From Brooklawnia cerclae (GTDB lineage Bacteria > Actinomycetota > Actinomycetes > Propionibacteriales > Propionibacteriaceae), in contig NZ_JAAMOZ010000001.1 of NCBI RefSeq assembly GCF_011758645.1, forward strand, positions 2,170,001 through 2,234,000: DNA of 64,000 nucleotides, read 5' to 3'. Under the pieces are notes generated by a model that saw nothing but the letters and a program-made list of their open reading frames with translations, was not told the DNA's origin and did no database searches. Made by a program: the position numbers and the translations under genes. Positions 1 to 64,000 of the stretch are shown one piece after another (within the stretch, counting starts at the first letter, position 1; each line of letters starts with the position of its first letter).

Positions 1-637
1 GAATCGGGCACGGGCCCAGCGCCTCCAGGCGCCGCTGATGGTCGGCAGTGCAATATCCCTTGTGAACCGCGAATCCATAGCCGGGAAACCGCTCATCGAG
101 GGCATCCATCATCCGGTCACGGGTAACCTTCGCCACGATGGACGCCGCTGCGACGCAGGCGGCCACCTGATCGCCCTTCCACACCGCCAGCCCGGGGCAC
201 CCGAGGCCCGCCACCGGGAAGCCGTCCGTCAGCGCGAACGCGGGAGAGGCGTCGAGACGCAGCAGCGCTCGACGCAAACCCTGCAGGTCAGCCTCGTGCA
301 TGCCGAGTTCATCGCACTCGGCAGGGGCCACGGCAACGACCGCCCATGACACGGCCTTGTCCGTGATCTGGTCGTACAGACGATCCCGCGCAAGAGGGGT
401 CAGCAGCTTGGAATCCCGCAGCCCCTCTATCCTCCGGGAGGTCGTGTCGTCCAGGATGACCGCTGCGGCCACCAACGGGCCGGCGCACGCTCCCCGGCCG
501 GCCTCGTCCGCACCGGCGACAGGCGAGAACCCTGCCCTCACCAGCGCGCGCTCGTAGCCGTACATGCCCTTGCCCGGGCGGATCGTCCGCCCCGGGGACC
601 GCGGTTCCGCGCTCCCGGAACTCAGCCCTGCTGGCAT
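1..637 (-). CDS. rnhB: Ribonuclease HII, 3' end cut by the window edge
   Basis: RNase HII removes RNA from RNA-DNA hybrids and single misincorporated ribonucleotides from DNA. The minus-strand frame runs off the left edge, so the last few residues are missing. It shows the RNase HII metal-site motif VAGADEAGRGACAGP (acidic residues near 44-45), then GLRDSKLL and the later KVTRDRMMDAL segment carrying the third acidic region. I chose the ATG at 637 because the conserved RTIRPGKG stretch ahead of the core is in frame with it and resembles the N-terminus of actinobacterial homologues; this start overlaps the end of lepB by 16 bases. An ATG at 565 is a shorter alternative. Together with lepB and rplS it forms the usual actinobacterial rplS-lepB-rnhB run. 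Confidence 0.93.
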   Translation of the reverse strand, partial: MPAGLSSGSAEPRSPGRTIRPGKGMYGYERALVRAGFSPVAGADEAGRGACAGPLVAAAVILDDTTSRRIEGLRDSKLLTPLARDRLYDQITDKAVSWAVVAVAPAECDELGMHEADLQGLRRALLRLDASPAFALTDGFPVAGLGCPGLAVWKGDQVAACVAAASIVAKVTRDRMMDALDERFPGYGFAVHKGYCTADHQRRLEALGPCPI

Positions 638-1488
638 GTGCCCGCCCCGAGCACGGGATCGGCGGGTGGCGACTGCGCCGCCGCGGGAATCGCGGCGAAC
701 GTGGCCGGGGTCGAGAACGCGGTCATCCGGTTCAGCGGCAGGACGATCGCCTTCGCCGGACCCACCACGTTCTCGATCGGAACGAAGCCGTTCATACCGG
801 CCGGCACACCCGAACTCGTCTGCTCGCACAGATGGATACGCGAGTCACCCGACCGGTCGCGGTGGTCCCCCATGACGAACAGGTGATCGGCGGGGACGAT
901 GACGTCGAACGTCGTCGCGGACGGTTCCACGGTCTGACCCGACGCGTCGGTGTAGAGATAGGACTCCTCGTCCAGCGCCACGCCGTTCACCGTGACCCGG
1001 CCCTGCTGGTCACAGCAGGTCACGCGGTCACCGGGCATCCCGATGACCCGCTTGACCAGGTAGGCCTGCGTGCTGTCGGGAAGCAGGTAGAGATTCTCCA
1101 TCGCGCGCCGTACGGGGTTGGTCGCCTCGGGCTGCTTGCCCATCCACCCGCTCGGCGGGTCCTCGAAGACGACGACATCGCCGCGGGAGAAACCCTCCAC
1201 ACGCACCGCGACGATGCGGTCCTGTTCTTCCAGCGTGTGCTCCATGGACCCGCTGGGAACCTCGAAGACCTGGAAGACGAACACGCGCAACAGCGCCGTG
1301 AGCACCAGGGCGACGACGATGGCCAGAGCGGCCTCGATCAGGAACGCACCTACCTGACGTGCGGCGCCCGGACGAGTCCGCGTCTCTCCGAGATCATCCT
1401 CGCTGGAAGTGTCCGTGGCCCCGGTGGCGGGATCCGTGGAACTCGAGCCCCGGGCGGTACCCGCCGTCCGGCGTTTGCGCACACTCAC
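622..1488 (-). CDS. lepB: Signal peptidase I
   Basis: Type I signal peptidase, which cleaves signal peptides from secreted proteins at the outer face of the membrane. A charged, serine/threonine-rich cytoplasmic N-terminus of about 45 residues precedes one membrane segment (LAIVVALVLTALLRVFVF). The catalytic serine is in VPSGSM (about residue 81) and the catalytic lysine in YLVKRVIGMPGD (about residue 146); GDHRDRSGDSR is the conserved box E. I chose GTG at 1488 because AGGAGG lies seven bases upstream; the longer frame opening with TTG at 1512 has no such site. About 288 residues, with a C-terminal tail past the last family motif. It lies between rplS and rnhB, its usual place in actinobacteria. 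Confidence 0.93.
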   Translation of the reverse strand: MSVRKRRTAGTARGSSSTDPATGATDTSSEDDLGETRTRPGAARQVGAFLIEAALAIVVALVLTALLRVFVFQVFEVPSGSMEHTLEEQDRIVAVRVEGFSRGDVVVFEDPPSGWMGKQPEATNPVRRAMENLYLLPDSTQAYLVKRVIGMPGDRVTCCDQQGRVTVNGVALDEESYLYTDASGQTVEPSATTFDVIVPADHLFVMGDHRDRSGDSRIHLCEQTSSGVPAGMNGFVPIENVVGPAKAIVLPLNRMTAFSTPATFAAIPAAAQSPPADPVLGAGTCQQG

Positions 1489-1615
1489 CTGTTGCCCTCC
1501 TGGGGATCGCAATCGCGTCCCATCCTAGTGCCGCCCGGAACCTCGCTCCGCACGCACAGATCCCGGCCGTACGCTCACGCGCACCGGCCGGGATCTGTGG
1601 ACAACGGGATGGGGA

Positions 1616-1966
1616 TCAGGCGTCGCGACGCTCCTTGATCTTGGCGGCCTTGCCACGACGCTCCCGCAGGTAGTACAGCTTGGCCCGGCGGACATCGCCA
1701 CGACGCTCGACCTCGATCCGGTCGATGATCGGCGAGTGCAGCGGGAAGGTCCGCTCGACGCCGGTGCCGTAGGACACCTTGCGCACGGTGAACGCCTCCT
1801 GCACGCCGTCCCCGGTTCGCGCGATGACGACACCTGCGAAGACCTGGATACGGGACTTGTTGCCCTCGACGACCTTGACGTGCACGCGCACGGAGTCACC
1901 GGGACGGAACTCCGGGACGTCCTGACGGATCGAGACCTTGTCGAGTGCGGAGATGAGCTGGTTCAT
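1616..1966 (-). CDS. rplS: 50S ribosomal protein L19
   Basis: Large-subunit protein at the interface with the 30S subunit. The 116-residue product has the L19 signatures [23 protein letters not shown] and the C-terminal [23 protein letters not shown]. The frame stays open upstream, but the ATG at 1966 begins MNQLISALD as in the family. The 197 bases between this start and sdhB hold the sdhB terminator hairpin and presumably the rplS promoter, which I could not place confidently. In many bacteria trmD directly precedes rplS; here the sdhCAB operon separates them. Confidence 0.96.
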
Positions 1967-2118
1967 GATTGAGTCCTCGTCGGTGCCACAGGTCACCTCG
2001 CGGTGGATACGGCTGGACGCCCTGCTCGCGGTCAATCCCCCTGTGGCAGGGCCCGCTACGCAGAACAACCGAACAATTCTCGCACACGCTCACACAAAGG
2101 CGAAATCGTGCCGACACA

Positions 2119-2156
2119 CAGTGGACGACGCCGGAGCCTCCCGACGTCGTCCACTG
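2119..2156 (-). terminator. Hairpin after sdhB
   Basis: A perfect 12-bp inverted repeat (CAGTGGACGACG at 2119-2130 with its complement at 2145-2156), with three further inner pairs and a six-base loop, lies 8 bases beyond the sdhB stop codon. No clear T-run follows on the minus strand, so it may be a weak or processed terminator. It separates the sdh operon from rplS. Confidence 0.6.
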
Positions 2157-2163
2157 CTGGAGA

Positions 2164-2931
2164 TCAGCCCTTGAAGCCGTCCTTGCGGAACAGCGACGAG
2201 ATCAGATCGCGGTTGAGCTGGCTGATCGATTCCAGCGGAATGCCCTTCGGGCAGACCGCCGCGCACTCGCCGATGTTCGAGCAGTTGCCGAAGCCCTCGG
2301 CGTCGTGCTGACCCACCATGTTCTTGACGCGCAGGTAGCGTTCCGGCTGGCCCTGCGGCAGGTTCGCCAGGTGCGTGACCTTGGCCGAGGTGAACAGCAT
2401 GGCGGAAGCGTTCGGACAAGCGGCCACACATGCACCACAACCGATGCATGTGGCGTTGTCGAAGGCGATGTCGGCCTTCAGCTTCGGCGCGGGCACCGAG
2501 TGGGCGTCAGGAGCCGACCCCGTGTTCACGGAGATGAACCCGCCGGCCTGGATGATGCGGTCGAACGCGGTACGGTCGACGACCAGGTCCTTGACCACCG
2601 GGAACGGCTCGGCCTTCCAGGGCTCGATCGTGATGGTGTCCCCATCGCTGAACGACCGCATGTGCAGCTGGCAGGTGGTCGTGGGCACAGGCGAGTTGCC
2701 CCGTCCGTGCGGCGTGCCGTTGATGACCACACCGCACATGCCGCAGATGCCCTCACGGCAGTCGGAGTCGAACGCGACCGGCTCCTCACCCTTGACCGTG
2801 AGTTCCTCGTTCAGCAGGTCGAGCATCTCGAGGAAGCTCATGTCCTCGCTGACGCCGTCCACTTCGTAGTCGACCAGCTTGCCCTGCTGCGCGCCACGAG
2901 CCTGGCGCCAGATCTTCAGTGTGAGTTTCAC
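2164..2931 (-). CDS. sdhB: Succinate dehydrogenase iron-sulfur subunit
   Basis: Electron-transfer subunit of respiratory complex II, linking the flavoprotein SdhA to the membrane quinone site. Cysteine motifs are plain: the [2Fe-2S] ligands in [10 protein letters not shown], then ferredoxin-type [12 protein letters not shown] and [14 protein letters not shown] for the [4Fe-4S] and [3Fe-4S] clusters. Length 255 residues. Its ATG overlaps the sdhA stop by four bases (ATGA), so the two are translationally coupled. Last gene of sdhCAB. Confidence 0.96.
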
Positions 2932-4979
2932 TTGTAACTCCGTTGCTTCAGCTCGATTGCCTTGTAGACCAGGGGTTCCTTGTGGAGGACCGGCTTGGCG
3001 CCCTCACCGGCCCACTCCCAGGCCGCCACGTACGTGAACTCGTCGTCGTGACGCAGTGCCTCGCCCTCCTCGGTCTGGTGCTCGACGCGGAAGTGTCCGC
3101 CGCACGACTCACGACGGTGCAGGGCGTCGATGCACATCAACTCGCCGAGCTCGAAGAAGTCGACCACGCGTCCCGCACGCTCCAGGGTCTGGTTGAGGTC
3201 CTCGGCCTCGCCGAGCACGTTGACGTCGCGCCAGAACTCCTCACGCAGTTCACGGATGAGGCCGATCGCCTTCTTCAACCCCTCCTCGGAACGGGCCATG
3301 CCGCAGTACTCCCACATGATGTTGCCCAGTTCCTTGTGGAACGAGTCGACCGTGCGAGATCCCTTGATCGACAGCAGCTTCTGGATGCGCTCGTTCGTCG
3401 TGGACACGGCCTCGGCCACCGCCGGATCATCGTCCGGCAACTGCCCGGGATGGTTGTCTGCGAGGTAGTCGTTGATCGTGTTCGGCAGGACGAAGTACCC
3501 GTCCGCCAGCCCCTGCATGAGCGCCGAAGCACCCAGGCGGTTCGCGCCGTGGTCGGAGAAGTTCGCCTCACCCGCGACGAACAGACCCGGAATCGTGGTC
3601 TGGAGGTCGTAGTCGACCCACACGCCGCCCATCGTGTAATGGACCGCGGGGTAGATCCGCATCGGGACCTCGTACGGGTCGTCCGAGGTGATCTGCTTGT
3701 ACATGTCGAACAAGTTGCCGTACTTCGCCTCGACGCCGCCCTTCCCGAGCCGCGAGATGGCGTCCGAGAAGTCGAGGTAGACGCCGCGGCGCACCTGACG
3801 CGTGTTGCCGTCCTCGTCGGTCTCCTTGACCATCGGGCCGACACCGCGTCCCTCGTCGCACATGTTCTTCGCCTGACGCGACGCGATGTCGCGCGGGACG
3901 AGGTTGCCGAACGACGGGTAGATGCGCTCCAGGTAGTAGTCGCGATCCTCTTCGGGGATCTGGCGCGGATCCTTGTCGCAGTCCTCGACCTTCTTCGGCA
4001 CCCAGATGCGCCCGTCGTTGCGCAGCGACTCGCTCATCAGGGTCAGCTTCGACTGGTTCTCGCCGTGCACCGGGATGCAGGTCGGGTGGATCTGCGTGAA
4101 GCACGGGTTGCCGAAGTACGCGCCCTTGCGGTGCGCACGCCAGGTGGCCGTCACGTTGCAGCCCATGGCGTTCGTCGACAGGAAGAACACGTTGCCGTAT
4201 CCGCCGGTGGCCAGCACCACCGCGTCGCCGGTGTGCGGGGTCACCTCGCCGGTGACCATGTCGCGGGCGACGATGCCGCGGGCCTTGCCGTCCTTGACGA
4301 TGACCTCGAGCATCTCGTGCCGCGGGTACATCTTCACGGTACCGGCGGCGATCTGCCGCTCAAGCGCCTGGTAAGCGCCGATGAGCAGCTGCTGGCCGGT
4401 TTGGCCGCGAGCGTAGAACGTACGCTGCACCTGCACGCCACCGAACGAGCGGGTGTCGAGCAGACCGCCGTACTCGCGGGCGAACGGCACACCCTGGGCC
4501 ACGCACTGGTCGATGATGTTCGCCGACACCGCTGCGAGCCGGTACACGTTGGTCTCGCGGGCGCGGTAGTCGCCGCCCTTCACCGTGTCGTAGAACAGGC
4601 GGAACGTCGAGTCGTTGTCGTTCTTGTAGTTCTTGGCCGCGTTGATGCCGCCCTGCGCCGCGATCGAGTGGGCGCGGCGGGGGCTGTCCTGGTAACAGAA
4701 GTTGAGGACGTTGTAACCCGCCTCACCCAGGGACGCGGCCGCAGCGGCGCCGGCCAGGCCTGTGCCGACGATGACGATGGTCATCTTCCGACGGTTGGCC
4801 GGGTTCACCAGCTTCGCGTGGAACTGACGATCGGGCCACACCTCGGCGATCGGAAGATCGGTGTTCGCCTTGGCGTCGTTGATTTCTTCGCCGATGGTGT
4901 AGTAGTCCGCGTCACTCGCGGGAACGGACGTGGCAACGGGTGCACCAGTGGCGGCTGTGGTCTTGATTTCGTCAGGCAT
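2928..4979 (-). CDS. sdhA: Succinate dehydrogenase flavoprotein subunit
   Basis: Catalytic subunit of complex II, oxidising succinate to fumarate with covalently bound FAD. The 683-residue protein has an N-terminal extension of about 65 residues, then the dinucleotide site [19 protein letters not shown] (about 71-89) and the FAD-attachment histidine in [11 protein letters not shown] (about residue 104). TQIHPTCIP and the later [10 protein letters not shown] and [14 protein letters not shown] belong to the active site and FAD domain. The long form, paired with a five-helix SdhC, is the Bacillus/actinobacterial type of the SQR/fumarate reductase family; direction cannot be told from sequence. 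The start overlaps the sdhC stop by eight bases. Confidence 0.96.
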
Positions 4980-5718
4980 TGGGGAAGATCACTCCCAGGA
5001 AGATGAGCACCGGCGTCAGCATGAAACCGATGTAGAGCAGGATGGCGACGACCCAGGCGCAGAACTTGATGACCTTCTCGCTGGCCGCGCCCACCCGGGC
5101 ACCGAGGGTGCAGAAGGCGCTGTAGAAGCCGTGCCATACGTGGAAGCAGACCGCCAGCATCCAGATCGCGTAGAGCAGCACCAGCCACCATTCCTGGAAG
5201 CCGAGGACCACCCTCTCGTGCGGCAGCACCGAGGCCGCCCCAGCGGGGTAGTTCACCTTGATGATCTGTCCGGTGAACTGCAGCAGGTGGACGATCACAC
5301 CGAGCACGATGATGACGCCGCCCCAGATCATGGTGCGGGCCGCGAAGCTGCCTCCGAGGAAGCGCTGCTTGAAATAGCGTCCGAGCCCGCCCTTGGCGTC
5401 GTAGTCACGGAAGGTGAGCCGGATGGCGGCCTCAAGGTGCACCAGGATCGCCACCGCGAGTACTCCACGGAAGCAGGTGAGGAAGAACTTCTCGGGAAGC
5501 ACCGGGTACAGGAAGGTCCGCAGCGCCTCCGAGTACTCGTCGAACTCCGCGCCGTTGTCGGGGATCAGGAGCTTGAGGTTGCCGAACATATGCATGAGCA
5601 GGAACAACACCAGGAACAGCCCGGTCACCGCCATGAGGGCCTTGCGGGCCACCGTGGATCTCAGTGCGCGCTGGTGAGGCGTTGTGCTCGCATCGCGAGT
5701 TGTCAATTGGGTTGCCAC
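4972..5718 (-). CDS. sdhC: Succinate dehydrogenase cytochrome b subunit
   Basis: Membrane anchor of complex II, carrying the quinone site and haem b. Five hydrophobic segments are visible, with candidate haem-ligand histidines in [28 protein letters not shown] and [11 protein letters not shown], matching the single-subunit di-haem type of Bacillus and actinobacteria. I place the start at GTG 5718, because the hexamer TAGACT lies exactly seven bases upstream and no Shine-Dalgarno is present, suggesting a leaderless message. A longer frame opening at 5757 would add 13 residues. First gene of sdhCAB. Confidence 0.92.
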
Positions 5719-5725
5719 GTTCGGC

Positions 5726-5731
5726 AGTCTA
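5726..5731 (-). promoter_or_regulatory. -10 hexamer of sdhC promoter
   Basis: TAGACT on the minus strand, seven bases before the GTG of sdhC. The -35 region is not recognisable. The same hexamer-to-start spacing recurs at several genes in this window. Confidence 0.5.
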
Positions 5732-5755
5732 GTGGGTCGCGATGTTGCTGCGACC

Positions 5756-5782
5756 ACCGCCCCCGAGAAAAGCCGGGGCGGT
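5756..5782 (-). terminator. Terminator-like hairpin after trmD
   Basis: An eight-base-pair stem (ACCGCCCC with GGGGCGGT) and an 11-base loop lie 12 bases beyond the trmD stop. A second small stem, GGTCGC/GCGACC at 5735-5755, follows. No T-run follows. It ends the rpsP-khpA-rimM-trmD transcript just before the sdhC promoter. Confidence 0.5.
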
Positions 5783-5794
5783 TCACCGGCCTAG

Positions 5795-6598
5795 TCAGTG
5801 CCCGTCGAGCAGGTCGGGACGACGGCTGCGTGTGAGCGTCTCCGACTGTTCTTTGCGCCAGGCCGCGATCAACGCATGATTGCCGCTCAGCAGGATCTCG
5901 GGCACCCTCAGTCCCCTCCAGGCGGCAGGTTTGGTGTACACCGGGGCCTCGAGCAGGCCCCCCACCGTCTGGGAGTGCGATTCCTCCAGCAGCGACTCGG
6001 GGTTCCCGATCACTCCCGGGACGAGCCGGGCCACCGCCTCGATCATGGCCAGTGTGGCGACCTCGCCGCCGTTGAGCACGTAGTCGCCCAGGCTGACCTC
6101 GCGCACGTCGAACCGATCGGACGCCCATTCGATGACGCGATGGTCGATGCCCTCGTAGCGTCCGCAGGCGAAGGCCAGACCGGACGCCGAGGCGAACTCC
6201 TCAGCCATCGCCTGCGTGAAACGGATGCCTGCCGGGGTGGGCACGACGAGCACCGGGAGGGGGGCCGAACCGTCCGCCTGCTCCCGTCGCACGGTCACCG
6301 ACGACGCGGCGTCCTCCTGGGCCCGGACGGTGCCCTGACCGGACGGCCGGAGGCGCCCGTCATCACGCCGGGACGCGAGCAGCGCGTCGAGCGCCTCACC
6401 CCACGGCTCCGGCTTCATGACCATTCCGGCTCCGCCGCCGTAGGGGGTGTCGTCGACGGTCCGGTGCCGATCGTGCGTCCAGTCGCGCAGGTCGTGGACG
6501 CGCACGTCGAGCAGGCCGTCGGCGATCGCCCGCCCGATCAGGCTCTGGTCCAGCGCGGCGAAGTAGCCGGGGAAGATGGAGATGATGTCGATCCGCAT
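5795..6598 (-). CDS. trmD: tRNA (guanine-N1)-methyltransferase
   Basis: Methylates G37 next to the anticodon in tRNAs reading CNN codons, using S-adenosylmethionine and preventing +1 frameshifts. The family start [13 protein letters not shown] is at 6598; the trefoil-knot cofactor loop is visible in [12 protein letters not shown] and the following [12 protein letters not shown] low-complexity segment between the [12 protein letters not shown] motif and the knot makes the protein slightly longer than typical (267 residues). A GTG at 6673 overlaps the rimM stop as GTGA and would add 25 alanine-rich residues; translational coupling makes that start possible. Confidence 0.94.
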
Positions 6599-6669
6599 GA
6601 GCGGGGTCGCCGCCACGACCGGCGCCTCGGTCTGGTCCGCGTCGTCCGCCGCCGCGGCGCGCCGGGGCG

Positions 6670-7197
6670 TCACTGTTCGTCCTGGTCGTCGACGAGCAGA
6701 CCGCGCACGGGTGCCAGTCGCAGGGTGCCGGCCTCCACGTCGACCTCGGGCACCAGCGCCGAGACGAAAGGCACCATCCGCTGTCCCGTCGCCGTCTCGA
6801 TCACCAGGATGTCCTGGGCAGATCCGTGGGTGACCTCGACCACCCGACCCGAATCCGTGCCCGCGGCGTCGAGCACTCGCAGGCCGACCAGTTGGCGGTC
6901 GAAGTACTCGTCGGGCCCACTGGGCATCTCATCCGCGGCGACGTCGGTCAGCAACTCCAACCCACGCAGGGCCTCCGCGCCGTCGCGGTCGGTCACGCCG
7001 TCGAACCTCACCAGCAGTCCCCCGCCCTGGGCACGACAGGCCACGACCCGCAGCGTCCGCCCGGTCGGGGTGCGCAAGGACACACCAGGAGTGAACCGCC
7101 GCGCGGGCTCGTCGGTTCGGACCTCGATCGTCACGTCACCCCGGACGCCGTGGGCGCGGGCCACGCGACCGACGATCACCTCGACCTGATCGGACAT
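6670..7197 (-). CDS. rimM: Ribosome maturation factor RimM
   Basis: Assists late assembly of the 30S head and binds protein S19. The 175-residue protein opens with [18 protein letters not shown] (RimM N-domain) and carries the C-terminal PRC-barrel signature [18 protein letters not shown] followed by [13 protein letters not shown]. It sits between khpA and trmD, its normal neighbours. A hairpin at 7223-7264 lies in the 105-base leader between khpA and this gene. Confidence 0.95.
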
Positions 7198-7211
7198 GAC
7201 GTGTCTCCTCC

Positions 7212-7264
7212 TGCAAACGAACGCCCCACCATCCTTCCAGACTCGCGTCCGGGGACGGTGGGGC
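7212..7264 (-). terminator. Attenuator-like hairpin between khpA and rimM
   Basis: Arms GCCCCACC (7223-7230) and GGTGGGGC (7257-7264) pair perfectly, with more pairs inside, and a T-rich GTTCGTTTG follows on the minus strand. It could lower transcription into rimM-trmD relative to rpsP-khpA. Confidence 0.45.
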
Positions 7265-7302
7265 AGCGCTATCGCGTCACGATGCCGCGGTGCCGCAAGG
7301 GA

Positions 7303-7560
7303 CTACCGGCGGCCGCGACCGTTCTTCCGGTCCACGTCGACGAAGTCGATGCGCACCTGCTCGCGGCCGGCCAGGGCCTGGACGACGGTACGGAGCGCGG
7401 TCGCGGTGCGGCCCTGCCGCCCGATGACCTTGCCCACGTCCTCGGGGTGCACACGCACCTCGAGCATCCGTCCATGACGCAACTCCTTGTCACGGATGCG
7501 CACCTCGTCCGGATGCCCGACGATGCCTTGCACCAGGTGTTCGAGCGCCTCAGCCAGCAT
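7303..7560 (-). CDS. khpA: KH-domain RNA-binding protein KhpA
   Basis: Small (85-residue) single-KH RNA-binding protein found after rpsP in most Gram-positive bacteria; in streptococci and Clostridioides KhpA works with KhpB in post-transcriptional and cell-division control. The KH GxxG loop is GRQG in EDVGKVIGRQGRTATALRT. It begins two bases after the rpsP stop (TGA-CG-ATG), so it is co-translated with S16. Confidence 0.9.
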   Translation of the reverse strand: MLAEALEHLVQGIVGHPDEVRIRDKELRHGRMLEVRVHPEDVGKVIGRQGRTATALRTVVQALAGREQVRIDFVDVDRKNGRGRR

Positions 7561-7562
7561 CG

Positions 7563-7994
7563 TCACGCCTCGTCGGCGGCAGCCGGCTCCCCGGCGTCCT
7601 GCGCCTCGGTCGCCTTCTTGCCCCTGCGCGAGATCGCCTCGGTGGCCGACTCGCCGTCGGCCTCGGCCAGCGCCGCGTTGAAGCGGGCAAGCTTGTCGAC
7701 CGACTCGGGCTGCGGCTCGACACCGGACGGAGAGGTGTCGCCACTGTACTTCTGCCAGTCCCCGGTGCGCTTCAGCAGCGCGACGACTGCCTCGGTGGGC
7801 TGGGCGCCGACGCCCAGCCAGTACTGGACGCGCTCGGAGTCGAGGCGGATCACCGAGGGATCGCTCTTGGGATGGTAGATGCCGATCTCCTCGATCGCCT
7901 GCCCGTCGCGGGGCGCGCGGGAGTCGATGACGACGACGCGGTAGTGCGGAGCCCGGATCTTGCCGAGCCGCTTCAGTCGAATCTTGGTGGCCAC
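7563..7994 (-). CDS. rpsP: 30S ribosomal protein S16
   Basis: S16 stabilises the 5' domain of 16S rRNA. The family core [19 protein letters not shown], then [17 protein letters not shown], fills the first 60 residues. A long acidic, alanine-rich tail extends the product to 143 residues, as in many actinobacteria. The start is GTG at 7994, chosen because the second residue begins the family sequence ATKIRLKR and an AGGAG lies about twelve bases upstream. First gene of rpsP-khpA-rimM-trmD. Confidence 0.95.
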
Positions 7995-8205
7995 TTGTGT
8001 GGTGTCTCCTGTGGGAAAGCCGGGTCGGCCCCGGCGCATTCGGGTGGCCGTCCAGCGCGCGTGGGGCACGTGACGGATGGCCGATTGGTCCTGCGTCGCC
8101 AGTGATGAGAGGGCACCTGGACGAAAGACGCATCGCCCATTGTGCCAGAAACAATCCTCCGGGAGAAACCTGACGGCGGCTTTTGTCGTCCCCACCGCCC
8201 CGTCG

Positions 8206-8700
8206 TCAGGCTGAGCGCATCGCGGAGAGGTTGTTGGCGTACTGGACGCGGTCGAGCAGGTCGCGTACCTGCACAGCGCTCACCACCTGCATCGGCTCGG
8301 AGTAGTCGAGGCCGCCTCCCCTGACTCCCACGACCACCTGGCCCATCGTCACTGTCTCCTTGGCGAGCAGGAAGAACAGGCTGAAGAACGTGACGACGAA
8401 GAACCCCGCCACCGTGCAGACGATCGCCCAGGTCGGTATCTTCTGCGTCGTCATGGTGTGATCGACGAAGGTGAACGACGCCCGTGACAGTGGGATCGTG
8501 CCCATCGGCGTGCGCACCTCGGTGTCGGTGACCTCGATGTGCCCCATGCCGACCATCACCTGGCCGTTCGGCACCAGGCCACCGGACGTGGCGGCATCCG
8601 GATTCCAGACCTGGGAATCAGCCGGTTGGTAGCGGGCCTGCCACTCGGCGGCGTCCCGGGCAGGGTCGAACGGTGGCTGGCCGTAGGTTGGGTGGCTCAT
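8206..8700 (-). CDS. Hypothetical single-pass membrane protein
   Basis: I do not recognise a family. The 164-residue product has a hydrophilic N-terminus rich in proline, glutamine and aspartate ([16 protein letters not shown]), a hydrophobic segment near the middle ([22 protein letters not shown]) and a short C-terminal part with a possible beta-rich [11 protein letters not shown]. The start at 8700 follows GGAGAG eight bases upstream. It lies between rpsP and the ffh-linked amidohydrolase on the same strand; a similar small membrane protein is common at this point in propionibacteria, but its role is unknown. Confidence 0.7.
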
Positions 8701-8769
8701 GAGGCTCTCCATGCCCGATCGTGTGGGACGCAGCCCAGAGTACCGAAGCCCGGGTCCGTCCGGTTCGGG

Positions 8770-9915
8770 TCACCTCCCGACGGGACGACCACGCAGCACG
8801 ACGAGGCCGGGGTGAGCCAGGACGCCGGGATCGCGACGGGGATCCGCGTCGTACACGACGAGATCGGCCGATGCGCCTGCCGACAGCACCTCGGCCCCCA
8901 ACCACTCGCGGGCACGCCAGGATGCCGCGCCGAGGGCGAACTCCACTCCTCCGAGCTGTGCGAGGAGCGCGACCTCCTGGGCGATGCGCCCGTGGCCGAG
9001 AGTGCCGCCGGCATCAGTACCCGCATAGACAGGCACGCCCGCCTCGCGCGCGGCACCCAGCGTCTCGAACCGACGGGCATGCAGGTGACGCATATGGGAC
9101 GCATAGGCCGGGAACTTCGTCTGCCCCGCGTCCGCGAACACCGGGAAGTTCTCGAGGTTCGTCATGGTGGGGACGAGCCCGATCCCTCCGGCGGCCATCC
9201 GCTCGATCACCGAGCCGGTCAGGCCGGTTCCGTGTTCGATGCAGTCGATACCCGCGTCCACGAGTTCGGCGACCGACTGTTCGGCGAAGCAGTGTGCGGT
9301 GACCCGCGCTCCCAACTCGTGAGCCCGGGCGATCGCATCCCGCGCGAGCGCCGCGGGCCACAACGGCGCGAGATCGCCCGCGTCCCGATCGATCCAGTCC
9401 CCGACGAGCTTCACCCAGCCGTCCCCCGCACGGGCCTGCGCCTCGACCTGGCCGACGAGATCCTCGGGATCGATCTCGACGGCGAAGTTGCGCAGGTATC
9501 GCCTGGGACGGGCGATGTGGCGTCCGGCCCGGATGACGCGGGGAAGGTCTGCGCGATCGTCCACCCAGTGCGTGTCGACCGGGGCACCGGCGTCGCGGAT
9601 CAGCAGCACCCCCGAGTCGCGATCGGTGAGCGCCTGGCGCTCGGCCGTGGCACGATCGACCTGGCCGCTCGCACCGAGCCCGATGTGGCAGTGGGCGTCC
9701 ACCAGTCCCGGCAGGATCCAGACGTCCTCGGCGATCGTCACGGCGCCCGGCACCGGCCCGTCGGCGACCACGCCGCCGGCCAGCCACAGGTCGACCGGTT
9801 CGGTTCCCGGGAGCACGGTCCCTCTGAGGTGCCAGCTGCCGGGAGACGGCGAGGATGCGACGACCGGTGCGGGGTGTGCCTCGTCCGGCCCGGCGACGGG
9901 TGCGGAGCCTGCCAT
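8770..9915 (-). CDS. Amidohydrolase family protein
   Basis: Metal-dependent hydrolase of the amidohydrolase superfamily. Metal-ligand motifs appear in order: LVDAHCHIG (the HxH pair), a lysine in GWVKLVGDW that could be the bridging carbamate, VTAHC, IEHGTG, and the aspartate in YAGTDAGG. The C-terminal composite beta-sandwich ends with SADLVVYDADP. The substrate cannot be read from sequence; relatives include imidazolonepropionase-like and prolidase-like enzymes. The ATG follows the ffh stop after three bases, so it is co-transcribed with ffh, an arrangement seen in other propionibacteria. Confidence 0.88.
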   Translation of the reverse strand: MAGSAPVAGPDEAHPAPVVASSPSPGSWHLRGTVLPGTEPVDLWLAGGVVADGPVPGAVTIAEDVWILPGLVDAHCHIGLGASGQVDRATAERQALTDRDSGVLLIRDAGAPVDTHWVDDRADLPRVIRAGRHIARPRRYLRNFAVEIDPEDLVGQVEAQARAGDGWVKLVGDWIDRDAGDLAPLWPAALARDAIARAHELGARVTAHCFAEQSVAELVDAGIDCIEHGTGLTGSVIERMAAGGIGLVPTMTNLENFPVFADAGQTKFPAYASHMRHLHARRFETLGAAREAGVPVYAGTDAGGTLGHGRIAQEVALLAQLGGVEFALGAASWRAREWLGAEVLSAGASADLVVYDADPRRDPGVLAHPGLVVLRGRPVGR

Positions 9916-9918
9916 GGC

Positions 9919-11487
9919 TCAGCGGTCGCCGGGGTTCTGCTGCTTGAGCATCTGCTGCAGCTCCGGCGGCAACCGGAAGTCGGCCATCGCGGCCTTCAAC
10001 TCGGTCTCGTCGGTCGGCAGCCCCTGGGGCGCCTCGGTCTGGGGAGCGGGCTTGCCGGACAGGGCCGCCGCCCGCTTGGCGGGGTTCCCCGACACCCGCT
10101 TGCCGCCCTTACCCTTCTTCGCCTGCTGCCTGGTCTGCTGCTTGCGGCCACCCGCCTGGGCGCCGCCGGGCATCCCGCCGCCCATCATCGCGCCCATCGA
10201 GTGCATCATCTTCCGAGCCTCGGTGAACCGGTTGACGAGGTCGTTCACATCGCGCACCTCGACACCCGCGCCGCGGGCGATGCGTGAACGGCGAGAGCCG
10301 TTGAGGATGCCGACATCGGCTCGCTCCGCGGGGGTCATGGAGTAGATGATCGCCTCGACGCGGTCGACCTGCTTCTCGTCGATCTCGCTGACGGCCTTCA
10401 GCTGACCGGCCCCGGGGAGCATGCCGAACACCTTCGACAGCGGGCCCATACGGCGGATCGCCTGCATCTGCGAGAGGAAGTCGTCGAGGCCGAACTCCCC
10501 GCGTCCCCCCAGGAGCTTCTCGGCGGCCTTGCGCGACTGCTCGGCGTCGAACGTCTTCTCGGCCTGCTCGATGAGGGTGAGCATGTCGCCCATGCCGAGG
10601 ATCCGGCTCGCCATCCGGTCGGGATGGAAGACATCGAAGTCCTCGAGTTTCTCGCCGTTGGAGGCGAACATGATCGGCCTGCCGATCACCTTCGCGATCG
10701 ACAACGCGGCACCACCACGGGCGTCGCCGTCGAGCTTGGTCAGGACGACGCCGTCGATCCCCACGCCCTGCTCGAATGCCAGGGCCGTGTTCACGGCGTC
10801 CTGGCCGATCATGGCGTCGACGACGAACAGCGTCTCGTCCGGGCGGGTCTGCTCCTTGATGCGGGATGCCTGCCGCATCATCTCCTCGTCGACGCCGAGG
10901 CGCCCCGCCGTGTCGATGATCACGACGTCGAACAGGCCGTGCCGGGCGTGGTCGATGGAGTCGCGGGCGACCTGGACCGGATCACCGACGCCGTTGCCGG
11001 GCTGCGGGGCGTACACGCCCACCTTCGCGCGCTCGGCCACCACCTGCAACTGCTGCACCGCGTTCGGACGCTGCAGGTCGGCGGCCACGAGGAGCGGCGA
11101 GTGGCCCTCCGACTTCAGCCAGGCACCCAACTTCCCGGCGAGCGTCGTCTTGCCGGCGCCCTGCAGGCCGGCGAGCATGATGACCGTCGGCGGCTGCTTG
11201 GCGAACCGGATGAACCGGGTGTCGCCGCCGAGGATGTCGATGAGTTCCTCGTTGACGATCTTGATGATCTGCTGAGCCGGGTTGAGGGCCTTCGACAGCT
11301 CCGATCCCTTGGCCTTCTGCTTGACACCGGCGACGAAGTCCTTGACGACGGCGAGGTTGACATCGGCCTCGAGAAGCGCCACGCGGATCTCGCGCGTGGT
11401 CGCGTCGATGTCGGCATCGGTGATCCGACCCTTGCCACGCAGGGATTTGAACGTGGCTGCCAGTCGGTCTTGCAGGGTGTCGAACAC
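9919..11487 (-). CDS. ffh: Signal recognition particle protein Ffh
   Basis: GTPase that binds 4.5S RNA and signal sequences and delivers nascent chains to FtsY. N domain, then G domain with GLQGAGKTTLAGKLG, DTAGRLGVDEEMM and TKLDGDARGG, then the methionine-rich M domain ending in an MMHSMGAMMGGGMPGG segment and a basic tail. 522 residues, normal. GTG start at 11487 is preceded by AGAGGA. ftsY lies 123 bases upstream on the same strand, so both halves of the targeting GTPase pair are adjacent. Confidence 0.97.
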   Translation of the reverse strand: MFDTLQDRLAATFKSLRGKGRITDADIDATTREIRVALLEADVNLAVVKDFVAGVKQKAKGSELSKALNPAQQIIKIVNEELIDILGGDTRFIRFAKQPPTVIMLAGLQGAGKTTLAGKLGAWLKSEGHSPLLVAADLQRPNAVQQLQVVAERAKVGVYAPQPGNGVGDPVQVARDSIDHARHGLFDVVIIDTAGRLGVDEEMMRQASRIKEQTRPDETLFVVDAMIGQDAVNTALAFEQGVGIDGVVLTKLDGDARGGAALSIAKVIGRPIMFASNGEKLEDFDVFHPDRMASRILGMGDMLTLIEQAEKTFDAEQSRKAAEKLLGGRGEFGLDDFLSQMQAIRRMGPLSKVFGMLPGAGQLKAVSEIDEKQVDRVEAIIYSMTPAERADVGILNGSRRSRIARGAGVEVRDVNDLVNRFTEARKMMHSMGAMMGGGMPGGAQAGGRKQQTRQQAKKGKGGKRVSGNPAKRAAALSGKPAPQTEAPQGLPTDETELKAAMADFRLPPELQQMLKQQNPGDR

Positions 11488-11610
11488 GGGTGTCCTCTGG
11501 GTGTGTGCCCGGGCCGGGCCCGCCGGTCACGGCGTGCAGGTCAGGGCGTCGGAAGGTCAGGAACCAAGGATACCGACCGTGTGCACCCTCATGGCCACCA
11601 GAGCGGTGCC

Positions 11611-12804
11611 TCAGTCGCCGAGGATCCCGTCCACGAACTGGTCGGCGTCGAACGGCGCCAGGTCGTCGACTCCCTCGCCGAGTCCGATGAACTTCACGGG
11701 GACGCCCAGGTCGCGCTGCACCTGGACGACGATGCCGCCCTTGGCCGATCCGTCGAGCTTGGTCAGCACGATTCCGGTGATGTCGACGACCTCGGAGAAG
11801 ACGCGCGCCTGGGTGAGGCCGTTCTGCCCGGTGGTCGCGTCGAGGACGAGCAGCACCTCGCCCACCGGCGCCTTCTTCTCCACCACACGTTTGACCTTGC
11901 CGAGTTCGTCCATCAGCCCGACCTTCGTGTGCAGCCGGCCGGCGGTGTCGACGAGGACGACGTCCACTCCGCGCTGAATGCCCTGGTCGACGGCGGCGAA
12001 CGCCACGGACGCCGGGTCTGCGCCCTCCTCACCGCGGACGGTCTCGACGCCCACGCGATCGCCCCAGGTGGTCAGCTGCTCGGCAGCAGCCGCGCGGAAC
12101 GTGTCGGCGGCGCCGAAGAGCACCGAGCGACCGTCGGCCACCAGCATGCGGCCAAGCTTGCCCACCGTCGTCGTCTTGCCCGTGCCGTTGACGCCCACCA
12201 CGAGCACCACGGCGGGCTGCCCCGGCTCGTGGTCGAGGTTCAGCCCGCGGTCGAGCCCCGGGTCGACCAACCCGAGGAGTTCGCTGCGCAGCAGGCTCTT
12301 GGCCTGACCAGGGTCGGAGATTCCCTCGACGCGCAGCTTCTGGCGCAGTGACTCGACGAGTTCGCCCGTCGGGGCGACGCCGAGATCGGAACTGATGAGC
12401 GTGGCCTCGAAGTCGTCCCACGTGTCGTCGTCGATGCGGTCGGCCGACAGCAGATCGGCCAGCGCCCGGGCGAGCGAGTTGTTGCTGCCGGCCAGCCTGC
12501 GGCGCAGCCGCACGAGCCGCGACTCGGGAGCCTCCGGACGCTCGAGTTCCGGCGCCTGCGGAGCGGTTGCCGCGGGTTCGGGTGCGCCTTCCGCCTCCGC
12601 GATCCCAGCTGCGGACGCGTCGGTCTCGACGGGTTCGTCCGCGGCCTGTTCGACGGGCGCGGGCTCAGCGGCTACCGCGGACTCGACGGCGGGAGTACGA
12701 GACGCCTCCACCTCGTTGCGTCGCTTGCCGAGGTAGATCGACCCGAAGGCGACGAGCACCGCCAGGACGATGCCGCCGATGATGACCCAGAAAATCCAAT
12801 CCAT
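11611..12804 (-). CDS. ftsY: Signal recognition particle receptor FtsY with N-terminal membrane anchor
   Basis: Membrane receptor GTPase for the SRP. The 397-residue product starts with a real transmembrane anchor (about residues 1-28, beginning MDWIFWVIIGG and ending GSIYLGKRRN), a feature of actinobacterial FtsY. An acidic alanine/proline-rich linker of roughly 70 residues follows, then the NG domain with GVNGTGKTTTVGKLG, DTAGRLHTKVGLM and TKLDGSAKGG. The anchor is tandemly duplicated: an independent 42-codon frame with nearly the same anchor ends nine bases upstream of this ATG. Confidence 0.97.
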   Translation of the reverse strand: MDWIFWVIIGGIVLAVLVAFGSIYLGKRRNEVEASRTPAVESAVAAEPAPVEQAADEPVETDASAAGIAEAEGAPEPAATAPQAPELERPEAPESRLVRLRRRLAGSNNSLARALADLLSADRIDDDTWDDFEATLISSDLGVAPTGELVESLRQKLRVEGISDPGQAKSLLRSELLGLVDPGLDRGLNLDHEPGQPAVVLVVGVNGTGKTTTVGKLGRMLVADGRSVLFGAADTFRAAAAEQLTTWGDRVGVETVRGEEGADPASVAFAAVDQGIQRGVDVVLVDTAGRLHTKVGLMDELGKVKRVVEKKAPVGEVLLVLDATTGQNGLTQARVFSEVVDITGIVLTKLDGSAKGGIVVQVQRDLGVPVKFIGLGEGVDDLAPFDADQFVDGILGD

Positions 12805-12958
12805 GGCGCCGACCTACTGCGCTGGGGCGGCCGCCGCAGCGGCCTGCGCCTCGTTCCGCCTCTTGCCGAGGTAGATCGACCCGAGCGTGACGAGAATCGC
12901 CAGCAGAATGCCACCGAAGATGACCCAGAAGACCCAATCCATGGGCGCCAGCCTACTG
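12712..12958 (-). repeat. Tandem duplication of the ftsY 5' end
   Basis: Two copies of a unit of about 138 bases lie head to tail. Copy 1 runs from CAGTAG at 12958 through the microprotein; copy 2 runs from CAGTAG at 12819 into ftsY codon 31. The TAG that stops the microprotein is itself part of the second copy's upstream sequence. Confidence 0.75.
12814..12942 (-). CDS. 42-residue stand-alone copy of the FtsY membrane anchor
   Basis: A small complete frame, ATG at 12942 to TAG at 12814. Its first 31 residues match the FtsY anchor at 25 positions (here MDWVFWVIFGG then GSIYLGKRRNE), then it diverges into QAAAAAAPAQ and stops. Differences are conservative hydrophobic changes (V/I, F/I, L/V, I/V), which suggests selection for a membrane segment rather than decay. 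Predicted single-pass protein with basic residues just after the helix. The DNA just ahead of both ATGs is also alike (CAGTAGG..GGCGCC), so the unit arose by tandem duplication. Neither copy has a strong Shine-Dalgarno. It could be a small partner of SRP or SecYEG, or a neutral leader peptide. Confidence 0.65.
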   Translation of the reverse strand: MDWVFWVIFGGILLAILVTLGSIYLGKRRNEAQAAAAAAPAQ

Positions 12959-13000
12959 GCAGGTCACCACAGCCAGGAGCCAGGTGCGGCGCCGTCCCGA

Positions 13001-16000
13001 TCAGTGATCGTGCAATCGCTGGGAGATCACGGTCGAGACCCCGTCGCCCCGCATGGTCACGCCGTAGAGTGCGTCGGCGACTTCCATGGTGCGCTTCTGA
13101 TGCGTGATGACCAGCAGTTGGGAATTCTTGCGCAGTTCCTCGTAGATGCCCAGCAGCCGGCCCAGGTTGACGTCGTCGAGCGCCGCCTCCACCTCGTCCA
13201 GGATGTAGAAGGGACTCGGGCGGGCGATGAACAGGCTGATCAGGAACGCGACCGCCACCAGCGAGCGCTCCCCGCCCGACAGCAGCGACAGCCGCCGCAC
13301 CTTCTTACCCGCCGGACGCGCCTCGACGTCGATGCCCGTGGTGAGCATGTCACCGGGGTCGGTCAGGACGAGCCGTCCCTCGCCGCCGGGGAACAGGCGT
13401 GCGAAGACGTCGGTGAACGTGGTCGCGACGTCGTCGTAGGCGGAGGCGAACACCTCCTGGACCCGGGCGTCGACCTCGTCGATGATGTCGAGCAGGTCCT
13501 TGCGTGTCTTCTTCAGGTCGTCCAGTTGCTCGGCCAGGAACGCGTGACGCTCGCTCATGGCGTCGAACTCCTCGAGCGCCAGCGGGTTGACACGCCCCAG
13601 CGCCTCCAGGTTGCGCCGAGCGGTCCGCAGACGAGCCTCCTGCTGATCGCGGACGAAGGGCACGGGCTCGGGTATGTCCTCGTCGTCCGGGCGCACCACG
13701 GTGCCGTCCTTCCTGACCAGCACCGGTATCGGCCGATCAGGTCCGTACTCGTCGGTCAGGATGTCGGCATCCAGACCGAGTTCGGTCATGGCCTTCTCGG
13801 TGAGCTGCTCCAGCCGCATGGTCAGCTCGATCCGGGTCATCTGGTCGCGGTGCTCCCCCTCGACGATCGCCTCCAGCGCCCGTGACCGCTCCCGGGCGGA
13901 CGACCGGGCCGCGGTCAGGGCCGCCTCCGCCGCCCTCCGGGCCTCATCGGCGGTCGTCCGCTCCTCGGCGGCGGCGGCACGTGCCCTGGCCACCTGGTCG
14001 GACAGCCACGACGCCGCGGTATGGACGGCGGCCGCGGCCCGCGCCTCACGCCGCAACTGGTCGAACCTCGCCTCGGCCTTCGCCCGTGCCTCCCGCTCGC
14101 GCTGCGCGGCGCGGGCCAGCGAGTCCGCCCGGCCGGCCAGCAGCCGGGCGCGTTCCTCAGCGGTCCGCAGCGCCAGCCGCGCCTCCATCTCGGTGCCGCG
14201 AGCCTGGGAGGCGAGCACGGCGTGGCGATCGCGATCGCTCGAATCGGGTTCGGTCAGGTCGCCGTCCTGCTGGGCCAGTCGGAGGCGACTCGTCAGTTCC
14301 GTCAACGTCGCACGATCCTTCTCGCGGCTCTGCCCGGCGGCACCGATCGCCTGTTCCAGGCGGTCGGCCTCGGCCCGGGCTGCGAGCCCGGTCTGGCGCA
14401 GCGATCCGAGCCGCTCGGCGAGCGCGGACAACTGCGCATCCGACTCGTTCAACCGCTCGAGAGCTGCCGCGCTCGCCTGCTGGGCGGCCTCCTGTCTGGT
14501 GGCGGCCTGCGCCAGCGCGAACTTGACCCCCTCGACGTCGTGCCGTGCCCCGGCCAGGGACTCCTCGGTCTCCTGGATGGTGGCCTGCACCTCGATGACC
14601 GAGGGCCCGGCACCCGATCCGCCCGCGGCGAACCAGGCGGACACGACGTCTCCCGCGGTGGTCACGGCACTCACGTCGGGTATCTGGGCGGCCAGCCGCC
14701 GGGCGGCCTCAAGGTCGTCGACCACGGCGACCTTGCGCAGCAGACGCCGTAGCCCAGGGCGCATCGACGGATCGGCATCGATGACCTCGACAACCCACCG
14801 GGCTCCCGCGGGCAGGGACGGCCACGGCTCGTCGTCGACCGGGGCATCGGCGACCACCAGACCCGCACGGCCCAGGTCCTGGGAGGTCAGTCGTTCGATG
14901 GTCTCCAGCGCGCTGGCCAGATCGCGTACCGCCAGCGCATCCGTCACGACGCCCAGAGCCGCGGACACCGCTGCCTGCCAGCCAGGCCGCACGGTGACCA
15001 GGTTCGACACCGGCCCCACGATCCCCTCGAAGGCATCCGGATCCGCCAGGATCAACCCGGAGGCGTCGCGACGTTGCAGGCCGACCTGCAGCGCGTCCAG
15101 CCGGGCCTGAAGACTTGCCACCCGCTGTTCACCGGCGCGCCCCGCATCCCGCAGTCCCTCTATTTCGGCCTCGACCGCTGCCAGCTGCTCCTCGGCCCGC
15201 TCGTAGTCGGCGTCCAGGCCGGACTCGCCGTCCGACATGCTCGCCAGCCGGGTCTCCAGCAACCGGAACTCGTGCTCGGCGGCCTCTGCGCGCCCGAGCG
15301 CGTCGGCGCGACGCGAGGCGAGGCGCTGCTCTTCCTCTCCCGACGCCCCCAACCGCGATTCCAGGGAGTTCACCTTGCCTGTGAGACGAGCGAGGCCCTC
15401 CCTGCGGTCGGCGACCGCACGCATCAGTGCGGCGTACTGCTTCGCCGACTCCGCCTCGGCCGCCTCGGCTTCGGCGCGTCGGGCCGACGCCTCGTCCAAT
15501 GCTGCCTGAGCCCCGCGCACCTCTTCGGCGAGGGCGGCCTCCTCGGCGCGCACCTGATCGGCCTCGCGTTCCAGAGCCTGTGGGTCGCGCCCGCTGGGCG
15601 CCGCGGGCTGATCATCGGCGTGCCGCATCCGCTCGGCGGCCACCGATCTCGTGGCCGCGACGCGCTCGGTGAGTGCCGCCAGCGCGTACCAGTTCTCCTG
15701 GGCGGCTGCCAGCCGAGGCGTCAGCTCGGCGAGTGCGTTCTCGGCGGTCGTCTCCGCCTCCCGCGCCGCCGCGAGTTCACGCTCGGCGGCCTGTCTCCGC
15801 TCTCGGAGCGCGCGCTCGGCCGCCCGATCGGATTCCAGCGCCAGTTTGGCCTGCGTGAGATCGTCGGCCAGCAGCCGAGCCCTGGCGTCCCTGAGCTCGG
15901 CCTGAACGGTGGCCGCCTTGCGCGCGACCTCGGCCTGGCGTCCTAACGGCTTGAGCTGACGCCTGATCTCGGCGATGAGGTCGGTCAGCCGGGCCAGGTT

Positions 16001-16558
16001 CGCCTGGGTGGTGTCGAGCTTGCGCAGGGCCTTCTCCTTGCGCCTGCGATGCTTGAGGACGCCCGCCGCCTCCTCGACGAACCCTCGCCGTATCTCCGGA
16101 GTCGCCTGAAGTATCTGATCGAGTTGGCCCTGGCCCACGATGACGTGCATCTCGCGCCCCATGCCCGTGTCGCTCAGCAACTCCTGCACGTCGAGCAGCC
16201 GGCACGAATGCCCGTTGATCGCGTATTCGCTGCCGCCGGCACGGAACAGGGTGCGGCTGATCGTCACCTCCGTGTAGTCGATCGGCAGTACACCGTCGGA
16301 GTTGTCGATCGTCAGACTCACCTCGGCGCGGCCGAGGGGCGCCCGGCCCGTCGTACCGGCGAAGATGACGTCCTCCATCTTTCCGCCTCGCAGGCTCTTC
16401 GCCCCCTGCTCCCCCATCACCCATGCCAACGCGTCCACCACATTGGACTTCCCCGACCCGTTCGGGCCGACGATCGCGGTGATGCCCGGTTCGAAGGCGA
16501 GCGTCGTGGCGGACGCGAAGGACTTGAACCCCCTGAGGGTCAAGCTCTTCAGATACAC
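13001..16558 (-). CDS. smc: Chromosome segregation protein SMC
   Basis: ATPase of the bacterial condensin, organising and segregating the chromosome with ScpA and ScpB. The 1185-residue protein has the Walker A motif GPNGSGKSNVVDALAWVMG (residues 31-49), two long alanine/glutamate/arginine-rich coiled coils flanking a hinge (around 510-650, including EGIVGPVSNLVTV), and the C-terminal signature LLSGGERSLVAVAFL with Walker B FYILDEVEAALDD. GTG start at 16558, preceded by GGAAGGA. Position upstream of ftsY-ffh is conserved in actinobacteria. Confidence 0.97.
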   Translation of the reverse strand: MYLKSLTLRGFKSFASATTLAFEPGITAIVGPNGSGKSNVVDALAWVMGEQGAKSLRGGKMEDVIFAGTTGRAPLGRAEVSLTIDNSDGVLPIDYTEVTISRTLFRAGGSEYAINGHSCRLLDVQELLSDTGMGREMHVIVGQGQLDQILQATPEIRRGFVEEAAGVLKHRRRKEKALRKLDTTQANLARLTDLIAEIRRQLKPLGRQAEVARKAATVQAELRDARARLLADDLTQAKLALESDRAAERALRERRQAAERELAAAREAETTAENALAELTPRLAAAQENWYALAALTERVAATRSVAAERMRHADDQPAAPSGRDPQALEREADQVRAEEAALAEEVRGAQAALDEASARRAEAEAAEAESAKQYAALMRAVADRREGLARLTGKVNSLESRLGASGEEEQRLASRRADALGRAEAAEHEFRLLETRLASMSDGESGLDADYERAEEQLAAVEAEIEGLRDAGRAGEQRVASLQARLDALQVGLQRRDASGLILADPDAFEGIVGPVSNLVTVRPGWQAAVSAALGVVTDALAVRDLASALETIERLTSQDLGRAGLVVADAPVDDEPWPSLPAGARWVVEVIDADPSMRPGLRRLLRKVAVVDDLEAARRLAAQIPDVSAVTTAGDVVSAWFAAGGSGAGPSVIEVQATIQETEESLAGARHDVEGVKFALAQAATRQEAAQQASAAALERLNESDAQLSALAERLGSLRQTGLAARAEADRLEQAIGAAGQSREKDRATLTELTSRLRLAQQDGDLTEPDSSDRDRHAVLASQARGTEMEARLALRTAEERARLLAGRADSLARAAQREREARAKAEARFDQLRREARAAAAVHTAASWLSDQVARARAAAAEERTTADEARRAAEAALTAARSSARERSRALEAIVEGEHRDQMTRIELTMRLEQLTEKAMTELGLDADILTDEYGPDRPIPVLVRKDGTVVRPDDEDIPEPVPFVRDQQEARLRTARRNLEALGRVNPLALEEFDAMSERHAFLAEQLDDLKKTRKDLLDIIDEVDARVQEVFASAYDDVATTFTDVFARLFPGGEGRLVLTDPGDMLTTGIDVEARPAGKKVRRLSLLSGGERSLVAVAFLISLFIARPSPFYILDEVEAALDDVNLGRLLGIYEELRKNSQLLVITHQKRTMEVADALYGVTMRGDGVSTVISQRLHDH

Positions 16559-16625
16559 CCGTCAGTCCTTCCCCGGTCGCTCGGTCACGGCCGGGGCTGG
16601 CGGATCGAGCCGCCCGGCTCTCGGA

Positions 16626-17357
16626 TCATTGTGCCCCGACTTCGGGCGATGAGGCCCGCGCCACACGGTCGGCCTCCAGGCACAGATCGATCGGCGAGTC
16701 GTCCGCGGGCAGCACACCGATCAGTGACCCGTCGCCGGACGGCGTTCCGGCCCTCGCACCATCGGTCGGGGCCGTTGCGGCCGGCGTGGCCGCGGGGACG
16801 TCGATCGCAGCTGTGGCCTTCTCGTCCACCGTGGCCTCCGGCCGAATCGCCCGGAAGGTCCACACGCGATTCACAACGTAATTGATCGGCATGGTCGCGA
16901 CGATCGTGATCAGCTGGGCCCAGTACGCCCGCGCCCGCAACCCCTGGTGATCGTTGAACGGCGGATCGGGCAGGTAGATCGGCGACGTCGGATTGGTGAG
17001 CGCGACCTTGATGAGGATGCCGGCGGCCGCGGCGAGCGCTCCGACGATGAAGAAGGGCCAGAACTCGGCCCACCATCCCCGTGTCTGCTCCCTCTTGAAG
17101 GTCCAGCTGCGGTTCAGCTGGAAGTTCCACAGGTTCGCGACGAGGAATCCCCCGATCCATACGAGCGCCGTGTACCGCAAGGCGTAGGGCCCCGGCAGTT
17201 CGAGAACGATCCGGTTGTCGTTGGACACCCCGCCGTTCAGCTGTGTCATGACGTAGGTGACCACGAGGTTGACCAGCACACCCGACCCGCCGACGACGCC
17301 GAACCGCACGAGCTGCCGTACGGTCGCCGTCAAGCCGACCCTGGTCTGTTCACTCAT
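16626..17357 (-). CDS. GtrA-family membrane protein
   Basis: GtrA-like proteins are small four-helix membrane proteins linked to transfer of polyprenyl-linked sugars or cell-wall glycan decoration. Here the first helix ([19 protein letters not shown]), [21 protein letters not shown] (the family NFxxNRxWTF motif), [15 protein letters not shown] and a fourth helix with [12 protein letters not shown] repeat the family pattern; a 60-residue alanine-rich cytoplasmic tail ends the 243-residue protein. Its ATG overlaps the mutM stop (ATGA), so it is coupled to a DNA-repair gene, an unusual neighbour. Substrate unknown. Confidence 0.85.
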
Positions 17358-18295
17358 GGAGTACTCCCGTGCTCGATGCCTGGTGAGCGCGTCCGCCCAC
17401 GACCCTCCAACCTAGCGTCCCTTCCTGTGCCGGGGGCATGAATACCCCCAGGCGCCCCGAGCAGCCGCTGGCAGCGCGGGCAGAAGAAGGACGAGCGGTT
17501 CATGAAAGCGGCGCGGACGATGGCCGTACCGCAGCGGGGACAGGGGGCGCCCTGGCGTCCGTAGACCGACAGGGCACGTCCGAAGTAGCCCGAGGCCCCG
17601 TTGACGTTGACATACAGGGAGTCGAAGCTCGTTCCACCCTGCGCGAGGGCCTCGGCCATCACATCGCGGGCCGTGTGCAGCAGTCGTGTGGCCCGCGTCC
17701 TCGTCATGGACGAGACCGGCTGTTCGAAGTGGACGCGGCCCCGCCACAGCGTCTCATCGGCGTAGATGTTCCCGATGCCGCTGACCAGGCGCTGGTCGAG
17801 CAGGGCTCGCTTGATCGTCGTCCGTCTGGCGACCATGCGCCGCGCGACGTCGGAGGCGTCGAACTCGGGATCGAAGGGGTCCCGGGCGATGTGGGCGACC
17901 TGGCCGGGGAGCTCGGCCCCGCCGGGCGCCAACTGGAGCCCTCCGAACATCCGCTGATCGACGAACCTCAACTGATCGCCGCCGTCGGCGAAGTCGAACA
18001 CCACTCTCGTGTGGGGCAGCAGGGGTGCATCGGGTGCGTCCACCCGGAACTGCCCGCTCATGCCCAGGTGGACGACCAGCGCGTCCCCGTCGGTGAAGGG
18101 GATCCACAAGAACTTGCCACGCCGACGCGGCTCGGCCATCATCCGTCCCACGAGGTCGGACGCGAAGCCTTCGCGTCCGGTCGGATGGGTTCTCACGGGC
18201 CGGTCGTGCAGCACACGCACGCGCGACAGCGTCCGTCCCGTGATGATGGGTGCCAGCCCGGCGCGGACGACCTCGACCTCGGGCAGCTCAGGCAT
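17354..18295 (-). CDS. mutM: Formamidopyrimidine-DNA glycosylase
   Basis: Base-excision repair glycosylase/AP lyase acting on 8-oxoguanine and ring-opened purines. The mature N-terminus PELPEVE supplies the catalytic proline and glutamate after removal of Met1, which fixes the start at 18295. GHxGxSG-like HLGMSGQF, the H2TH region with [13 protein letters not shown], and the zinc finger CPRCG...FFCPRCQ follow. A tail of about 38 glycine/arginine-rich residues beyond the zinc finger makes it 313 residues, longer than usual. It overlaps rnc by eight bases and the GtrA gene by four. Confidence 0.96.
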
Positions 18296-19040
18296 TCGCC
18301 TCCGCGCCGGCCGCGTCGCGAGCGTCCCGCTCCACGTCCAACGCGGCAAAAGCCATCTCCGCCGCCTGTTGCTCGGCCTGTTTCTTGTTGCGGCCATGAC
18401 CCGGCCCGAACGACCGGCTGCCCGTCACCGCCCATGCCTCGAATCTCTTGTCGTGGTCAGGTCCCGACTCGGTGACCTCGTAGGCCACGTGCGGCAGGCC
18501 GAGGGCTGCGGCGACCTCCTGCAGAGAGGTCTTCCAGTCCAGCCCCGCCCCCAGGTGAACAGCCTTGTCCACCCGCGGATCGAACAGGTGGTGGATCCAG
18601 GCCTCGGCCGAGGGCTTGCCACCGGACAGGTAGATCGCCCCGATGATCGCCTCCATGGTGTCGGCCAGGATGGAGGTCTTGTTGTCTCCCCCGGTGCTCA
18701 CCTCGCCCCGCCCGAGCTTGATCATCGGGCCGATGCCGAGTTCCCGGCCCACTTCGCCCAGGCTCACCGCACTGACGACATTGGCGCGCAGTTTCGCCAA
18801 CTGCCCTTCGGCGAAATCGGGAAACGTGGTGTAGAGGTACTCGGTGACCACCACCCCGAGCACCGAATCCCCCAGGAACTCCAGGCGCTCGTTGGTGGGA
18901 AGCTGCCCGTTCTCGTAGGCGTACGAACGGTGCGTCAAAGCCAGGTCGAGGAGGTCTGCGTCCAGATGGATCGCGAGCTCCTCGACCAGTTGTACGAACC
19001 CCGGTGACGGTGCGAACTCGTCACCCGTGCCGTGTGGCAC
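18288..19040 (-). CDS. rnc: Ribonuclease III
   Basis: Double-strand-specific RNase processing rRNA and mRNA. The catalytic signature [15 protein letters not shown], the later [12 protein letters not shown] acidic pair and a C-terminal double-stranded RNA-binding domain ([14 protein letters not shown]...[15 protein letters not shown]) are clear. I take the GTG at 19040, just after the rpmF stop; the open frame continues upstream through rpmF but has no homology. 250 residues. The stop overlaps mutM by eight bases. Confidence 0.95.
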
Positions 19041-19048
19041 GACGCCCG

Positions 19049-19240
19049 TCAGGCCTCGAAGACCTGGCGGCGATCGCCGCGCGGGCCGTACTGGCCGCAG
19101 GACGGGCACGCGGTGTGCGGCAGGTGTGGCTGGCGGCACGCCGGGTTGGCGCAGACGACGGTCTGCACAGCGGTCGTCTTCCACTGGGAACGACGAGACC
19201 GCGTATTGCTGCGGGACAGCCTCCGCTTCGGAACAGCCAC
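19049..19240 (-). CDS. rpmF: 50S ribosomal protein L32
   Basis: Small zinc-ribbon protein near the peptidyl-transferase region. 63 residues: basic [18 protein letters not shown], then two cysteine pairs in CANPAC and CPSCG, the zinc-binding (C+) form. Located between DUF177 and rnc as in most actinobacteria. Confidence 0.96.
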
Positions 19241-19392
19241 GGCGGTTTCTCCTTCACGATCCGAGCCCGGTCATGCCCGGCCGGAGCCGGGTTCGGGCGA
19301 AGTCATGCGGCGTCCAGAGCGGACGCACGTCTGTTCACTTTACCAGCCGTCCATGCTTCTGCGAAATCACGGGCGTCGGCCCGGACCGGGCC

Positions 19393-19932
19393 TCAGCCCT
19401 CGTCCGCCAGCCCTCGCAGAGCTTCCCAGCGGGGGTCGATGGCCTCACCGTGGGTGTGCTCGGGGTCGTCGTTCAGGGGGAATCCGCATTCGGGACACAG
19501 CCCTCGGCAGTCCTCCCGGCACAGCGGGGTGAAGGGAAGCTCCAGGACGACGGCATCGCGCATCGGCGGCTCGAGGTCGATGAGATCGTCCTTCACGAAC
19601 AGGGCGTCGTCGTCGGCATCCTTGCCGGGGTAGTAGTAGAGGTCCTGCAGGTCGAACGTCCGGTGCTCGTGCACCGGGCCCAGGCAGCGGGCGCACTCCC
19701 CCGACAGCTCGGCCTCGACCGTGCCGGTCACGAGGACCCCCTCGGTGACCGACTCCAGCCGAAGATCTACCTGCACGGGGCTGCCCTCCGGCACCCCGAT
19801 CAGTTCGGAGCCGAGCCCGACAGGAGCCTCGATGCTGCGCTGAAACAGCTTCATCTCGCCCGGTCGGCGTGCCAGCTCGTGGATGCTGGTCACCCACGGT
19901 GCACGCGGATCGAGGGACTTGAAGTCGGCCAC
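19393..19932 (-). CDS. DUF177 (YceD-like) protein
   Basis: Conserved protein of the DUF177 family that almost always precedes rpmF; the plant relative is needed for 23S rRNA accumulation, so a ribosome-related role is likely but unproven. The 179-residue product shows ECARCLGPV and the later CREDCRGLCPECGFPLNDDPEHTHGE with the family cysteines and a PRWEALRGL end. GTG start at 19932; TAATCT lies six bases upstream and there is no ribosome binding site, suggesting a leaderless mRNA. The 152 bases between it and rpmF hold nothing I can name. Confidence 0.88.
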   Translation of the reverse strand: MADFKSLDPRAPWVTSIHELARRPGEMKLFQRSIEAPVGLGSELIGVPEGSPVQVDLRLESVTEGVLVTGTVEAELSGECARCLGPVHEHRTFDLQDLYYYPGKDADDDALFVKDDLIDLEPPMRDAVVLELPFTPLCREDCRGLCPECGFPLNDDPEHTHGEAIDPRWEALRGLADEG

Positions 19933-20050
19933 GTGCCAAGATTAGCCCGCGCGCGAAACCCCGGAACCGTCCTGGTACGGCCCGTCCGGCCTCGCCCCAC
20001 CCAGACCGGAGCCGCCGGGCGATTCCCCCGGGAGCTACGGGGAACGCGAC

Positions 20051-20548
20051 TCAGCGTCCCACTTTGGCCAAGACCGCGCGATTGACCGCCGGTGTGACGA
20101 ACGGGCTGATGTCGGCGCCGTTGTGGGCGACCTCGCGCAGCATCGAACTCGACACGGTGCCGTACTCGCGGCCCGCGGGGAGCAGCATCGTCTCGATCCC
20201 CGACAGCGCCCGGTTGAGTTGTGCCATCTGCAACTCGTAGTCGAAGTCGCTGCCGAACCGGACGCCCTTGACGATCACACGTGCCTCCTGGCGTCGGCAG
20301 AAGTCGACCAGCAACCCTTCGATGGCGGCCACCCGCACATTCGGCAACTCGCTGACAGCGTCGGTCACCAGGTCGATGCGCTCGTCGAGGTCGAACATGT
20401 AGTTCTTCGTCGTGTTGCGCCCCACGGCCACGACGACCTCCGAGAACACCTCCGCGGCCCGGCAGATGATGTCGAGATGCCCCCGCGTGATCGGATCGAA
20501 GGATCCCGGGCACACCGCCCTCACCGGCAGCGCGGCATCGCTGGTCAT
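20051..20548 (-). CDS. coaD: Phosphopantetheine adenylyltransferase
   Basis: Fourth step of coenzyme A synthesis: 4'-phosphopantetheine plus ATP gives dephospho-CoA. The nucleotidyltransferase motif PGSFDPITRGHLD and the GTVSSSMLREVA motif are present; 165 residues, normal. Its ATG overlaps the rsmD stop as ATGA, the classic rsmD-coaD pair. Confidence 0.96.
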   Translation of the reverse strand: MTSDAALPVRAVCPGSFDPITRGHLDIICRAAEVFSEVVVAVGRNTTKNYMFDLDERIDLVTDAVSELPNVRVAAIEGLLVDFCRRQEARVIVKGVRFGSDFDYELQMAQLNRALSGIETMLLPAGREYGTVSSSMLREVAHNGADISPFVTPAVNRAVLAKVGR

Positions 20549-21213
20549 TCGTCCCCCTCGGGGTCGTCGTGGGACGCGGTGCGTCCGAAGTGCAGTTGTG
20601 TCTCACCGTAGCGGCGAGACCACGAGTCCGACAGCCCGGCAGGCCAGCCGGGCGGCGGGTCCCGGCGGGATCGCTCGGCCACGACCAGGCCGTCGTCCGC
20701 CAGCCATCCCCGGCACACGCGTCCGAGCACCTCGTCCACCTCCGCCGACGGCACGGCATAGGGCGGATCGAGCCAGACCACGTCGAAGAACGGTGCCACA
20801 CCGAGTGACGCTGCCGCCGCAGGGACGGCAGCCTCGTCACTTCCGACCGTTCCCGGGGCACCCGCGAGGAACTGCTCCACGCTGCCGGTGACCACCCTGA
20901 CCCGATCGGCCAGCCCGGCTGCCTCCGCGTTTCCCCTGATCAGGCGAGCCGCGGCCCGGTCGCGTTCGACGAGCACCACCTCGCGCGCACCCCTGCTGGC
21001 AGCCTCCAGCCCGACCGCGCCCGACCCCGCGTAGAGGTCGAGGACACGCAGCCCGGACAGCTGATCGTCCGGCGACCGGTCGGCGCCCCCTGCCCACACG
21101 GCGAGCGAGGAGAACAGTGCTTCACGCACCCGGTCGGTCGTGGGACGCGTACGACCCCCCTGGGGCACCCGCAATCTGGCACCCCCGGCCCGCCCCGCGA
21201 TGATCCTGCTCAC
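20545..21213 (-). CDS. rsmD: 16S rRNA (guanine966-N2)-methyltransferase
   Basis: Methylates G966 of 16S rRNA. Family start SRIIAGRAGGARLRVP, SAM site LDLYAGSGAVGLEAASRGA and catalytic DPPYA are visible. I use GTG 21213 (VSRIIAG); another in-frame GTG at 21234 would add seven residues. An insertion rich in alanine sits before VWLDPPY. Upstream lies the divergent oxidase-like gene. In other actinobacteria recG sits next to rsmD; here about 5.5 kb of accessory DNA intervenes. Confidence 0.93.
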   Translation of the reverse strand: MSRIIAGRAGGARLRVPQGGRTRPTTDRVREALFSSLAVWAGGADRSPDDQLSGLRVLDLYAGSGAVGLEAASRGAREVVLVERDRAAARLIRGNAEAAGLADRVRVVTGSVEQFLAGAPGTVGSDEAAVPAAAASLGVAPFFDVVWLDPPYAVPSAEVDEVLGRVCRGWLADDGLVVAERSRRDPPPGWPAGLSDSWSRRYGETQLHFGRTASHDDPEGDE

Positions 21214-21359
21214 CCGCCCAGCGTACGGGGCCACGACGACGCCGGACGCCTGCGTTCGCCACCTCGGGAACCGGGCCGCATGCCCGGATCACGGGCCCCG
21301 TGGCGCCCTCCGCTCGATGATGGTTTCTCCATGCGCGAAACCGACACGCTCGATGCCGC

Positions 21360-21389
21360 CTGACAGCCCCCGGACCTGTGCGGTTGAAT
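21360..21389 (+). promoter_or_regulatory. Promoter of the PPOX-like gene
   Basis: CTGACA (21360-21365) and TTGAAT (21384-21389) are separated by 18 bases; the hexamer TTGAAT ends seven bases before the ATG at 21397, so the transcript may start at or close to the initiation codon. Confidence 0.45.
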
Positions 21390-21396
21390 GGAAGGC

Positions 21397-21825
21397 ATGG
21401 CAGATGCAACTGACAGCCCCGTCTCGGTCATCCCGGAGGACTCCTGCTGGGGCTATTTGGCTTCCCAGGAGGTCGGGCGCCTCGGCTTGAGCACAAACGA
21501 CGTGCCCGAGATCTTCCCGGTCAACTACTGCGTCGACGGCGAATCGGTCATCTTCCGCAGCGCCGAGGGCAGCAAGATGGACGAGATCGCGATCAACAAC
21601 AACGTGGTCTTCGAGGTCGACGGGTGGACGGAGGAAGGTGGCTGGAGCGTCATGATCAAGGGCGTCGCCGAGCGCATCACCGATGCCGACGAACTCGCCC
21701 GTGCCCGCAAGGCGCCGTTGCTGCCGTGGATCCCCACCGTGAAGTCGATCTTCGTCCGCGTCAGCCCCACGATCGGCATCAGCGGCCGCCGCTTCATGTT
21801 CGGCCCCGAGCCCAAGCAGGAATGA
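21397..21825 (+). CDS. Pyridoxamine 5'-phosphate oxidase-fold flavin-binding protein
   Basis: A 142-residue protein of the split beta-barrel flavin-binding superfamily. It starts with the helix VIPEDSCWGYLASQEVGRLGLS, then IFPVNYCVDGESVIFRSAEGSK, the strand NNVVFEVDGW and a VMIKGVAERITDADEL turn, as in small actinobacterial PPOX-like proteins binding FMN, F420 or haem; the cofactor and substrate are not deducible. I prefer the ATG at 21397 because a promoter-like pair sits at leaderless spacing; an ATG at 21388 would add three residues. First gene of the plus-strand group 21397-23924. Confidence 0.8.
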   Translation: MADATDSPVSVIPEDSCWGYLASQEVGRLGLSTNDVPEIFPVNYCVDGESVIFRSAEGSKMDEIAINNNVVFEVDGWTEEGGWSVMIKGVAERITDADELARARKAPLLPWIPTVKSIFVRVSPTIGISGRRFMFGPEPKQE

Positions 21826-21877
21826 GGACGCTCCCAATTCTCCCGGGCGAGCGGATGCTGATCGCGGCAGGGGTCGA

Positions 21878-22711
21878 TTGATCGTGTGGACCATCACAGG
21901 CTTCGCGGACGAAGTCGCGGACGACTTCGAGGAGCAGTTGGCCCTCATGACCGAGTTGGGCGTCCGATTCATCGAGTTCCGCAGCGCTTGGGGCGTCCGG
22001 GTTCTCGACCTGCCGGACGCTCAGCTTCGGCTGGCCAAGCAGATGCTGGACGACGCGGGTATCTGCGTGAGTGCCCTGGGCACCGATCTCGGCAAGGTGC
22101 GCATGGACGACGACTTCACCGTCCACCTCGATCGGGCCCACCGGGCCGCCGACGTGGCGTGGTTCCTGGAGACCTCCGAGGTGCGTGGTTTCTCGTTCTA
22201 TCCGCCGACCGGCGAGGACCCCGCGATGTACCGGAAGCAGGTCATCGACCGGCTGGGACGCATGGCGACCATCGTCGACCAAGCGGGCGCACGGTACCTG
22301 CACGAGAACGAGAAGGGCATCTACGGCGACACTCCTGAGCGGTGCGCCGACCTGGCAGCCCACCTCGATCCGCATACGTTCCGGCTGATCCTCGATCCCG
22401 CCAACTACGTACAATGCGGGGTGCGTCCTTTCGACGAGGCCTATCCGCTCGTCCGGTCCGCGACGGTGTACGTACACATCAAGGACGCGACCTTCCCCGA
22501 CGGGACGGTGCGCCCGGCAGGCCAGGGTGACGCGCAGATACCCGAGATCCTGCACGCGCTCCACAACGACGGGTTCGACGGGTATCTCTCGGTCGAGCCA
22601 CATCTCGGGGCCGTCGACGCTTTCGGGGCCCTGTCGGGCTCCGGGCCGTGGCGGACCGCGCACGAAGCGCTGATCGATGTCCTCCGCGCGGAGGACGCCG
22701 AGTGGGCCTGA
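21878..22711 (+). CDS. Sugar phosphate isomerase/epimerase (TIM barrel)
   Basis: Xylose isomerase-like TIM barrel (AP-endonuclease family 2 fold). Visible: N-terminal FADEVADDFEEQL, metal-site acidic motifs in HENEKGIYGD, LILDPANYVQCG, VYVHIKDATFPDG and the last strand GYLSVEPHL. This set (Glu, Asp, His/Asp, Glu) matches the divalent-metal site of the family. 277 residues if TTG 21878 is the start; GTG at 21884 is equally possible and better placed relative to AGGGG. The next gene, a Gfo/Idh/MocA oxidoreductase, starts 31 bases downstream, a pairing common in inositol and rare-sugar catabolism. Substrate unknown. Confidence 0.82.
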   Translation: MIVWTITGFADEVADDFEEQLALMTELGVRFIEFRSAWGVRVLDLPDAQLRLAKQMLDDAGICVSALGTDLGKVRMDDDFTVHLDRAHRAADVAWFLETSEVRGFSFYPPTGEDPAMYRKQVIDRLGRMATIVDQAGARYLHENEKGIYGDTPERCADLAAHLDPHTFRLILDPANYVQCGVRPFDEAYPLVRSATVYVHIKDATFPDGTVRPAGQGDAQIPEILHALHNDGFDGYLSVEPHLGAVDAFGALSGSGPWRTAHEALIDVLRAEDAEWA

Positions 22712-22742
22712 GCCTCACTCCCCTATTCCACAAGGAGAAAAC

Positions 22743-23924
22743 ATGGACGATGCGGTCCGCTTCGGCGTGGTCGGCCTCGGCACGCAGGGAACGCTGTATG
22801 CCCGTCTGGTGAGCCAGGGTCGCGCGCCGGCGCTCCGTCTGGCTGCCGTGTGCGGCTCGAACCCCGCCAGCCGGGCCACGGATCGTCACTCGGCGCTCGC
22901 CGCGGAGTTGGGCGTCCCGCTGTTCACCGATTACACCGCGCTGCTCGAATCGGGTGAGGTGGACGCCGTGGTCATCACGACGCCGCACTACGAGCATCCT
23001 GCCTTCGCGATCGAAGCCCTCCGGCGCGGCGTCCACACCCTGCTCGAGAAGCCGGCCGGCGTCTACACGCTGCAGGTGGAACGCATGCTCGCGGCGGGCG
23101 CCGAGCACCCGGACGCAACCCTCGCGATGATGTTCAACCAGCGCGCCAACCCCCTCTACTCCGACCTCAAGCGGGCGATCGATTCCGGGCTGTTCGGCGA
23201 ACTGCGGCACTCGTCGTGGATCATCACGAGCTGGTGGCGTCCCGATGCCTACTACGCGTCCTCCCCCTGGCGCGCGACCTGGGGAGGCGAGGGAGGCGGG
23301 GTGCTGGTGAACCAGGCACCGCACCAGCTCGACCTGTGGCAGTGGCTGTGCGGCGCGCCCGAACGGGTGTTCGCGCGGGCGCAGTTCGGGTTCCGCCGTG
23401 ACATCCCGGTCGAGGACGAAGTCAATGCGGTCGTCGACTTCGGCCACGGAGCCACCGGCCACTTCATGACGGGGACGAACGATCTCGTGGGCACCGATCG
23501 GCTCGAGCTCCTGTTCGACCGCGGGAAGGTGCTGGTCGAGGGGTCGTCCCGCATCACGACCTGGCTCCTGAACGACGACGAACGGACGATCGCCCGCACG
23601 ATGAGCCCCGAGGACGCCGCGAAAGCCCCCTCGGGTGCGCTCGACCTGTCGACCTTCTGGTCGTCGGACTCCCGTGACTACGCGAGCCGCTGGGGCGAGC
23701 AACACGCGGCCGTGCTGCAGAACTTCGGCGAGCACGTCCTCGACGGCACGCCTCTGCTGGCGTCCGGCCTCGACGGCCTGGCCCAGGTGAAGCTGGCCAA
23801 CGCCATGCACCTGTCCGCATGGACCGGCCGCGACGTCGACCTCGCGCACCTCGACGCCACGCAGTACCTGGCGGAGCTCAACTCCCGGATCGCCGCGGAG
23901 GGACGCTACCCCACCCGCGAGTGA
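22743..23924 (+). CDS. Gfo/Idh/MocA family oxidoreductase
   Basis: NAD(P)-dependent sugar or inositol dehydrogenase type protein. N-terminal Rossmann motif FGVVGLGTQGTLYARL, the VDAVVITTPHYEH segment and the EKPAG motif at the substrate side of the nicotinamide site (here LLEKPAGVYT), then the alpha/beta substrate domain with GGGVLVNQAPHQLDLWQWLCG. 393 residues from the ATG at 22743, which follows AAGGAG by five bases; an upstream frame extension overlapping the isomerase was rejected. Together with the isomerase it looks like a two-step module for an unidentified polyol or sugar. No transporter or dedicated regulator accompanies it. Confidence 0.87.
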   Translation: MDDAVRFGVVGLGTQGTLYARLVSQGRAPALRLAAVCGSNPASRATDRHSALAAELGVPLFTDYTALLESGEVDAVVITTPHYEHPAFAIEALRRGVHTLLEKPAGVYTLQVERMLAAGAEHPDATLAMMFNQRANPLYSDLKRAIDSGLFGELRHSSWIITSWWRPDAYYASSPWRATWGGEGGGVLVNQAPHQLDLWQWLCGAPERVFARAQFGFRRDIPVEDEVNAVVDFGHGATGHFMTGTNDLVGTDRLELLFDRGKVLVEGSSRITTWLLNDDERTIARTMSPEDAAKAPSGALDLSTFWSSDSRDYASRWGEQHAAVLQNFGEHVLDGTPLLASGLDGLAQVKLANAMHLSAWTGRDVDLAHLDATQYLAELNSRIAAEGRYPTRE

Positions 23925-23954
23925 GCGACAGGTCCGTGCTGCCGGTGTGATCGG

Positions 23955-25250
23955 TCACTTGGACACGGCCTCCGACGTGACGATCCCGGAGATCTCCGAC
24001 GACTCGTCCTCGGTCGAGGGCTCGGCCTCGATGAACGTCCGAAGCCCCGGCCCCCACACGCTGAGCACTGCCACCGGCACCCACAGCGCGGCCATGACCC
24101 ACGCGCCCACGCCGATGTCCGCCGCTGCCACGATGAGCGCCGTCAATCCCAGCCCGATCGGGGAACCGACCATGGCCGCCGCCGTGAGCAGGGCCATGAC
24201 GCGCCCCCGGAGGGCATCGGGCACCCGCACCACCAGCATGACCGACACGATGGGCCCGAAGAGGCCTTGGCCGACCCCTGCCACGACCATGCCCACGGCG
24301 ACCAGGACGAAGCCGTGTAGGACGGCGATGACGCCGAACCCGACCGTGAGCAGGATGATCGCGGCAACCCACGCCGACCATCGCCGACGCGCGAGCACGG
24401 CCCCGTAGACGATCGAACCAGCGACGGTGCCCACGGCGAACCCCGACAGGCTGAGCCCGAGGAACTCCGAGCGCCCCATGCTCGTGAAGTGTGCCGGGAG
24501 GATGACGCTCAGCAGTGGCGCCACCGCGATCTGGCTCGCGACGTAGATGACGGTGAGGATGATCAGGGGGCGGCTTCCGCGGATGAGGTGCCATCCCGCC
24601 CAGGCCGAGGAGTCGTCATCGGCCGCGCGGACGCGCGTGGTGGCCTTCAGCGGCATGACCGCGATCAGCAGCGCGGCCAGCCCGGAGCAGACCGCGGTGA
24701 TCCATACGACCTGGATCGAGGGCATCACCGCGAGCAGGAATCCTGCCACTGCGGGCCCGGCGAGCATGGCGACGCCGAACACGGACTGGCGGCCGCTCGC
24801 CGCCTGGTCGATGCTCACTTCCGAGGCCTCCGCGACGTTGGCGATGAGGGTTTCGCGAGCCGTGGACCCGGGGACGTCGAACAGCGCACCGAGGATGCCC
24901 AGCACGATGAACCAGGCGACATCGAGGCCGACGGTCGCGTCCACTATCGCCAACGCAGCCACAGACACCGCGCTCCCGATGTCGGAGAGCACACTCATGG
25001 CACGGCGGCCGACGCGATCGATGAGCTGCCCACCCAGGATGGTCGCGAAGATCGAGGGGACGGCCGATATCGCCGCGATGGTGCCCGCCAGCGCCGGATC
25101 CCCGGTACGTTCCAGGACGAGCCAGGGAAGCACGATCATGATCGAGGCGTTGCCGAACATCGATGCGGCGGTGGCCGCCAGGTAGACGGGCAGTGCCGCG
25201 CGTCGGCGCATCGTTCCAGTCGGCTGCGTCGCGACGTCCGCGTCGGTCAT
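23955..25250 (-). CDS. MFS transporter, probable exporter
   Basis: Major facilitator with about twelve hydrophobic segments over 431 residues. The loop between helices 2 and 3 reads GGQLIDRVGRRAMSVLSD, matching the MFS DRxGRR signature, and the second half repeats RVPDALRGRVMALLTAA. The overall look is that of the drug/siderophore efflux group (EntS/MefA-like). The ATG at 25250 overlaps the stop of the DUF4097 gene as ATGA, so it is the last gene of the regulator-DUF4097-MFS operon; the upstream open frame was discarded for that reason. Substrate unknown. It converges with the Gfo/Idh gene 30 bases away. Confidence 0.85.
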   Translation of the reverse strand: MTDADVATQPTGTMRRRAALPVYLAATAASMFGNASIMIVLPWLVLERTGDPALAGTIAAISAVPSIFATILGGQLIDRVGRRAMSVLSDIGSAVSVAALAIVDATVGLDVAWFIVLGILGALFDVPGSTARETLIANVAEASEVSIDQAASGRQSVFGVAMLAGPAVAGFLLAVMPSIQVVWITAVCSGLAALLIAVMPLKATTRVRAADDDSSAWAGWHLIRGSRPLIILTVIYVASQIAVAPLLSVILPAHFTSMGRSEFLGLSLSGFAVGTVAGSIVYGAVLARRRWSAWVAAIILLTVGFGVIAVLHGFVLVAVGMVVAGVGQGLFGPIVSVMLVVRVPDALRGRVMALLTAAAMVGSPIGLGLTALIVAAADIGVGAWVMAALWVPVAVLSVWGPGLRTFIEAEPSTEDESSEISGIVTSEAVSK

Positions 25251-26098
25251 CGTGCGCTCCGCACGCAGATGTCTCCGAATGCGGTCGAGCCGCGAAGCTC
25301 GACCTTGTCGACCATCTGCGCCTGATCGACGGGTGGTAGTTGGTTGGCGACCTCGCCCACCGACGACCTCAGGTCGACCCACACCGAGGTGGACGAGGGG
25401 ACCCCGAACGTCAGGTCGCCCAGGCGAGTGGTGGCCTCGATCACTCCGGCCTCGGCGCGGTCGATCGAGATGTCACCGGCCGACGTGGCGGCCACCGCCG
25501 ACCCGCGGACCGAGCGGAGCCGGATGTCACCGTGCGCGGTCGTCGCCCTCAACTCGCCCGCCAGCCTGCCGCAGGTGATCGAGCCGTTTCCCGACTTCAC
25601 CGCCACGGAGCCACCCACGGACTCGATGCGGGTGTCGCCGTTGGAGGTGACGACATCGGCCCGGCCGTCCAGGTGGGCGATCGTCACATCACCGTGGCTC
25701 GTCAGCACGTCCACGTCCCTGGCATCTCCGAGGACGACGTCGCCCGCCGACGACCGGACGCGGATCGAGGCGGCGCTTCCGTCGACCTGGATGTCGCCGT
25801 ACGAGCCGGCGACGTCGATGCGTGAGCCGGCGGGGGCTTCCACCCGCACGGTGACTGTCGACGACGGGCGCAACGACCACAGGCTCGGGCGCCTGCGTGG
25901 GACCGAGACCGTGAGCATGCCCCCGACGAGAGAGACCGTCGCCTCGCGCGCCAGCTGGGCTGCCGCGTCGGATCGGTCTGCGGGCTCCACGGAAGCCGTG
26001 GTGACCGCGCCGGCCGTCAGGTCGACGAAGATGTCGCCGAGACGGCTGTCGATGGCGATGTCGATGGGTTGCGGAGTGTCGAAAGTGTAGTCGGGCAT
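25247..26098 (-). CDS. DUF4097 repeat protein
   Basis: A 283-residue protein of repeating beta turns with the DUF4097 (putative adhesin) pattern: GDIFVDL, GDIQVDG, GDVVLGD, GDVTIAHL, GDTRIESV, GSITCGR, GDIRLRSV, GDISIDR, GDLTFG. These G-D/S-hydrophobic repeats predict a right- or left-handed beta helix. No signal peptide or membrane segment is seen, so it is probably cytoplasmic despite the adhesin label. Start at ATG 26098 with GAAGGG upstream; an ATG at 26113 would add five residues. It follows the ribbon-helix-helix gene by 65 bases and is coupled to the MFS gene. Confidence 0.82.
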   Translation of the reverse strand: MPDYTFDTPQPIDIAIDSRLGDIFVDLTAGAVTTASVEPADRSDAAAQLAREATVSLVGGMLTVSVPRRRPSLWSLRPSSTVTVRVEAPAGSRIDVAGSYGDIQVDGSAASIRVRSSAGDVVLGDARDVDVLTSHGDVTIAHLDGRADVVTSNGDTRIESVGGSVAVKSGNGSITCGRLAGELRATTAHGDIRLRSVRGSAVAATSAGDISIDRAEAGVIEATTRLGDLTFGVPSSTSVWVDLRSSVGEVANQLPPVDQAQMVDKVELRGSTAFGDICVRSAR

Positions 26099-26163
26099 GG
26101 GTGAACCCTTCATGGGAGATGGCGGGGTGAAACGGACGGTCGACCGGGCGGCGCCCGGCGCGG

Positions 26164-26676
26164 TCAGCGAAGCCAGCCGCTGAGGTGGTTGCCGAGTCCT
26201 AGCTCGTCCGAGGTTCGCGTGGCCCGTGTCGAGCCGGCGAGTGCTTGCGTGCAGATCCGAACGAGCCAGGCGTTGACCGAGAGTCCCTCGGCCTTCGCCG
26301 CCTGCTCGATCCTGGCCTTGAGTGACTCCGGCGGGCGGAAGTTGACCCGCGCGGAGGCCTCGTCCGATTCATCATGGCGCATGGTTGACGCCACCGGGGG
26401 TGGGGGTGGCGTCGGGGGGAGGGACTGTTCCAGGGTCGGTGGCGTCACGACGAACCCCACGTCCCGGCCATGGAGGCGAACCTCGACCGAGCCCGGAACC
26501 ATCTCTGTCGTGATCGCATCGGCTGCTGCAGTCAGCACGTCGAGCATGGTCAGGCGCATGGCGGGGTCGAGGGACGCCACCAGCCTCTCGGCTGCGGCGA
26601 CCGCCTCCTGCCCACCCAGATGGGCCGCCGAGACCAGTTCGCCACGAAGCTGATCGACATACGGGCTGAGATCCAT
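26164..26676 (-). CDS. Ribbon-helix-helix regulator with N-terminal helical domain
   Basis: A 170-residue protein. An alpha-helical N-terminal part (about 1-60) and a short strand region with VEVRLHGRDVGFVV are joined by a proline linker to a C-terminal Arc/CopG/HicB-type DNA-binding module: ARVNFRPPESLKARIEQAAKAE followed by GLSVNAWLVRICTQAL. Databases label such proteins HicB-family antitoxins, but no toxin gene is next to it; the partner is a DUF4097 gene. A palindrome fills its own promoter, so it probably represses itself and the operon. ATG at 26676 falls at the expected transcription start, so a leaderless mRNA is likely. Confidence 0.8.
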   Translation of the reverse strand: MDLSPYVDQLRGELVSAAHLGGQEAVAAAERLVASLDPAMRLTMLDVLTAAADAITTEMVPGSVEVRLHGRDVGFVVTPPTLEQSLPPTPPPPPVASTMRHDESDEASARVNFRPPESLKARIEQAAKAEGLSVNAWLVRICTQALAGSTRATRTSDELGLGNHLSGWLR

Positions 26677-26682
26677 GACTCC

Positions 26683-26711
26683 ATGGTGGCGCCATATTGG
26701 CGCCATGTCAA
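26683..26711 (-). promoter_or_regulatory. Promoter with operator in the spacer
   Basis: On the minus strand TTGACA (26711-26706) is a perfect -35. Seventeen bases downstream, CACCAT (26688-26683) is in the -10 position. Between them are two copies of the self-complementary octamer TGGCGCCA separated by three bases (26687-26705), giving a 19-base perfect palindrome. Occupancy by a dimeric ribbon-helix-helix protein would block RNA polymerase. Confidence 0.7.
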
Positions 26712-26732
26712 CACCTTAGCGGCACCATCCTG

Positions 26733-29036
26733 TCAACTCCGTTCGAGCCACTCCCCTGCCGCTCTCGTCTCGGTGAGCGTCACGAGATCGGCGAGATATC
26801 CGGACGACCGCTCCGGGTCGCCCGCCACCAGTTCCTCGGCCAACTCACGCGCGTCCGCGATGAGCTGAGCATCGTCGAGCACCCGCAACAGGCGCAGGGT
26901 CGATTTGCCGCCCGCCTGCTGAGCGCCGAGCACATCACCCTCGCGCCGCTGGGCCAGATCGAGATCGGCCAGTTCGAATCCGTCGCGGGTGGAGGCCACC
27001 GCGGCCAGTCGCTCGGCCGCCACCGACCCGGCGTCCACCGCCGTGGCCAGCAGGCACACTCCGGGATACGCACCCCGCCCGATGCGCCCGCGGAGCTGAT
27101 GCAGCTGGCTGATGCCGAACCGGTCGGCGTCCATGACGATCATCATCGAGGCATTGGGGACGTCGACACCGACCTCGATCACGGTCGTGGCGACCAGCAC
27201 GTCCAGCTCTCGCGCCGCGAACCCCGCCATGACCTCGTCCTTCTCGCTCGCCGGCAACCGCCCGTGAAGCACCCCGAGCCGCAACCCCGCGAGCGGACCC
27301 TCTCGGAGCCGTTCAGCGAGCTCCGTCACCGAGGCGCTCGGCGATGCCCCATCGCCGGCCCCCTCGTCGGGCTCGGATCCGCTGATCCGCGGGCACACGA
27401 CGAACACCTGCCTGCCGGCCGAAACCTCTTCCCGAGCACGCTCCCAAGCCCGGTCGAGCCAAGCGGGGTGGGCCCGCACGTCGACGACGGTCGTCTGCAC
27501 GGGCTGCCGGCCCGCGGGGATCTCGCGCAGGGTCGATACCTCGAGGTCGCCGAACACCGTCATCGCGATCGATCGGGGGATGGGCGTGGCCGTCAGGACG
27601 AGCAGATGCGGCACCTGATCGGCGCGCTCCTGCAGCACGGCGCGCTGCTCGACGCCGAACCGGTGCTGCTCGTCGACGACGACGAGCCCGAGAGCGGCAA
27701 AACCCACCTGCTCCGAGAACAGCGCATGCGTCCCGATGACGATGCCCGCCTGCCCGTCCGCGATCTTCGCCAACGCCTCACGTCGTCTCGCGGCCGGGGT
27801 CGAACCGGTGAGCAGCACCACCTCGGTGGCATCGTCCGGCGCGCCGAGGACGCGTCCGGCGCCGAGATCGCCGAGCATCCGGCGGATCGAATCGGCGTGC
27901 TGCGACGCCAGCACCTCGGTCGGTGCGAGCAGCACCGCCTGTCTGCCCGAGTCGACCTCCGCGAGCATGGCGCGCAGCGCGACGACCGTCTTGCCGGAGC
28001 CCACCTCGCCCTGAAGGAGACGTTGCATGGGCCGCTCGCGTCCTATGTCGGACAAGATCTGTTCGGACACCTGCCGCTGACCCTCGGTCAGGTCGAAGGG
28101 CAGGGCGGCGTCGAACCTCGCCAGCAGGCCGTCCGCGTGCACGGTCACCGGCAGCGCGCGGGAGTGCGACGCGTCCAGCCGCCGGTAGGCCATGGTGACC
28201 TGCAGGGCAAGCGCCTCGTCCGCCTTGAGTCGGCGCTCCGCCGCGCCGACCTCGCGCAGGCTCCCGGGATGGTGCACCTGCTCCAAGGCATCCATCAAGC
28301 CCATCACATCCAGACGGGCGCGAGCCGGGGCCGGCATCGGGTCGGGTGTGCCGCGTAGACCGTCCAGGACGATGTCGACACACTCGCCGATCTGCCAGGT
28401 GGGCAGTTTCGATGTGGCCGGATAGATTCCCACGAGGCCGCCGCGGGTGACATGGGATACCATGGCCACGCGCTTCTCGTCCGCCCAGCCGACGATCCGG
28501 CCCGTCTCGCTCAGCATGACGAAGTTGGGGTGTGTCATCTGCAACTCGCCCCGGAACTCCCCCACCTTGCCGACGAAGATGCCCTTGACGCCCTTGCTCA
28601 ACTGCAGTTGCCAGAACTTCACGTGCCGTGGCTCGCCGAAGAAGGTGACGTTCAGATGGCCCCGGCCATCGGTGAGGACGACCTGTAGGCGCGGACGCTG
28701 GCCGGGGCGCGCGATGGTCTCCATCTGTGCCACCCGGGCGACCAGGGCGACGTCCTCCCCAGGCCCGATGCTGCCCAGGTCGGTGGTCTCGGTACCCGAC
28801 AGGTACCGGCGTGGCACGTGCTGCATGAGATCGGACACCGTGCGCAGCCCGAGCCCTGCGAGCGCCTTGGCGGTCTTGTCGCCGAGAATGCCGGACAACG
28901 GTTCGGCGAGCCGCCGGTAGGCGTCCGTACGCCACAAGCTCGCGACAGGGCCCGTACCCTCTTCCGGGGAGCGGACGGTTCTCGCGGACCGCGTCGACGT
29001 GGTCCCCTGATCACCCGTCCGTCTGCTGCCCGCCAT
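26733..29036 (-). CDS. recG: ATP-dependent DNA helicase RecG
   Basis: Superfamily 2 helicase that remodels stalled forks and Holliday junctions. Wedge/OB domain (about 80-250, with LTDGRGHLNVTFFGEP), then Walker A QGEVGSGKTVVALRAML, the DEQHRFGVEQ Walker B box, the TATPIPRS motif III, and motifs VATTVIEVGVDVPNAS and QLRGRIGRG in the second RecA-like domain. 767 residues, with a non-conserved 35-residue N-terminus. The stop codon is embedded in a second TTGACA just upstream of the regulator promoter. rsmD and rpmB, its usual neighbours, are both separated from it by accessory DNA. Confidence 0.96.
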   Translation of the reverse strand: MAGSRRTGDQGTTSTRSARTVRSPEEGTGPVASLWRTDAYRRLAEPLSGILGDKTAKALAGLGLRTVSDLMQHVPRRYLSGTETTDLGSIGPGEDVALVARVAQMETIARPGQRPRLQVVLTDGRGHLNVTFFGEPRHVKFWQLQLSKGVKGIFVGKVGEFRGELQMTHPNFVMLSETGRIVGWADEKRVAMVSHVTRGGLVGIYPATSKLPTWQIGECVDIVLDGLRGTPDPMPAPARARLDVMGLMDALEQVHHPGSLREVGAAERRLKADEALALQVTMAYRRLDASHSRALPVTVHADGLLARFDAALPFDLTEGQRQVSEQILSDIGRERPMQRLLQGEVGSGKTVVALRAMLAEVDSGRQAVLLAPTEVLASQHADSIRRMLGDLGAGRVLGAPDDATEVVLLTGSTPAARRREALAKIADGQAGIVIGTHALFSEQVGFAALGLVVVDEQHRFGVEQRAVLQERADQVPHLLVLTATPIPRSIAMTVFGDLEVSTLREIPAGRQPVQTTVVDVRAHPAWLDRAWERAREEVSAGRQVFVVCPRISGSEPDEGAGDGASPSASVTELAERLREGPLAGLRLGVLHGRLPASEKDEVMAGFAARELDVLVATTVIEVGVDVPNASMMIVMDADRFGISQLHQLRGRIGRGAYPGVCLLATAVDAGSVAAERLAAVASTRDGFELADLDLAQRREGDVLGAQQAGGKSTLRLLRVLDDAQLIADARELAEELVAGDPERSSGYLADLVTLTETRAAGEWLERS

Positions 29037-29133
29037 GGCTCGAGCCTAGCCGCGACGTCCGACAGCTTCGCGTAGCGGGAGAACCCCTGTACGAATCGGA
29101 CGGAGTCCCCGCGCGGACGACAACGACCCTGCC

Positions 29134-29802
29134 TCAGGCCCCCAGGACCGTTATCGGCACGACGAAAACACCATCGCCCCGACGGTGTGCGACACCGGTG
29201 GGCACGACGACGACGCATGCCGAAGGAGGACGGGCGATCTTAGCAGTCACCCGCAACAGGTTCCGAGCGGCAGCATCCACTGCGGACTCCCCCAGCTTTG
29301 CCTCAACAGCGATCCAGCGGCCGTCGGCGGCCTCGACCACGGCATCGATCTCATCACGGCCCTTGGTATCGCGATAGTGGAACACTCCACGCGCACCAAT
29401 CGCCTGTGCATAGACGCGCAGATCATGAACCACTTGCCCTTCGTAGAGGAACCCGAGGGTCCTGGGTTCCGTGAGCAGTCTTGATGTGCCCGCACCCAGC
29501 AGAGCAGCCGCCAGCGAGGGATCCGCCATATGACGCTTCGGAGTCTGTACCAACACCGATCGTGATCTCAGTTGGGGAGACCACGCCGGCTGATCCTCTA
29601 CCAGATGCATGCGAGCCGCGAAGTCGAACAGTTCCGGCGCAGCTGCGGGGCCCACGGCAATCGATGAGTCTGCCTCGATCCGGCGGGTCATCGCCGCGAA
29701 GGGCGCCGGTTGCGCCTCAAGACCCGCGGACGCCCGTAGGAACGCGACCAATCTTCGAGGATCCCGCCTCGGCCCCGCGACGGTGGGGAAGGGATTTATC
29801 CA
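29134..29802 (-). pseudogene. Truncated DUF4143 ATPase (AAA domain lost)
   Basis: Intact proteins of this family are about 400 residues: an AAA ATPase domain followed by DUF4143. Here the open frame encodes only the second half. It enters mid-protein at RRDPRRLVAFLRASAG, runs through SVLVQTPKRHMADPSLAAALLGAG and VVHDLRVYAQAIGARGVFHYRD, and ends normally with DEIDAVVEAADGRWIAVEAKLG and a short tail. No Walker A or B is found upstream: the frame is closed by TAG at 29805-29803, which lies inside a palindrome typical of a control region. The simplest reading is a deletion that joined the promoter region to the C-terminal half. A short protein from GTG or TTG codons inside cannot be excluded. Confidence 0.75.
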
Positions 29803-29818
29803 CTACCGGGTAGCGGAT
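29798..29818. promoter_or_regulatory. Operator-like palindrome beside the ATPase remnant
   Basis: A 21-base sequence around ACTACCGGGTAG with nine of ten symmetric positions paired about G29808. It is flanked by AT-rich bases and abuts the truncated ATPase frame. It looks like a binding site for a dimeric regulator. Confidence 0.5.
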
Positions 29819-29934
29819 TTCTCCACTATCAAGCGAATCGGTTGACCTACAAGCCCTCGCCTCGACGATCCGTTGGTGACCCGTGAAGGCCCACGCGTGA
29901 CGCGGTGCCACCAGCAACCCGAGACGAAAGACCA

Positions 29935-31101
29935 TCAGATCGGTTGTTTGGTGACGCAATCTATGTAGACGAAAGTCTTTCCTCCGGGCGCATAGCTCCG
30001 GCAGGGTGCCGCATTGGGTGGCCTGGTGGAACCCTGATCCTGCGCCGAGTCCTCTTGCTGAGCGACTCCGGCAGAGGTTGCTGGCGCAGTTGGCTCTACG
30101 GTTCCCCCTCCGGAAACCGTCTCATTCTCGCCGACCGCCTGCTGTTGATAGCCTGGCGAACCTGCCCACTCGCTCTCAGATACGGTCTCTATATCATTCG
30201 AGGGCTGAGCAGCAGCCCCGGCTTCGCGTGCTTGGTTCTCGCGCTCCTGTTTTGCCGCTTCCTCGGCCTCCAACGCCGCGGCTTGCGAGCGCATCGTTTC
30301 GACCCGCTCACCGGCATAGTCGCGAGCTGACTGCAGCGAATCCATGCGGTTCACAACTTTGAACCGCATATGTTCCAGCTCTGAGGTCGTGTAGAAGGCA
30401 AGAGGCATCACCGAAGAATCGCCGGCCAGTTGGTCGCGCAGCGCCTGAATCCCCACCAGGGCAGCATCAATCTCAGTGAGAGTAGCGACCAGTTCCTCGA
30501 GCGATGCCTCGGGGCTAAGGACCGTCGAAAGCTCTTGCGCCGGGAGGCTGGCTATCTGACTCGGCAATGAGCATTCGATCTGTGTCGAATACAACCCAGC
30601 ACCACGCCTCCTGGCCTCCTCTTGAGCTGCCAAAACCTCGGGATAGTATTTTTCGTTTCCACTGAACACCACAGCTCGACCGAGACCCTTCAACGCGATC
30701 TCAGCGTTGACAAGTGACCCCTCACTGATCACTCCGGCAAGGACACGTCCATAACCGTCGACTCGAACGCGATCGTATCCCAGGCTGACATTACTTCCCG
30801 GAGGAAGTCGCCCAGCAAGGAATTTGCTGGCCTCTTCAGCACCGCATTCCACTGGCTTGTCAGGGTCGACGCTCTCCGGAGTGTCGACGTTCAAAAGCCG
30901 CACACGCACGTTCTCGCTACCGTCGAGAACATCAATCGTATCGCCGTCGACCACGCGAACTACCTGGACCTCTTTCATGAAGGTCGCCTCGCTGCTCACG
31001 CTATATATGGCGAGGCCGGCCAAAGCGACAACTATAGGAACGGCCACCCCTGCCAGCACGCGGCTACCCGCCAGAAGAAGGCCTTGCGGGGTCGGAAGCA
31101 C
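29935..31101 (-). CDS. Membrane-anchored thermonuclease (SNase family)
   Basis: Predicted exported nuclease. An N-terminal hydrophobic segment (VLAGVAVPIVVALAGLAIY) anchors or exports the protein. The SNase domain follows at about 42-175: VVRVVDGDTIDV, then VRLLNVDTPES with the catalytic Arg and Glu and calcium-site Asp, and DGYGRVLAGV with the second catalytic Arg. The next 130 residues are helical (SARDYAGERVETMRSQAAALEAEEA), then comes a Ser/Gly/Thr-rich linker and a C-terminal PCRSYAPGGKTFVYIDC module. 388 residues from GTG 31101. Codon use is less G+C-rich than in the surrounding genes, which suggests transfer. TAGAAT seven bases upstream is the only promoter element left; an IS481 end abuts it. 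Confidence 0.85.
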   Translation of the reverse strand: MLPTPQGLLLAGSRVLAGVAVPIVVALAGLAIYSVSSEATFMKEVQVVRVVDGDTIDVLDGSENVRVRLLNVDTPESVDPDKPVECGAEEASKFLAGRLPPGSNVSLGYDRVRVDGYGRVLAGVISEGSLVNAEIALKGLGRAVVFSGNEKYYPEVLAAQEEARRRGAGLYSTQIECSLPSQIASLPAQELSTVLSPEASLEELVATLTEIDAALVGIQALRDQLAGDSSVMPLAFYTTSELEHMRFKVVNRMDSLQSARDYAGERVETMRSQAAALEAEEAAKQERENQAREAGAAAQPSNDIETVSESEWAGSPGYQQQAVGENETVSGGGTVEPTAPATSAGVAQQEDSAQDQGSTRPPNAAPCRSYAPGGKTFVYIDCVTKQPI

Positions 31102-31108
31102 AGGTTGG

Positions 31109-31114
31109 ATTCTA
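31109..31114 (-). promoter_or_regulatory. -10 hexamer of the nuclease gene
   Basis: TAGAAT on the minus strand, seven bases before the GTG of the nuclease, so the message would be leaderless. The -35 position falls inside the left end of the IS481 element. Confidence 0.5.
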
Positions 31115-31191
31115 CTAATTGTCCGCCTAGATGTACTGATCGGACAGGTTGGTCGGGTCGGTGTGACGACGCGGTCTGATTGATTGTCTGG

Positions 31192-31253
31192 GAAGGACCT
31201 CCCGCGGTTGAGTGGAATTGCTCATGGTATCCACTCAGAACAGGAGGTCCTTC
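31192..31253 (+). promoter_or_regulatory. Hairpin sequestering the transposase ribosome binding site
   Basis: GAAGGACCTCC (31192-31202) is perfectly complementary to GGAGGTCCTTC (31243-31253), which contains the AGGAGG site and ends on the base before the GTG start. A second perfect 8-bp stem (TGAGTGGA 31209-31216 with TCCACTCA 31230-31237) lies inside. Any transcript reading in from outside would fold the site away. Confidence 0.75.
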
Positions 31254-32240
31254 GTGGCCCACGCTAACGCAGCCCTGACCCCGAGACATCGATTGAAGGT
31301 CGCCCAGCTCGTTGTCGACCAAGGCTGGCCGATCAGTGAGGTCGCTGCCCGATTCCAGGTGTCGTGGCCGACCGTGAAACGGTGGGCCGATCGGTACGCC
31401 GCCGGGGAATCGATGGACGACCGGTCGAGTCGGCCGCACCACCAGCCGGCCCGGACACCAGCACCGACCGTGCGCAGGGTCCTCGAGCTCAGGTGGCGCA
31501 AACGTCTCGGCCCGGTGCAGCTGGCCTCCCGCACGGGTGTCGCGGCGTCGACGGTCCACAAGATCCTGGTCCGTAACCGGCTGAACCGGCTCACCTATGT
31601 GGACCGGGCCACCGGGGAACCCGTCCGCCGCTACGAGCACGACCATCCCGGGTCGTTGATCCATGTGGATGTGAAGAAGCTCGGCAACATCCCCGACGGT
31701 GGCGGGTGGCGGTTCGTCGGCCGCCAGCAAGGCGACTGGAACCAGCAGGCGACCCCTGGCAAGCCGAAGAGCAAGTATCACAACCCGCTCATGGGCCACG
31801 CGTTCGTGCACACCGTGATCGACGACCACAGCCGGGTCGCGTACGCCGAGGTCCACGACGACGAAACCGCGGCCACCGCGACCGCTGTCCTGGCCCGCGC
31901 GGTCGCCTGGTACGCCGCCCGCGGCATCACCATCGAACGCGTGCTGTCCGACAACGGGTCGGCCTACAAGTCGCACTTGTGGCGCGACACCTGCGCCGCG
32001 CTCGGCATCACCATGAAGAAGACCCGACCCCGCCGACCCCAAACGAACGGCAAGATCGAACGCTTCCACCGCACCCTCGCCGACGGCTGGGCCTACGCCC
32101 GCCACTACTACTCAGAAACCGAACGACGCCAAGCCCTGCCCGGCTGGCTCCACGAATACAATCACCACCGACCCCACTCAGCCATCGGAGGCAAACCCCC
32201 AATCAGCCGATTGACCAACGTCCCCGATCAGTACACCTAG
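31254..32240 (+). CDS. IS481-family transposase
   Basis: DDE transposase of 328 residues. N-terminal helix-turn-helix region (ALTPRHRLKVAQLVVDQG, then ISEVAARFQVSWPTVKRWADRY), then the RNase H-like core: first aspartate in LIHVDVKKLG, second in VLSDNGSAYKS and the glutamate in NGKIERFHRTLADGW; the C-terminal YNHHRPHSAIGGKPP is typical of the family. I place the start at GTG 31254 because AGGAGG stands six bases upstream; the frame also opens earlier at 31212. It appears intact. Confidence 0.92.
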   Translation: MAHANAALTPRHRLKVAQLVVDQGWPISEVAARFQVSWPTVKRWADRYAAGESMDDRSSRPHHQPARTPAPTVRRVLELRWRKRLGPVQLASRTGVAASTVHKILVRNRLNRLTYVDRATGEPVRRYEHDHPGSLIHVDVKKLGNIPDGGGWRFVGRQQGDWNQQATPGKPKSKYHNPLMGHAFVHTVIDDHSRVAYAEVHDDETAATATAVLARAVAWYAARGITIERVLSDNGSAYKSHLWRDTCAALGITMKKTRPRRPQTNGKIERFHRTLADGWAYARHYYSETERRQALPGWLHEYNHHRPHSAIGGKPPISRLTNVPDQYT

Positions 32241-32250
32241 ACGGCAACGC

Positions 32251-32287
32251 ACGACGTCCGCCACCCGTGATGGGCGACGGACGTCGT
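32251..32287. terminator. Hairpin between IS481 and rpmB
   Basis: ACGACGTCCG (32251-32260) pairs with CGGACGTCGT (32278-32287), with a few inner GC pairs. It lies 57 bases beyond the rpmB stop and just outside the IS end, so it may end transcription from either side. There is no T-run. Confidence 0.5.
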
Positions 32288-32344
32288 CAGCGATAGGAAT
32301 ACCGCCCCACCCCGGTCGACGGCCGGGACAGGTCGGCGCTCGCG

Positions 32345-32530
32345 TCAGCGGGTGACGCGACCAGCCTTCAGGCAGCCGGTGCACACGTTCAGGCGCTTGT
32401 GGGTGCCGTTCACAGTCGCACGGACCCGCTGAATGTTCGGGTTCCAGCGCCGGATGGTCTTCTTCTTGGACCAGGGAACGTTGTGACCGAAGCTAGGGCC
32501 CTTACCGCAAACGTCGCACACGGCAGCCAT
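32345..32530 (-). CDS. rpmB: 50S ribosomal protein L28
   Basis: 61 residues: AVCDVCGKGPSFGHNVPWS then KKTIRRWNPNIQRVR and the CTGCLKAGRV end, with two CxxC pairs (zinc-binding form). ATG at 32530 follows GAGGAGAG. The 134-base leader upstream has a TAGGAT -10 candidate (32596-32601) and a small palindrome GCGTCCTGAGGACGC (32572-32586). In many actinobacteria rpmB lies next to a DAK2-domain gene and recG; here the nuclease/IS block takes that place. Confidence 0.96.
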   Translation of the reverse strand: MAAVCDVCGKGPSFGHNVPWSKKKTIRRWNPNIQRVRATVNGTHKRLNVCTGCLKAGRVTR

Positions 32531-32664
32531 GGCAACTCTCCTCGATCTCGTGGAATCAGACACGTTCGTGAGCGTCCTGAGGACGCAACCTGACGATCCT
32601 ACCCAATCCGGGGCCGTCAACCCAAATCCGGGCCTTGACCCCGGCCCGAGAAGGAGTCGACCCG

Positions 32665-34347
32665 TCAGACCGCGATGACGACCGGGACGATCATCGGGCG
32701 GCTGCGGTACGTCCGCGACACCCATCGTCCGATCACGCGCCGCACCGTCTGTTGCAGGCGGTGCGTGTCGTCCACGCCCTCGGCCAGCGACTGTTCGAGC
32801 GCCACCCGGATCTCATCGGTGACCGACTCGAAGACCCCGGCGTGCTCCAGGAACCCCCGCGCGCTCACGTCCGGGCCGGCCACGATCGTGCCCGCGCGCA
32901 GATCGACGGCGGCGATCACCGAGATGAACCCCTCCTCGCCGAGGATGCGCCGGTCGGTGAGCTCCGAATCGGAGACGTCACCGACGGTGGAACCGTCCAC
33001 GAAGATGTACGACGCGTCCACACGGCCGACGCGCTTGGCCCGCCCCTTCGCCAGGTCGATGACGTCACCGTCCTCGGCGACGATCGTCCGCTGGGCCGGG
33101 ATGCCGGTGGACTGCGCGAGACGCGCGTTGGCGACCAGGTGGCGCGCCTCCCCGTGGATGGGCATGGCGTTCTTGGGCTGCACCACGTTGTAGGTGTACA
33201 GGAGTTCCCCCGCGCTCGCGTGACCCGAGACGTGGACGAAGGCGTTGCCACGGTGGACGACGTTCGCACCGATGCGGGTGAGCCCGTTGATCACCCGATA
33301 GACGGCGTTCTCGTTGCCGGGGATGAGGGACGACGCCAGGAGCACGGTGTCGCCTCGCCTGACCTCGATGACCGGGTGCTCGCGGTTCGCGATCCGTGCC
33401 AGCGCCGACAGGGGTTCTCCCTGCGAGCCGGTGGACACCACGACGACCTTGTCGTCCGGGTAGTTGGGCAGGTCGTTGAGGTCGATCAGGGTGCCCGCGG
33501 GCACCCGCAGGAACCCCAGCTCCTGCGCCGTGGTCATGTTGCGCACCATCGAACGCCCCACATAGACGACCTTGCGGCCGTGGGCGACCGCGAGATCCAT
33601 CACCTGCTGCACACGGTGGACGTGCGAGGAGAAACACGCGACGACGAGCTTGCCGGTGGCGGCCGCGAACACGCGCTCCAGAGCCGGCTCGATCTCCCGC
33701 TCCGAAGGAGTGAACCCGTGCACCTCGGCGTTCGTGGAATCGGCCATCAGAAGGTCGATGCCCTCCAGCGACAGCCGGGCGAACCCACGCAGGTCGGTGA
33801 TGCGGCCGTCCAGCGGCAACTGATCGAGCTTGAAGTCGCCGGTGTGCAGCACCGTTCCCGCAGACGTCTTGATCGCCACGGCCAAGGCGTCCGGGATCGA
33901 GTGGTTGACCGCGAAGAACTCCAGCGTGAACTGGTCGAGGGGAACGACCGTCCCGCCGTCGACCTCGTGGTACATCGCCGTGTCACGCAACCGGTGTTCC
34001 CGTAGTTTGCCGTCGACGAGCGCGAGGGTGAGCTTGCTGCCGTACATCGGGATGTCCTGACGCCTGCGCAGCAGATACGGAACAGCTCCGATGTGGTCCT
34101 CGTGCCCGTGGGTGAGCACGAGCCCGACGACGTCGTCGAGCCGTTCGTTCAGGTAGTCGAGGCCCGGCAGGAGCAGGTCGACGCCGGGATGGTCGTCCTC
34201 GGGGAACAGGACGCCGCAGTCGACCAGCAGCAGTTTGCCGTTGATCTCGAAGCAGGTCATGTTTCGGCCGATGTCGCCCAGGCCGCCGAGCGGAATGATT
34301 CGCAACGTACCGGGGGCGAGTTTGGGTGGGGTCTGGAGTGCATTCAT
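32665..34347 (-). CDS. rnj: Ribonuclease J
   Basis: Metallo-beta-lactamase/beta-CASP ribonuclease with endonuclease and 5'-3' exonuclease activity in mRNA turnover and rRNA maturation. Motifs: LVDCGVLFPEDDHPGVD, metal-binding LTHGHEDHIGAVPYLL, LHTGDFKLDQ, the beta-CASP segment with ADSTNAEVHGFTPSE and CFSSHVHRVQQ, and VSGHASAGEL; a C-terminal domain with TYRSRPMIVPVV completes 560 residues. ATG at 34347 (MNALQTPPKL) begins the family sequence; the upstream open frame has no homology. Confidence 0.96.
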   Translation of the reverse strand: MNALQTPPKLAPGTLRIIPLGGLGDIGRNMTCFEINGKLLLVDCGVLFPEDDHPGVDLLLPGLDYLNERLDDVVGLVLTHGHEDHIGAVPYLLRRRQDIPMYGSKLTLALVDGKLREHRLRDTAMYHEVDGGTVVPLDQFTLEFFAVNHSIPDALAVAIKTSAGTVLHTGDFKLDQLPLDGRITDLRGFARLSLEGIDLLMADSTNAEVHGFTPSEREIEPALERVFAAATGKLVVACFSSHVHRVQQVMDLAVAHGRKVVYVGRSMVRNMTTAQELGFLRVPAGTLIDLNDLPNYPDDKVVVVSTGSQGEPLSALARIANREHPVIEVRRGDTVLLASSLIPGNENAVYRVINGLTRIGANVVHRGNAFVHVSGHASAGELLYTYNVVQPKNAMPIHGEARHLVANARLAQSTGIPAQRTIVAEDGDVIDLAKGRAKRVGRVDASYIFVDGSTVGDVSDSELTDRRILGEEGFISVIAAVDLRAGTIVAGPDVSARGFLEHAGVFESVTDEIRVALEQSLAEGVDDTHRLQQTVRRVIGRWVSRTYRSRPMIVPVVIAV

Positions 34348-34494
34348 GTCGGCACCAATCCTACCGGTTGGCAGAAAGCGCCCACCGCACCGGACGAGCC
34401 GCGGCCTGGTTGCGGCCGCTGACGCGGGCGTACGAGACGTCGGCACGGTTCGCGTCCGGCGGCTTCGTCGTTCGGGGAAAGGTGACCGGACGCA

Positions 34495-34500
34495 TAGGAT
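34495..34500 (+). promoter_or_regulatory. -10 hexamer of the GNAT gene at 34508
   Basis: TAGGAT seven bases before a GTG, without a Shine-Dalgarno in between: a leaderless promoter. A TTCGGG at 34471-34476 is at the -35 distance but is a poor match. Confidence 0.5.
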
Positions 34501-34507
34501 CGTCCCC

Positions 34508-35089
34508 GTGACCAGCCCCGTCCATACCGACAGCGTCCGACTCGCGATGCCCGCCGAAGCCAGCGCCATCACCGGCGTTCAACGCGCATACCTGGCATCC
34601 CTGCCGGGGTTGGCGGCCGTGCTCGACGATCTGGACGAGGCCACGATGACCAGGGCCTGGTTCGAGGCGATCACGCGGCCGCCACTGGCCACCTATCGAG
34701 TCCTGGTCGCCCTCGACCACAACGACGGCATCGTCGGTTTCGCGGCCATCGGCCCCTCGGACGACATCGACGCGGACGAGACCGACGCCCTGGTGGCGGA
34801 GTTCTGCGTCCAACCCGATCATCAGGACGCGGGCCACGAGGACCGCCTCATGCACGCGATTGCAGACACCCTGCGCGCCGACGGGTTCGTCCGGGCGACG
34901 TGGTGGGTGCTCGCGGACGACGACCGCACCCGTGCGTTCCTGACCGCCTCCGGGTGGGCCCCCGACGGCGGGCACCAGGAGATCGGTGACGAGGACGACC
35001 ACCTGCGCGTCAAGCAGGTGCGCCTGCACACCAGCCTGGTCGACCAGGCTGGATTCGTGACGGACGACGAAGCGCCGCAGACCTCCTGA
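34508..35089 (+). CDS. GNAT family N-acetyltransferase
   Basis: 193-residue acetyltransferase. VRLAMPAEASAITGVQRAYL is the usual opening strand-helix; GIVGFAAIGPSDD, the VAEFCVQPDHQDAGHEDRLMHAI segment (acetyl-CoA loop, with HQDAGHE in place of the usual RGxGxG) and RAFLTASGWAPDGG follow. The altered pyrophosphate loop is notable but occurs in other actinobacterial members. Start GTG 34508 is set by the leaderless promoter. Divergent from rnj; substrate unknown. Confidence 0.8.
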   Translation: MTSPVHTDSVRLAMPAEASAITGVQRAYLASLPGLAAVLDDLDEATMTRAWFEAITRPPLATYRVLVALDHNDGIVGFAAIGPSDDIDADETDALVAEFCVQPDHQDAGHEDRLMHAIADTLRADGFVRATWWVLADDDRTRAFLTASGWAPDGGHQEIGDEDDHLRVKQVRLHTSLVDQAGFVTDDEAPQTS

Positions 35090-35171
35090 CCGAGGTGCCA
35101 ATCCGCCGGTAGCGAGCCCGATCCACCACGCGCGGAGACCAGTCGGCCCGTTCTCCGCAGGGCACGCGATA

Positions 35172-35879
35172 TCAGATGAGTTCCCCTACCGCGACGCCCG
35201 TCCCGTGGAGGTGGGCGACCACACCGTCGGCGTCGATGTCGAGCCCCTCGTAGACCAGCCCCGCGGGCTGGGGCAGCCTCATCTCGGCCGCCAGTGCGTC
35301 GAGGGCGCCGGTGACGATGGACTCCGGCACGTCGATGCCGGCCACCTCCGCAGTGGGGTCGGCGATCGTCAGGCTGCCGTCGGCTGCCAGATCCAGATCG
35401 CCCTCGACCTGGATCGCGATGGTCGCCCCGAAGTACTCGACCGTCAGGGACGCCGACACCCGGTTGCCGGACACGTACGACAAGGGGAAGCCGGTCATCG
35501 CCTCCAGATCGCTCCACCGAAAGGCGATGTCGGCATCCAGATCCTCCGCGGTCGCCTGAGGAAGGTCGTCCCACGGCGACAATCCCTCGGCAGTGATGTC
35601 GATCGACTCCACCGTCCCCGTGCGGCCCTCGATGGTGACCACGGCGTCGTCCGCCGTCACGTGAACGCGCTCGACGCGTTTGGTCACCCCGGCCAGCAGG
35701 ATCGGCCAACCACCCAGTTCGGTCGTCACCCGTGCACCGCCGAGTTGCTCGGCCACCTGGGCGCTGGTGCGCTGTTCCGCCTGATCGCGGACGTGCGCGT
35801 CCACCAGCATCAACCCGGCCACGAGTACGACGACCACCAGGAGAACGGCCAGCCACGACCGTGCCCGGCGAACGGCCAT
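35172..35879 (-). CDS. DUF2993 (LmeA-like) secreted or anchored protein
   Basis: 235 residues with an N-terminal signal-anchor (ARSWLAVLLVVVVLVAGLMLV). The rest is beta-rich, with GARVTTELGGWPILLAGVTKRVERVHVTADD and TVEYFGATIAIQVEGDL in DUF2993 style. The mycobacterial member LmeA binds phospholipids and supports mannan lipoglycan elongation; a similar periplasm-side lipid role is a guess here. It starts four bases after the dapB stop and is probably co-transcribed. Confidence 0.8.
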   Translation of the reverse strand: MAVRRARSWLAVLLVVVVLVAGLMLVDAHVRDQAEQRTSAQVAEQLGGARVTTELGGWPILLAGVTKRVERVHVTADDAVVTIEGRTGTVESIDITAEGLSPWDDLPQATAEDLDADIAFRWSDLEAMTGFPLSYVSGNRVSASLTVEYFGATIAIQVEGDLDLAADGSLTIADPTAEVAGIDVPESIVTGALDALAAEMRLPQPAGLVYEGLDIDADGVVAHLHGTGVAVGELI

Positions 35880-35883
35880 GGGG

Positions 35884-36630
35884 TCAGTCCTCGCCGATCC
35901 CGAGCAGGCTGTTGATGCCGACCGTCAGACCCGGCCGGTCACCGACCGCTCGAACCGCCGCCAGCACGCCCGGCATGTAGCTGGAACGCTGGAAGGAGTC
36001 GTCCCGGATGGTCAGCATCTCGCCAGGATTGCCCAGGACGACCTCCTGGTGAGCGAACAGGCCCTGCAGCCGCACAGAATGCACGTGCACACCGTCGATA
36101 CTCGCCCCACGGGCACCGTCCTCCTCGAGGGTGGTCGCATCGGGCATCGGGGGGCTGCCCGCATCCGCCCGCGCCGCCGCGATCGCTCGCGCGGTCGATG
36201 CCGCCGTACCCGAGGGGGCGTCCACCTTGCGCGGGTGATGCAGCTCGATGACCTCGACCGACTCGAAGAACGGTGCGGCCTTCGTCGCGAAATGCATCAT
36301 GAGCACCGCGGCTATGGAGAAGTTCGGGGCGATCAGCACATTGCTGCCGGGTTTGGCGTCCAGCAGTTCCCGCACCTCGTCGAGGCGGACGGGGGTGAAC
36401 CCCGTCGTCCCCACCACGACATCGAGACCGTGGTCGATGCACCAGGAGATGTTGCTCATCACGGCGTCGGGAGTGGTGAAGTCGACCACGACGTCGGCCT
36501 GCTCGACCGCGCCGCGATCGTCCCCCGAGTCGACAGCGGCGACCAGTTCGAGATCGGCTGCCCCCTCGACCGCCCCGACGACCTCTTGCCCCATGCGCCC
36601 CCTGGCTCCGAAGACCGCCACCTTGAGCAC
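35884..36630 (-). CDS. dapB: 4-hydroxy-tetrahydrodipicolinate reductase
   Basis: NAD(P)H-dependent step of lysine and diaminopimelate synthesis. Nucleotide site VAVFGARGRMGQEVV, VVVGTTGFT, and the catalytic signature ELHHPRKVDAPSGTA are all present. 248 residues from GTG 36630, which has AAGGGG upstream; the long upstream frame was rejected. Confidence 0.96.
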   Translation of the reverse strand: MLKVAVFGARGRMGQEVVGAVEGAADLELVAAVDSGDDRGAVEQADVVVDFTTPDAVMSNISWCIDHGLDVVVGTTGFTPVRLDEVRELLDAKPGSNVLIAPNFSIAAVLMMHFATKAAPFFESVEVIELHHPRKVDAPSGTAASTARAIAAARADAGSPPMPDATTLEEDGARGASIDGVHVHSVRLQGLFAHQEVVLGNPGEMLTIRDDSFQRSSYMPGVLAAVRAVGDRPGLTVGINSLLGIGED

Positions 36631-36751
36631 GTCGACCACCCCTTCTCGCGTCTCCGCAAGCCTACCGGGGTCGCCGGGTTCCCCGTGGCGCCGGTCAGCG
36701 CCGCGGTATACGGGCCTCGCCACGGTGGTCGACGGTCGGTAGCGTGACCCA

Positions 36752-36832
36752 GTTCCTTCAAATCTCCGCACCCGCGATTCTGGCTACGCCTTATACCGAC
36801 CCCAGGCCGTCCAGGCACCAGTTTGAAGGAAC
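36752..36832. repeat. Spaced 11-bp perfect inverted repeat
   Basis: GTTCCTTCAAA (36752-36762) and TTTGAAGGAAC (36822-36832) flank 59 bases between dapB and the pnp terminator. The interior shows no coding potential. It could be a structured RNA, a regulator site pair or the remains of a very small mobile element. Confidence 0.5.
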
Positions 36833-36875
36833 ATGGTCACGGCCGACGGCGTGCACTCCGCTTCCGGACAGGGAA

Positions 36876-36908
36876 ACGGCCCGCGGAGAACGAATCTCCA
36901 CGGGCCGT
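36876..36908 (-). terminator. Terminator after pnp
   Basis: A 14-position stem with one mismatch (ACGGCCCG...CGGGCCGT outer arms) and a five-base loop, 21 bases past the pnp stop, followed on the minus strand by TTTCCC. Confidence 0.7.
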
Positions 36909-36928
36909 CAGCGTCATGCCGACCGGAT

Positions 36929-39151
36929 TCACTCGGCGGCGGCGACCTCCGCCTTCTCGTCCTCCTCGATGACCGGCACGAGCGACAGCTTGCCGCGGTC
37001 ATCGACGTCGCTGATCTCGACCTGGATCTTCTGGCCGACGCTCACCACGTCCTCGACGTTCTCGACGCGATGCCCCTCGTTGAGGGCGCGCATCTTCGAG
37101 ATGTGCAGCAGCCCGTCCTTGCCGGGAAGCAGCGAGATGAACGCTCCGAAGGTGGTCAGCTTCACAACCGTGCCGAGGTAGCGCTCGCCCTTCTCGGGCA
37201 TCGTCGGGTTGGCGATCGCGTTGACCATCTGGCGGGCCGCCTCGGCCGAGGTGCCGTCGGTCGCGCCGATGAAGATCGTGCCGTCCTCCTCGATGGAGAT
37301 GTTGGCGCCGGTGTCGTCCTGGATCTGGTTGATGACCTTGCCCTTGGGCCCGATGACCTCGCCGATCTTGTCGACGGGGATGTGCACCGTGATGATCCGC
37401 GGAGCGAAGGGGCTCATCTCGTCGGGCTGGTCGATGGCCTCGTTCATGATGCCGAGGATCGTCGTCCGGGCGTCCTTCGCCTGCAGCAGCGCGGCCGCCA
37501 GCACATCGGAGGGGATCCCGTCCAGCTTGGTGTCGAGCTGCAGCGCGGTGATGAACTCGCTGGTGCCGGCGACCTTGAAGTCCATGTCACCGAGCGCGTC
37601 CTCGGCGCCCAGGATGTCGGTGAGCGCGAGGTAGCGGGTCTGGCCCGACTCGTCCTTCTCGCTCATCAGGCCCATGGCGATGCCGGCGACGGGTGCCTTC
37701 AGCGGAACGCCCGCGTTCATCAGCGCCAGGCTGGAGGCGCACACCGAACCCATCGACGTCGAGCCGTTGGAACCGATGGCCTCCGACACCTCACGGATGG
37801 CGTAGGGGAACTCCTCACGAGTCGGCAGCACCGGGACGATGGCCCGCTCGGCCAGCGCGCCGTGGCCGACCTCACGCCGCTTGGGCGAGCCGACACGGCC
37901 AGTCTCACCGGTGGAGTACGGCGGCATCTCGTACTGGTGCATGTAGCGCTTGGCCGTGGTCGCGCTCACGGTGTCGAGCTTCTGCTCCATCTCGAGCATG
38001 TTGAGCGTCGTGATACCGAGCACCTGGGTCTCCCCGCGCTGGAACAGCGACGAGCCGTGCACACGCGGGATCAGGCCCACCTGCGCCGACAGCGGCCGGA
38101 TGTCCTTGGGACCACGGCCGTCGATGCGACGCCCCTGGCTCAGGACGCGTCCGCGCACGATCTTCTTCTGGAGCGCCTTGAACGCGCCCGCGATCTCGCC
38201 CTCGCGTCCCGCGAACGCCTCGTTGTCGGCCAGCTTCTCGTAGATCGACGCCTTCAGGGCCTTCTCGGCCTCCTGCCGGTCGAGCTTGTCGGCGATCTGC
38301 TCGATCTCGTCGAGCCTGGCCGCGGCCAGCGACGAGACCTCGGCGTAGATGTCGTCCTCGTACTCCTTGAACACGGGGAAGGGGTAGGTCTCCTTGCTGA
38401 TCTGGCTCGCGAGTTCGACCTGTGCGTCGCACAGCGCCTTGATGAAAGGCTTCGCGGCCTCCAGCCCCCCGGCGACGACGTCCTCGGTGGGAGCGGTCTG
38501 CCCGGAGCGGACGATGTTCCACGTGCTCTCGGTGCCACCGGCCTCGACCATCATGATCGCGACGTCACCGTCGGCGAGCACGCGCCCGGCCACGACCATC
38601 GAGAAGACGGCCTTCTTCTCCTGCTCGACCGTCGGGAAACACACCCACGAGTCGCCGAGGAGCGACAGGCGAACGCCCCCGATGGGGCCGTGGAACGGCA
38701 GCCCGGCGATCTGGGTCGACATCGAGGCCGCGTTGATCGCGAGCACGTCGTACTCGACCTGCGGGTTCAGTGCCAGCACCGTGACGACGATCTGCACCTC
38801 GTTCCGCAGTCCCTTGACGAAGGCGGGGCGGATCGGGCGGTCGATCAGGCGGCAGGCGAGGATCGCATTGTCGGACGGACGCCCCTCGCGACGGAAGAAC
38901 GACCCGGGGATGCGGCCGACCGCGTACATCTTCTCGTCGACATCGACGGTGAGCGGGAAGAAGTCGATCGACTCGCGCGGCGACTTCTGCGCCGTGGTGG
39001 CCGACAGCAACATGGTGTCGCCGTCGAGGTAGACGGCGGCGGAGCCATCCGCCTGTTGCGCGAGCACACCGGCCTCGAACCGGACGACATGTTTGCCGCG
39101 CGATCCGTTGTCGATGATGGCCTCGCTGAACTTGAGGTTTTCACCCTCCAT
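36929..39151 (-). CDS. pnp: Polyribonucleotide nucleotidyltransferase (PNPase)
   Basis: Phosphorolytic 3'-5' exoribonuclease of 740 residues. Two RNase PH-like domains (first with [17 protein letters not shown], second with [15 protein letters not shown] and the phosphate-site [13 protein letters not shown]), a helical linker, then KH ([16 protein letters not shown]) and S1 ([23 protein letters not shown]) RNA-binding domains, with an acidic tail. ATG at 39151 begins the family's [13 protein letters not shown]-like sequence. Upstream rpsO has its own strong terminator. Confidence 0.97.
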
Positions 39152-39454
39152 GAATTGTCCTCTCTGCGTGCGGACCCGTTGGCCCGCGGATGCCCGGCCG
39201 CGCATCGTGCGCGCCGGGTGCGGCGCCGGGAGGATCAGGAAGGTCGTCGACCTCGAATGATGGTCTTCGATCGAGGCCATCGGGACGCGGGGATTCGCAC
39301 CCGCCGGCCCGCTGGCCACTACCGAGGACCAACAACCGTGATGCTCCCCGCGCCCACGACCACCCCATCGCGGGGCGGCTTCGTGATGAAGTTGTTATGT
39401 GCCTCAATCATGCCGTGGGACGAAAGCTCATGCACGCCACACGGCGATTGCTCC
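39152..39454 (-). other. Untranslated leader and promoter region of pnp
   Basis: No gene is supported in these 303 bases, although the frame stays open. Small stems are visible (for example GATGG...CCATC around 39256-39282). In other bacteria pnp is autoregulated through its leader; that is possible here but not shown. AGAGAGGA precedes the pnp ATG. Confidence 0.4.
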
Positions 39455-39502
39455 GGAAAACACGTCAAGGGGGGCGCCCCGTGGAGGGCGCTCCCCTTGA
39501 CG
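39455..39502 (-). terminator. Strong intrinsic terminator after rpsO
   Basis: A 17-pair stem (39463-39479 with 39486-39502, one G-T pair) and a six-base loop, followed on the minus strand by TGTTTTCC. It lies 43 bases past the rpsO stop. Confidence 0.85.
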
Positions 39503-39545
39503 AATCAAACCGACAGAATCGAATCCCCCTGAACCGGACTCAGGA

Positions 39546-39809
39546 TCACCGGCGCAGGCCCAACCGCTCGATGAGCTTGCGGTAGTGGTCGATGTCTTCC
39601 TTGGCCACGTAGTTGAGCAGGCGGCGGCGATGGCCGACCATCAGCATGAGGCCGCGACGGGAGTGATGATCGCCCTTGTGCTGCTTGAGATGCTCGGTCA
39701 GGTGAGCGATGCGCTTGGTGAGCAGCGCGATCTGCACGTCCGGGGAGCCGGTATCGCCGGGACGCGTGGCGTATTCCTCGATGATCTTCTTCTTGGTGTC
39801 AGTGTCCAT
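39546..39809 (-). CDS. rpsO: 30S ribosomal protein S15
   Basis: Primary binder of the 16S rRNA central domain. 87 residues: [23 protein letters not shown], then [26 protein letters not shown] at 39809 with AAGGTT upstream; the upstream extension of the frame has no homology. Between ribF and pnp, the standard order. Confidence 0.97.
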
Positions 39810-39983
39810 GACGAACCAACCTTTCGGACTCGCTGCGCGGCGCCCCCGGTGCTGGATCGCGATGGGGACTCTTACGGGGCCGCGGCCGATCGAACGGCAA
39901 CCCCACGAGCCTACCATGTCGCCCCCGACCAGGCGAACCCGCTGATCACGGGCCTTTCGTCCGCCGACGAGGACAGACGACGG

Positions 39984-40910
39984 TCAGGCGACACCCAGGG
40001 CGGAACGCGTGTCCGCCACGTCGACTTCCATCTGGGCTATGAGCTCGTCCACCGACGAGAACCTCACCTGCCCACGCAGGTGCGCCACGAACTCGACACC
40101 GATCTCGACTCCGTAGAGCTCGAGGTCGGTGCGATCGAGGACGTAGGACTCGACCCTGCGTTCCAGGCCGTCGAAGGTCGGGTTGGTGCCCACGCTGATC
40201 GCGGACGGCAGGAGAAGGGCGTCACGCTCGTCCAGCCGTCGGAGCCAACCCGCGTAGACACCGTCGGCGGGGATCGCCATGTCGTCGGGGATCACCAGGT
40301 TGGCGGTCGGAAAGCCCAGGTCACGGCCACGCTGGTCGCCCATGACCACCACGCCGCGCACCCGGAAGCTCCGGCCCAGGTGCCGGGCAGCCTGTTCGAC
40401 GTCGCCGCGGGCGATGGCCTGACGTACCAGCGTCGAGCACGTGCGGACGTCGTCGACCTCCCACAGATGCATGACGTCCACCTCGAAGCGTCCACGGGCG
40501 AGTTCGCGCATCGTCTCGCCCGTGCCCGCCGCCCCCTTGCCGAACGTGAAATTCTCACCGACCTCGACGGCGACAGGATTCAGCGGCGTGAGGATCGTCT
40601 CGACGAACCGCTCGGGCGACCAGCCCGCGATCTCGCGGGTGAACTGGACGACCCTCACCTGGTCGGCTCCGTAACGCCGCAGCAGGTCGATGCGATCGGA
40701 CAGGTCGGTGAGAAGCCTCGGCGCCTTGTCGGGCGCCACGACGCGCAGAGGATGAGGCCAGAAGGTCACGACGACGACGGGGAGCGGGCCCTGGTCGTCC
40801 GCCCACTGCACGGCCTGTTCACGAGCCCGGGCGAGGAGCTTCTGGTGTCCAGTGTGGACGCCATCGAAGTTCCCGATGACCACCACGCTGTGCCGTCTCT
40901 CCGGTCGCAT
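39984..40910 (-). CDS. ribF: Bifunctional riboflavin kinase/FAD synthetase
   Basis: Makes FMN and FAD from riboflavin. N-terminal adenylyltransferase with VIGNFDGVHTGHQKLL and the later GENFTFGKGAAG, C-terminal kinase with GRDLGFPTANLVIP and VGTNPTFDGLERRVESYVLD. 308 residues from ATG 40910 (MRPERRHSVVVIG). No FMN riboswitch is seen upstream. Confidence 0.95.
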   Translation of the reverse strand: MRPERRHSVVVIGNFDGVHTGHQKLLARAREQAVQWADDQGPLPVVVVTFWPHPLRVVAPDKAPRLLTDLSDRIDLLRRYGADQVRVVQFTREIAGWSPERFVETILTPLNPVAVEVGENFTFGKGAAGTGETMRELARGRFEVDVMHLWEVDDVRTCSTLVRQAIARGDVEQAARHLGRSFRVRGVVVMGDQRGRDLGFPTANLVIPDDMAIPADGVYAGWLRRLDERDALLLPSAISVGTNPTFDGLERRVESYVLDRTDLELYGVEIGVEFVAHLRGQVRFSSVDELIAQMEVDVADTRSALGVA

Positions 40911-40984
40911 TCCCGCTCCTGGTCCAGCCGTTCGTCCGCGCCGGCGGTCGCCGGGCCGCAGACCAGCATAGTGCGCGCCGTTGA

Positions 40985-42520
40985 CTACCCCCATGAGGTG
41001 TCGCCGCGCCGGGCAGCCCCCTGCCTGTGGCCGTGACGGGTGAGGAACGTGTCCACGTCCCCGAGGTCGTCGATGCGTTCCTCCAGCTCCTCACGACTCC
41101 AGTCCCACCAACGGGTGGCCCGGATTGCCTCGGCGACGTCGCGGGGGAACCGTTCACGCAGAACGTGCGCCGGGACGCCCGCCACGACGGTGTAGGGCTC
41201 GACGTCGTGGGTCACCACCGCGGAAGCCCCCACGACCGCGCCGTCGCCGATCGACACCCCCGGCATGATCGTCGCGCCGTGGCCCACCCACACGTCGTTG
41301 CCGATCGTGACGGGATGCGAGCGCCGCCATTCGAAGAACCGCTCGTCGTCGTCTCCGAGACCGAAGGCGGATCGGCGATAGGTCATGTGATGCTGGGTGA
41401 CCCGCCACATCGGGTGGTTTCCCGGGTTGATCCGCACATGGGACGCGATGGAGCAGTACTTGCCGACCGTTGCGTACACACAGTCCACATCGCCCGCCAG
41501 ATAGCTGTAGTCACCGATCGTCGACTCGCTGACAAGGCATCTCGGGCCGATGTCGGTCCACTCCCCCAGGGTCGAATCGACCACGCGGGAGGTCTGGTGC
41601 ACCGCGGGCAGGCGCGAGAGCCGCTCACCGCTGAGCCCGCTTGGGAGCTCTCGATTCGGGACCATCCGATTCGGGGCCGTCCGGATCTGCCCGGCTGCGC
41701 TTCGGACCCCGGTCTGTGCCGGGGCGACCCGAAGCGCCTGGCCGAAACCCGGCTGTCGCCGCTCCCGGAAGGCCGCCAGACCCTCGGCGAAGTCAGGACT
41801 CCGCGACAGGAGCGTCTGGACGGCGGGTTCGTCCTCCAGATATCGCTCGAAGCCTGTGAACGTGGACGCCCAGACCTGCTGCTTGATGGCTGCCAGCGCG
41901 TCCGCCGGACCGGCCGCGAGTTCGGCCGCGAGTTCGGCCGTCTGACGCACGAGATCCGTCGCGGGCACGACTCGCGTGACCAACCCCAGCGTCACGGCCT
42001 CGGAGGCCGGCACAGGACGGCTCCTCATGAGCAGGTCGGAGGCCCGCAGATGGCCCAGCGTCCTGGTGAGGACGAAACCCACTCCCGTGTCGGAGGCGAG
42101 CCCCAGACGTACGAAAGCGGTGGACAAAGTGACGTCGTCGCTCGCCAGGACGAAGTCGGCGGCGAGCACGAGACCCAGCCCCGCTCCCGCCGCCACACGC
42201 TGCACCGACGCGACCACGGGCTTCGGGATCGCCCGCATCAGCCAGACGACGCGTCCCAGGGCCCGGACGAGCGCTCGTACGTTGCCACGATCGTGCGCGA
42301 GATCGGCCTCGAACTGGGCCATGTCGCCACCGGCACAGAACGCCCGCCCCGCCCCCGCGAGGACGATGACACGCACCTCGTCGTCTGCGGCCGCTGCTCC
42401 CAGAGCGTCCAGGAGGTCGTCGGCCACCACGGTGTCGAGCGCGTTGAGGCGCTCGGGACGGTTGAGAACGATGTGTGCCACGTGGTCGCGCACCGAATAG
42501 TCGATCCAGGTGAGCTCCAT
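40985..42520 (-). CDS. Fusion: crotonase (enoyl-CoA hydratase/isomerase) plus phosphonate-type hexapeptide acyltransferase
   Basis: One uninterrupted frame of 511 residues with two unrelated enzymes. Residues 1-255 are a crotonase: [13 protein letters not shown], the oxyanion-hole motifs [13 protein letters not shown] and [16 protein letters not shown], then [16 protein letters not shown], where the PaaG/isomerase-like members keep an aspartate. Residues 255-310 are a linker with a doubled 15-base repeat ([10 protein letters not shown]). Residues 310-500 are a left-handed beta-helix transferase: [53 protein letters not shown] and [21 protein letters not shown], close to the hexapeptide transferase family tied to phosphonate metabolism. 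No stop separates them; an internal ATG at 41665 could yield the transferase alone. TATCGT seven bases before the ATG suggests a leaderless message. Confidence 0.85.
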
Positions 42521-42527
42521 GGTTGAC

Positions 42528-42533
42528 ACGATA
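42528..42533 (-). promoter_or_regulatory. -10 hexamer of the crotonase-transferase gene
   Basis: TATCGT on the minus strand, seven bases before the ATG at 42520, no Shine-Dalgarno between. A matching -35 was not identified. Confidence 0.4.
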
Positions 42534-42670
42534 CGGGCAAGCCCCGCGCATGTGCGCATCCTCAGCCCCGAGTGGGTCGCATTCAGGGCACCACGAGACG
42601 CTCGACGGGCTCGAAGGCCGAACACGGAGACGCTAGCCGAAACCGACGGAACCAGCGCCCCGGCGGGGTC

Positions 42671-43534
42671 TCAGGCGAGGACGGCGATGGGGCGCCCGCC
42701 GACCCCGTAGAGGGCGAGGAGATCACCCTCCGGGCCGACGACGCCGGTCGGCGACGAGGGGATGTCGATGGCCAGGGAACGTCCGAACCCGATGTCCCGG
42801 GCCTCGTCCGGCCCGACCTCGACGACGGGGAAGCTCAGGCGCGCCGCGGCGGCCATGGTCATGAGCGGCGTGGTGGGCTCCAGCGCATCCAGTTCGATCG
42901 CGGAGTTCAGCCCGTAGCCTCCGATGCGGGTACGCCGCAGCCGTGTGAGATGGCCCCCCACTCCCAGCGTCGCCCCGAGGTCGCGGGCGAGCGCGCGCAC
43001 ATAGGTGCCGGACGAGCACTCGACCTCGACGTCCACATCGCAGAAGTCACCCGAAGACGCGACGGCGGTCGCCTCGAAGCGGGTCACGCGCACGGGCCTG
43101 GCCGCCAGCTGCACCTCCTCGCCGGCACGCGCCCGGGCATAGGCGCGCCTGCCGTCGACCTTGATCGCCGAGACCGTGCTCGGCACCTGCATGATCTCAC
43201 CACGCAGGGGTGCCATCGCACGCTCGATCTCGTCGGCGCCGAGGGTGCCGGCCGGGGCCCCTCCGGTCGGCTCGCCCTCGGCATCGTCCGTGGAGGTCGA
43301 CCGGCCCAACCGGATGGTGGCGCGATATTCCTTGTCGTGCAGCGCCAGGTGGCCCAGCAGACGGGTTGCGCGATTCACCCCGACGATGAGGACCCCGGTC
43401 GCCATCGGGTCCAGAGTGCCCGCATGGCCGACCTTGCGCGTCCCCAGTACTCGTCGGACGCGTCCGACGACCTGATGGGAGGTCAGGCCCGCCGGCTTGT
43501 CGATGACGAGGATCCCCGCGGAGTCCACGGGCAC
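42671..43534 (-). CDS. truB: tRNA pseudouridine(55) synthase
   Basis: Converts U55 to pseudouridine in the T-loop of tRNAs. The catalytic aspartate is in GHAGTLDPMATGVL; LVIDKPAGLTSHQVV precedes it and KEYRATIRLG follows; a C-terminal domain with the PUA-like LLALYGVGGRPIAVLA ends the 287-residue protein. GTG start at 43534 touches the rbfA stop (TGA-GTG). Confidence 0.95.
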   Translation of the reverse strand: MPVDSAGILVIDKPAGLTSHQVVGRVRRVLGTRKVGHAGTLDPMATGVLIVGVNRATRLLGHLALHDKEYRATIRLGRSTSTDDAEGEPTGGAPAGTLGADEIERAMAPLRGEIMQVPSTVSAIKVDGRRAYARARAGEEVQLAARPVRVTRFEATAVASSGDFCDVDVEVECSSGTYVRALARDLGATLGVGGHLTRLRRTRIGGYGLNSAIELDALEPTTPLMTMAAAARLSFPVVEVGPDEARDIGFGRSLAIDIPSSPTGVVGPEGDLLALYGVGGRPIAVLA

Positions 43535-44038
43535 TCAGTCCTGAGACGCGGGAGCGTCGTCCGCGTCGTCGTCGGCATCGTCGTCCGCGGCATCGTCCTC
43601 ACGCTTGCGGTAGGGGTCGGGATCGCCGGCGTAGCTCGCTGTGGCCCTGCGGTTCGCCAGGTCGGCGTCACTGGCCTGCACCCGGGCGAGGAGGTCCTCC
43701 ATGTCCTGGGCCGACTCGGCGGTCGCGTCCTGGACGAAGGTCAGGCTCGGGGTGAACTTGAGCCCGAGGCGCTGCCCCACCGTGGTGCGCAAGAGGCCCT
43801 TGGCCGCCTCCAACGCCGCCGGGGTGTCGACCTTCCCCTCGGGGGCGTCGGCCTCGCGGCCGTCGAGGGAGCGGCCCAGGTCGGTGTAGAAGATCGTCGC
43901 CTCGCGGCCGTCGCCCGTCAGCCGGACGTCGGTGATGGTGACGTAGCCCAACCGCGGATCCTTGACGCGCCGATCGAGCATCTGGGCCACGATCTTGCGG
44001 ATCTGGTCCTCCAGCTTCGCGATTCGTGGGTTACTCAT
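43535..44038 (-). CDS. rbfA: Ribosome-binding factor A
   Basis: KH-like 30S assembly and cold-adaptation factor. IAKLEDQIRKIVAQML, RDPRLGYVTIT-like KDPRLGYVTITDV and RTTVGQRLGLKFTPSLTFVQD match the family; a long acidic tail rich in aspartate closes the 167 residues. ATG at 44038, with GGAGG and a hairpin upstream that separates it from infB. Confidence 0.95.
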   Translation of the reverse strand: MSNPRIAKLEDQIRKIVAQMLDRRVKDPRLGYVTITDVRLTGDGREATIFYTDLGRSLDGREADAPEGKVDTPAALEAAKGLLRTTVGQRLGLKFTPSLTFVQDATAESAQDMEDLLARVQASDADLANRRATASYAGDPDPYRKREDDAADDDADDDADDAPASQD

Positions 44039-44054
44039 GTGGTCCTCCGATGAT

Positions 44055-44098
44055 GTGAAAAGGGTGACGGGTGGGGGCGGAAGCCGCCCCCACCCGTC
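44055..44098 (-). terminator. Terminator between infB and rbfA
   Basis: A perfect 15-bp stem (44066-44080 with 44084-44098) with a three-base loop, then CCTTTTC on the minus strand, 17 bases past the infB stop. Since rbfA and truB follow on the same strand, it may be leaky and set their level relative to infB. Confidence 0.75.
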
Positions 44099-44114
44099 CC
44101 GTCGATCTCGAACG

Positions 44115-47100
44115 TCAGCTACGCGGCTTCTCGACCATCTCGTAGGTCTCGATGACATCGCCGGTCTGGATGTCGGAGTAGCTGGCGAGTGTCATGCCGC
44201 ACTCGAAGCCCTCGCGCACCTCGGTGACGTCGTCCTTCTCGCGGCGCAGGGAGGCCACCGTCGTCTCGGTCACCACCACCCCGTCGCGCAGCAGGCGAAC
44301 CTTCGCGTTGCGGCGGATGACGCCGTCGAGCACCATGCAGCCCGCGATGTTGCCGAACTTCGAACTGCGGAAGATCTCGCGGATCTCGGCACGGCCGAGC
44401 GTCTTCTCCTCGAAGATCGGCTTGAGCATGCCCTTGAGCGCCGCCTCGATCTCGTCGATCGCGTCGTAGATCACCGAGTAGTAGCGGATGTCGACGTTCT
44501 CCTGATCGGCCAGGCGTGCGGCCTGGGCGGTGGGACGAACGTTGAAGCCGATGATCACCGCGTGAGGCGTTGACGCCGCGGCCAGCGACACGTTGGTCTC
44601 GGTGATGGCACCGACACCGCGGTCGATCACGCGCAGGCTGACCTCGTCGCTGACATCGATCTTCGCCAGAGCATCCTCCAGGGCCTCGACCGAACCAGCG
44701 CCGTCGCCCTTGAGGATGAGGGTGAGCTCGCTGGTCTCGCCCTTCTCCATCTGCTCGAACAACTCTTCCAGCGTCTTGCGGCGGGAACCCGCGGCCTGCT
44801 GTGCGGCCCGCATGCGGGCCTCGCGCTTCGCGGCGATCTGGCGAGCGATCCGGTCGTCCTCGACGACCAGGAAGTTGTCACCCGCGCCGGGCACGCTCGT
44901 CAGGCCGAGCACCTGCACCGGCATCGAGGGCGGAGCCTCGTCCACGGTGTCGCCGTGATCGTCGATCATCGCACGGACGCGCCCGTGGGCGCTGCCCGCG
45001 ACGATGGAATCGCCCTTGTGCAGAGTCCCGCGCTGGATGAGAACCGTGGCGACAGGGCCGCGGCCCTGATCGAGGTGTGCCTCGATCGCCACGCCCTGAG
45101 CGGCCATCTCGGGGTTGGCCCGCAGATCGAGAGCGGCATCGGCGGTCAGGATGATCGCTTCCAGCAGAGAGTCCAAGCCCTGATGGGTGACCGCGGAGAC
45201 GTCGACGAACATGGTGTCGCCACCGTATTCCTCGGGCGTCAGCCCGAACTCCATCAGTTGGCCACGCACCTTGGTGGGGTCCGCCCCGGGCTTGTCGATC
45301 TTGTTGACCGCCACCACGACCGGTACATCGGCGGCCTTGGCATGGTTCAACGCCTCGATGGTCTGCGGCATCACGCCGTCGTCAGCGGCCACCACGAGCA
45401 CCGCGATGTCCGTGGACTTCGCACCCCGGGCTCGCATGGCGGTGAACGCCTCGTGGCCAGGGGTGTCGATGAACGTGATCTTGCGTTCGTCGCCGCCGAC
45501 CTCGGTCTCGATCTGATAGGCGCCGATCGACTGGGTGATGCCGCCGGCCTCCTTGGCCTGCACGTTGGTGTGGCGCAGGGCGTCCAGCAGCTTCGTCTTG
45601 CCGTGGTCGACGTGGCCCATGACCGTCACGACCGGGGGACGCGCGGCAAGGTCGCTCTCATCGCCCTCGTCCTCGCCGTACTCGAGGTCGAAGCTCTCCA
45701 GGAGCTCGCGGTCCTCGTCCTCCGGGCTGACGACCTGGATGGAGTAGTTCAGTTCGGCGCCGAGAACCTCGAGGGTCTCGTCGGGAACGGACTGGGTCGC
45801 CGTGATCATCTCGCCCAGGTTGAACAGCACCTGGACCAGTTGCGCGGGCTCCACACGGATCTTCTCCGCCAGATCGGTCAGCGAGGCGCCCCTGCGAAGG
45901 CGGACGATCTGACCGTCGCCCTGACGGATGCGCACGCCACCGATCGTGGGTGCCTGCATCTCGTCGAACTCTTGCCTGCGCTGCTTCTTCGACTTGCGCC
46001 CGCGCCGGTTGGCGCCCTGACGCCCGAAGGCACCCTGGGTGCCACCGCGCCCGCCACGGCCGCCGCGACCGGCGCCACCACCGCTGGGACCACCGGCGCC
46101 GCCACCGAACGAGGGACCGCCCGACCCACGGCCGCGACCGGGACCACCGGAACGACCGCCGCGGGTGTTCGTCTGCCCGCTACCGAGGTTGGGATTGGCG
46201 TGCTTGGGCATCATCGCCGGGTTGGGGCGTGGCAGCCCGCCGGTGCCGCCGGGACGGGGCATGCGATCGCCACCACCGGAGCGCGGCGCACGGTTGTCGC
46301 CAGAGCGGGCACCGTCGCGACCTGGGCGCGCGGAGTTCTGGCCCTGCGAGCGACGGGACTGCCCCATGCCCTGCGAGGACGAGAACGGGTTGTTCCCGGG
46401 ACGCGGGGTGCCGGGCCTGCGCACGCTGGCAGGCGTGGGACGTCCGCCTCCGCCCTGCCCGTTCTGGGCCCCGGACGAGCCCGGACGCGCTCCCGCTCCG
46501 GGAACCGAAGGCTTCGGACCCGGCGTGGGACGCGGACCGGGGGTCGCACGGTTACCGGGAGTGGCTCGATTGCCCGAGGCGGGCCGATTGCCCTGACCCG
46601 AGGAATGGCCACCCTGGCCCGTGTGGTTCCCAGGCGTCGCCGGTCGGGGGCCCTGCTGCCCGGAGCCCTGCCGTGGGCCGGGGTGCGGGACGCCGGGACG
46701 CGGGCCGGGCGTCGGACGCGACCCCGACGCGGGCGCGGGACGCGATCCCGACGACGAGCGGTTGCCCGGCTGTTGCGGGGCAGGACGGGGCGCGGGGCCC
46801 GGACGGGGCGCCGGGGTCGGCCGCGGGCCGACCTGGGCTCCCTGGCTCGCCGCGGGCGCCTGCGGCTTCGCGGGGGATGCTGGTCTGGTGTTGGCGGGTG
46901 TCGCAGCGGCGCGCGGGGTGCCGCCGGCGGGCCTGCCGCCCTTCGGGGCCGATGAGGCGGACCCCTGCGCCTGGGCGCCGCCACCGGCGCCACCCTTCAC
47001 TCTCTCGGTCACCCTGCGGACAACCGGCGCCTCGATGGTCGACGACGCCGAGCGGACGAACTCGCCCATCTCGTTCAGGGTGTTGAGAAGCTCCTTGCTC

Positions 47101-47147
47101 TCCAGTCCGAGCTCCTTCGCGAGCTCGTAGACACGGACCTTGGCCAC
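44115..47147 (-). CDS. infB: Translation initiation factor IF-2
   Basis: GTPase that brings initiator tRNA to the 30S subunit. 1010 residues: N-terminal winged-helix ([19 protein letters not shown]), then about 320 residues of Gly/Pro/Arg-rich low-complexity linker typical of actinobacteria, a second N-domain ([13 protein letters not shown]), then the G domain with [32 protein letters not shown] and NKIDKPGA, and domains II-IV. ATG at 47147, with AAGGAG upstream. The 226-base gap to ylxR contains no recognised gene. Confidence 0.97.
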
Positions 47148-47373
47148 TGATCTCCTTCAGGTCCAGGCCCGGGGCCAGGACCACTAGTTGGTGATGGTGC
47201 TCATCTCGGCGTACTCATCGAGTGGTCATGAGCGATTGCCCACCTTCTGGTTGTGCGTGATCAGGGCGATACTCCCGCACGCCACCAGAGCCGCTCGCAC
47301 TCGGTGGTCCAGCGGCGGGAGTGGCAGGGCTGGAGTTCTCCGGGGTCGTCCCGGAAGACACGCGGTAAATAGT

Positions 47374-47685
47374 CTAGCCCTTGGGCAAGCCCATTGACCA
47401 ACCCGGCCAATCGCCCGAGACCACCGCGGACGCGAACTCGCCGAGCACGGCATCGTCCACCTTCCGGTGAAGGCTGCGCGCGAATCCGCCGCGTCGACGG
47501 GCCAGGTCGATGCAGGCCGGGTCGGGATGCAACCAGGCCCCCCGGCCCGGCGCGACGCGGGAGGGATCGGGCACCAGTTCAGTTCCCCGGCACACGAACC
47601 TCACGAGCGCGGCGGCCGGCACGACCTTTCTGCAGCCCACGCACGTACGAAGCGGACCGGACGCCGAGGGCGCCGTATCGTCCAT
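47374..47685 (-). CDS. ylxR: YlxR (DUF448) RNA-binding protein
   Basis: Small protein encoded between nusA and infB in most Gram-positive bacteria; thought to bind RNA, and linked in Bacillus to transcriptional effects. [19 protein letters not shown] and [26 protein letters not shown] are the family signatures. 103 residues; the ATG overlaps the nusA stop by one base (TGATG). Confidence 0.92.
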
Positions 47686-48659
47686 CAGCCCTCGGGAGCC
47701 GTGTCGGGCTTGATGTCGATGCGCCACCCGGTGAGCCGGGCGGCCAGCCGTGCGTTCTGGCCCTCGCGACCGATCGCGAGGCTCAGTTGGTAGTCCGGGA
47801 CGACGACCCGGGCGGTGCGCGCCGTCGCATCGACGACCGTGACGCCGGTGACCTTGGCCGGGCTCAGCGCGTTCGCGACGAAGCGTGCCGGGTCGGCGTC
47901 CCAGTCGACGATGTCGATCTTCTCCTCGTTGAGTTCGTGCATGACCGCACGCACGCGCTGGCCCATGGGGCCGATGCACGCACCCTTCGCGTTCACCTCG
48001 GGACTGTTCGAGTGCACCGCGATCTTGGTGCGGTGACCGGCCTCGCGGGCGATCTCCTTGATCTCGACGATGCCCTGCTCGATCTCGGGCACCTCGAGGG
48101 CGAACAGCTTCCTGACGAGATTGGGGTGCGTGCGACTGACGATCACCTGCGGACCGCGCAGTTCCTTGCGCACGCTCACGACGTAGACCCGCAGGCGCTT
48201 GCCGTGGGTGTACTCCTCGCCGGGGGACTGCTCCGCCAGCGGCATCAACGCCTCGATCTGGCCCAGGTCGACCCGCACCGTGCGCGAGTCGCGGTCCTGC
48301 TGGATCACGCCGGTGAGGATGTCGCCCTCCGACGCGGCGAACCGGCCGTACTTCTGCTCGTCCTCGGCCTCACGCAGGCGCTGGAAGATCACCTGCCTGG
48401 CGGTGGACGCCGCAACCCGTCCGAAGTCCTTCGGCGTGTCGTCGTACCAGCCGACCACCTCGCCCTCGGCGTCCAACTCCGGCACCGTCACGGCCACCGT
48501 GCCCGCTCGGCGATCGATGACCACCCGCGCGCCGTGCTTGGCCTCGTCGGTCTTCTCGTAGGCGTTGAGCAGCGCGTCCTCCAGGGCCTTGATGAGGTAG
48601 TCGAAGGGGATCTCCTTGTCCCGCTCGATCATCCGCAGGGCAGCCAGATCGATGTCCAT
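47685..48659 (-). CDS. nusA: Transcription termination/antitermination protein NusA
   Basis: RNA polymerase-associated factor. N-terminal domain ([22 protein letters not shown]), S1 domain ([22 protein letters not shown]), two KH domains ([19 protein letters not shown] and [18 protein letters not shown]). 324 residues; like other actinobacterial NusA it lacks the C-terminal acidic repeats of E. coli. ATG at 48659, four bases after the rimP stop. Confidence 0.96.
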
Positions 48660-48663
48660 CGCG

Positions 48664-49197
48664 TCACTCCTTACCATCAGGCTCAGTGGCGTCGAGCCCT
48701 GAGTCCTCTTCATCGGTCTCGCCGGGATCGTCCGCGAGTCGTCGGTTCATCTCCACCTGGACGACGGCCTTGTGCACGTCGGTCAGAAGGTAGGACGCGA
48801 CTGCTTCGCCGTCGGCGAGACTGACCGACTCCTCGTCGGCGGCGACGACGCGTCCGGTGATCTGTTCGCCGCCCGCGAGCGTCACGGTCAGCAGGCGGCC
48901 GATGTTGCGCCGGTAGTGGGCCGGTCTGGTCAGGGGACGCGACACACCGCGGCTGCTCACCTCCAGGGTGTAGGGGCGGTCCCCCATCGCGTCCGAGGCG
49001 TCCAGCGCGTCCGACACCGCGCGCGTCGCCGTGGAGATCTGGTCGAGATCAGGCCCCTGGCCCTGCGGGCCGTCGCCGTCGACGACGACCCGGACCACAC
49101 GCCGCTTGCCGGCGGGGACGACCTCGAGGTCATCCAACTCGAGCCCCTGGGTGGACAACACGGGAGCCAACAGCTCGCTGAGCCTCGACTGGTTCAT
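48664..49197 (-). CDS. rimP: Ribosome maturation factor RimP
   Basis: 30S assembly factor, first gene of rimP-nusA-ylxR-infB. [33 protein letters not shown] and the [25 protein letters not shown] motif define the family. 177 residues with an acidic tail. ATG at 49197; a TAGACT -10 candidate lies about 75 bases upstream. Confidence 0.94.
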
Positions 49198-49272
49198 GCG
49201 TGGTCCTCTTGTCGGATGGGTTATGTCTCGCGACTGCCTCACCAGTGGCCTGGCAACCGCAGTCATCCCCAC

Positions 49273-49278
49273 AGTCTA
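49273..49278 (-). promoter_or_regulatory. -10 candidate for the rimP-nusA-infB operon
   Basis: TAGACT on the minus strand in the 147-base divergent region between rimP and the DUF4439 gene. No clear -35. Confidence 0.35.
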
Positions 49279-49331
49279 GGCCATCGCAGCGGGCGGGGCG
49301 GGTGAGCGCGCGGTCGGGGACGCACTCCGGG

Positions 49332-49337
49332 TATCGT
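49332..49337 (+). promoter_or_regulatory. -10 hexamer of the DUF4439 gene
   Basis: TATCGT seven bases before the ATG at 49345 with no Shine-Dalgarno, the same layout and hexamer as at 42528-42533. Confidence 0.4.
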
Positions 49338-49344
49338 GCGGGCC

Positions 49345-50361
49345 ATGGGTGTGCAGTTGCCGGACGCGGACTGGACGCGCCGACGGTTCTTGGCGCTGCT
49401 CGGCATGGGTGCCGCTGGCGTCCTCACCGCCTGCTCGCCCAGCCCCCTCATCACCGCCGGAGGCGAGCGCAGCGCGTCGGCGACCCCGACCCTCGACGAC
49501 AAGCGCCGGGCCGCGGCCGTCGGCGCCGCCACGCTCGCCGATCTCGCCTCCGGATGCGCGGGGATCCCGGGAGCTGACCCCACGTTCGCGGCATGGTGCA
49601 CGGCTCTGGCCGACACCCACACGGCACATCTGACGGTGCTCGCGCAGGCCGATCCGCTGGGTGGCGTGCAGGCCGATCACTCACCGATCGACGACGTGGC
49701 CTCACGCGGAGTGGGCGTCCCCGGCTCCCCGGAGGAGGCACTGACCGTACTGGCCGCGCAGGAGACGGCGCTGGCCGACCTGCTCGCCCCGATCGCGGTG
49801 GGGTCTGCGACGTCGTCCGCCTGGGCCTTGCTGTGGCTGTCCCAGGCGCTGGCGACCCGGGTCTACGCCGCTGCTCTGGCCGGCGGGAGCATCGACGCCC
49901 TCGGCCCGGCACCCGTGGAGGGCACCGCGGTGCCCGCCGAAGTGGACGCCGGCACACCCGCCGACGCCCGGCAGGTGCTGCTCAGCCACCAGCGGGCACT
50001 GGTCTTCGGCCTGCAGACTCTGCTCGGACGACTGGGATACGGCGACGCACGCGTCGATGCCGTCACCCAACGGCTCGGCGAGGCCATGCGCGAGCGGGAC
50101 GACACCTCCGCCGCGATCACCGCAACGGGCGCCACCGCCTCGGCGCCACCCCCCGAATTCACGCTTCCCGGCGACGCGACGGACTCCGCGCAGATCGAGC
50201 GGATCTGGGGCGAACTGGAACTCGCCGTGATGGCGGGCTGGGCACGGCTCGCCGCAGCGGATGCCGACGGACGCGCCGACGCGCTGGACCAGATGGTCAC
50301 GCAGGCCGGACGCGCCCGTTCTCACGGGGTGGCGCTGCCACACTGGCCCGGCTGGGTGTGA
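49345..50361 (+). CDS. DUF4439 lipoprotein with Tat-type signal
   Basis: 338-residue exported protein. The signal DWTRRRFLALLGMGAAGVL carries a twin-arginine motif and ends in a lipobox (LTAC), so a Tat-exported lipoprotein is likely. The mature part falls into two alanine-rich helical halves (VGAATLADLASGCAGIP...; MAGWARLAAADADGRAD...), the C-terminal one fitting the ferritin-like DUF4439 domain, which is regularly encoded beside rimP in actinobacteria. Metal ligands are not obvious. Function unknown. An upstream in-frame ATG at 49336 was rejected for the leaderless start. Confidence 0.8.
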   Translation: MGVQLPDADWTRRRFLALLGMGAAGVLTACSPSPLITAGGERSASATPTLDDKRRAAAVGAATLADLASGCAGIPGADPTFAAWCTALADTHTAHLTVLAQADPLGGVQADHSPIDDVASRGVGVPGSPEEALTVLAAQETALADLLAPIAVGSATSSAWALLWLSQALATRVYAAALAGGSIDALGPAPVEGTAVPAEVDAGTPADARQVLLSHQRALVFGLQTLLGRLGYGDARVDAVTQRLGEAMRERDDTSAAITATGATASAPPPEFTLPGDATDSAQIERIWGELELAVMAGWARLAAADADGRADALDQMVTQAGRARSHGVALPHWPGWV

Positions 50362-50409
50362 CCCGCGTCCCCGGGAGTACAGAACCGTCCCGGAGGCCTG
50401 CCGGGCTCG

Positions 50410-52197
50410 TCAGACAGCCGGGCCGATCTCGGCGAGTACCTCGTCGGCCGCCTGCGCCACGGACACCTCACGCGCCGTGCCCGACTTGCGGTCACGGATC
50501 TCGACGAACCCGTCTGCCAGTCGCCGGCCGACCACGACAGCGGTCGGCATGCCGAGCACCTCGGCGTCCGCGAACTTCACACCCGGGCTCGCCTTGCGAT
50601 CGTCCAGCAGCACCGCGACGCCACGCGCGCTGAGTTCGGAGGCGATCTGCTCGGCCGCCTGGGCGATCTCGTCCCCCTTGCCCGTCGCCAGCACCATCAC
50701 GTCGTAGGGCGCGAGCTCCCGTGGCCAGCACAGACCCTTGTCATCGCAGGTGGCCTCGGCCACCACGGCGACCGCGCGGGAGACGCCGATGCCGTATGAA
50801 CCCATGGTGACGACCTGGAGCTTGCCGTTGGCGTCCAGCACCCGCAGACCCAGGGCCTTGGCATACTTCGTGCCGAGCTGGAAGATGTGCCCCATCTCGA
50901 TTCCCCGGGCAAGATGTAGCGGCCCGGAGCCGTCAGGAGCCTCGTCCCCCTCGCGAAGCTCGGCGACATCGAGGTGCCCGTCGGGGGTGAAGTCGCGTCC
51001 GCAGACGAGGTCGGCAACGTGACGACCCGGCTCGTCCGCCCCGGTCAGCCAGCGGGTACCGGGCACCACCGCCGGGTCGACGAGGTAGTGGACCGCGTCC
51101 GCCGGGGGCTCCGCACCCTCGGGCAGCGGCCCGTACCCGAGCGCGCGGGGGCCGATGTAGCCCTTCACGAGTCCCGGATACCTGGCGAAGTCTTCCTCGT
51201 TGAAAGTGGTCACCTCGGCCGGCGAGACCGCCGCCTCCAGACGCTTGGTGTCGACCTCGCGATCGCCGGGCAGGCCGATGGCGAGCGCCTCGGTGCGTCC
51301 GTCGGGATAGGTGAGCTTGAACAAGACGTTCTTCAACGTGTCCCCGGCCTCCCACGGCCGGTCGTCCCTCGGGAACAACGTGTTGGCCTGGGCCACCAGC
51401 GTGTCGATGGTGCCTGAATCGGGCGTGTCGTGGACGACCGCCGCGGGGACACCCGAGGCGTCCTGCTCGGGCGACAGGGGACGCTGCACGGCCTCGACGT
51501 TGGCGGCAAAACCACCCGGCGAGCGCACGAAGGTGTCCTCGCCGTTGGAAGCGACCGCCAGGAACTCCTCGGACGCCGAGCCACCCATCGGGCCCGAGTG
51601 GGCGTCGACGATCACGTACTCGAAGCCGAGCCGGTCGAAGACCTTGATGTAGGCGGCACGATGAGCCTGGTAGGACGCGTCCAGCCCCGCCTGATCGACG
51701 TCGAAGGAGTACGAGTCCTTCATCGTGAACTCACGGCCACGCAACAGCCCGGCGCGGGGGCGGGCCTCGTCCCGGTACTTGGTCTGAATCTGGTACAGGT
51801 ACAGCGGCAGATCCTTGTACGACTTGGTGACGTCCTTGACCATGAGGGTGAACATCTCCTCATGAGTCGGGCCGAGCAGCATGTCGGCACCCTTGCGGTC
51901 GACCAGCCGGAACAAGTTGTCGCCGTACTCGGTCCAACGATTGGACTGCTCGTAGGGCTCGCGCGGGAGCAGCGCCGGGAACAGCACTTCCTGGGCCCCG
52001 ATCGCGTTCATCTCTTCCCGGACGATCGCCTCGACCTTGTGCAGAACGGCCAGCCCGAGCGGCAGCCAGGAGTAGATGCCGGGCGCGACACGCCGGATGT
52101 AGCCCGCGCGAACCAGCCAACGGTGGCTGGGGACCTCGGCGTCCGCCGGGTCCTCGCGTAGGGTGCGCACGAACAGCTTGCTCATCCGGGTGATCAC
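50410..52197 (-). CDS. proS: Prolyl-tRNA synthetase, bacterial type
   Basis: Class II synthetase of 595 residues. Motif 1 region ([20 protein letters not shown]), motif 2 with [24 protein letters not shown], a long inserted editing domain (about 225-400) and motif 3 [17 protein letters not shown], then the anticodon domain. I place the start at GTG 52197 (VITRMSKLF) rather than the ATG at 52185 because GAGGAG stands seven bases upstream and related proteins begin MITRMS. Confidence 0.96.
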
Positions 52198-52315
52198 GGG
52201 TTTACTCCTCGACTCAGGTGCTCCGACAAGGCTAGCGGTTTTCGCGGGCGGGCATCCACGTCGATCAGGGGGCTTCCGGACGCTGCCCCGGCCCGTTCCG
52301 GCGGGCCGCCTGACT

Positions 52316-52433
52316 TCACGCGGGCGCCGTGATCTCCCGCGGGCCGTACAACACCCGCCGGAAGTCACGCCACCCGCGCGAAAATCACGCGGCCCGCGTG
52401 AACTGACCTCATCCGTTCACGCGAGCCGCGTTA
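52316..52433. repeat. Cluster of degenerate palindromic repeats
   Basis: Between proS and the AIM24 gene, a 17-base palindrome TCACGCGGCCCGCGTGA is perfect at 52385-52401 and recurs in weaker form at 52316-52332, 52365-52381 (14 of 17) and 52417-52433 (14 of 17), with a poorer copy near 52335-52351. Spacings alternate near 20 and 30 bases. The rest of this 335-base gap has no gene. It may be a decayed intergenic repeat family or a multi-site binding region. Confidence 0.6.
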
Positions 52434-52532
52434 CTCGCAGTCCTGCGCAGCAGGAGCGGCGGAGGGAATCGCTCATTCCATCTCCCGTAGCGCCCCGGCC
52501 GTCCCCCTGGCCGACCGATTCCGTCGTCCCGC

Positions 52533-53216
52533 CTAGCTGGACGACGGAGCCGCCGCGCGGATGTACTGCTCGAGCGCCGACGGGTTGCGTGTCTGCAGGA
52601 AGATCCGCCCCGGGCCGTAGAAGTCGAAGACGAAGCCCTCGCCCGACTTGAGGGTCTTCCAGACCTGCCCACGCGCCGCTTGGCGTAGCTGGAACCTGGT
52701 GCCCAGGTCGTAGGCCACGACATGGCCGCTGTCGATGACGACCTGCTCGCCCGGCTGCAGGTCGATGACGTCGAGCGCCCCGTAGACGCTCAGCAGGACG
52801 AGACCCTGACCGCTGGCCTGCAGACCGAAGCCGCCCTCCCCGCCGAAGAAGTTGCTCGCGCCGCCCCAGCGGGAATCGGTGACGACGGCATGCGAGTTCG
52901 CGATCCAGCACCCGCGAGTGATGAAGAAGGGGCGGTTGGGCTGTATCTCCAAAGGCATGATGTCGCCGGGCAGGGTGCCTGCCACGTCGACCCATCCGCC
53001 CTGGGGAGGAGCCGTCATGGTGGTGATGAAGAGGCTCTCACCCGCCAGCATCGACCGTTTGAGGCCGGCCATCAGGCCGCCCTCCATCTTCGCGTCGACC
53101 TGGATGCCGTTGCTGTGGGCCATCATCGCCCCGCTCTGCACCTTCATGGGCTCGTTGGGAGCGAGGAATACACGGGCCACCGCGAACGATGGGTTGTGCC
53201 GCAGGCTGATCTCCAT
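52533..53216 (-). CDS. AIM24 family protein
   Basis: 227-residue beta-sandwich protein of the AIM24 (DUF124) family, named after a yeast mitochondrial protein; the bacterial role is unknown. Recognisable: VFLAPNEPMKVQSGAMMAH, GLKRSMLAGESLFITTMTA, PNRPFFITRGCWIAN, LQPGEQVVIDSGHVVAYD and the C-terminal GRIFLQTRNPSALEQYI. ATG at 53216. Single gene, no obvious partner; cytoplasmic by lack of signals. Confidence 0.88.
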   Translation of the reverse strand: MEISLRHNPSFAVARVFLAPNEPMKVQSGAMMAHSNGIQVDAKMEGGLMAGLKRSMLAGESLFITTMTAPPQGGWVDVAGTLPGDIMPLEIQPNRPFFITRGCWIANSHAVVTDSRWGGASNFFGGEGGFGLQASGQGLVLLSVYGALDVIDLQPGEQVVIDSGHVVAYDLGTRFQLRQAARGQVWKTLKSGEGFVFDFYGPGRIFLQTRNPSALEQYIRAAAPSSS

Positions 53217-53296
53217 GCCCCAAGTCTGACAAGACAGGGTGTCAATTCGCCACACATCGGTGTTCGGCGAGTCTGCCGCGCGGGGCGGCGGTCATC

Positions 53297-54133
53297 TCAG
53301 AACAGGACGGTGGCGAGTTCCCCCACGGTGCGGAACCCGACCGCCTCGTACAGACGCCGCGCCCGCACGTTGAAGTCGTTGACGTACAGCGAGACCGTCG
53401 GGAACCGTTGCTGGCACAGGACGACAACCTGGGCCATCGCCCCACGGGACATGCCTCGTCCGCGAAGCCTGGGGTCGAGCCACACCCCCTGCACCTGGCA
53501 GCGTCCCCGCCAGGCCGATCCCACGTCCGACTTGAACCAGACCCGCCCGTCCTGGATCCCGCCGAAGGCACGTCCCATCTGGATGAGCGAGCGCACATAG
53601 CGCCCGTAACTGCCCATGGCGTCCAGCGGGCTGACGCCGACCTCTTCGGAATACATGGCGACCGCCGCCCGGAAGTAGGCGTCGTAGTAGTCCTCGGTCA
53701 TCCGCGTCACCCGCGGATCGGGCGCGACCACGGGGTCTGTGTCGATGACCATGAGCGGCTGGTGGGCCCGGATGTCGCGGGGACGCTTCCAGCCGCCTCC
53801 CCACCGGCGAGACAACTCGTCGTGCAGGCGGACGACGACGTCGGCTCGTCCCATGATCGAGGCGATGGAACCTCTGCGCCCGATCGCCTGGACGAACGCG
53901 TCCACGGCCTCGTCATCGTCGCCGACCGGCACCAGGTTGGAACCGACGTGGCAGGCGGCCACGAGTTCACCGCCCCGCTCGAACCCGTAGACCGGGCAGC
54001 CGAGGAACTCGGGAGCGAGGCCGAGCGTCGACACCCTGGATGCCACGAAGAGGTTGACCAACGGATCGCGTTCGAGGAGTTCGAGCAGGGCGGGCAGGTC
54101 GTCCTGCTCGAGGACGCGCAGGGCACCCGTCAA
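53297..54133 (-). CDS. GNAT acetyltransferase with DUF4081 N-domain
   Basis: 278 residues. The N-terminal half ([44 protein letters not shown]) fits DUF4081; the C-terminal half is a GNAT domain with [23 protein letters not shown] (acetyl-CoA loop RGRGMS) and [21 protein letters not shown]. Such genes regularly follow ispG in actinobacteria. TTG start at 54133 overlaps the ispG stop (TTGA). Substrate unknown. Confidence 0.86.
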
Positions 54134-55278
54134 CGGACCACTACTTCGGGGGTGCCCGTGGCTTCGCCGAGTTCCTCGGCGAGCCTGTTCGCCTCCGCGA
54201 TCAGGGTGGGCACGATCTCGTCCTCGGGCACCGTCTTGATCACCTCGCCGCGAACGAAGATCTGCCCGCGTCCGTTGCCCGACGCGACGCCCAGATCGGC
54301 CTCACGCGCTTCACCGGGCCCGTTCACCACGCAGCCCATCACCGCGACGCGGATCGGAACGGTCATGTCCTTGAGCCCCTCGGTGACATCGTTGGCGAGC
54401 TTGTAGACGTCCACCTGGGCGCGCCCACAGCTCGGGCAGCTGACGATCTCGAACTGGCGGGGTCGCAGGTTGAGCGACTCGAGGATCTTGATGCCGACCC
54501 GGACTTCTTCGACCGGGGGCGCCGACAACGACACCCGGATGGTGTCGCCGATTCCCTCGGCCAGCAGCGCCCCGAAGGCCACCGACGACTTGATCGTGCC
54601 CTGGAAACTCGGACCGGCCTCGGTCACCCCGAGATGCAGCGGATAGTCACAAGCCTGCGACAAGCGGCGATAGGCCTGAACCATGATCACCGGGTCGTGG
54701 TGCTTCACCGAGATCGCGAAATCGTGGAAGCCGACCTCCTCGAACAGGGACGCCTCGCCGAGTGCCGACTGCACCAGGGCACCGGCCGGGTCGGTCTCGT
54801 AGAGGGCGCGGAGCCGCTTGTCCAGCGACCCGGCGTTCACCCCGATGCGCAGACCGGTGCCGTGGTCGGTCGCGGCCTTGGCGATGTCGGCGATCTTGTC
54901 GTCGAACGCCTTGATGTTGCCGGGATTGACGCGCACACCGGCGCACCCGGCCTCGATGGCGTCGAAGACGTAGCGGGGTTGGAAGTGGATGTCGGCCACG
55001 ACGGGAATCTGCGACTTCGCGGCGATGGCGGGCAGCGCGTCGGCGTCGTCCTGGCTGGGCACGGCGACCCGGACGATGTCGCAGCCCGCGGCTGTCAGTT
55101 CGGCGATCTGCTGCAATGTGGCGTTGATGTTGCTGGTCGGCGTCGTGGTCATGGACTGGACGCTGATCGGCGCGTCACCGCCCACGAAGAGCTTGCCGAC
55201 AGGCACCTTGCGTGTGGGTCGACGCTCCGCCAACACCGGGGCGGTCTTTGGGATGGGAATCCCGAGGTTGATGCTCAT
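54130..55278 (-). CDS. ispG: 4-hydroxy-3-methylbut-2-enyl diphosphate synthase
   Basis: Iron-sulfur enzyme of the MEP isoprenoid pathway. [18 protein letters not shown], the TIM-barrel segments [19 protein letters not shown] and RVNPGNI, the cysteine ligands in [11 protein letters not shown] and [14 protein letters not shown] are present. 382 residues from ATG 55278. In most actinobacteria dxr and a site-2 protease gene lie between rlmN and ispG; here only a short DXR-like fragment remains. Confidence 0.96.
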
Positions 55279-55354
55279 GGCTCGCTTCCTGCATGCGCCG
55301 GCCCGCAGTCGCGTGGCCGGCCCGCGTCCTGCGGGGTTGGGTCTGACACCCAGC

Positions 55355-55780
55355 CTAGCTTCCAGGACGATACGCCAGCATCGCCAGCAGCTGGTCGGCG
55401 CCCGGGGCCTCGACGACCGTCCCGTCCCGATACCGCAGCCGACCCGCGGCGGCGTCCACGAGGACGTCGCACCCGAGGGCGGCCACACGCTCGGCGGCGC
55501 CCTCCCCCGCGACCACGTCGAACTCGGGCAGTTCCCAGTCGACCATTCCCTTGTCGAGGGCGATGTCCTCCAGCTGATCACGGAAGGCACCCTCGGCGTA
55601 CTCGTCGGCGATACCCACGAGCAACGGGGTGAACTCCCAGACGAGCTCGGCCAGCTCCCGGGGCTGGGATCCCTGGGAGACCAGGCCGTCGACCATGAAC
55701 TCGTCCCTGTGCGACCCGATCAACTCCAGCACTCGCTTGCCGAGGGGCTCCTCCGCCCCGACGATGACCACGCTCTGCAT
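55355..55780 (-). CDS. DXR-like N-terminal domain, stand-alone (degenerate dxr?)
   Basis: 141-residue protein resembling only the NADPH-binding domain of 1-deoxy-D-xylulose 5-phosphate reductoisomerase: [20 protein letters not shown], then [33 protein letters not shown] and [25 protein letters not shown]. The fingerprint that reads GSTGSIG in real DXR has become GAEEPLG, so cofactor binding is doubtful, and the catalytic and C-terminal domains are missing. It sits where dxr belongs, next to ispG. Reading frame and codon use look intact, so it may be a retained small protein rather than fresh debris. A functional dxr would have to be elsewhere. Confidence 0.65.
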
Positions 55781-55851
55781 CGCTCCAGTCTGGCACGCCA
55801 CCGGGGGCTGCCCGTACCATCGGGGACGAACCAGCGGAGCCGAGGAGGCCC

Positions 55852-56970
55852 ATGTACCACGCCCACGTCCCGACCATGGAGATCGAAACCCTGGAGGCAT
55901 GGGACACGAACATCGCGACCGCCACCAGCATCACCGGTTGGGTCATGCAGTCCGTCGACCTCGGCTCGCGCCTGACCGATCTCGAGCGCGTCGACCCGCG
56001 GGGGGCACTGTTCCTGGGCTGCGTCCTGCCCGACGACACGGTGGACGATCTCCGCGACCGCGGCGCCCTGGTCTTCCCGCAGCTTCCCGCCTTGCCGTTC
56101 AACGCCTATCGTCCACTGCTCTACCGCCCCGCGGACCTCTACGACGCCCTGCTCGGGGGTGAGCAGTACGCGCGCACCAGCGACGCCCGCATCTACGCCT
56201 GGGCCACCTCGATGCCTGATCCCACCCCGCTGCACGCCACTTTGGCGATGAGCCTGCACGACCACGCCATCTCCGACGCTCTGGACGAGTTGTGCGCCGA
56301 CCTCGATGCCCGCCGCACGGTCGGCATCATGGGAGGCCACGCCGTGCCCAGGGGAAGCGACGCCTACGTGGGCGCAGCACGTCTGGCCTCCCGGCTGTCG
56401 TTGGCCGGTTACACGGTGATGACCGGAGGCGGACCGGGCGCCATGGAGGCGGCCAACCTCGGAGCGCACCTGGCGGGCCAGTACGCCGTGCTCAGCCACG
56501 CCATCGACACCTTGTCCGCGACGCCCACCTACGCCGGCAACGAGACCATGTGGGCGGCGACCGCGCTCGAGATCCGGGGCAGCACACGTGCCACCGGACG
56601 GTCCATCGGGGTTCCCACCTGGTACTACGGTCACGAACCCACCAACGTCTTCCCGATGCAGATCGCGAAGTACTTCAGCAACGCCCTGCGCGAGGACACC
56701 TTGCTCCAGCGCTGCCGGGGCGGGTTGATCTACCTTCCGGGAGCGGCCGGCACCGTGCAGGAGGTGTTCCAGGCAGCGACGAGCAACTACTACTCCCCCG
56801 ACCCGGAGCAGGTGTTCCCGATGATCTTCGTCGGCGCCCGGCACTGGACCACGGAACTGCCCGTGTGGCCGTTGATCGAGGCCCTGGGCTCGGGCAGGAC
56901 GATGGGCGAGCGGCTGCTGCTCGTGGACGACGTGGACGAGGCCGCGGACTATCTCATCGAGCGGGGTTGA
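55852..56970 (+). CDS. LOG family protein
   Basis: 372-residue Rossmann-fold protein of the LOG/lysine decarboxylase-like family. An N-terminal domain of about 150 residues is followed by the family core: [37 protein letters not shown] (GGGxGxMEAAN) and [15 protein letters not shown] (PGxxGTxxE). LOG enzymes release the base from nucleoside monophosphates, for example in cytokinin activation; the long N-domain and the alanine replacing glycine in the second motif leave the substrate open. GAGGAGG precedes the ATG by three bases. Its end overlaps the convergent rlmN by 17 bases. Confidence 0.88.
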
Positions 56971-58126
56971 CGGTGCCGCGGCGACTGCCGCGACTCGCGT
57001 CGAGGTTGGACGCCAGCTGCCCGCAGGCGCCGTCGATCTCACGGCCGCGAGCCACGCGGATCGAGACCGGGACGCCGGCGCGCTCCAGGTGCTCCCGGAA
57101 CGCCTGCTCGTCGGCCGGACGTGACGCGGTCCACTTGCTGCCGGGTGTCGGGTTAAGCGGGATCAGGTTGACGTGGAACCAGCCCCAGTCACCACGCGCC
57201 TTCAGGCGCCGTGCCAGCAGGTCGGCCCGCCACGTCTGGTCGTTGACATCCTTGATCAGGATGTACTGAATGGTCACTCGCCGCTTGGTGGCAGCCGCGT
57301 ATTCCCAGGCCGCGTCCAGCACCGCGTCCACGTTGAAGTGCTTGTTCAGCGGGATGATCTCGTCGCGCAGTTCGTCGTCGGGGGCGTGCAGCGAGACGGC
57401 CAGGGTGAAGGGCAGGTCCTGAGCGACCAGTTGCCGCATGCGCGGCACCATGCCCACCGTCGAGACCGTGATCCCCCGAGCACCGATACCGAGGCCGTCG
57501 GGGGCAGGGTCGTGCATCTGCCGCACGGCGGCCATGACGGCCTTGTAGTTGGCCATCGGCTCGCCCATGCCCATGAACAGGACGTTGCTGATGCGCCCGG
57601 GACCACCGGCGATCTCACCGGCCGCCAGGCGCCGGTCGGCCTCGTACACCTGCCACACGATCTCGGCGGTCGACAGGTTGCGCTGCAGGCCGCCCTGGCC
57701 CGTGGCACAGAACGGGCAGTCCATGCCGCAGCCGGCCTCCGAGGAAATGCAGATGGTGATGCGGTCGGGGTAGCGCATGATGACCGACTCGATGATCGCC
57801 CCGTCGAGCGCACGCCAGGCGATCTTGGTCGTCGCCCCGCCGTCGGCCACCTGCTCCTGGGCGACGCCGAGCAAAGTCGGGAAGAGCGCGTCAGCCACCT
57901 GCTCCCGCACGGCGACCGGCAGATCGGTCCACGACGACGGGTCGTTCGAGAGCCTGGAGAACCACTGGGTCGAGATCTGCTTCGCCCGGAAACGGGGCAG
58001 ACCCAGTTCCGCAACCGCTTCGATGCGCTGGCCGGGGGTGAGGTCCATCCAGTGGACGGGCGGCTTGCGTCCCGGACCGAGGAACTTGTCTGTGAGGTCG
58101 ATGGGCCCGGACGCGGTGATGGTCAT
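56954..58126 (-). CDS. rlmN: Dual-specificity RNA methyltransferase RlmN
   Basis: Radical SAM enzyme that methylates C2 of A2503 in 23S rRNA and A37 in some tRNAs. The cluster motif is CGMDCPFC (CxxxCxxC); [10 protein letters not shown], the [16 protein letters not shown] segment and the C-terminal catalytic cysteine in EIDGACGQL are clear. 390 residues. ATG at 58126. Between cdsA and the dxr remnant as expected for the cdsA-rlmN-dxr order. Confidence 0.95.
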
Positions 58127-58168
58127 GGTTCAAGTGTGCACGACGCGACCACACACAGGCCCTGCCGC

Positions 58169-59053
58169 TCAGCGCACGAGTGCCAGCATGGACAGCCAGG
58201 CCACGGGGGCCGCGACCAGCAACGAGTCCAGCCGGTCGAGGGCTCCGCCGTGCCCGGGAATGATCCTGCCCATGTCCTTGAGGCCGGCGTCCCGCTTGAT
58301 CGACGACTCCACCAAGTCGCCGGTCACGGCGGCGACGGCCACGAGCAGCCCGATGACGAACCCGGCCCACCAGGCGCCGCCGAGCATGAGCGGTGTGGCG
58401 ATCGCCCCCGCCACCGCGGCGAGGAGGACACCGGCGCCGAATCCCTCCCAGGTCTTGCCGGGACTGATGTGGGGAGCCATCTTGTGGCGCCCGATGAGCG
58501 AGCCGGTGGCGTACGCACCCGTGTCGAGGCACACCACGAGGACGAAGTAGACGATGACGCGCAAGTTGCCCTTGGGCTGGGCCAGGAGCAGGCCGAGGGT
58601 CCCCAGCAGCAGCGGCACGTATCCGACGGTGAACACCGAGCCCGCCGCATCACGGATGTAGCCGGACACCGGGCCGCGCAGGCGCCACAGGAGAGCGGCG
58701 ATGACCATCATCGCCAACCCACCGAACAATGCCGAGACCCCCGCGAGCTGGCCCCAGGCGTCGGCGAGCCAGAAGGACAGGGCGATCGTGAGCGAGCCGC
58801 CGATCCCGGCGGGTGGGTAGCTGGCGTACATGCCGACCCGCCCGAGGGCGCGGACGAGCTCGAACACGCCCACCACGACACAGGCCATCAGGAAGATGAT
58901 GAATCCCCAGTTCCACCACAACAGGGTGCCGACGATCCAGGCGGCCAGCACGACGCCACTGGCGATGGCCGCCACCAGGTTCCGGCCGGGGCTGCGCGGC
59001 GGCCGGGAGGGCTCGGACGCCGCCGCCTGCGACCCTGCGTCCTCGTCCGACAC
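58169..59053 (-). CDS. cdsA: Phosphatidate cytidylyltransferase
   Basis: Makes CDP-diacylglycerol from phosphatidic acid and CTP in the membrane. About eight hydrophobic segments over 294 residues; the family signature near the end is intact: VESSIKRDAGLKDMGRIIP then GHGGALDRLDSL. GTG at 59053 starts one base after the frr stop. Confidence 0.95.
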   Translation of the reverse strand: MSDEDAGSQAAASEPSRPPRSPGRNLVAAIASGVVLAAWIVGTLLWWNWGFIIFLMACVVVGVFELVRALGRVGMYASYPPAGIGGSLTIALSFWLADAWGQLAGVSALFGGLAMMVIAALLWRLRGPVSGYIRDAAGSVFTVGYVPLLLGTLGLLLAQPKGNLRVIVYFVLVVCLDTGAYATGSLIGRHKMAPHISPGKTWEGFGAGVLLAAVAGAIATPLMLGGAWWAGFVIGLLVAVAAVTGDLVESSIKRDAGLKDMGRIIPGHGGALDRLDSLLVAAPVAWLSMLALVR

Positions 59054-59054
59054 G

Positions 59055-59612
59055 TCAGACCGCCATCAGCTCGGCCTCTTTGGCCTTCAAGAGCTCGTCG
59101 ATGGCCTCGACGGACTTCTTGGTCTCGTCATCGAGGCGCTTCTCGGCGCGCTTGGCGTCGTCCTCGCTGATCTCCTTGTCCTTCTCGGCCTTCTTCACCG
59201 AGTCGATGGCGTGGCGGCGGGTGTTGCGAACCGCGACCCGCGCGTCCTCGGCCTTGTGGCGCACGACCTTGATGAACTCCTTGCGCCGCTCCTCGGTGAG
59301 TTCAGGCAGGACGACACGAAGCGCCACCCCGTCACTGGCCGGGTTGACGCCCAGATCGGAGTTGCGGATCGCCTTCTCGATCGCGTTCAGGGAGCCCCGG
59401 TCGAACGGGGTTATCAGCATGATGCGTGGCTCGGGCGACTGGAACGAGGCCAACTGCTGCAGCGGCGTCGGTGTGCCGTAGTACTCGGCCTCGATCTTGT
59501 TGAACATCGCCGGGTTCGCCCGGCCGGTTCGCACCGTGGCGAAGTCCTCCTTCGCGAAGTCGAGGGCACCGGCCATCTTCCTGACGGCCTCTTTGATGAT
59601 GTCATCGATCAC
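59055..59612 (-). CDS. frr: Ribosome recycling factor
   Basis: Splits the post-termination ribosome with EF-G. 185 residues: LDFAKEDFATVRTGRANPAMF, YYGTPTPLQQLASF, LRVVLPELTEERRKEFIKVV and VRNTRRHAIDSVKKAEKDKEISED are the family core. Follows pyrH by 97 bases. Confidence 0.97.
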   Translation of the reverse strand: MIDDIIKEAVRKMAGALDFAKEDFATVRTGRANPAMFNKIEAEYYGTPTPLQQLASFQSPEPRIMLITPFDRGSLNAIEKAIRNSDLGVNPASDGVALRVVLPELTEERRKEFIKVVRHKAEDARVAVRNTRRHAIDSVKKAEKDKEISEDDAKRAEKRLDDETKKSVEAIDELLKAKEAELMAV

Positions 59613-59709
59613 GATTCGTCCTTCCAGAATGCGTTACTTGAGAGGTTAGCGGCTTGCCGCGACCAGTGGGAAACCCCGCGGTCCCGTCCGTCGCCGAAGC
59701 CGGGACGGC

Positions 59710-60423
59710 TCATGCGTGCACCCAGGTGCCGATCTTCTCGCCGGCGACCGCGCGTCCGATGTTCGACTCGTCGTCGAGAGCGAAGAAGACCATGTCGAGG
59801 CGGTTGTCGCGGGCCAGGCTGATGGCGGTCGCGTCGGCCACCTTCAGGTCCTTGGCGAGGAACTCGTCGTAGGTGAGTTCGTCGTAGCGCTTGGCGTCGG
59901 GGTTGGTGCGCGGATCGGAGTCGTACACCCCGTCGACGCCGTTCTTACCCATCAGCAGCACCTCGGCCTTGATCTCCAGCGCCCGCTGCGCCGCGACCGT
60001 GTCCGTGGAGAAATAGGGCATGCCCGAGCCCGCACCGAAGATGACGACGCGTCCCTTCTCCATGTGCCGCTCGGCCCGGCGCGGGATGTAGGGCTCGGCG
60101 ACCTGGCCCATCGTGATCGCGGTCTGCACGCGGGTCGCGGTGCCCTCCTTCTCGAGGAAGTCCTGGAGGGCGAGGGAATTCATGACGGTGCCGAGCATGC
60201 CCATGTAGTCGGCCCGGTCGCGGTCCATACCGCCCTGCTGGAGTTCCTCGCCACGAAAATAGTTGCCCCCACCGACGACCACGGCCACCTGCGTGCCCGT
60301 CGCGACCACTGCCGCGATCTGCCGCGCCACCGAACGGACGATGACAGGGTCGACCCCGAGTCTGCCTCCCCCGAATGCCTCTCCGGACAGTTTGAGCAGG
60401 ACTCGACGGAAGGGTTCGGTCAT
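59710..60423 (-). CDS. pyrH: Uridylate kinase
   Basis: Phosphorylates UMP to UDP; hexameric bacterial amino-acid-kinase fold. [43 protein letters not shown] and [15 protein letters not shown] are diagnostic. 237 residues; ATG at 60423 with GGAGGATCC upstream. tsf and rpsB, usually upstream, are not in this window. Confidence 0.96.
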
Positions 60424-60631
60424 TGGATCCTCCAGAGCAGGGAAAATGTTCCCCATAACCCTAGTGCCCTAGGCCAGCGAGTGTCCTCCGCCCCGCGCAG
60501 CCGCCCGCGGACGACGCCACGTCAGCCTGCGCATCGGTAGGCTGCGGGATGGTTGAGATCCCTCATAGCCCCCGGGGGTTCCTGGCATCGGGAGCGGCCG
60601 TCCGCACGCCGCCCGGAAGGAGGCATCCCGG

Positions 60632-61264
60632 ATGCTGGTGAGCCAGTTGCTCGGATTTGATGCGTCGCCCTTCGAAGAGTTGCTCACAACGTGCGTCAAG
60701 CAAGCCGATGCGCTTCAACAGGCCGCTGAGGATATCTACCGCCGGGGAACCAGACCGCTGGCCGACAACTGGCAAGACCAATACGCGGAGGCTGCCTGGG
60801 CGGGACCTCATCGTGACGACCCTCGGCCGAGTGGGTCAATGAACGCGCGCCGGCTGATCACGGTAGCCGCGGCATACGTCTGCGGTGACCTCGTCCTTTT
60901 CATCGCCGGACTGTGCAGTTGGCTGGCCACCCAGGTCGCAGCAATCGTCGTGGTCCTGATCATCCTGATCCGAAGCCGAGATGTGATTGCCGTCGTGGTG
61001 GTAGCAGCAGTGTTGGCCCATTCGATGGTCCTCAGCATCAGGCCGGGCGATGCTTTGCTTCCCGACATCACTGTCTGGCGTATTGCTGCGCCCATTATCG
61101 GAGCACTGATTGTGCTGCTGGTCGTGCGAGCAGTCCGGCAACCAGACAGATGGGTGTCCACATTGCTCTCCATCACGGTCGTCGCACTCTTCTACGGCAG
61201 TACCTTCCTCGGCAGCTGGGTAACCTATTTCCCGGCGGGATACGGCCCCATATGCGGCGGATAG
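60632..61264 (+). CDS. Hypothetical protein: soluble N-domain plus membrane domain
   Basis: 210 residues, no family recognised. The first 68 residues are hydrophilic and helical (FEELLTTCVKQADALQQAAED, then NWQDQYAEAAW) and vaguely recall WXG100-like or ESX-substrate N-domains; the rest holds four to five hydrophobic segments. An in-frame ATG at 60839 begins the membrane part and could be a second start. GGAAGGAGG stands eight bases before the first ATG. Base composition is less G+C-rich than the flanking genes, which suggests acquisition. Function unknown. Confidence 0.6.
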   Translation: MLVSQLLGFDASPFEELLTTCVKQADALQQAAEDIYRRGTRPLADNWQDQYAEAAWAGPHRDDPRPSGSMNARRLITVAAAYVCGDLVLFIAGLCSWLATQVAAIVVVLIILIRSRDVIAVVVVAAVLAHSMVLSIRPGDALLPDITVWRIAAPIIGALIVLLVVRAVRQPDRWVSTLLSITVVALFYGSTFLGSWVTYFPAGYGPICGG

Positions 61265-61276
61265 GCAGCCCGCTCC

Positions 61277-62992
61277 TCAGCGGCCCAGTGCTTGCGCCAC
61301 CCCCGTCATGAGCAGCGCGAACGACACCGCTCCGGGGTCGGGATGGCCTAGGGACGCGTCCCCGTGCGTGCGCGCCCGGCCCTTGCGCGCCGGGATCTCC
61401 GCGGTCCGCTGGGCGGCTGACGTGGCGGCTTCGGCAGCCTCACCCCATGCGCATGCCAGCGTGGAGCCATCGCGCAGATGGGCATCGAACACCTCCGCGA
61501 AGGGGCGAGTGGCGTCCACCATCGTCTTGTCACCCGGCTTGGCGCCTCCCACTTCCTCAAAGGTCCAGGCAGCGGTCACGACGGCCTCACCGATTCTCTC
61601 CTCGTCGGCCGACTCCGCGTCCGACAACGTCTGCCCGAGCGCGCGCAACGCGGCGCCCCACAGCGCGCCGGATGTACCGCCGGCTCCTTCGGACCACGCC
61701 GCACCAGCCGTCCGGAACAGGGTGCGCATGCCCGCACCGGCGCGGACGGCATCTTGGGCGGCGCGCACAGCTGCCGTCGCACCCAGCACCATGCCCTGCC
61801 CGTGGTCGCCGTCGCCGGCCACCGAGTCGAGCCTGCCCAGGTCGGCCTCCGCCCGCGTGGCGACGTCCGCCAAGACCTCGATCAGCCCGAGGGCACGCCG
61901 CGCCTGGTCGGACGATTCCGGCGACCCGGGGACGATGCTTCCTGCTACCTCGTCAGTTCGCACATGCCGGCGCTCGCGCACATCGACGCTCCCGGTCTTG
62001 AAGGCGGGGGTGTCTGCGGGAGCCAGCCAGAGACGCTCCAACTCGTCGTCCAGGAACATGACCGACAGGGACGCACCCGCCATGTCGAGCGACGTCACCT
62101 GCTCGCCGACGACCGGGTGGACGATCGTCAGTCCACGCCGTTCCAGGAGTTCGGCGACCGAACCGAACAGTACGAACAACTCCTCGTACTTCGTGGCCCC
62201 CAGGCCGTTCACGAGCACGGCGACACGTCCCCGGTAGCCGTCCTCGGTACGGTCGGGTTCCTCCGCCAGCACTCGGTCGACGAGCAGGGACGCGATGTCC
62301 GCAGCGGTGGCCATGGGATGCAAGGAGATACCGGGCTCGCCATGGATGCCGAGCCCCAGGGCGAACTGCCCAGCCGGCACCGTGAACAGCGGCTCGTCCG
62401 CCCCCGGCAGCGTGCACCCGGTGAAGGCGACGCCCAGCGACCGGGTCAGGCCACCGGCTCGGCGGGCCACCCGCTCGACATCGTCGATCCGCAAGCCCGC
62501 CTCCGCGGCCGCGCCGGCAACCTTCACGACGAGCAGGTCGCCCGCGATGCCGCGCCGGTCGCCGTGGTGATCAGGAGTGTTGGACGCGACGTCGTCCGAG
62601 ATCGTGACGACACGCACATCGAGGCCATCAGCCCCGAGCGACGACGCCGCCTCGCCGAAATGAAGACAGTCACCCGCGTAGTTGCCGAAGAGGAGCAGGG
62701 TGCCTCCCCCGTTGTCCGCCGCTCGTACCACGGACTCGACCTGCGAGGCCGAGGGGGATGCGAAGACGTTCCCGCATACCGCGCCATGGGCCATGCCGGG
62801 ACCGACCCAGCCGGGAAACGCCGGATAGTGCCCGGAGCCACCGCCGACGACCACCGACACCTGCCCGTCCGGGCTCGTCGTCGCCCGCACGATGCCACCG
62901 TGCACGGGCGCGACATGGTCGCCGAACGCCGCGACCATTCCCCTGACGGCATCGGCCGCGAATTCCTTGGGATCGTTCACCAGGTACGTCAT
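61277..62992 (-). CDS. Dihydroxyacetone kinase family protein (DhaK-DhaL fusion)
   Basis: 571 residues, single-chain ATP-dependent ketose kinase. DhaK part: VVVGGGSGHYPAFPG, GNYAGDCLHFGEAA and the substrate-binding histidine in LGIHGEPG (His217). DhaL part: LDSVAGDGDHGQGM with the metal-binding aspartates, and GGTSGALWGAALRALG. Relatives phosphorylate dihydroxyacetone, or L- or D-erythrulose in tetritol and apionate pathways. The neighbour at 63126-63980, an ApnO-like dehydrogenase, favours a tetrulose substrate, but this is inference. ATG at 62992. Confidence 0.85.
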   Translation of the reverse strand: MTYLVNDPKEFAADAVRGMVAAFGDHVAPVHGGIVRATTSPDGQVSVVVGGGSGHYPAFPGWVGPGMAHGAVCGNVFASPSASQVESVVRAADNGGGTLLLFGNYAGDCLHFGEAASSLGADGLDVRVVTISDDVASNTPDHHGDRRGIAGDLLVVKVAGAAAEAGLRIDDVERVARRAGGLTRSLGVAFTGCTLPGADEPLFTVPAGQFALGLGIHGEPGISLHPMATAADIASLLVDRVLAEEPDRTEDGYRGRVAVLVNGLGATKYEELFVLFGSVAELLERRGLTIVHPVVGEQVTSLDMAGASLSVMFLDDELERLWLAPADTPAFKTGSVDVRERRHVRTDEVAGSIVPGSPESSDQARRALGLIEVLADVATRAEADLGRLDSVAGDGDHGQGMVLGATAAVRAAQDAVRAGAGMRTLFRTAGAAWSEGAGGTSGALWGAALRALGQTLSDAESADEERIGEAVVTAAWTFEEVGGAKPGDKTMVDATRPFAEVFDAHLRDGSTLACAWGEAAEAATSAAQRTAEIPARKGRARTHGDASLGHPDPGAVSFALLMTGVAQALGR

Positions 62993-63125
62993 CGTCTCTG
63001 CTCCATCGGATCGGGTTCCGCCTCGATCGAGTGCGCGGTCGCCGCCCCACGGAACGATTCCACGACGATCAGGCCCGCGAGGACCGGATCCACAGGGATC
63101 GTGAGAGGGACGGCGACCGAACGGG

Positions 63126-63980
63126 TCAGCGCTCGATCTTGTCGAGCTTCAGCATCTTCGCCACGACGACGTCGAGGTCCGCGTCGTCGTAGATCCGCTT
63201 CCAGTCCTCCTTGATGATCGCCTCGCGACCGTAGTCCATGGCGAGCAGGCAGGCGTCGGAGAACGGGTTCGAACCACGCAGCGCGTTGGTCAGCGCGATG
63301 TAGATGTGCCCGTAGAACATCGCCTTGACGGTGTCCTCGTCCATGTCGGTCACCTCGACCGTGTAGTCGAGGACGTCCTTGAGGAACTGCCCGATCATGC
63401 ACCCGATGGTCTCGTTGAGCGTCGGCTCCAGCACCGCAAGGTCGTGGACCGAGGCCCAGTAGACCTTGATGACCGGGCCGTAGATGACCTCGATGACCTT
63501 CTCGGCGATCGGCTTCCAGTGGTCCGACGGCGTGAACATGGCCGCCACGGCGTTCTGCGGCGCCGCGACCCCTCCGAAGGTGTCGGCCCACTCCTCGGGA
63601 GTGTGCCGCTCCAGGAAGACCGACGGGTGGGTGGGATGTGCGACCACGTAGGTGAGGCCCTCGCGCATGAACAGCTGGTTCGCGTAGGCCGCGGCTGGGT
63701 CGAGCGTCAGCACCACCGACCCGTCCTTCATCAAGGGCACCACTTCGGTCGTCACCGCGTTCAGTGCGACGTCCGGAACCGCGAAGACTACGATGTCCGC
63801 GTCCTTGACCGCCTCGTCGTTGGAGACGACATGACGCCCGAGTTCCTCGTTGCGGGCAACGCCGGCGGGGCTCTTCTCCGCGTACTTCACGTCCCAGTCG
63901 GTCTTCTGGAGGTTCGCGGAGACGCGCATCCCCATCTTGCCGCCCGCGCCGATCACCGCGAGCTTAAGGTTGTCAGTCAT
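63126..63980 (-). CDS. 6-phosphogluconate dehydrogenase-like protein, possible apionate oxidoisomerase
   Basis: 284 residues with an N-terminal Rossmann domain (LKLAVIGAGGKMGMRVSANL, then DIVVFAVPDVALNAV) and the C-terminal helical domain of the phosphogluconate dehydrogenase-C type (EPTLNETIGCMIGQFLKDVL, FYGHIYIALTNALRGSNPF). This architecture matches D-apionate oxidoisomerase ApnO and related proteins regularly found beside DhaK-DhaL kinases. AAGGAG stands 12 bases before the ATG at 63980. The operon probably extends beyond the right edge. The substrate assignment is tentative. Confidence 0.75.
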   Translation of the reverse strand: MTDNLKLAVIGAGGKMGMRVSANLQKTDWDVKYAEKSPAGVARNEELGRHVVSNDEAVKDADIVVFAVPDVALNAVTTEVVPLMKDGSVVLTLDPAAAYANQLFMREGLTYVVAHPTHPSVFLERHTPEEWADTFGGVAAPQNAVAAMFTPSDHWKPIAEKVIEVIYGPVIKVYWASVHDLAVLEPTLNETIGCMIGQFLKDVLDYTVEVTDMDEDTVKAMFYGHIYIALTNALRGSNPFSDACLLAMDYGREAIIKEDWKRIYDDADLDVVVAKMLKLDKIER

Positions 63981-64000
63981 TGTCGATCCTCTCCTTGATG

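Follow-up and report, generated by a model that had tools for sequence, protein, structure and literature searches.

A probable fusion of a crotonase gene with a hexapeptide acetyltransferase gene in Brooklawnia cerclae

Described relatives and the fused frame

Two Glu residues are catalytic in enoyl-CoA hydratase, enzymes of the hexapeptide type form trimers, and PhnO of E. coli has a fold different from theirs. Judging by family, we take crotonases and hexapeptide transferases alike to act on CoA thioesters, and we assume residue 82 of the streptogramin acetyltransferase 1khr to be its catalytic residue. For the isomerase PaaG of Thermus, passages of one report describe Asp136 as catalytic, the structure 6SLA as the D136N variant and the enzyme as a trimer (PMC7497051), and part of another also gives PaaG as trimeric (PMC4498308). 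PhnO, as outlined in a portion of a further report, N-acetylates aminoalkylphosphonates and thereby prepares some of them for use (PMC3463581). In the open-access literature we found no described enzyme that joins a crotonase to a hexapeptide transferase, in agreement with an earlier note on this DNA whose author knew of none, and no mention of TIGR03308, the family that best fits the transferase discussed below.

The window analysed here is a stretch of 64,000 nucleotides from B. cerclae (contig NZ_JAAMOZ010000001.1, positions 2,170,001 to 2,234,000), and on its minus strand lies a gene whose translation gives 511 residues with both domains in one frame (Table 1). The Pfam model ECH_1 matches residues 12-261 (E 3.3e-49; 167.9 bits against a cut-off of 27, covering profile positions 4-250 of 251) and Hexapep matches residues 404-438 (E 6.4e-14), and the NCBIfam model TIGR03308, which represents the hexapeptide transferases of phosphonate gene clusters, matches residues 302-495 with 272.7 bits against a cut-off of 201.65. 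The open translation and these matches bear out what the earlier note had read from the letters, namely a single frame holding two complete domains with their key residues, the second of them from a phosphonate-cluster family; its coordinates, its frame length and its siting of the gene between ribF and truB also hold, and the strand, on which it was silent, is minus. The sequence occurs at full length once in the window genome (G000; C1:2210985-2212520, identical), and the only candidates for extra copies were two other DNA matches of 24 bases each, which we rejected. The longest frame starts at a GTG 35 codons upstream of the chosen ATG, and the ATG was taken as the start because the frame of the nearest relative, in another genome of the genus (G001), begins at the same ATG without gaps.

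On the same strand, infB and truB lie upstream of the fused gene, and ribF and a polynucleotide phosphorylase gene downstream. Two further genes nearby, rbfA and rpsO, were identified from their translations, the model scan at a threshold of 1e-40 having returned neither. The longest ribF frame, with its start at 40994, would share 10 bases with the fused gene. A scan limited to consensus sequences found no promoter or terminator before the fused gene or between its domains. Antisense to the gene runs a 499-codon open frame (window 41027-42526, plus strand), which we take for a by-product of DNA with 68% GC.

Table 1 Features of the fused gene and its neighbours, in window coordinates.
Feature	Position	Strand	Basis or remark
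Fused gene	42520-40985	minus	ATG start, TGA stop, 511 codons, no internal stop
Crotonase-superfamily domain, residues 1-260	41741..42520	minus	PaaG / delta3-delta2 enoyl-CoA isomerase-like; ECH_1 match
Codon 116, Gly where hydratase has its first Glu	42173..42175	minus	Alignment
Codon 136, Phe where hydratase has its second Glu	42113..42115	minus	Alignment
Codon 144, Asp, aligned with catalytic Asp136 of Thermus PaaG	42089..42091	minus	Alignment
Codon 261, CAG (Gln), putative stop-loss site	41738..41740	minus	TAG in G001 and G066
Linker, residues 261-298	41627..41740	minus	Putative former spacer plus transferase N-terminal tail
ATG, codon 286	41663..41665	minus	Likely original transferase start; possible internal start
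Hexapeptide (left-handed beta-helix) acetyltransferase	40985..41665	minus	TIGR03308; residues 286-511 alone 275.5 bits, cut-off 201.65
Codon 369, His of the NHP motif	41414..41416	minus	Invariant in 9 aligned rows; aligned with His residue 82 of 1khr
truB, upstream neighbour	42671..43534	minus	150 bases before the fused gene; TIGR00431 217.1 bits, cut-off 151.45
ribF, downstream neighbour	39984..40910	minus	Likely start ATG 40910, AGGAG just upstream

Assignment of the two halves

The best solved relatives of the crotonase half are 2ej5 and the PaaG entries 6slb, 6sl9 and 6sla. Neither catalytic Glu of enoyl-CoA hydratase is present in it (G116 and F136), the relatives L035 and L042 having Glu in both of these columns, and the column of D144 holds Asp in 6slb, 6sl9 and 3hrx and Asn in 6sla. 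Because both hydratase Glu residues are replaced and the PaaG-type Asp is kept, the crotonase half is probably an isomerase and, by its residues, not an enoyl-CoA hydratase; the enoyl-CoA hydratase/isomerase domain proposed at first sight therefore keeps its place among the crotonases and loses the hydratase part of its name. PaaG of Thermus thermophilus (1,2-epoxyphenylacetyl-CoA isomerase, 6SL9/6SLB) aligns over the full length, but the crotonase half scores 178 bits, far under the cut-off of 345.15 of the PaaG equivalog TIGR02280, and for this reason we do not call it PaaG itself. The top crotonase model among the 25 shown, that of the trans-2-decenoyl-ACP isomerase FabM (NF050134), was not reached either (192.1 bits against 400).

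For the transferase half, the best solved relatives are the Vat and CatB xenobiotic acetyltransferases (1khr, 6mfk), and H369, at the place of the catalytic His in their coil region, aligns with residue 82 of the 1khr chain. These enzymes differ, however, in that they reach only 88-91 bits, the fit to TIGR03308 being far better, and a resistance function is not indicated. A wide scan, which took one genome from each of 84,980 species and may omit very near relatives, yielded 33 pattern matches and 10 relatives with 36-64% identity (Gracilibacillus 64, Paenibacillus 59, Mucilaginibacter 57, Sphaerobacteraceae 55, Chloroflexia 54, the rest 54 or lower); with the transferase half alone as query, the Chloroflexia relative (L097) shows 61% identity. 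The transferase is a stand-alone protein of 209-224 residues in all eight loci inspected among these 10 relatives (L096-L103, with L104 and L105 left out). The relative from Gracilibacillus ureilyticus (L096:4980-5654) shares 64% identity over 204 residues, scores over the TIGR03308 cut-off and has the invariant His of the NHP motif. Unlike the window copy, which is fused and lies ~640 kb from the C-P lyase operon of its genome, all eight stand alone and six are near phosphonate genes. No relatives were found in viral contigs.

TIGR03308 exceeds its cut-off in 2 of 198 genomes of the taxonomic family (G000 and G127), in none of the other seven genomes of the genus, and in three of the 396 genomes of a phylum sample, G000 included, the other two having open frames of 254 and 248 residues. 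In a tree of 22 rows, sequences of the same phylum from G127, G612, G716 and G056 form a clade (support 99/96) that excludes the window copy; the first three score over the TIGR03308 cut-off, and G056 was not scored against it. On the simplest reading of this topology, the transferase gene would have been acquired separately from those of its phylum-mates.

The truB-ribF interval and the stop at codon 261

The nearest crotonase relative (G001, L087:281-1063) has 57% identity over residues 1-259, ungapped, and occupies the same place between truB and ribF. In that genome the end of truB (read from its translation, the contig beginning inside the gene) is followed first by the crotonase, then by a transporter-like gene in convergent orientation and finally by ribF. 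The relative differs from the window gene in ending with TAG at codon 261 and in being followed by this convergent gene of YhgN type (206.6 bits for its best model, cut-off 215) with no transferase between truB and ribF; the draft genome has no match over the TIGR03308 cut-off. Transporter-like genes before ribF, which we take to be of MarC type, fill the slot in six of the seven other genus genomes, standing there without a crotonase in G002, G003, G005, G006 and G007 (as read from translations); the seventh, G004, gave no ribF match. The window genome has its sole match to the transporter-like gene at C1:2545854-2546444 (L118, 60% identity), and the transferase occupies the slot instead. In G007 and G006, two closely similar genus genomes, truB and the transporter-like gene are separated by an extra gene of ~203 codons whose translation resembles a small membrane protein (L114 and L115, 2981-3592).

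The second crotonase relative (G066), from another genus of the same family, has 48% identity, is ungapped to residue 259 and has different neighbours. Both this crotonase and that of G001 consist of 260 residues and end with TAG at the codon that is CAG in the window. A survey of stop positions covered 40 crotonase loci, paralogues included, of which 39 aligned and the 37 that reached residue 245 were scored, two aligned relatives being left out because their alignments ended early. All 37 stop at equivalent codons 261-276 and 31 of them at 261-264 (4 at 261, 25 at 263, 2 at 264, 6 later). The ancestral TAG at codon 261 is fixed by two relatives only, and the commonest stop among the 37 is TGA. 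The chance that 24 random spacer codons stay open at 68% GC is ~0.60, or ~0.20 with the right frame as a further requirement; since a random spacer is often open, the open join is not improbable after loss of the crotonase stop, and the missing stop is the thing to explain.

Behind the CAG codon, 24 spacer-like codons lead to ATG286. Their second-position GC (17/24 versus 0.50, one-sided P 0.03, a weak statistic over 24 codons) is high and not low as in coding sequence, so the spacer carries no coding second-position signal. ATG286 precedes the invariant P305 by 19 residues, a distance that is 12-25 residues in the eight stand-alone relatives. In the structure model (mean pLDDT 54.8), residues 254-299 have pLDDT <50 and no secondary structure, a low confidence that is partly due to the few aligned rows there, and the transferase blocks 301-360 and 401-480 reach 90 or more with a dip at 361-400. 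The model was given aligned rows from transferase relatives only, and its crotonase half, which had no rows and block pLDDT values of 22-54, is uninformative. A reading of the linker as a PhnM remnant was rejected, the match before the transferase in L097 being weak and running across a stop.

We favour a lineage-specific gene fusion through stop-codon loss, to which we give a probability of about 0.68. A PaaG-type crotonase gene would have arrived between truB and ribF, a state common to the nearest genus-mate; a TIGR03308 acetyltransferase gene would have arrived immediately after it, where the relatives have a YhgN/MarC-type transporter gene; and a change of the crotonase stop from TAG to CAG would have let translation run through the ~24 spacer codons into the transferase frame, so that, in the order of events that we infer, one chain of ~55 kDa would now be made. 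Its N-terminal half would move a double bond within an acyl-CoA and its C-terminal half would transfer an acetyl group. After the presumed change of TAG to CAG, the chain would most likely function as two enzymes that act independently and are joined by a flexible tether, a reading favoured by the swap in the slot, the lack of a coding signal in the spacer, the position of ATG286 and the unstructured linker. PaaG and the hexapeptide enzymes are both trimeric, so that a single fused trimer is geometrically conceivable, which may explain why the join is tolerated. The pairing of a crotonase with TIGR03308 is new and comes from a single genome, and it resembles an accident of evolution more than a proven new enzyme. 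If confirmed, the fusion would be a clean example of the birth of a multidomain enzyme, by one transition in a stop codon that turns a non-coding spacer into a linker, with a relative (G001) that still shows the crotonase in its pre-fusion state; a merely tolerated accident would be a small curiosity.

Competing explanations of the fused frame

Searches for a second full-length fused copy found none beyond the window genome among 57 relatives and among the genomes of the genus (8), family (198), order (391) and class (394), samples that overlap, each include the window genome and, for family, order and class, were scored on the best few candidates per genome, so that a distant fusion could be missed. 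This outcome of the domain-architecture check that had been proposed confines the fusion to the window genome among the samples searched. One candidate, the Chloroflexia contig L097, which matched residues 238-506 of the query, was rejected because a stop lies in frame, PhnM is encoded upstream and the transferase has its own ATG. At E 1e-40 or better, three family genomes (G001, G066 and G143) match the crotonase half only and G127 matches the transferase half only, and G066, like G001, has no TIGR03308 match over the cut-off. The shared acyl-CoA substrate or product channelling that the earlier note had envisaged finds no support here: the genomes of the two nearest crotonases have no transferase match over the cut-off, the eight inspected transferase relatives stand alone, and there is no second fusion in the samples. 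Separate genes in close relatives had been named as evidence against a fusion. Each half is indeed free-standing elsewhere, and because of it we consider the fusion lineage-specific and not false.

Selection for a bifunctional enzyme whose halves draw on one acyl-CoA pool or hand over an intermediate would be consistent with the key residues kept in both halves, with their presumed common use of CoA thioesters and with the trimeric state of both fold types. It is nevertheless distinctly unlikely, given that the samples hold no second fused copy, that no other genome of the family was seen to contain close homologues of both halves, and that phosphonate transport or C-P lyase genes are the neighbours of the transferase in six of the eight inspected loci. 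We also judge unlikely that the single stop loss created a real bifunctional enzyme by merging two homotrimers of matched three-fold symmetry into one trimer with three isomerase and three acetyltransferase sites, which would be expressed from the truB-ribF housekeeping region and would bring phosphonate acetylation under new control and into co-localisation. The same frame could be used differently if ribosomes also start at ATG286, yielding the fused chain together with free transferase; the free protein would then be the useful one, and the fusion would add an N-terminal passenger to part of the pool. ATG286 sits where the stand-alone relatives begin, and codons 262-285 contain no alternative ATG, GTG or TTG, but the 24 bases before it show no clear ribosome-binding sequence, whereas ribF has AGGAG before its likely ATG. 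That objection is weakened by the first ATG of the fused gene, which equally lacks such a sequence, and an internal start seems to us rather unlikely.

The join could also be an artefact, codon 261 still being a stop between two adjacent genes. A one-base error of sequencing or assembly would be enough, in the form of a substitution at the very codon where both nearest relatives read TAG. However, assemblies of such quality (6 contigs, with a contig of 2.9 Mb here, completeness 98.49 and contamination 0.27) seldom carry wrong consensus bases. The other two forward frames after residue 255 narrow the possibilities, as one stays open for 80 codons and the other first stops at ~codon 298, at the transferase start. 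Because neither frame stops near the usual crotonase end, a frameshift error would not restore that end, whereas a base substitution would. The stop hidden near residue 260, raised at the outset as a possible error, can thus be rejected as a frameshift and is left as a single substitution, which we hold to be very improbable. Next to no probability attaches to an ancestral fusion that was later split or lost in relatives, for which no support was found: all 37 scorable crotonase relatives stop by codon 276, and the other seven genus genomes have no transferase match over the cut-off.

The transferase half and the C-P lyase genes

With truB and ribF as its neighbours, the fused gene has no phosphonate genes beside it. 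The earlier note was right in this, but its picture of a gene standing alone does not extend to the genome, which contains a near-complete C-P lyase operon that lacks this transferase. The operon spans C1 ~2.853-2.864 Mb (L110:3386-13741) and comprises phnD, C, E, E, G, H, I, J, K, L and M plus a weak phnF match, each by model match or tblastn; PhnJ scores over its Pfam cut-off (C1:2860088-2860864), and tblastn with the Gracilibacillus transferase found no hexapeptide transferase in the stretch. In an NCBIfam scan of the pieces, mostly tblastn matches and not whole genes, PhnC, PhnE and PhnH exceeded their cut-offs, PhnD did so by a subfamily model and not by the PhnD equivalog, and PhnM did so by two of its models and not by TIGR02318. 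The best matches of PhnG, PhnK and PhnL were below cut-off, and phnI and phnJ had no NCBIfam model match in the scanned pieces.

Phosphonate transport or C-P lyase genes lie within ~2 kb of the transferase in six of the eight inspected loci (L096-L101), and none were seen near it in the remaining two (L102 and L103). At L096, PhnC, PhnE, PhnG, PhnH and, by a subfamily model, PhnD score over cut-off, PhnK has a best match below it, and phnI and phnJ match no model; the second phnE was left out of the scan. PhnM of L097 is supported by a family model, and the phosphonate gene calls other than this one and the modelled L096 genes come from tblastn or the reading of translations. PhnJ was found in 12 of the 198 family genomes, including both that carry TIGR03308 (G000 and G127). 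The chance of both falling among the PhnJ genomes is 0.003, one of the two being the query genome itself; the other seven genus genomes gave no PhnJ match. In G127, the transferase (L085:9497-10150) is on another contig than the C-P lyase genes (L111), and since the two are apart there and no phosphonate genes were seen at L102 and L103, siting beside such genes is not strict for TIGR03308.

The transferase is linked to C-P lyase by the name of its family, by gene neighbourhood and by joint occurrence in two family genomes, of which G000 is one, and on this basis the transferase half would most plausibly acetylate an alkylphosphonate or aminoalkylphosphonate for the C-P lyase encoded elsewhere, a role that would be analogous to that of PhnO. 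If the fusion is confirmed, the C-P lyase operon, distant as it is, would be the context in which to interpret the orphan hexapeptide transferase. Two further arrangements were seen among the phylum-mates. G056 carries PhnJ twice, once in each of two C-P lyase operons (L088 and L112), and tblastn with the Gracilibacillus transferase found no transferase in the L112 operon; the transferase of this genome adjoins the L088 one. The transferase of G127 adjoins what reads as a peptide-type ABC transporter.
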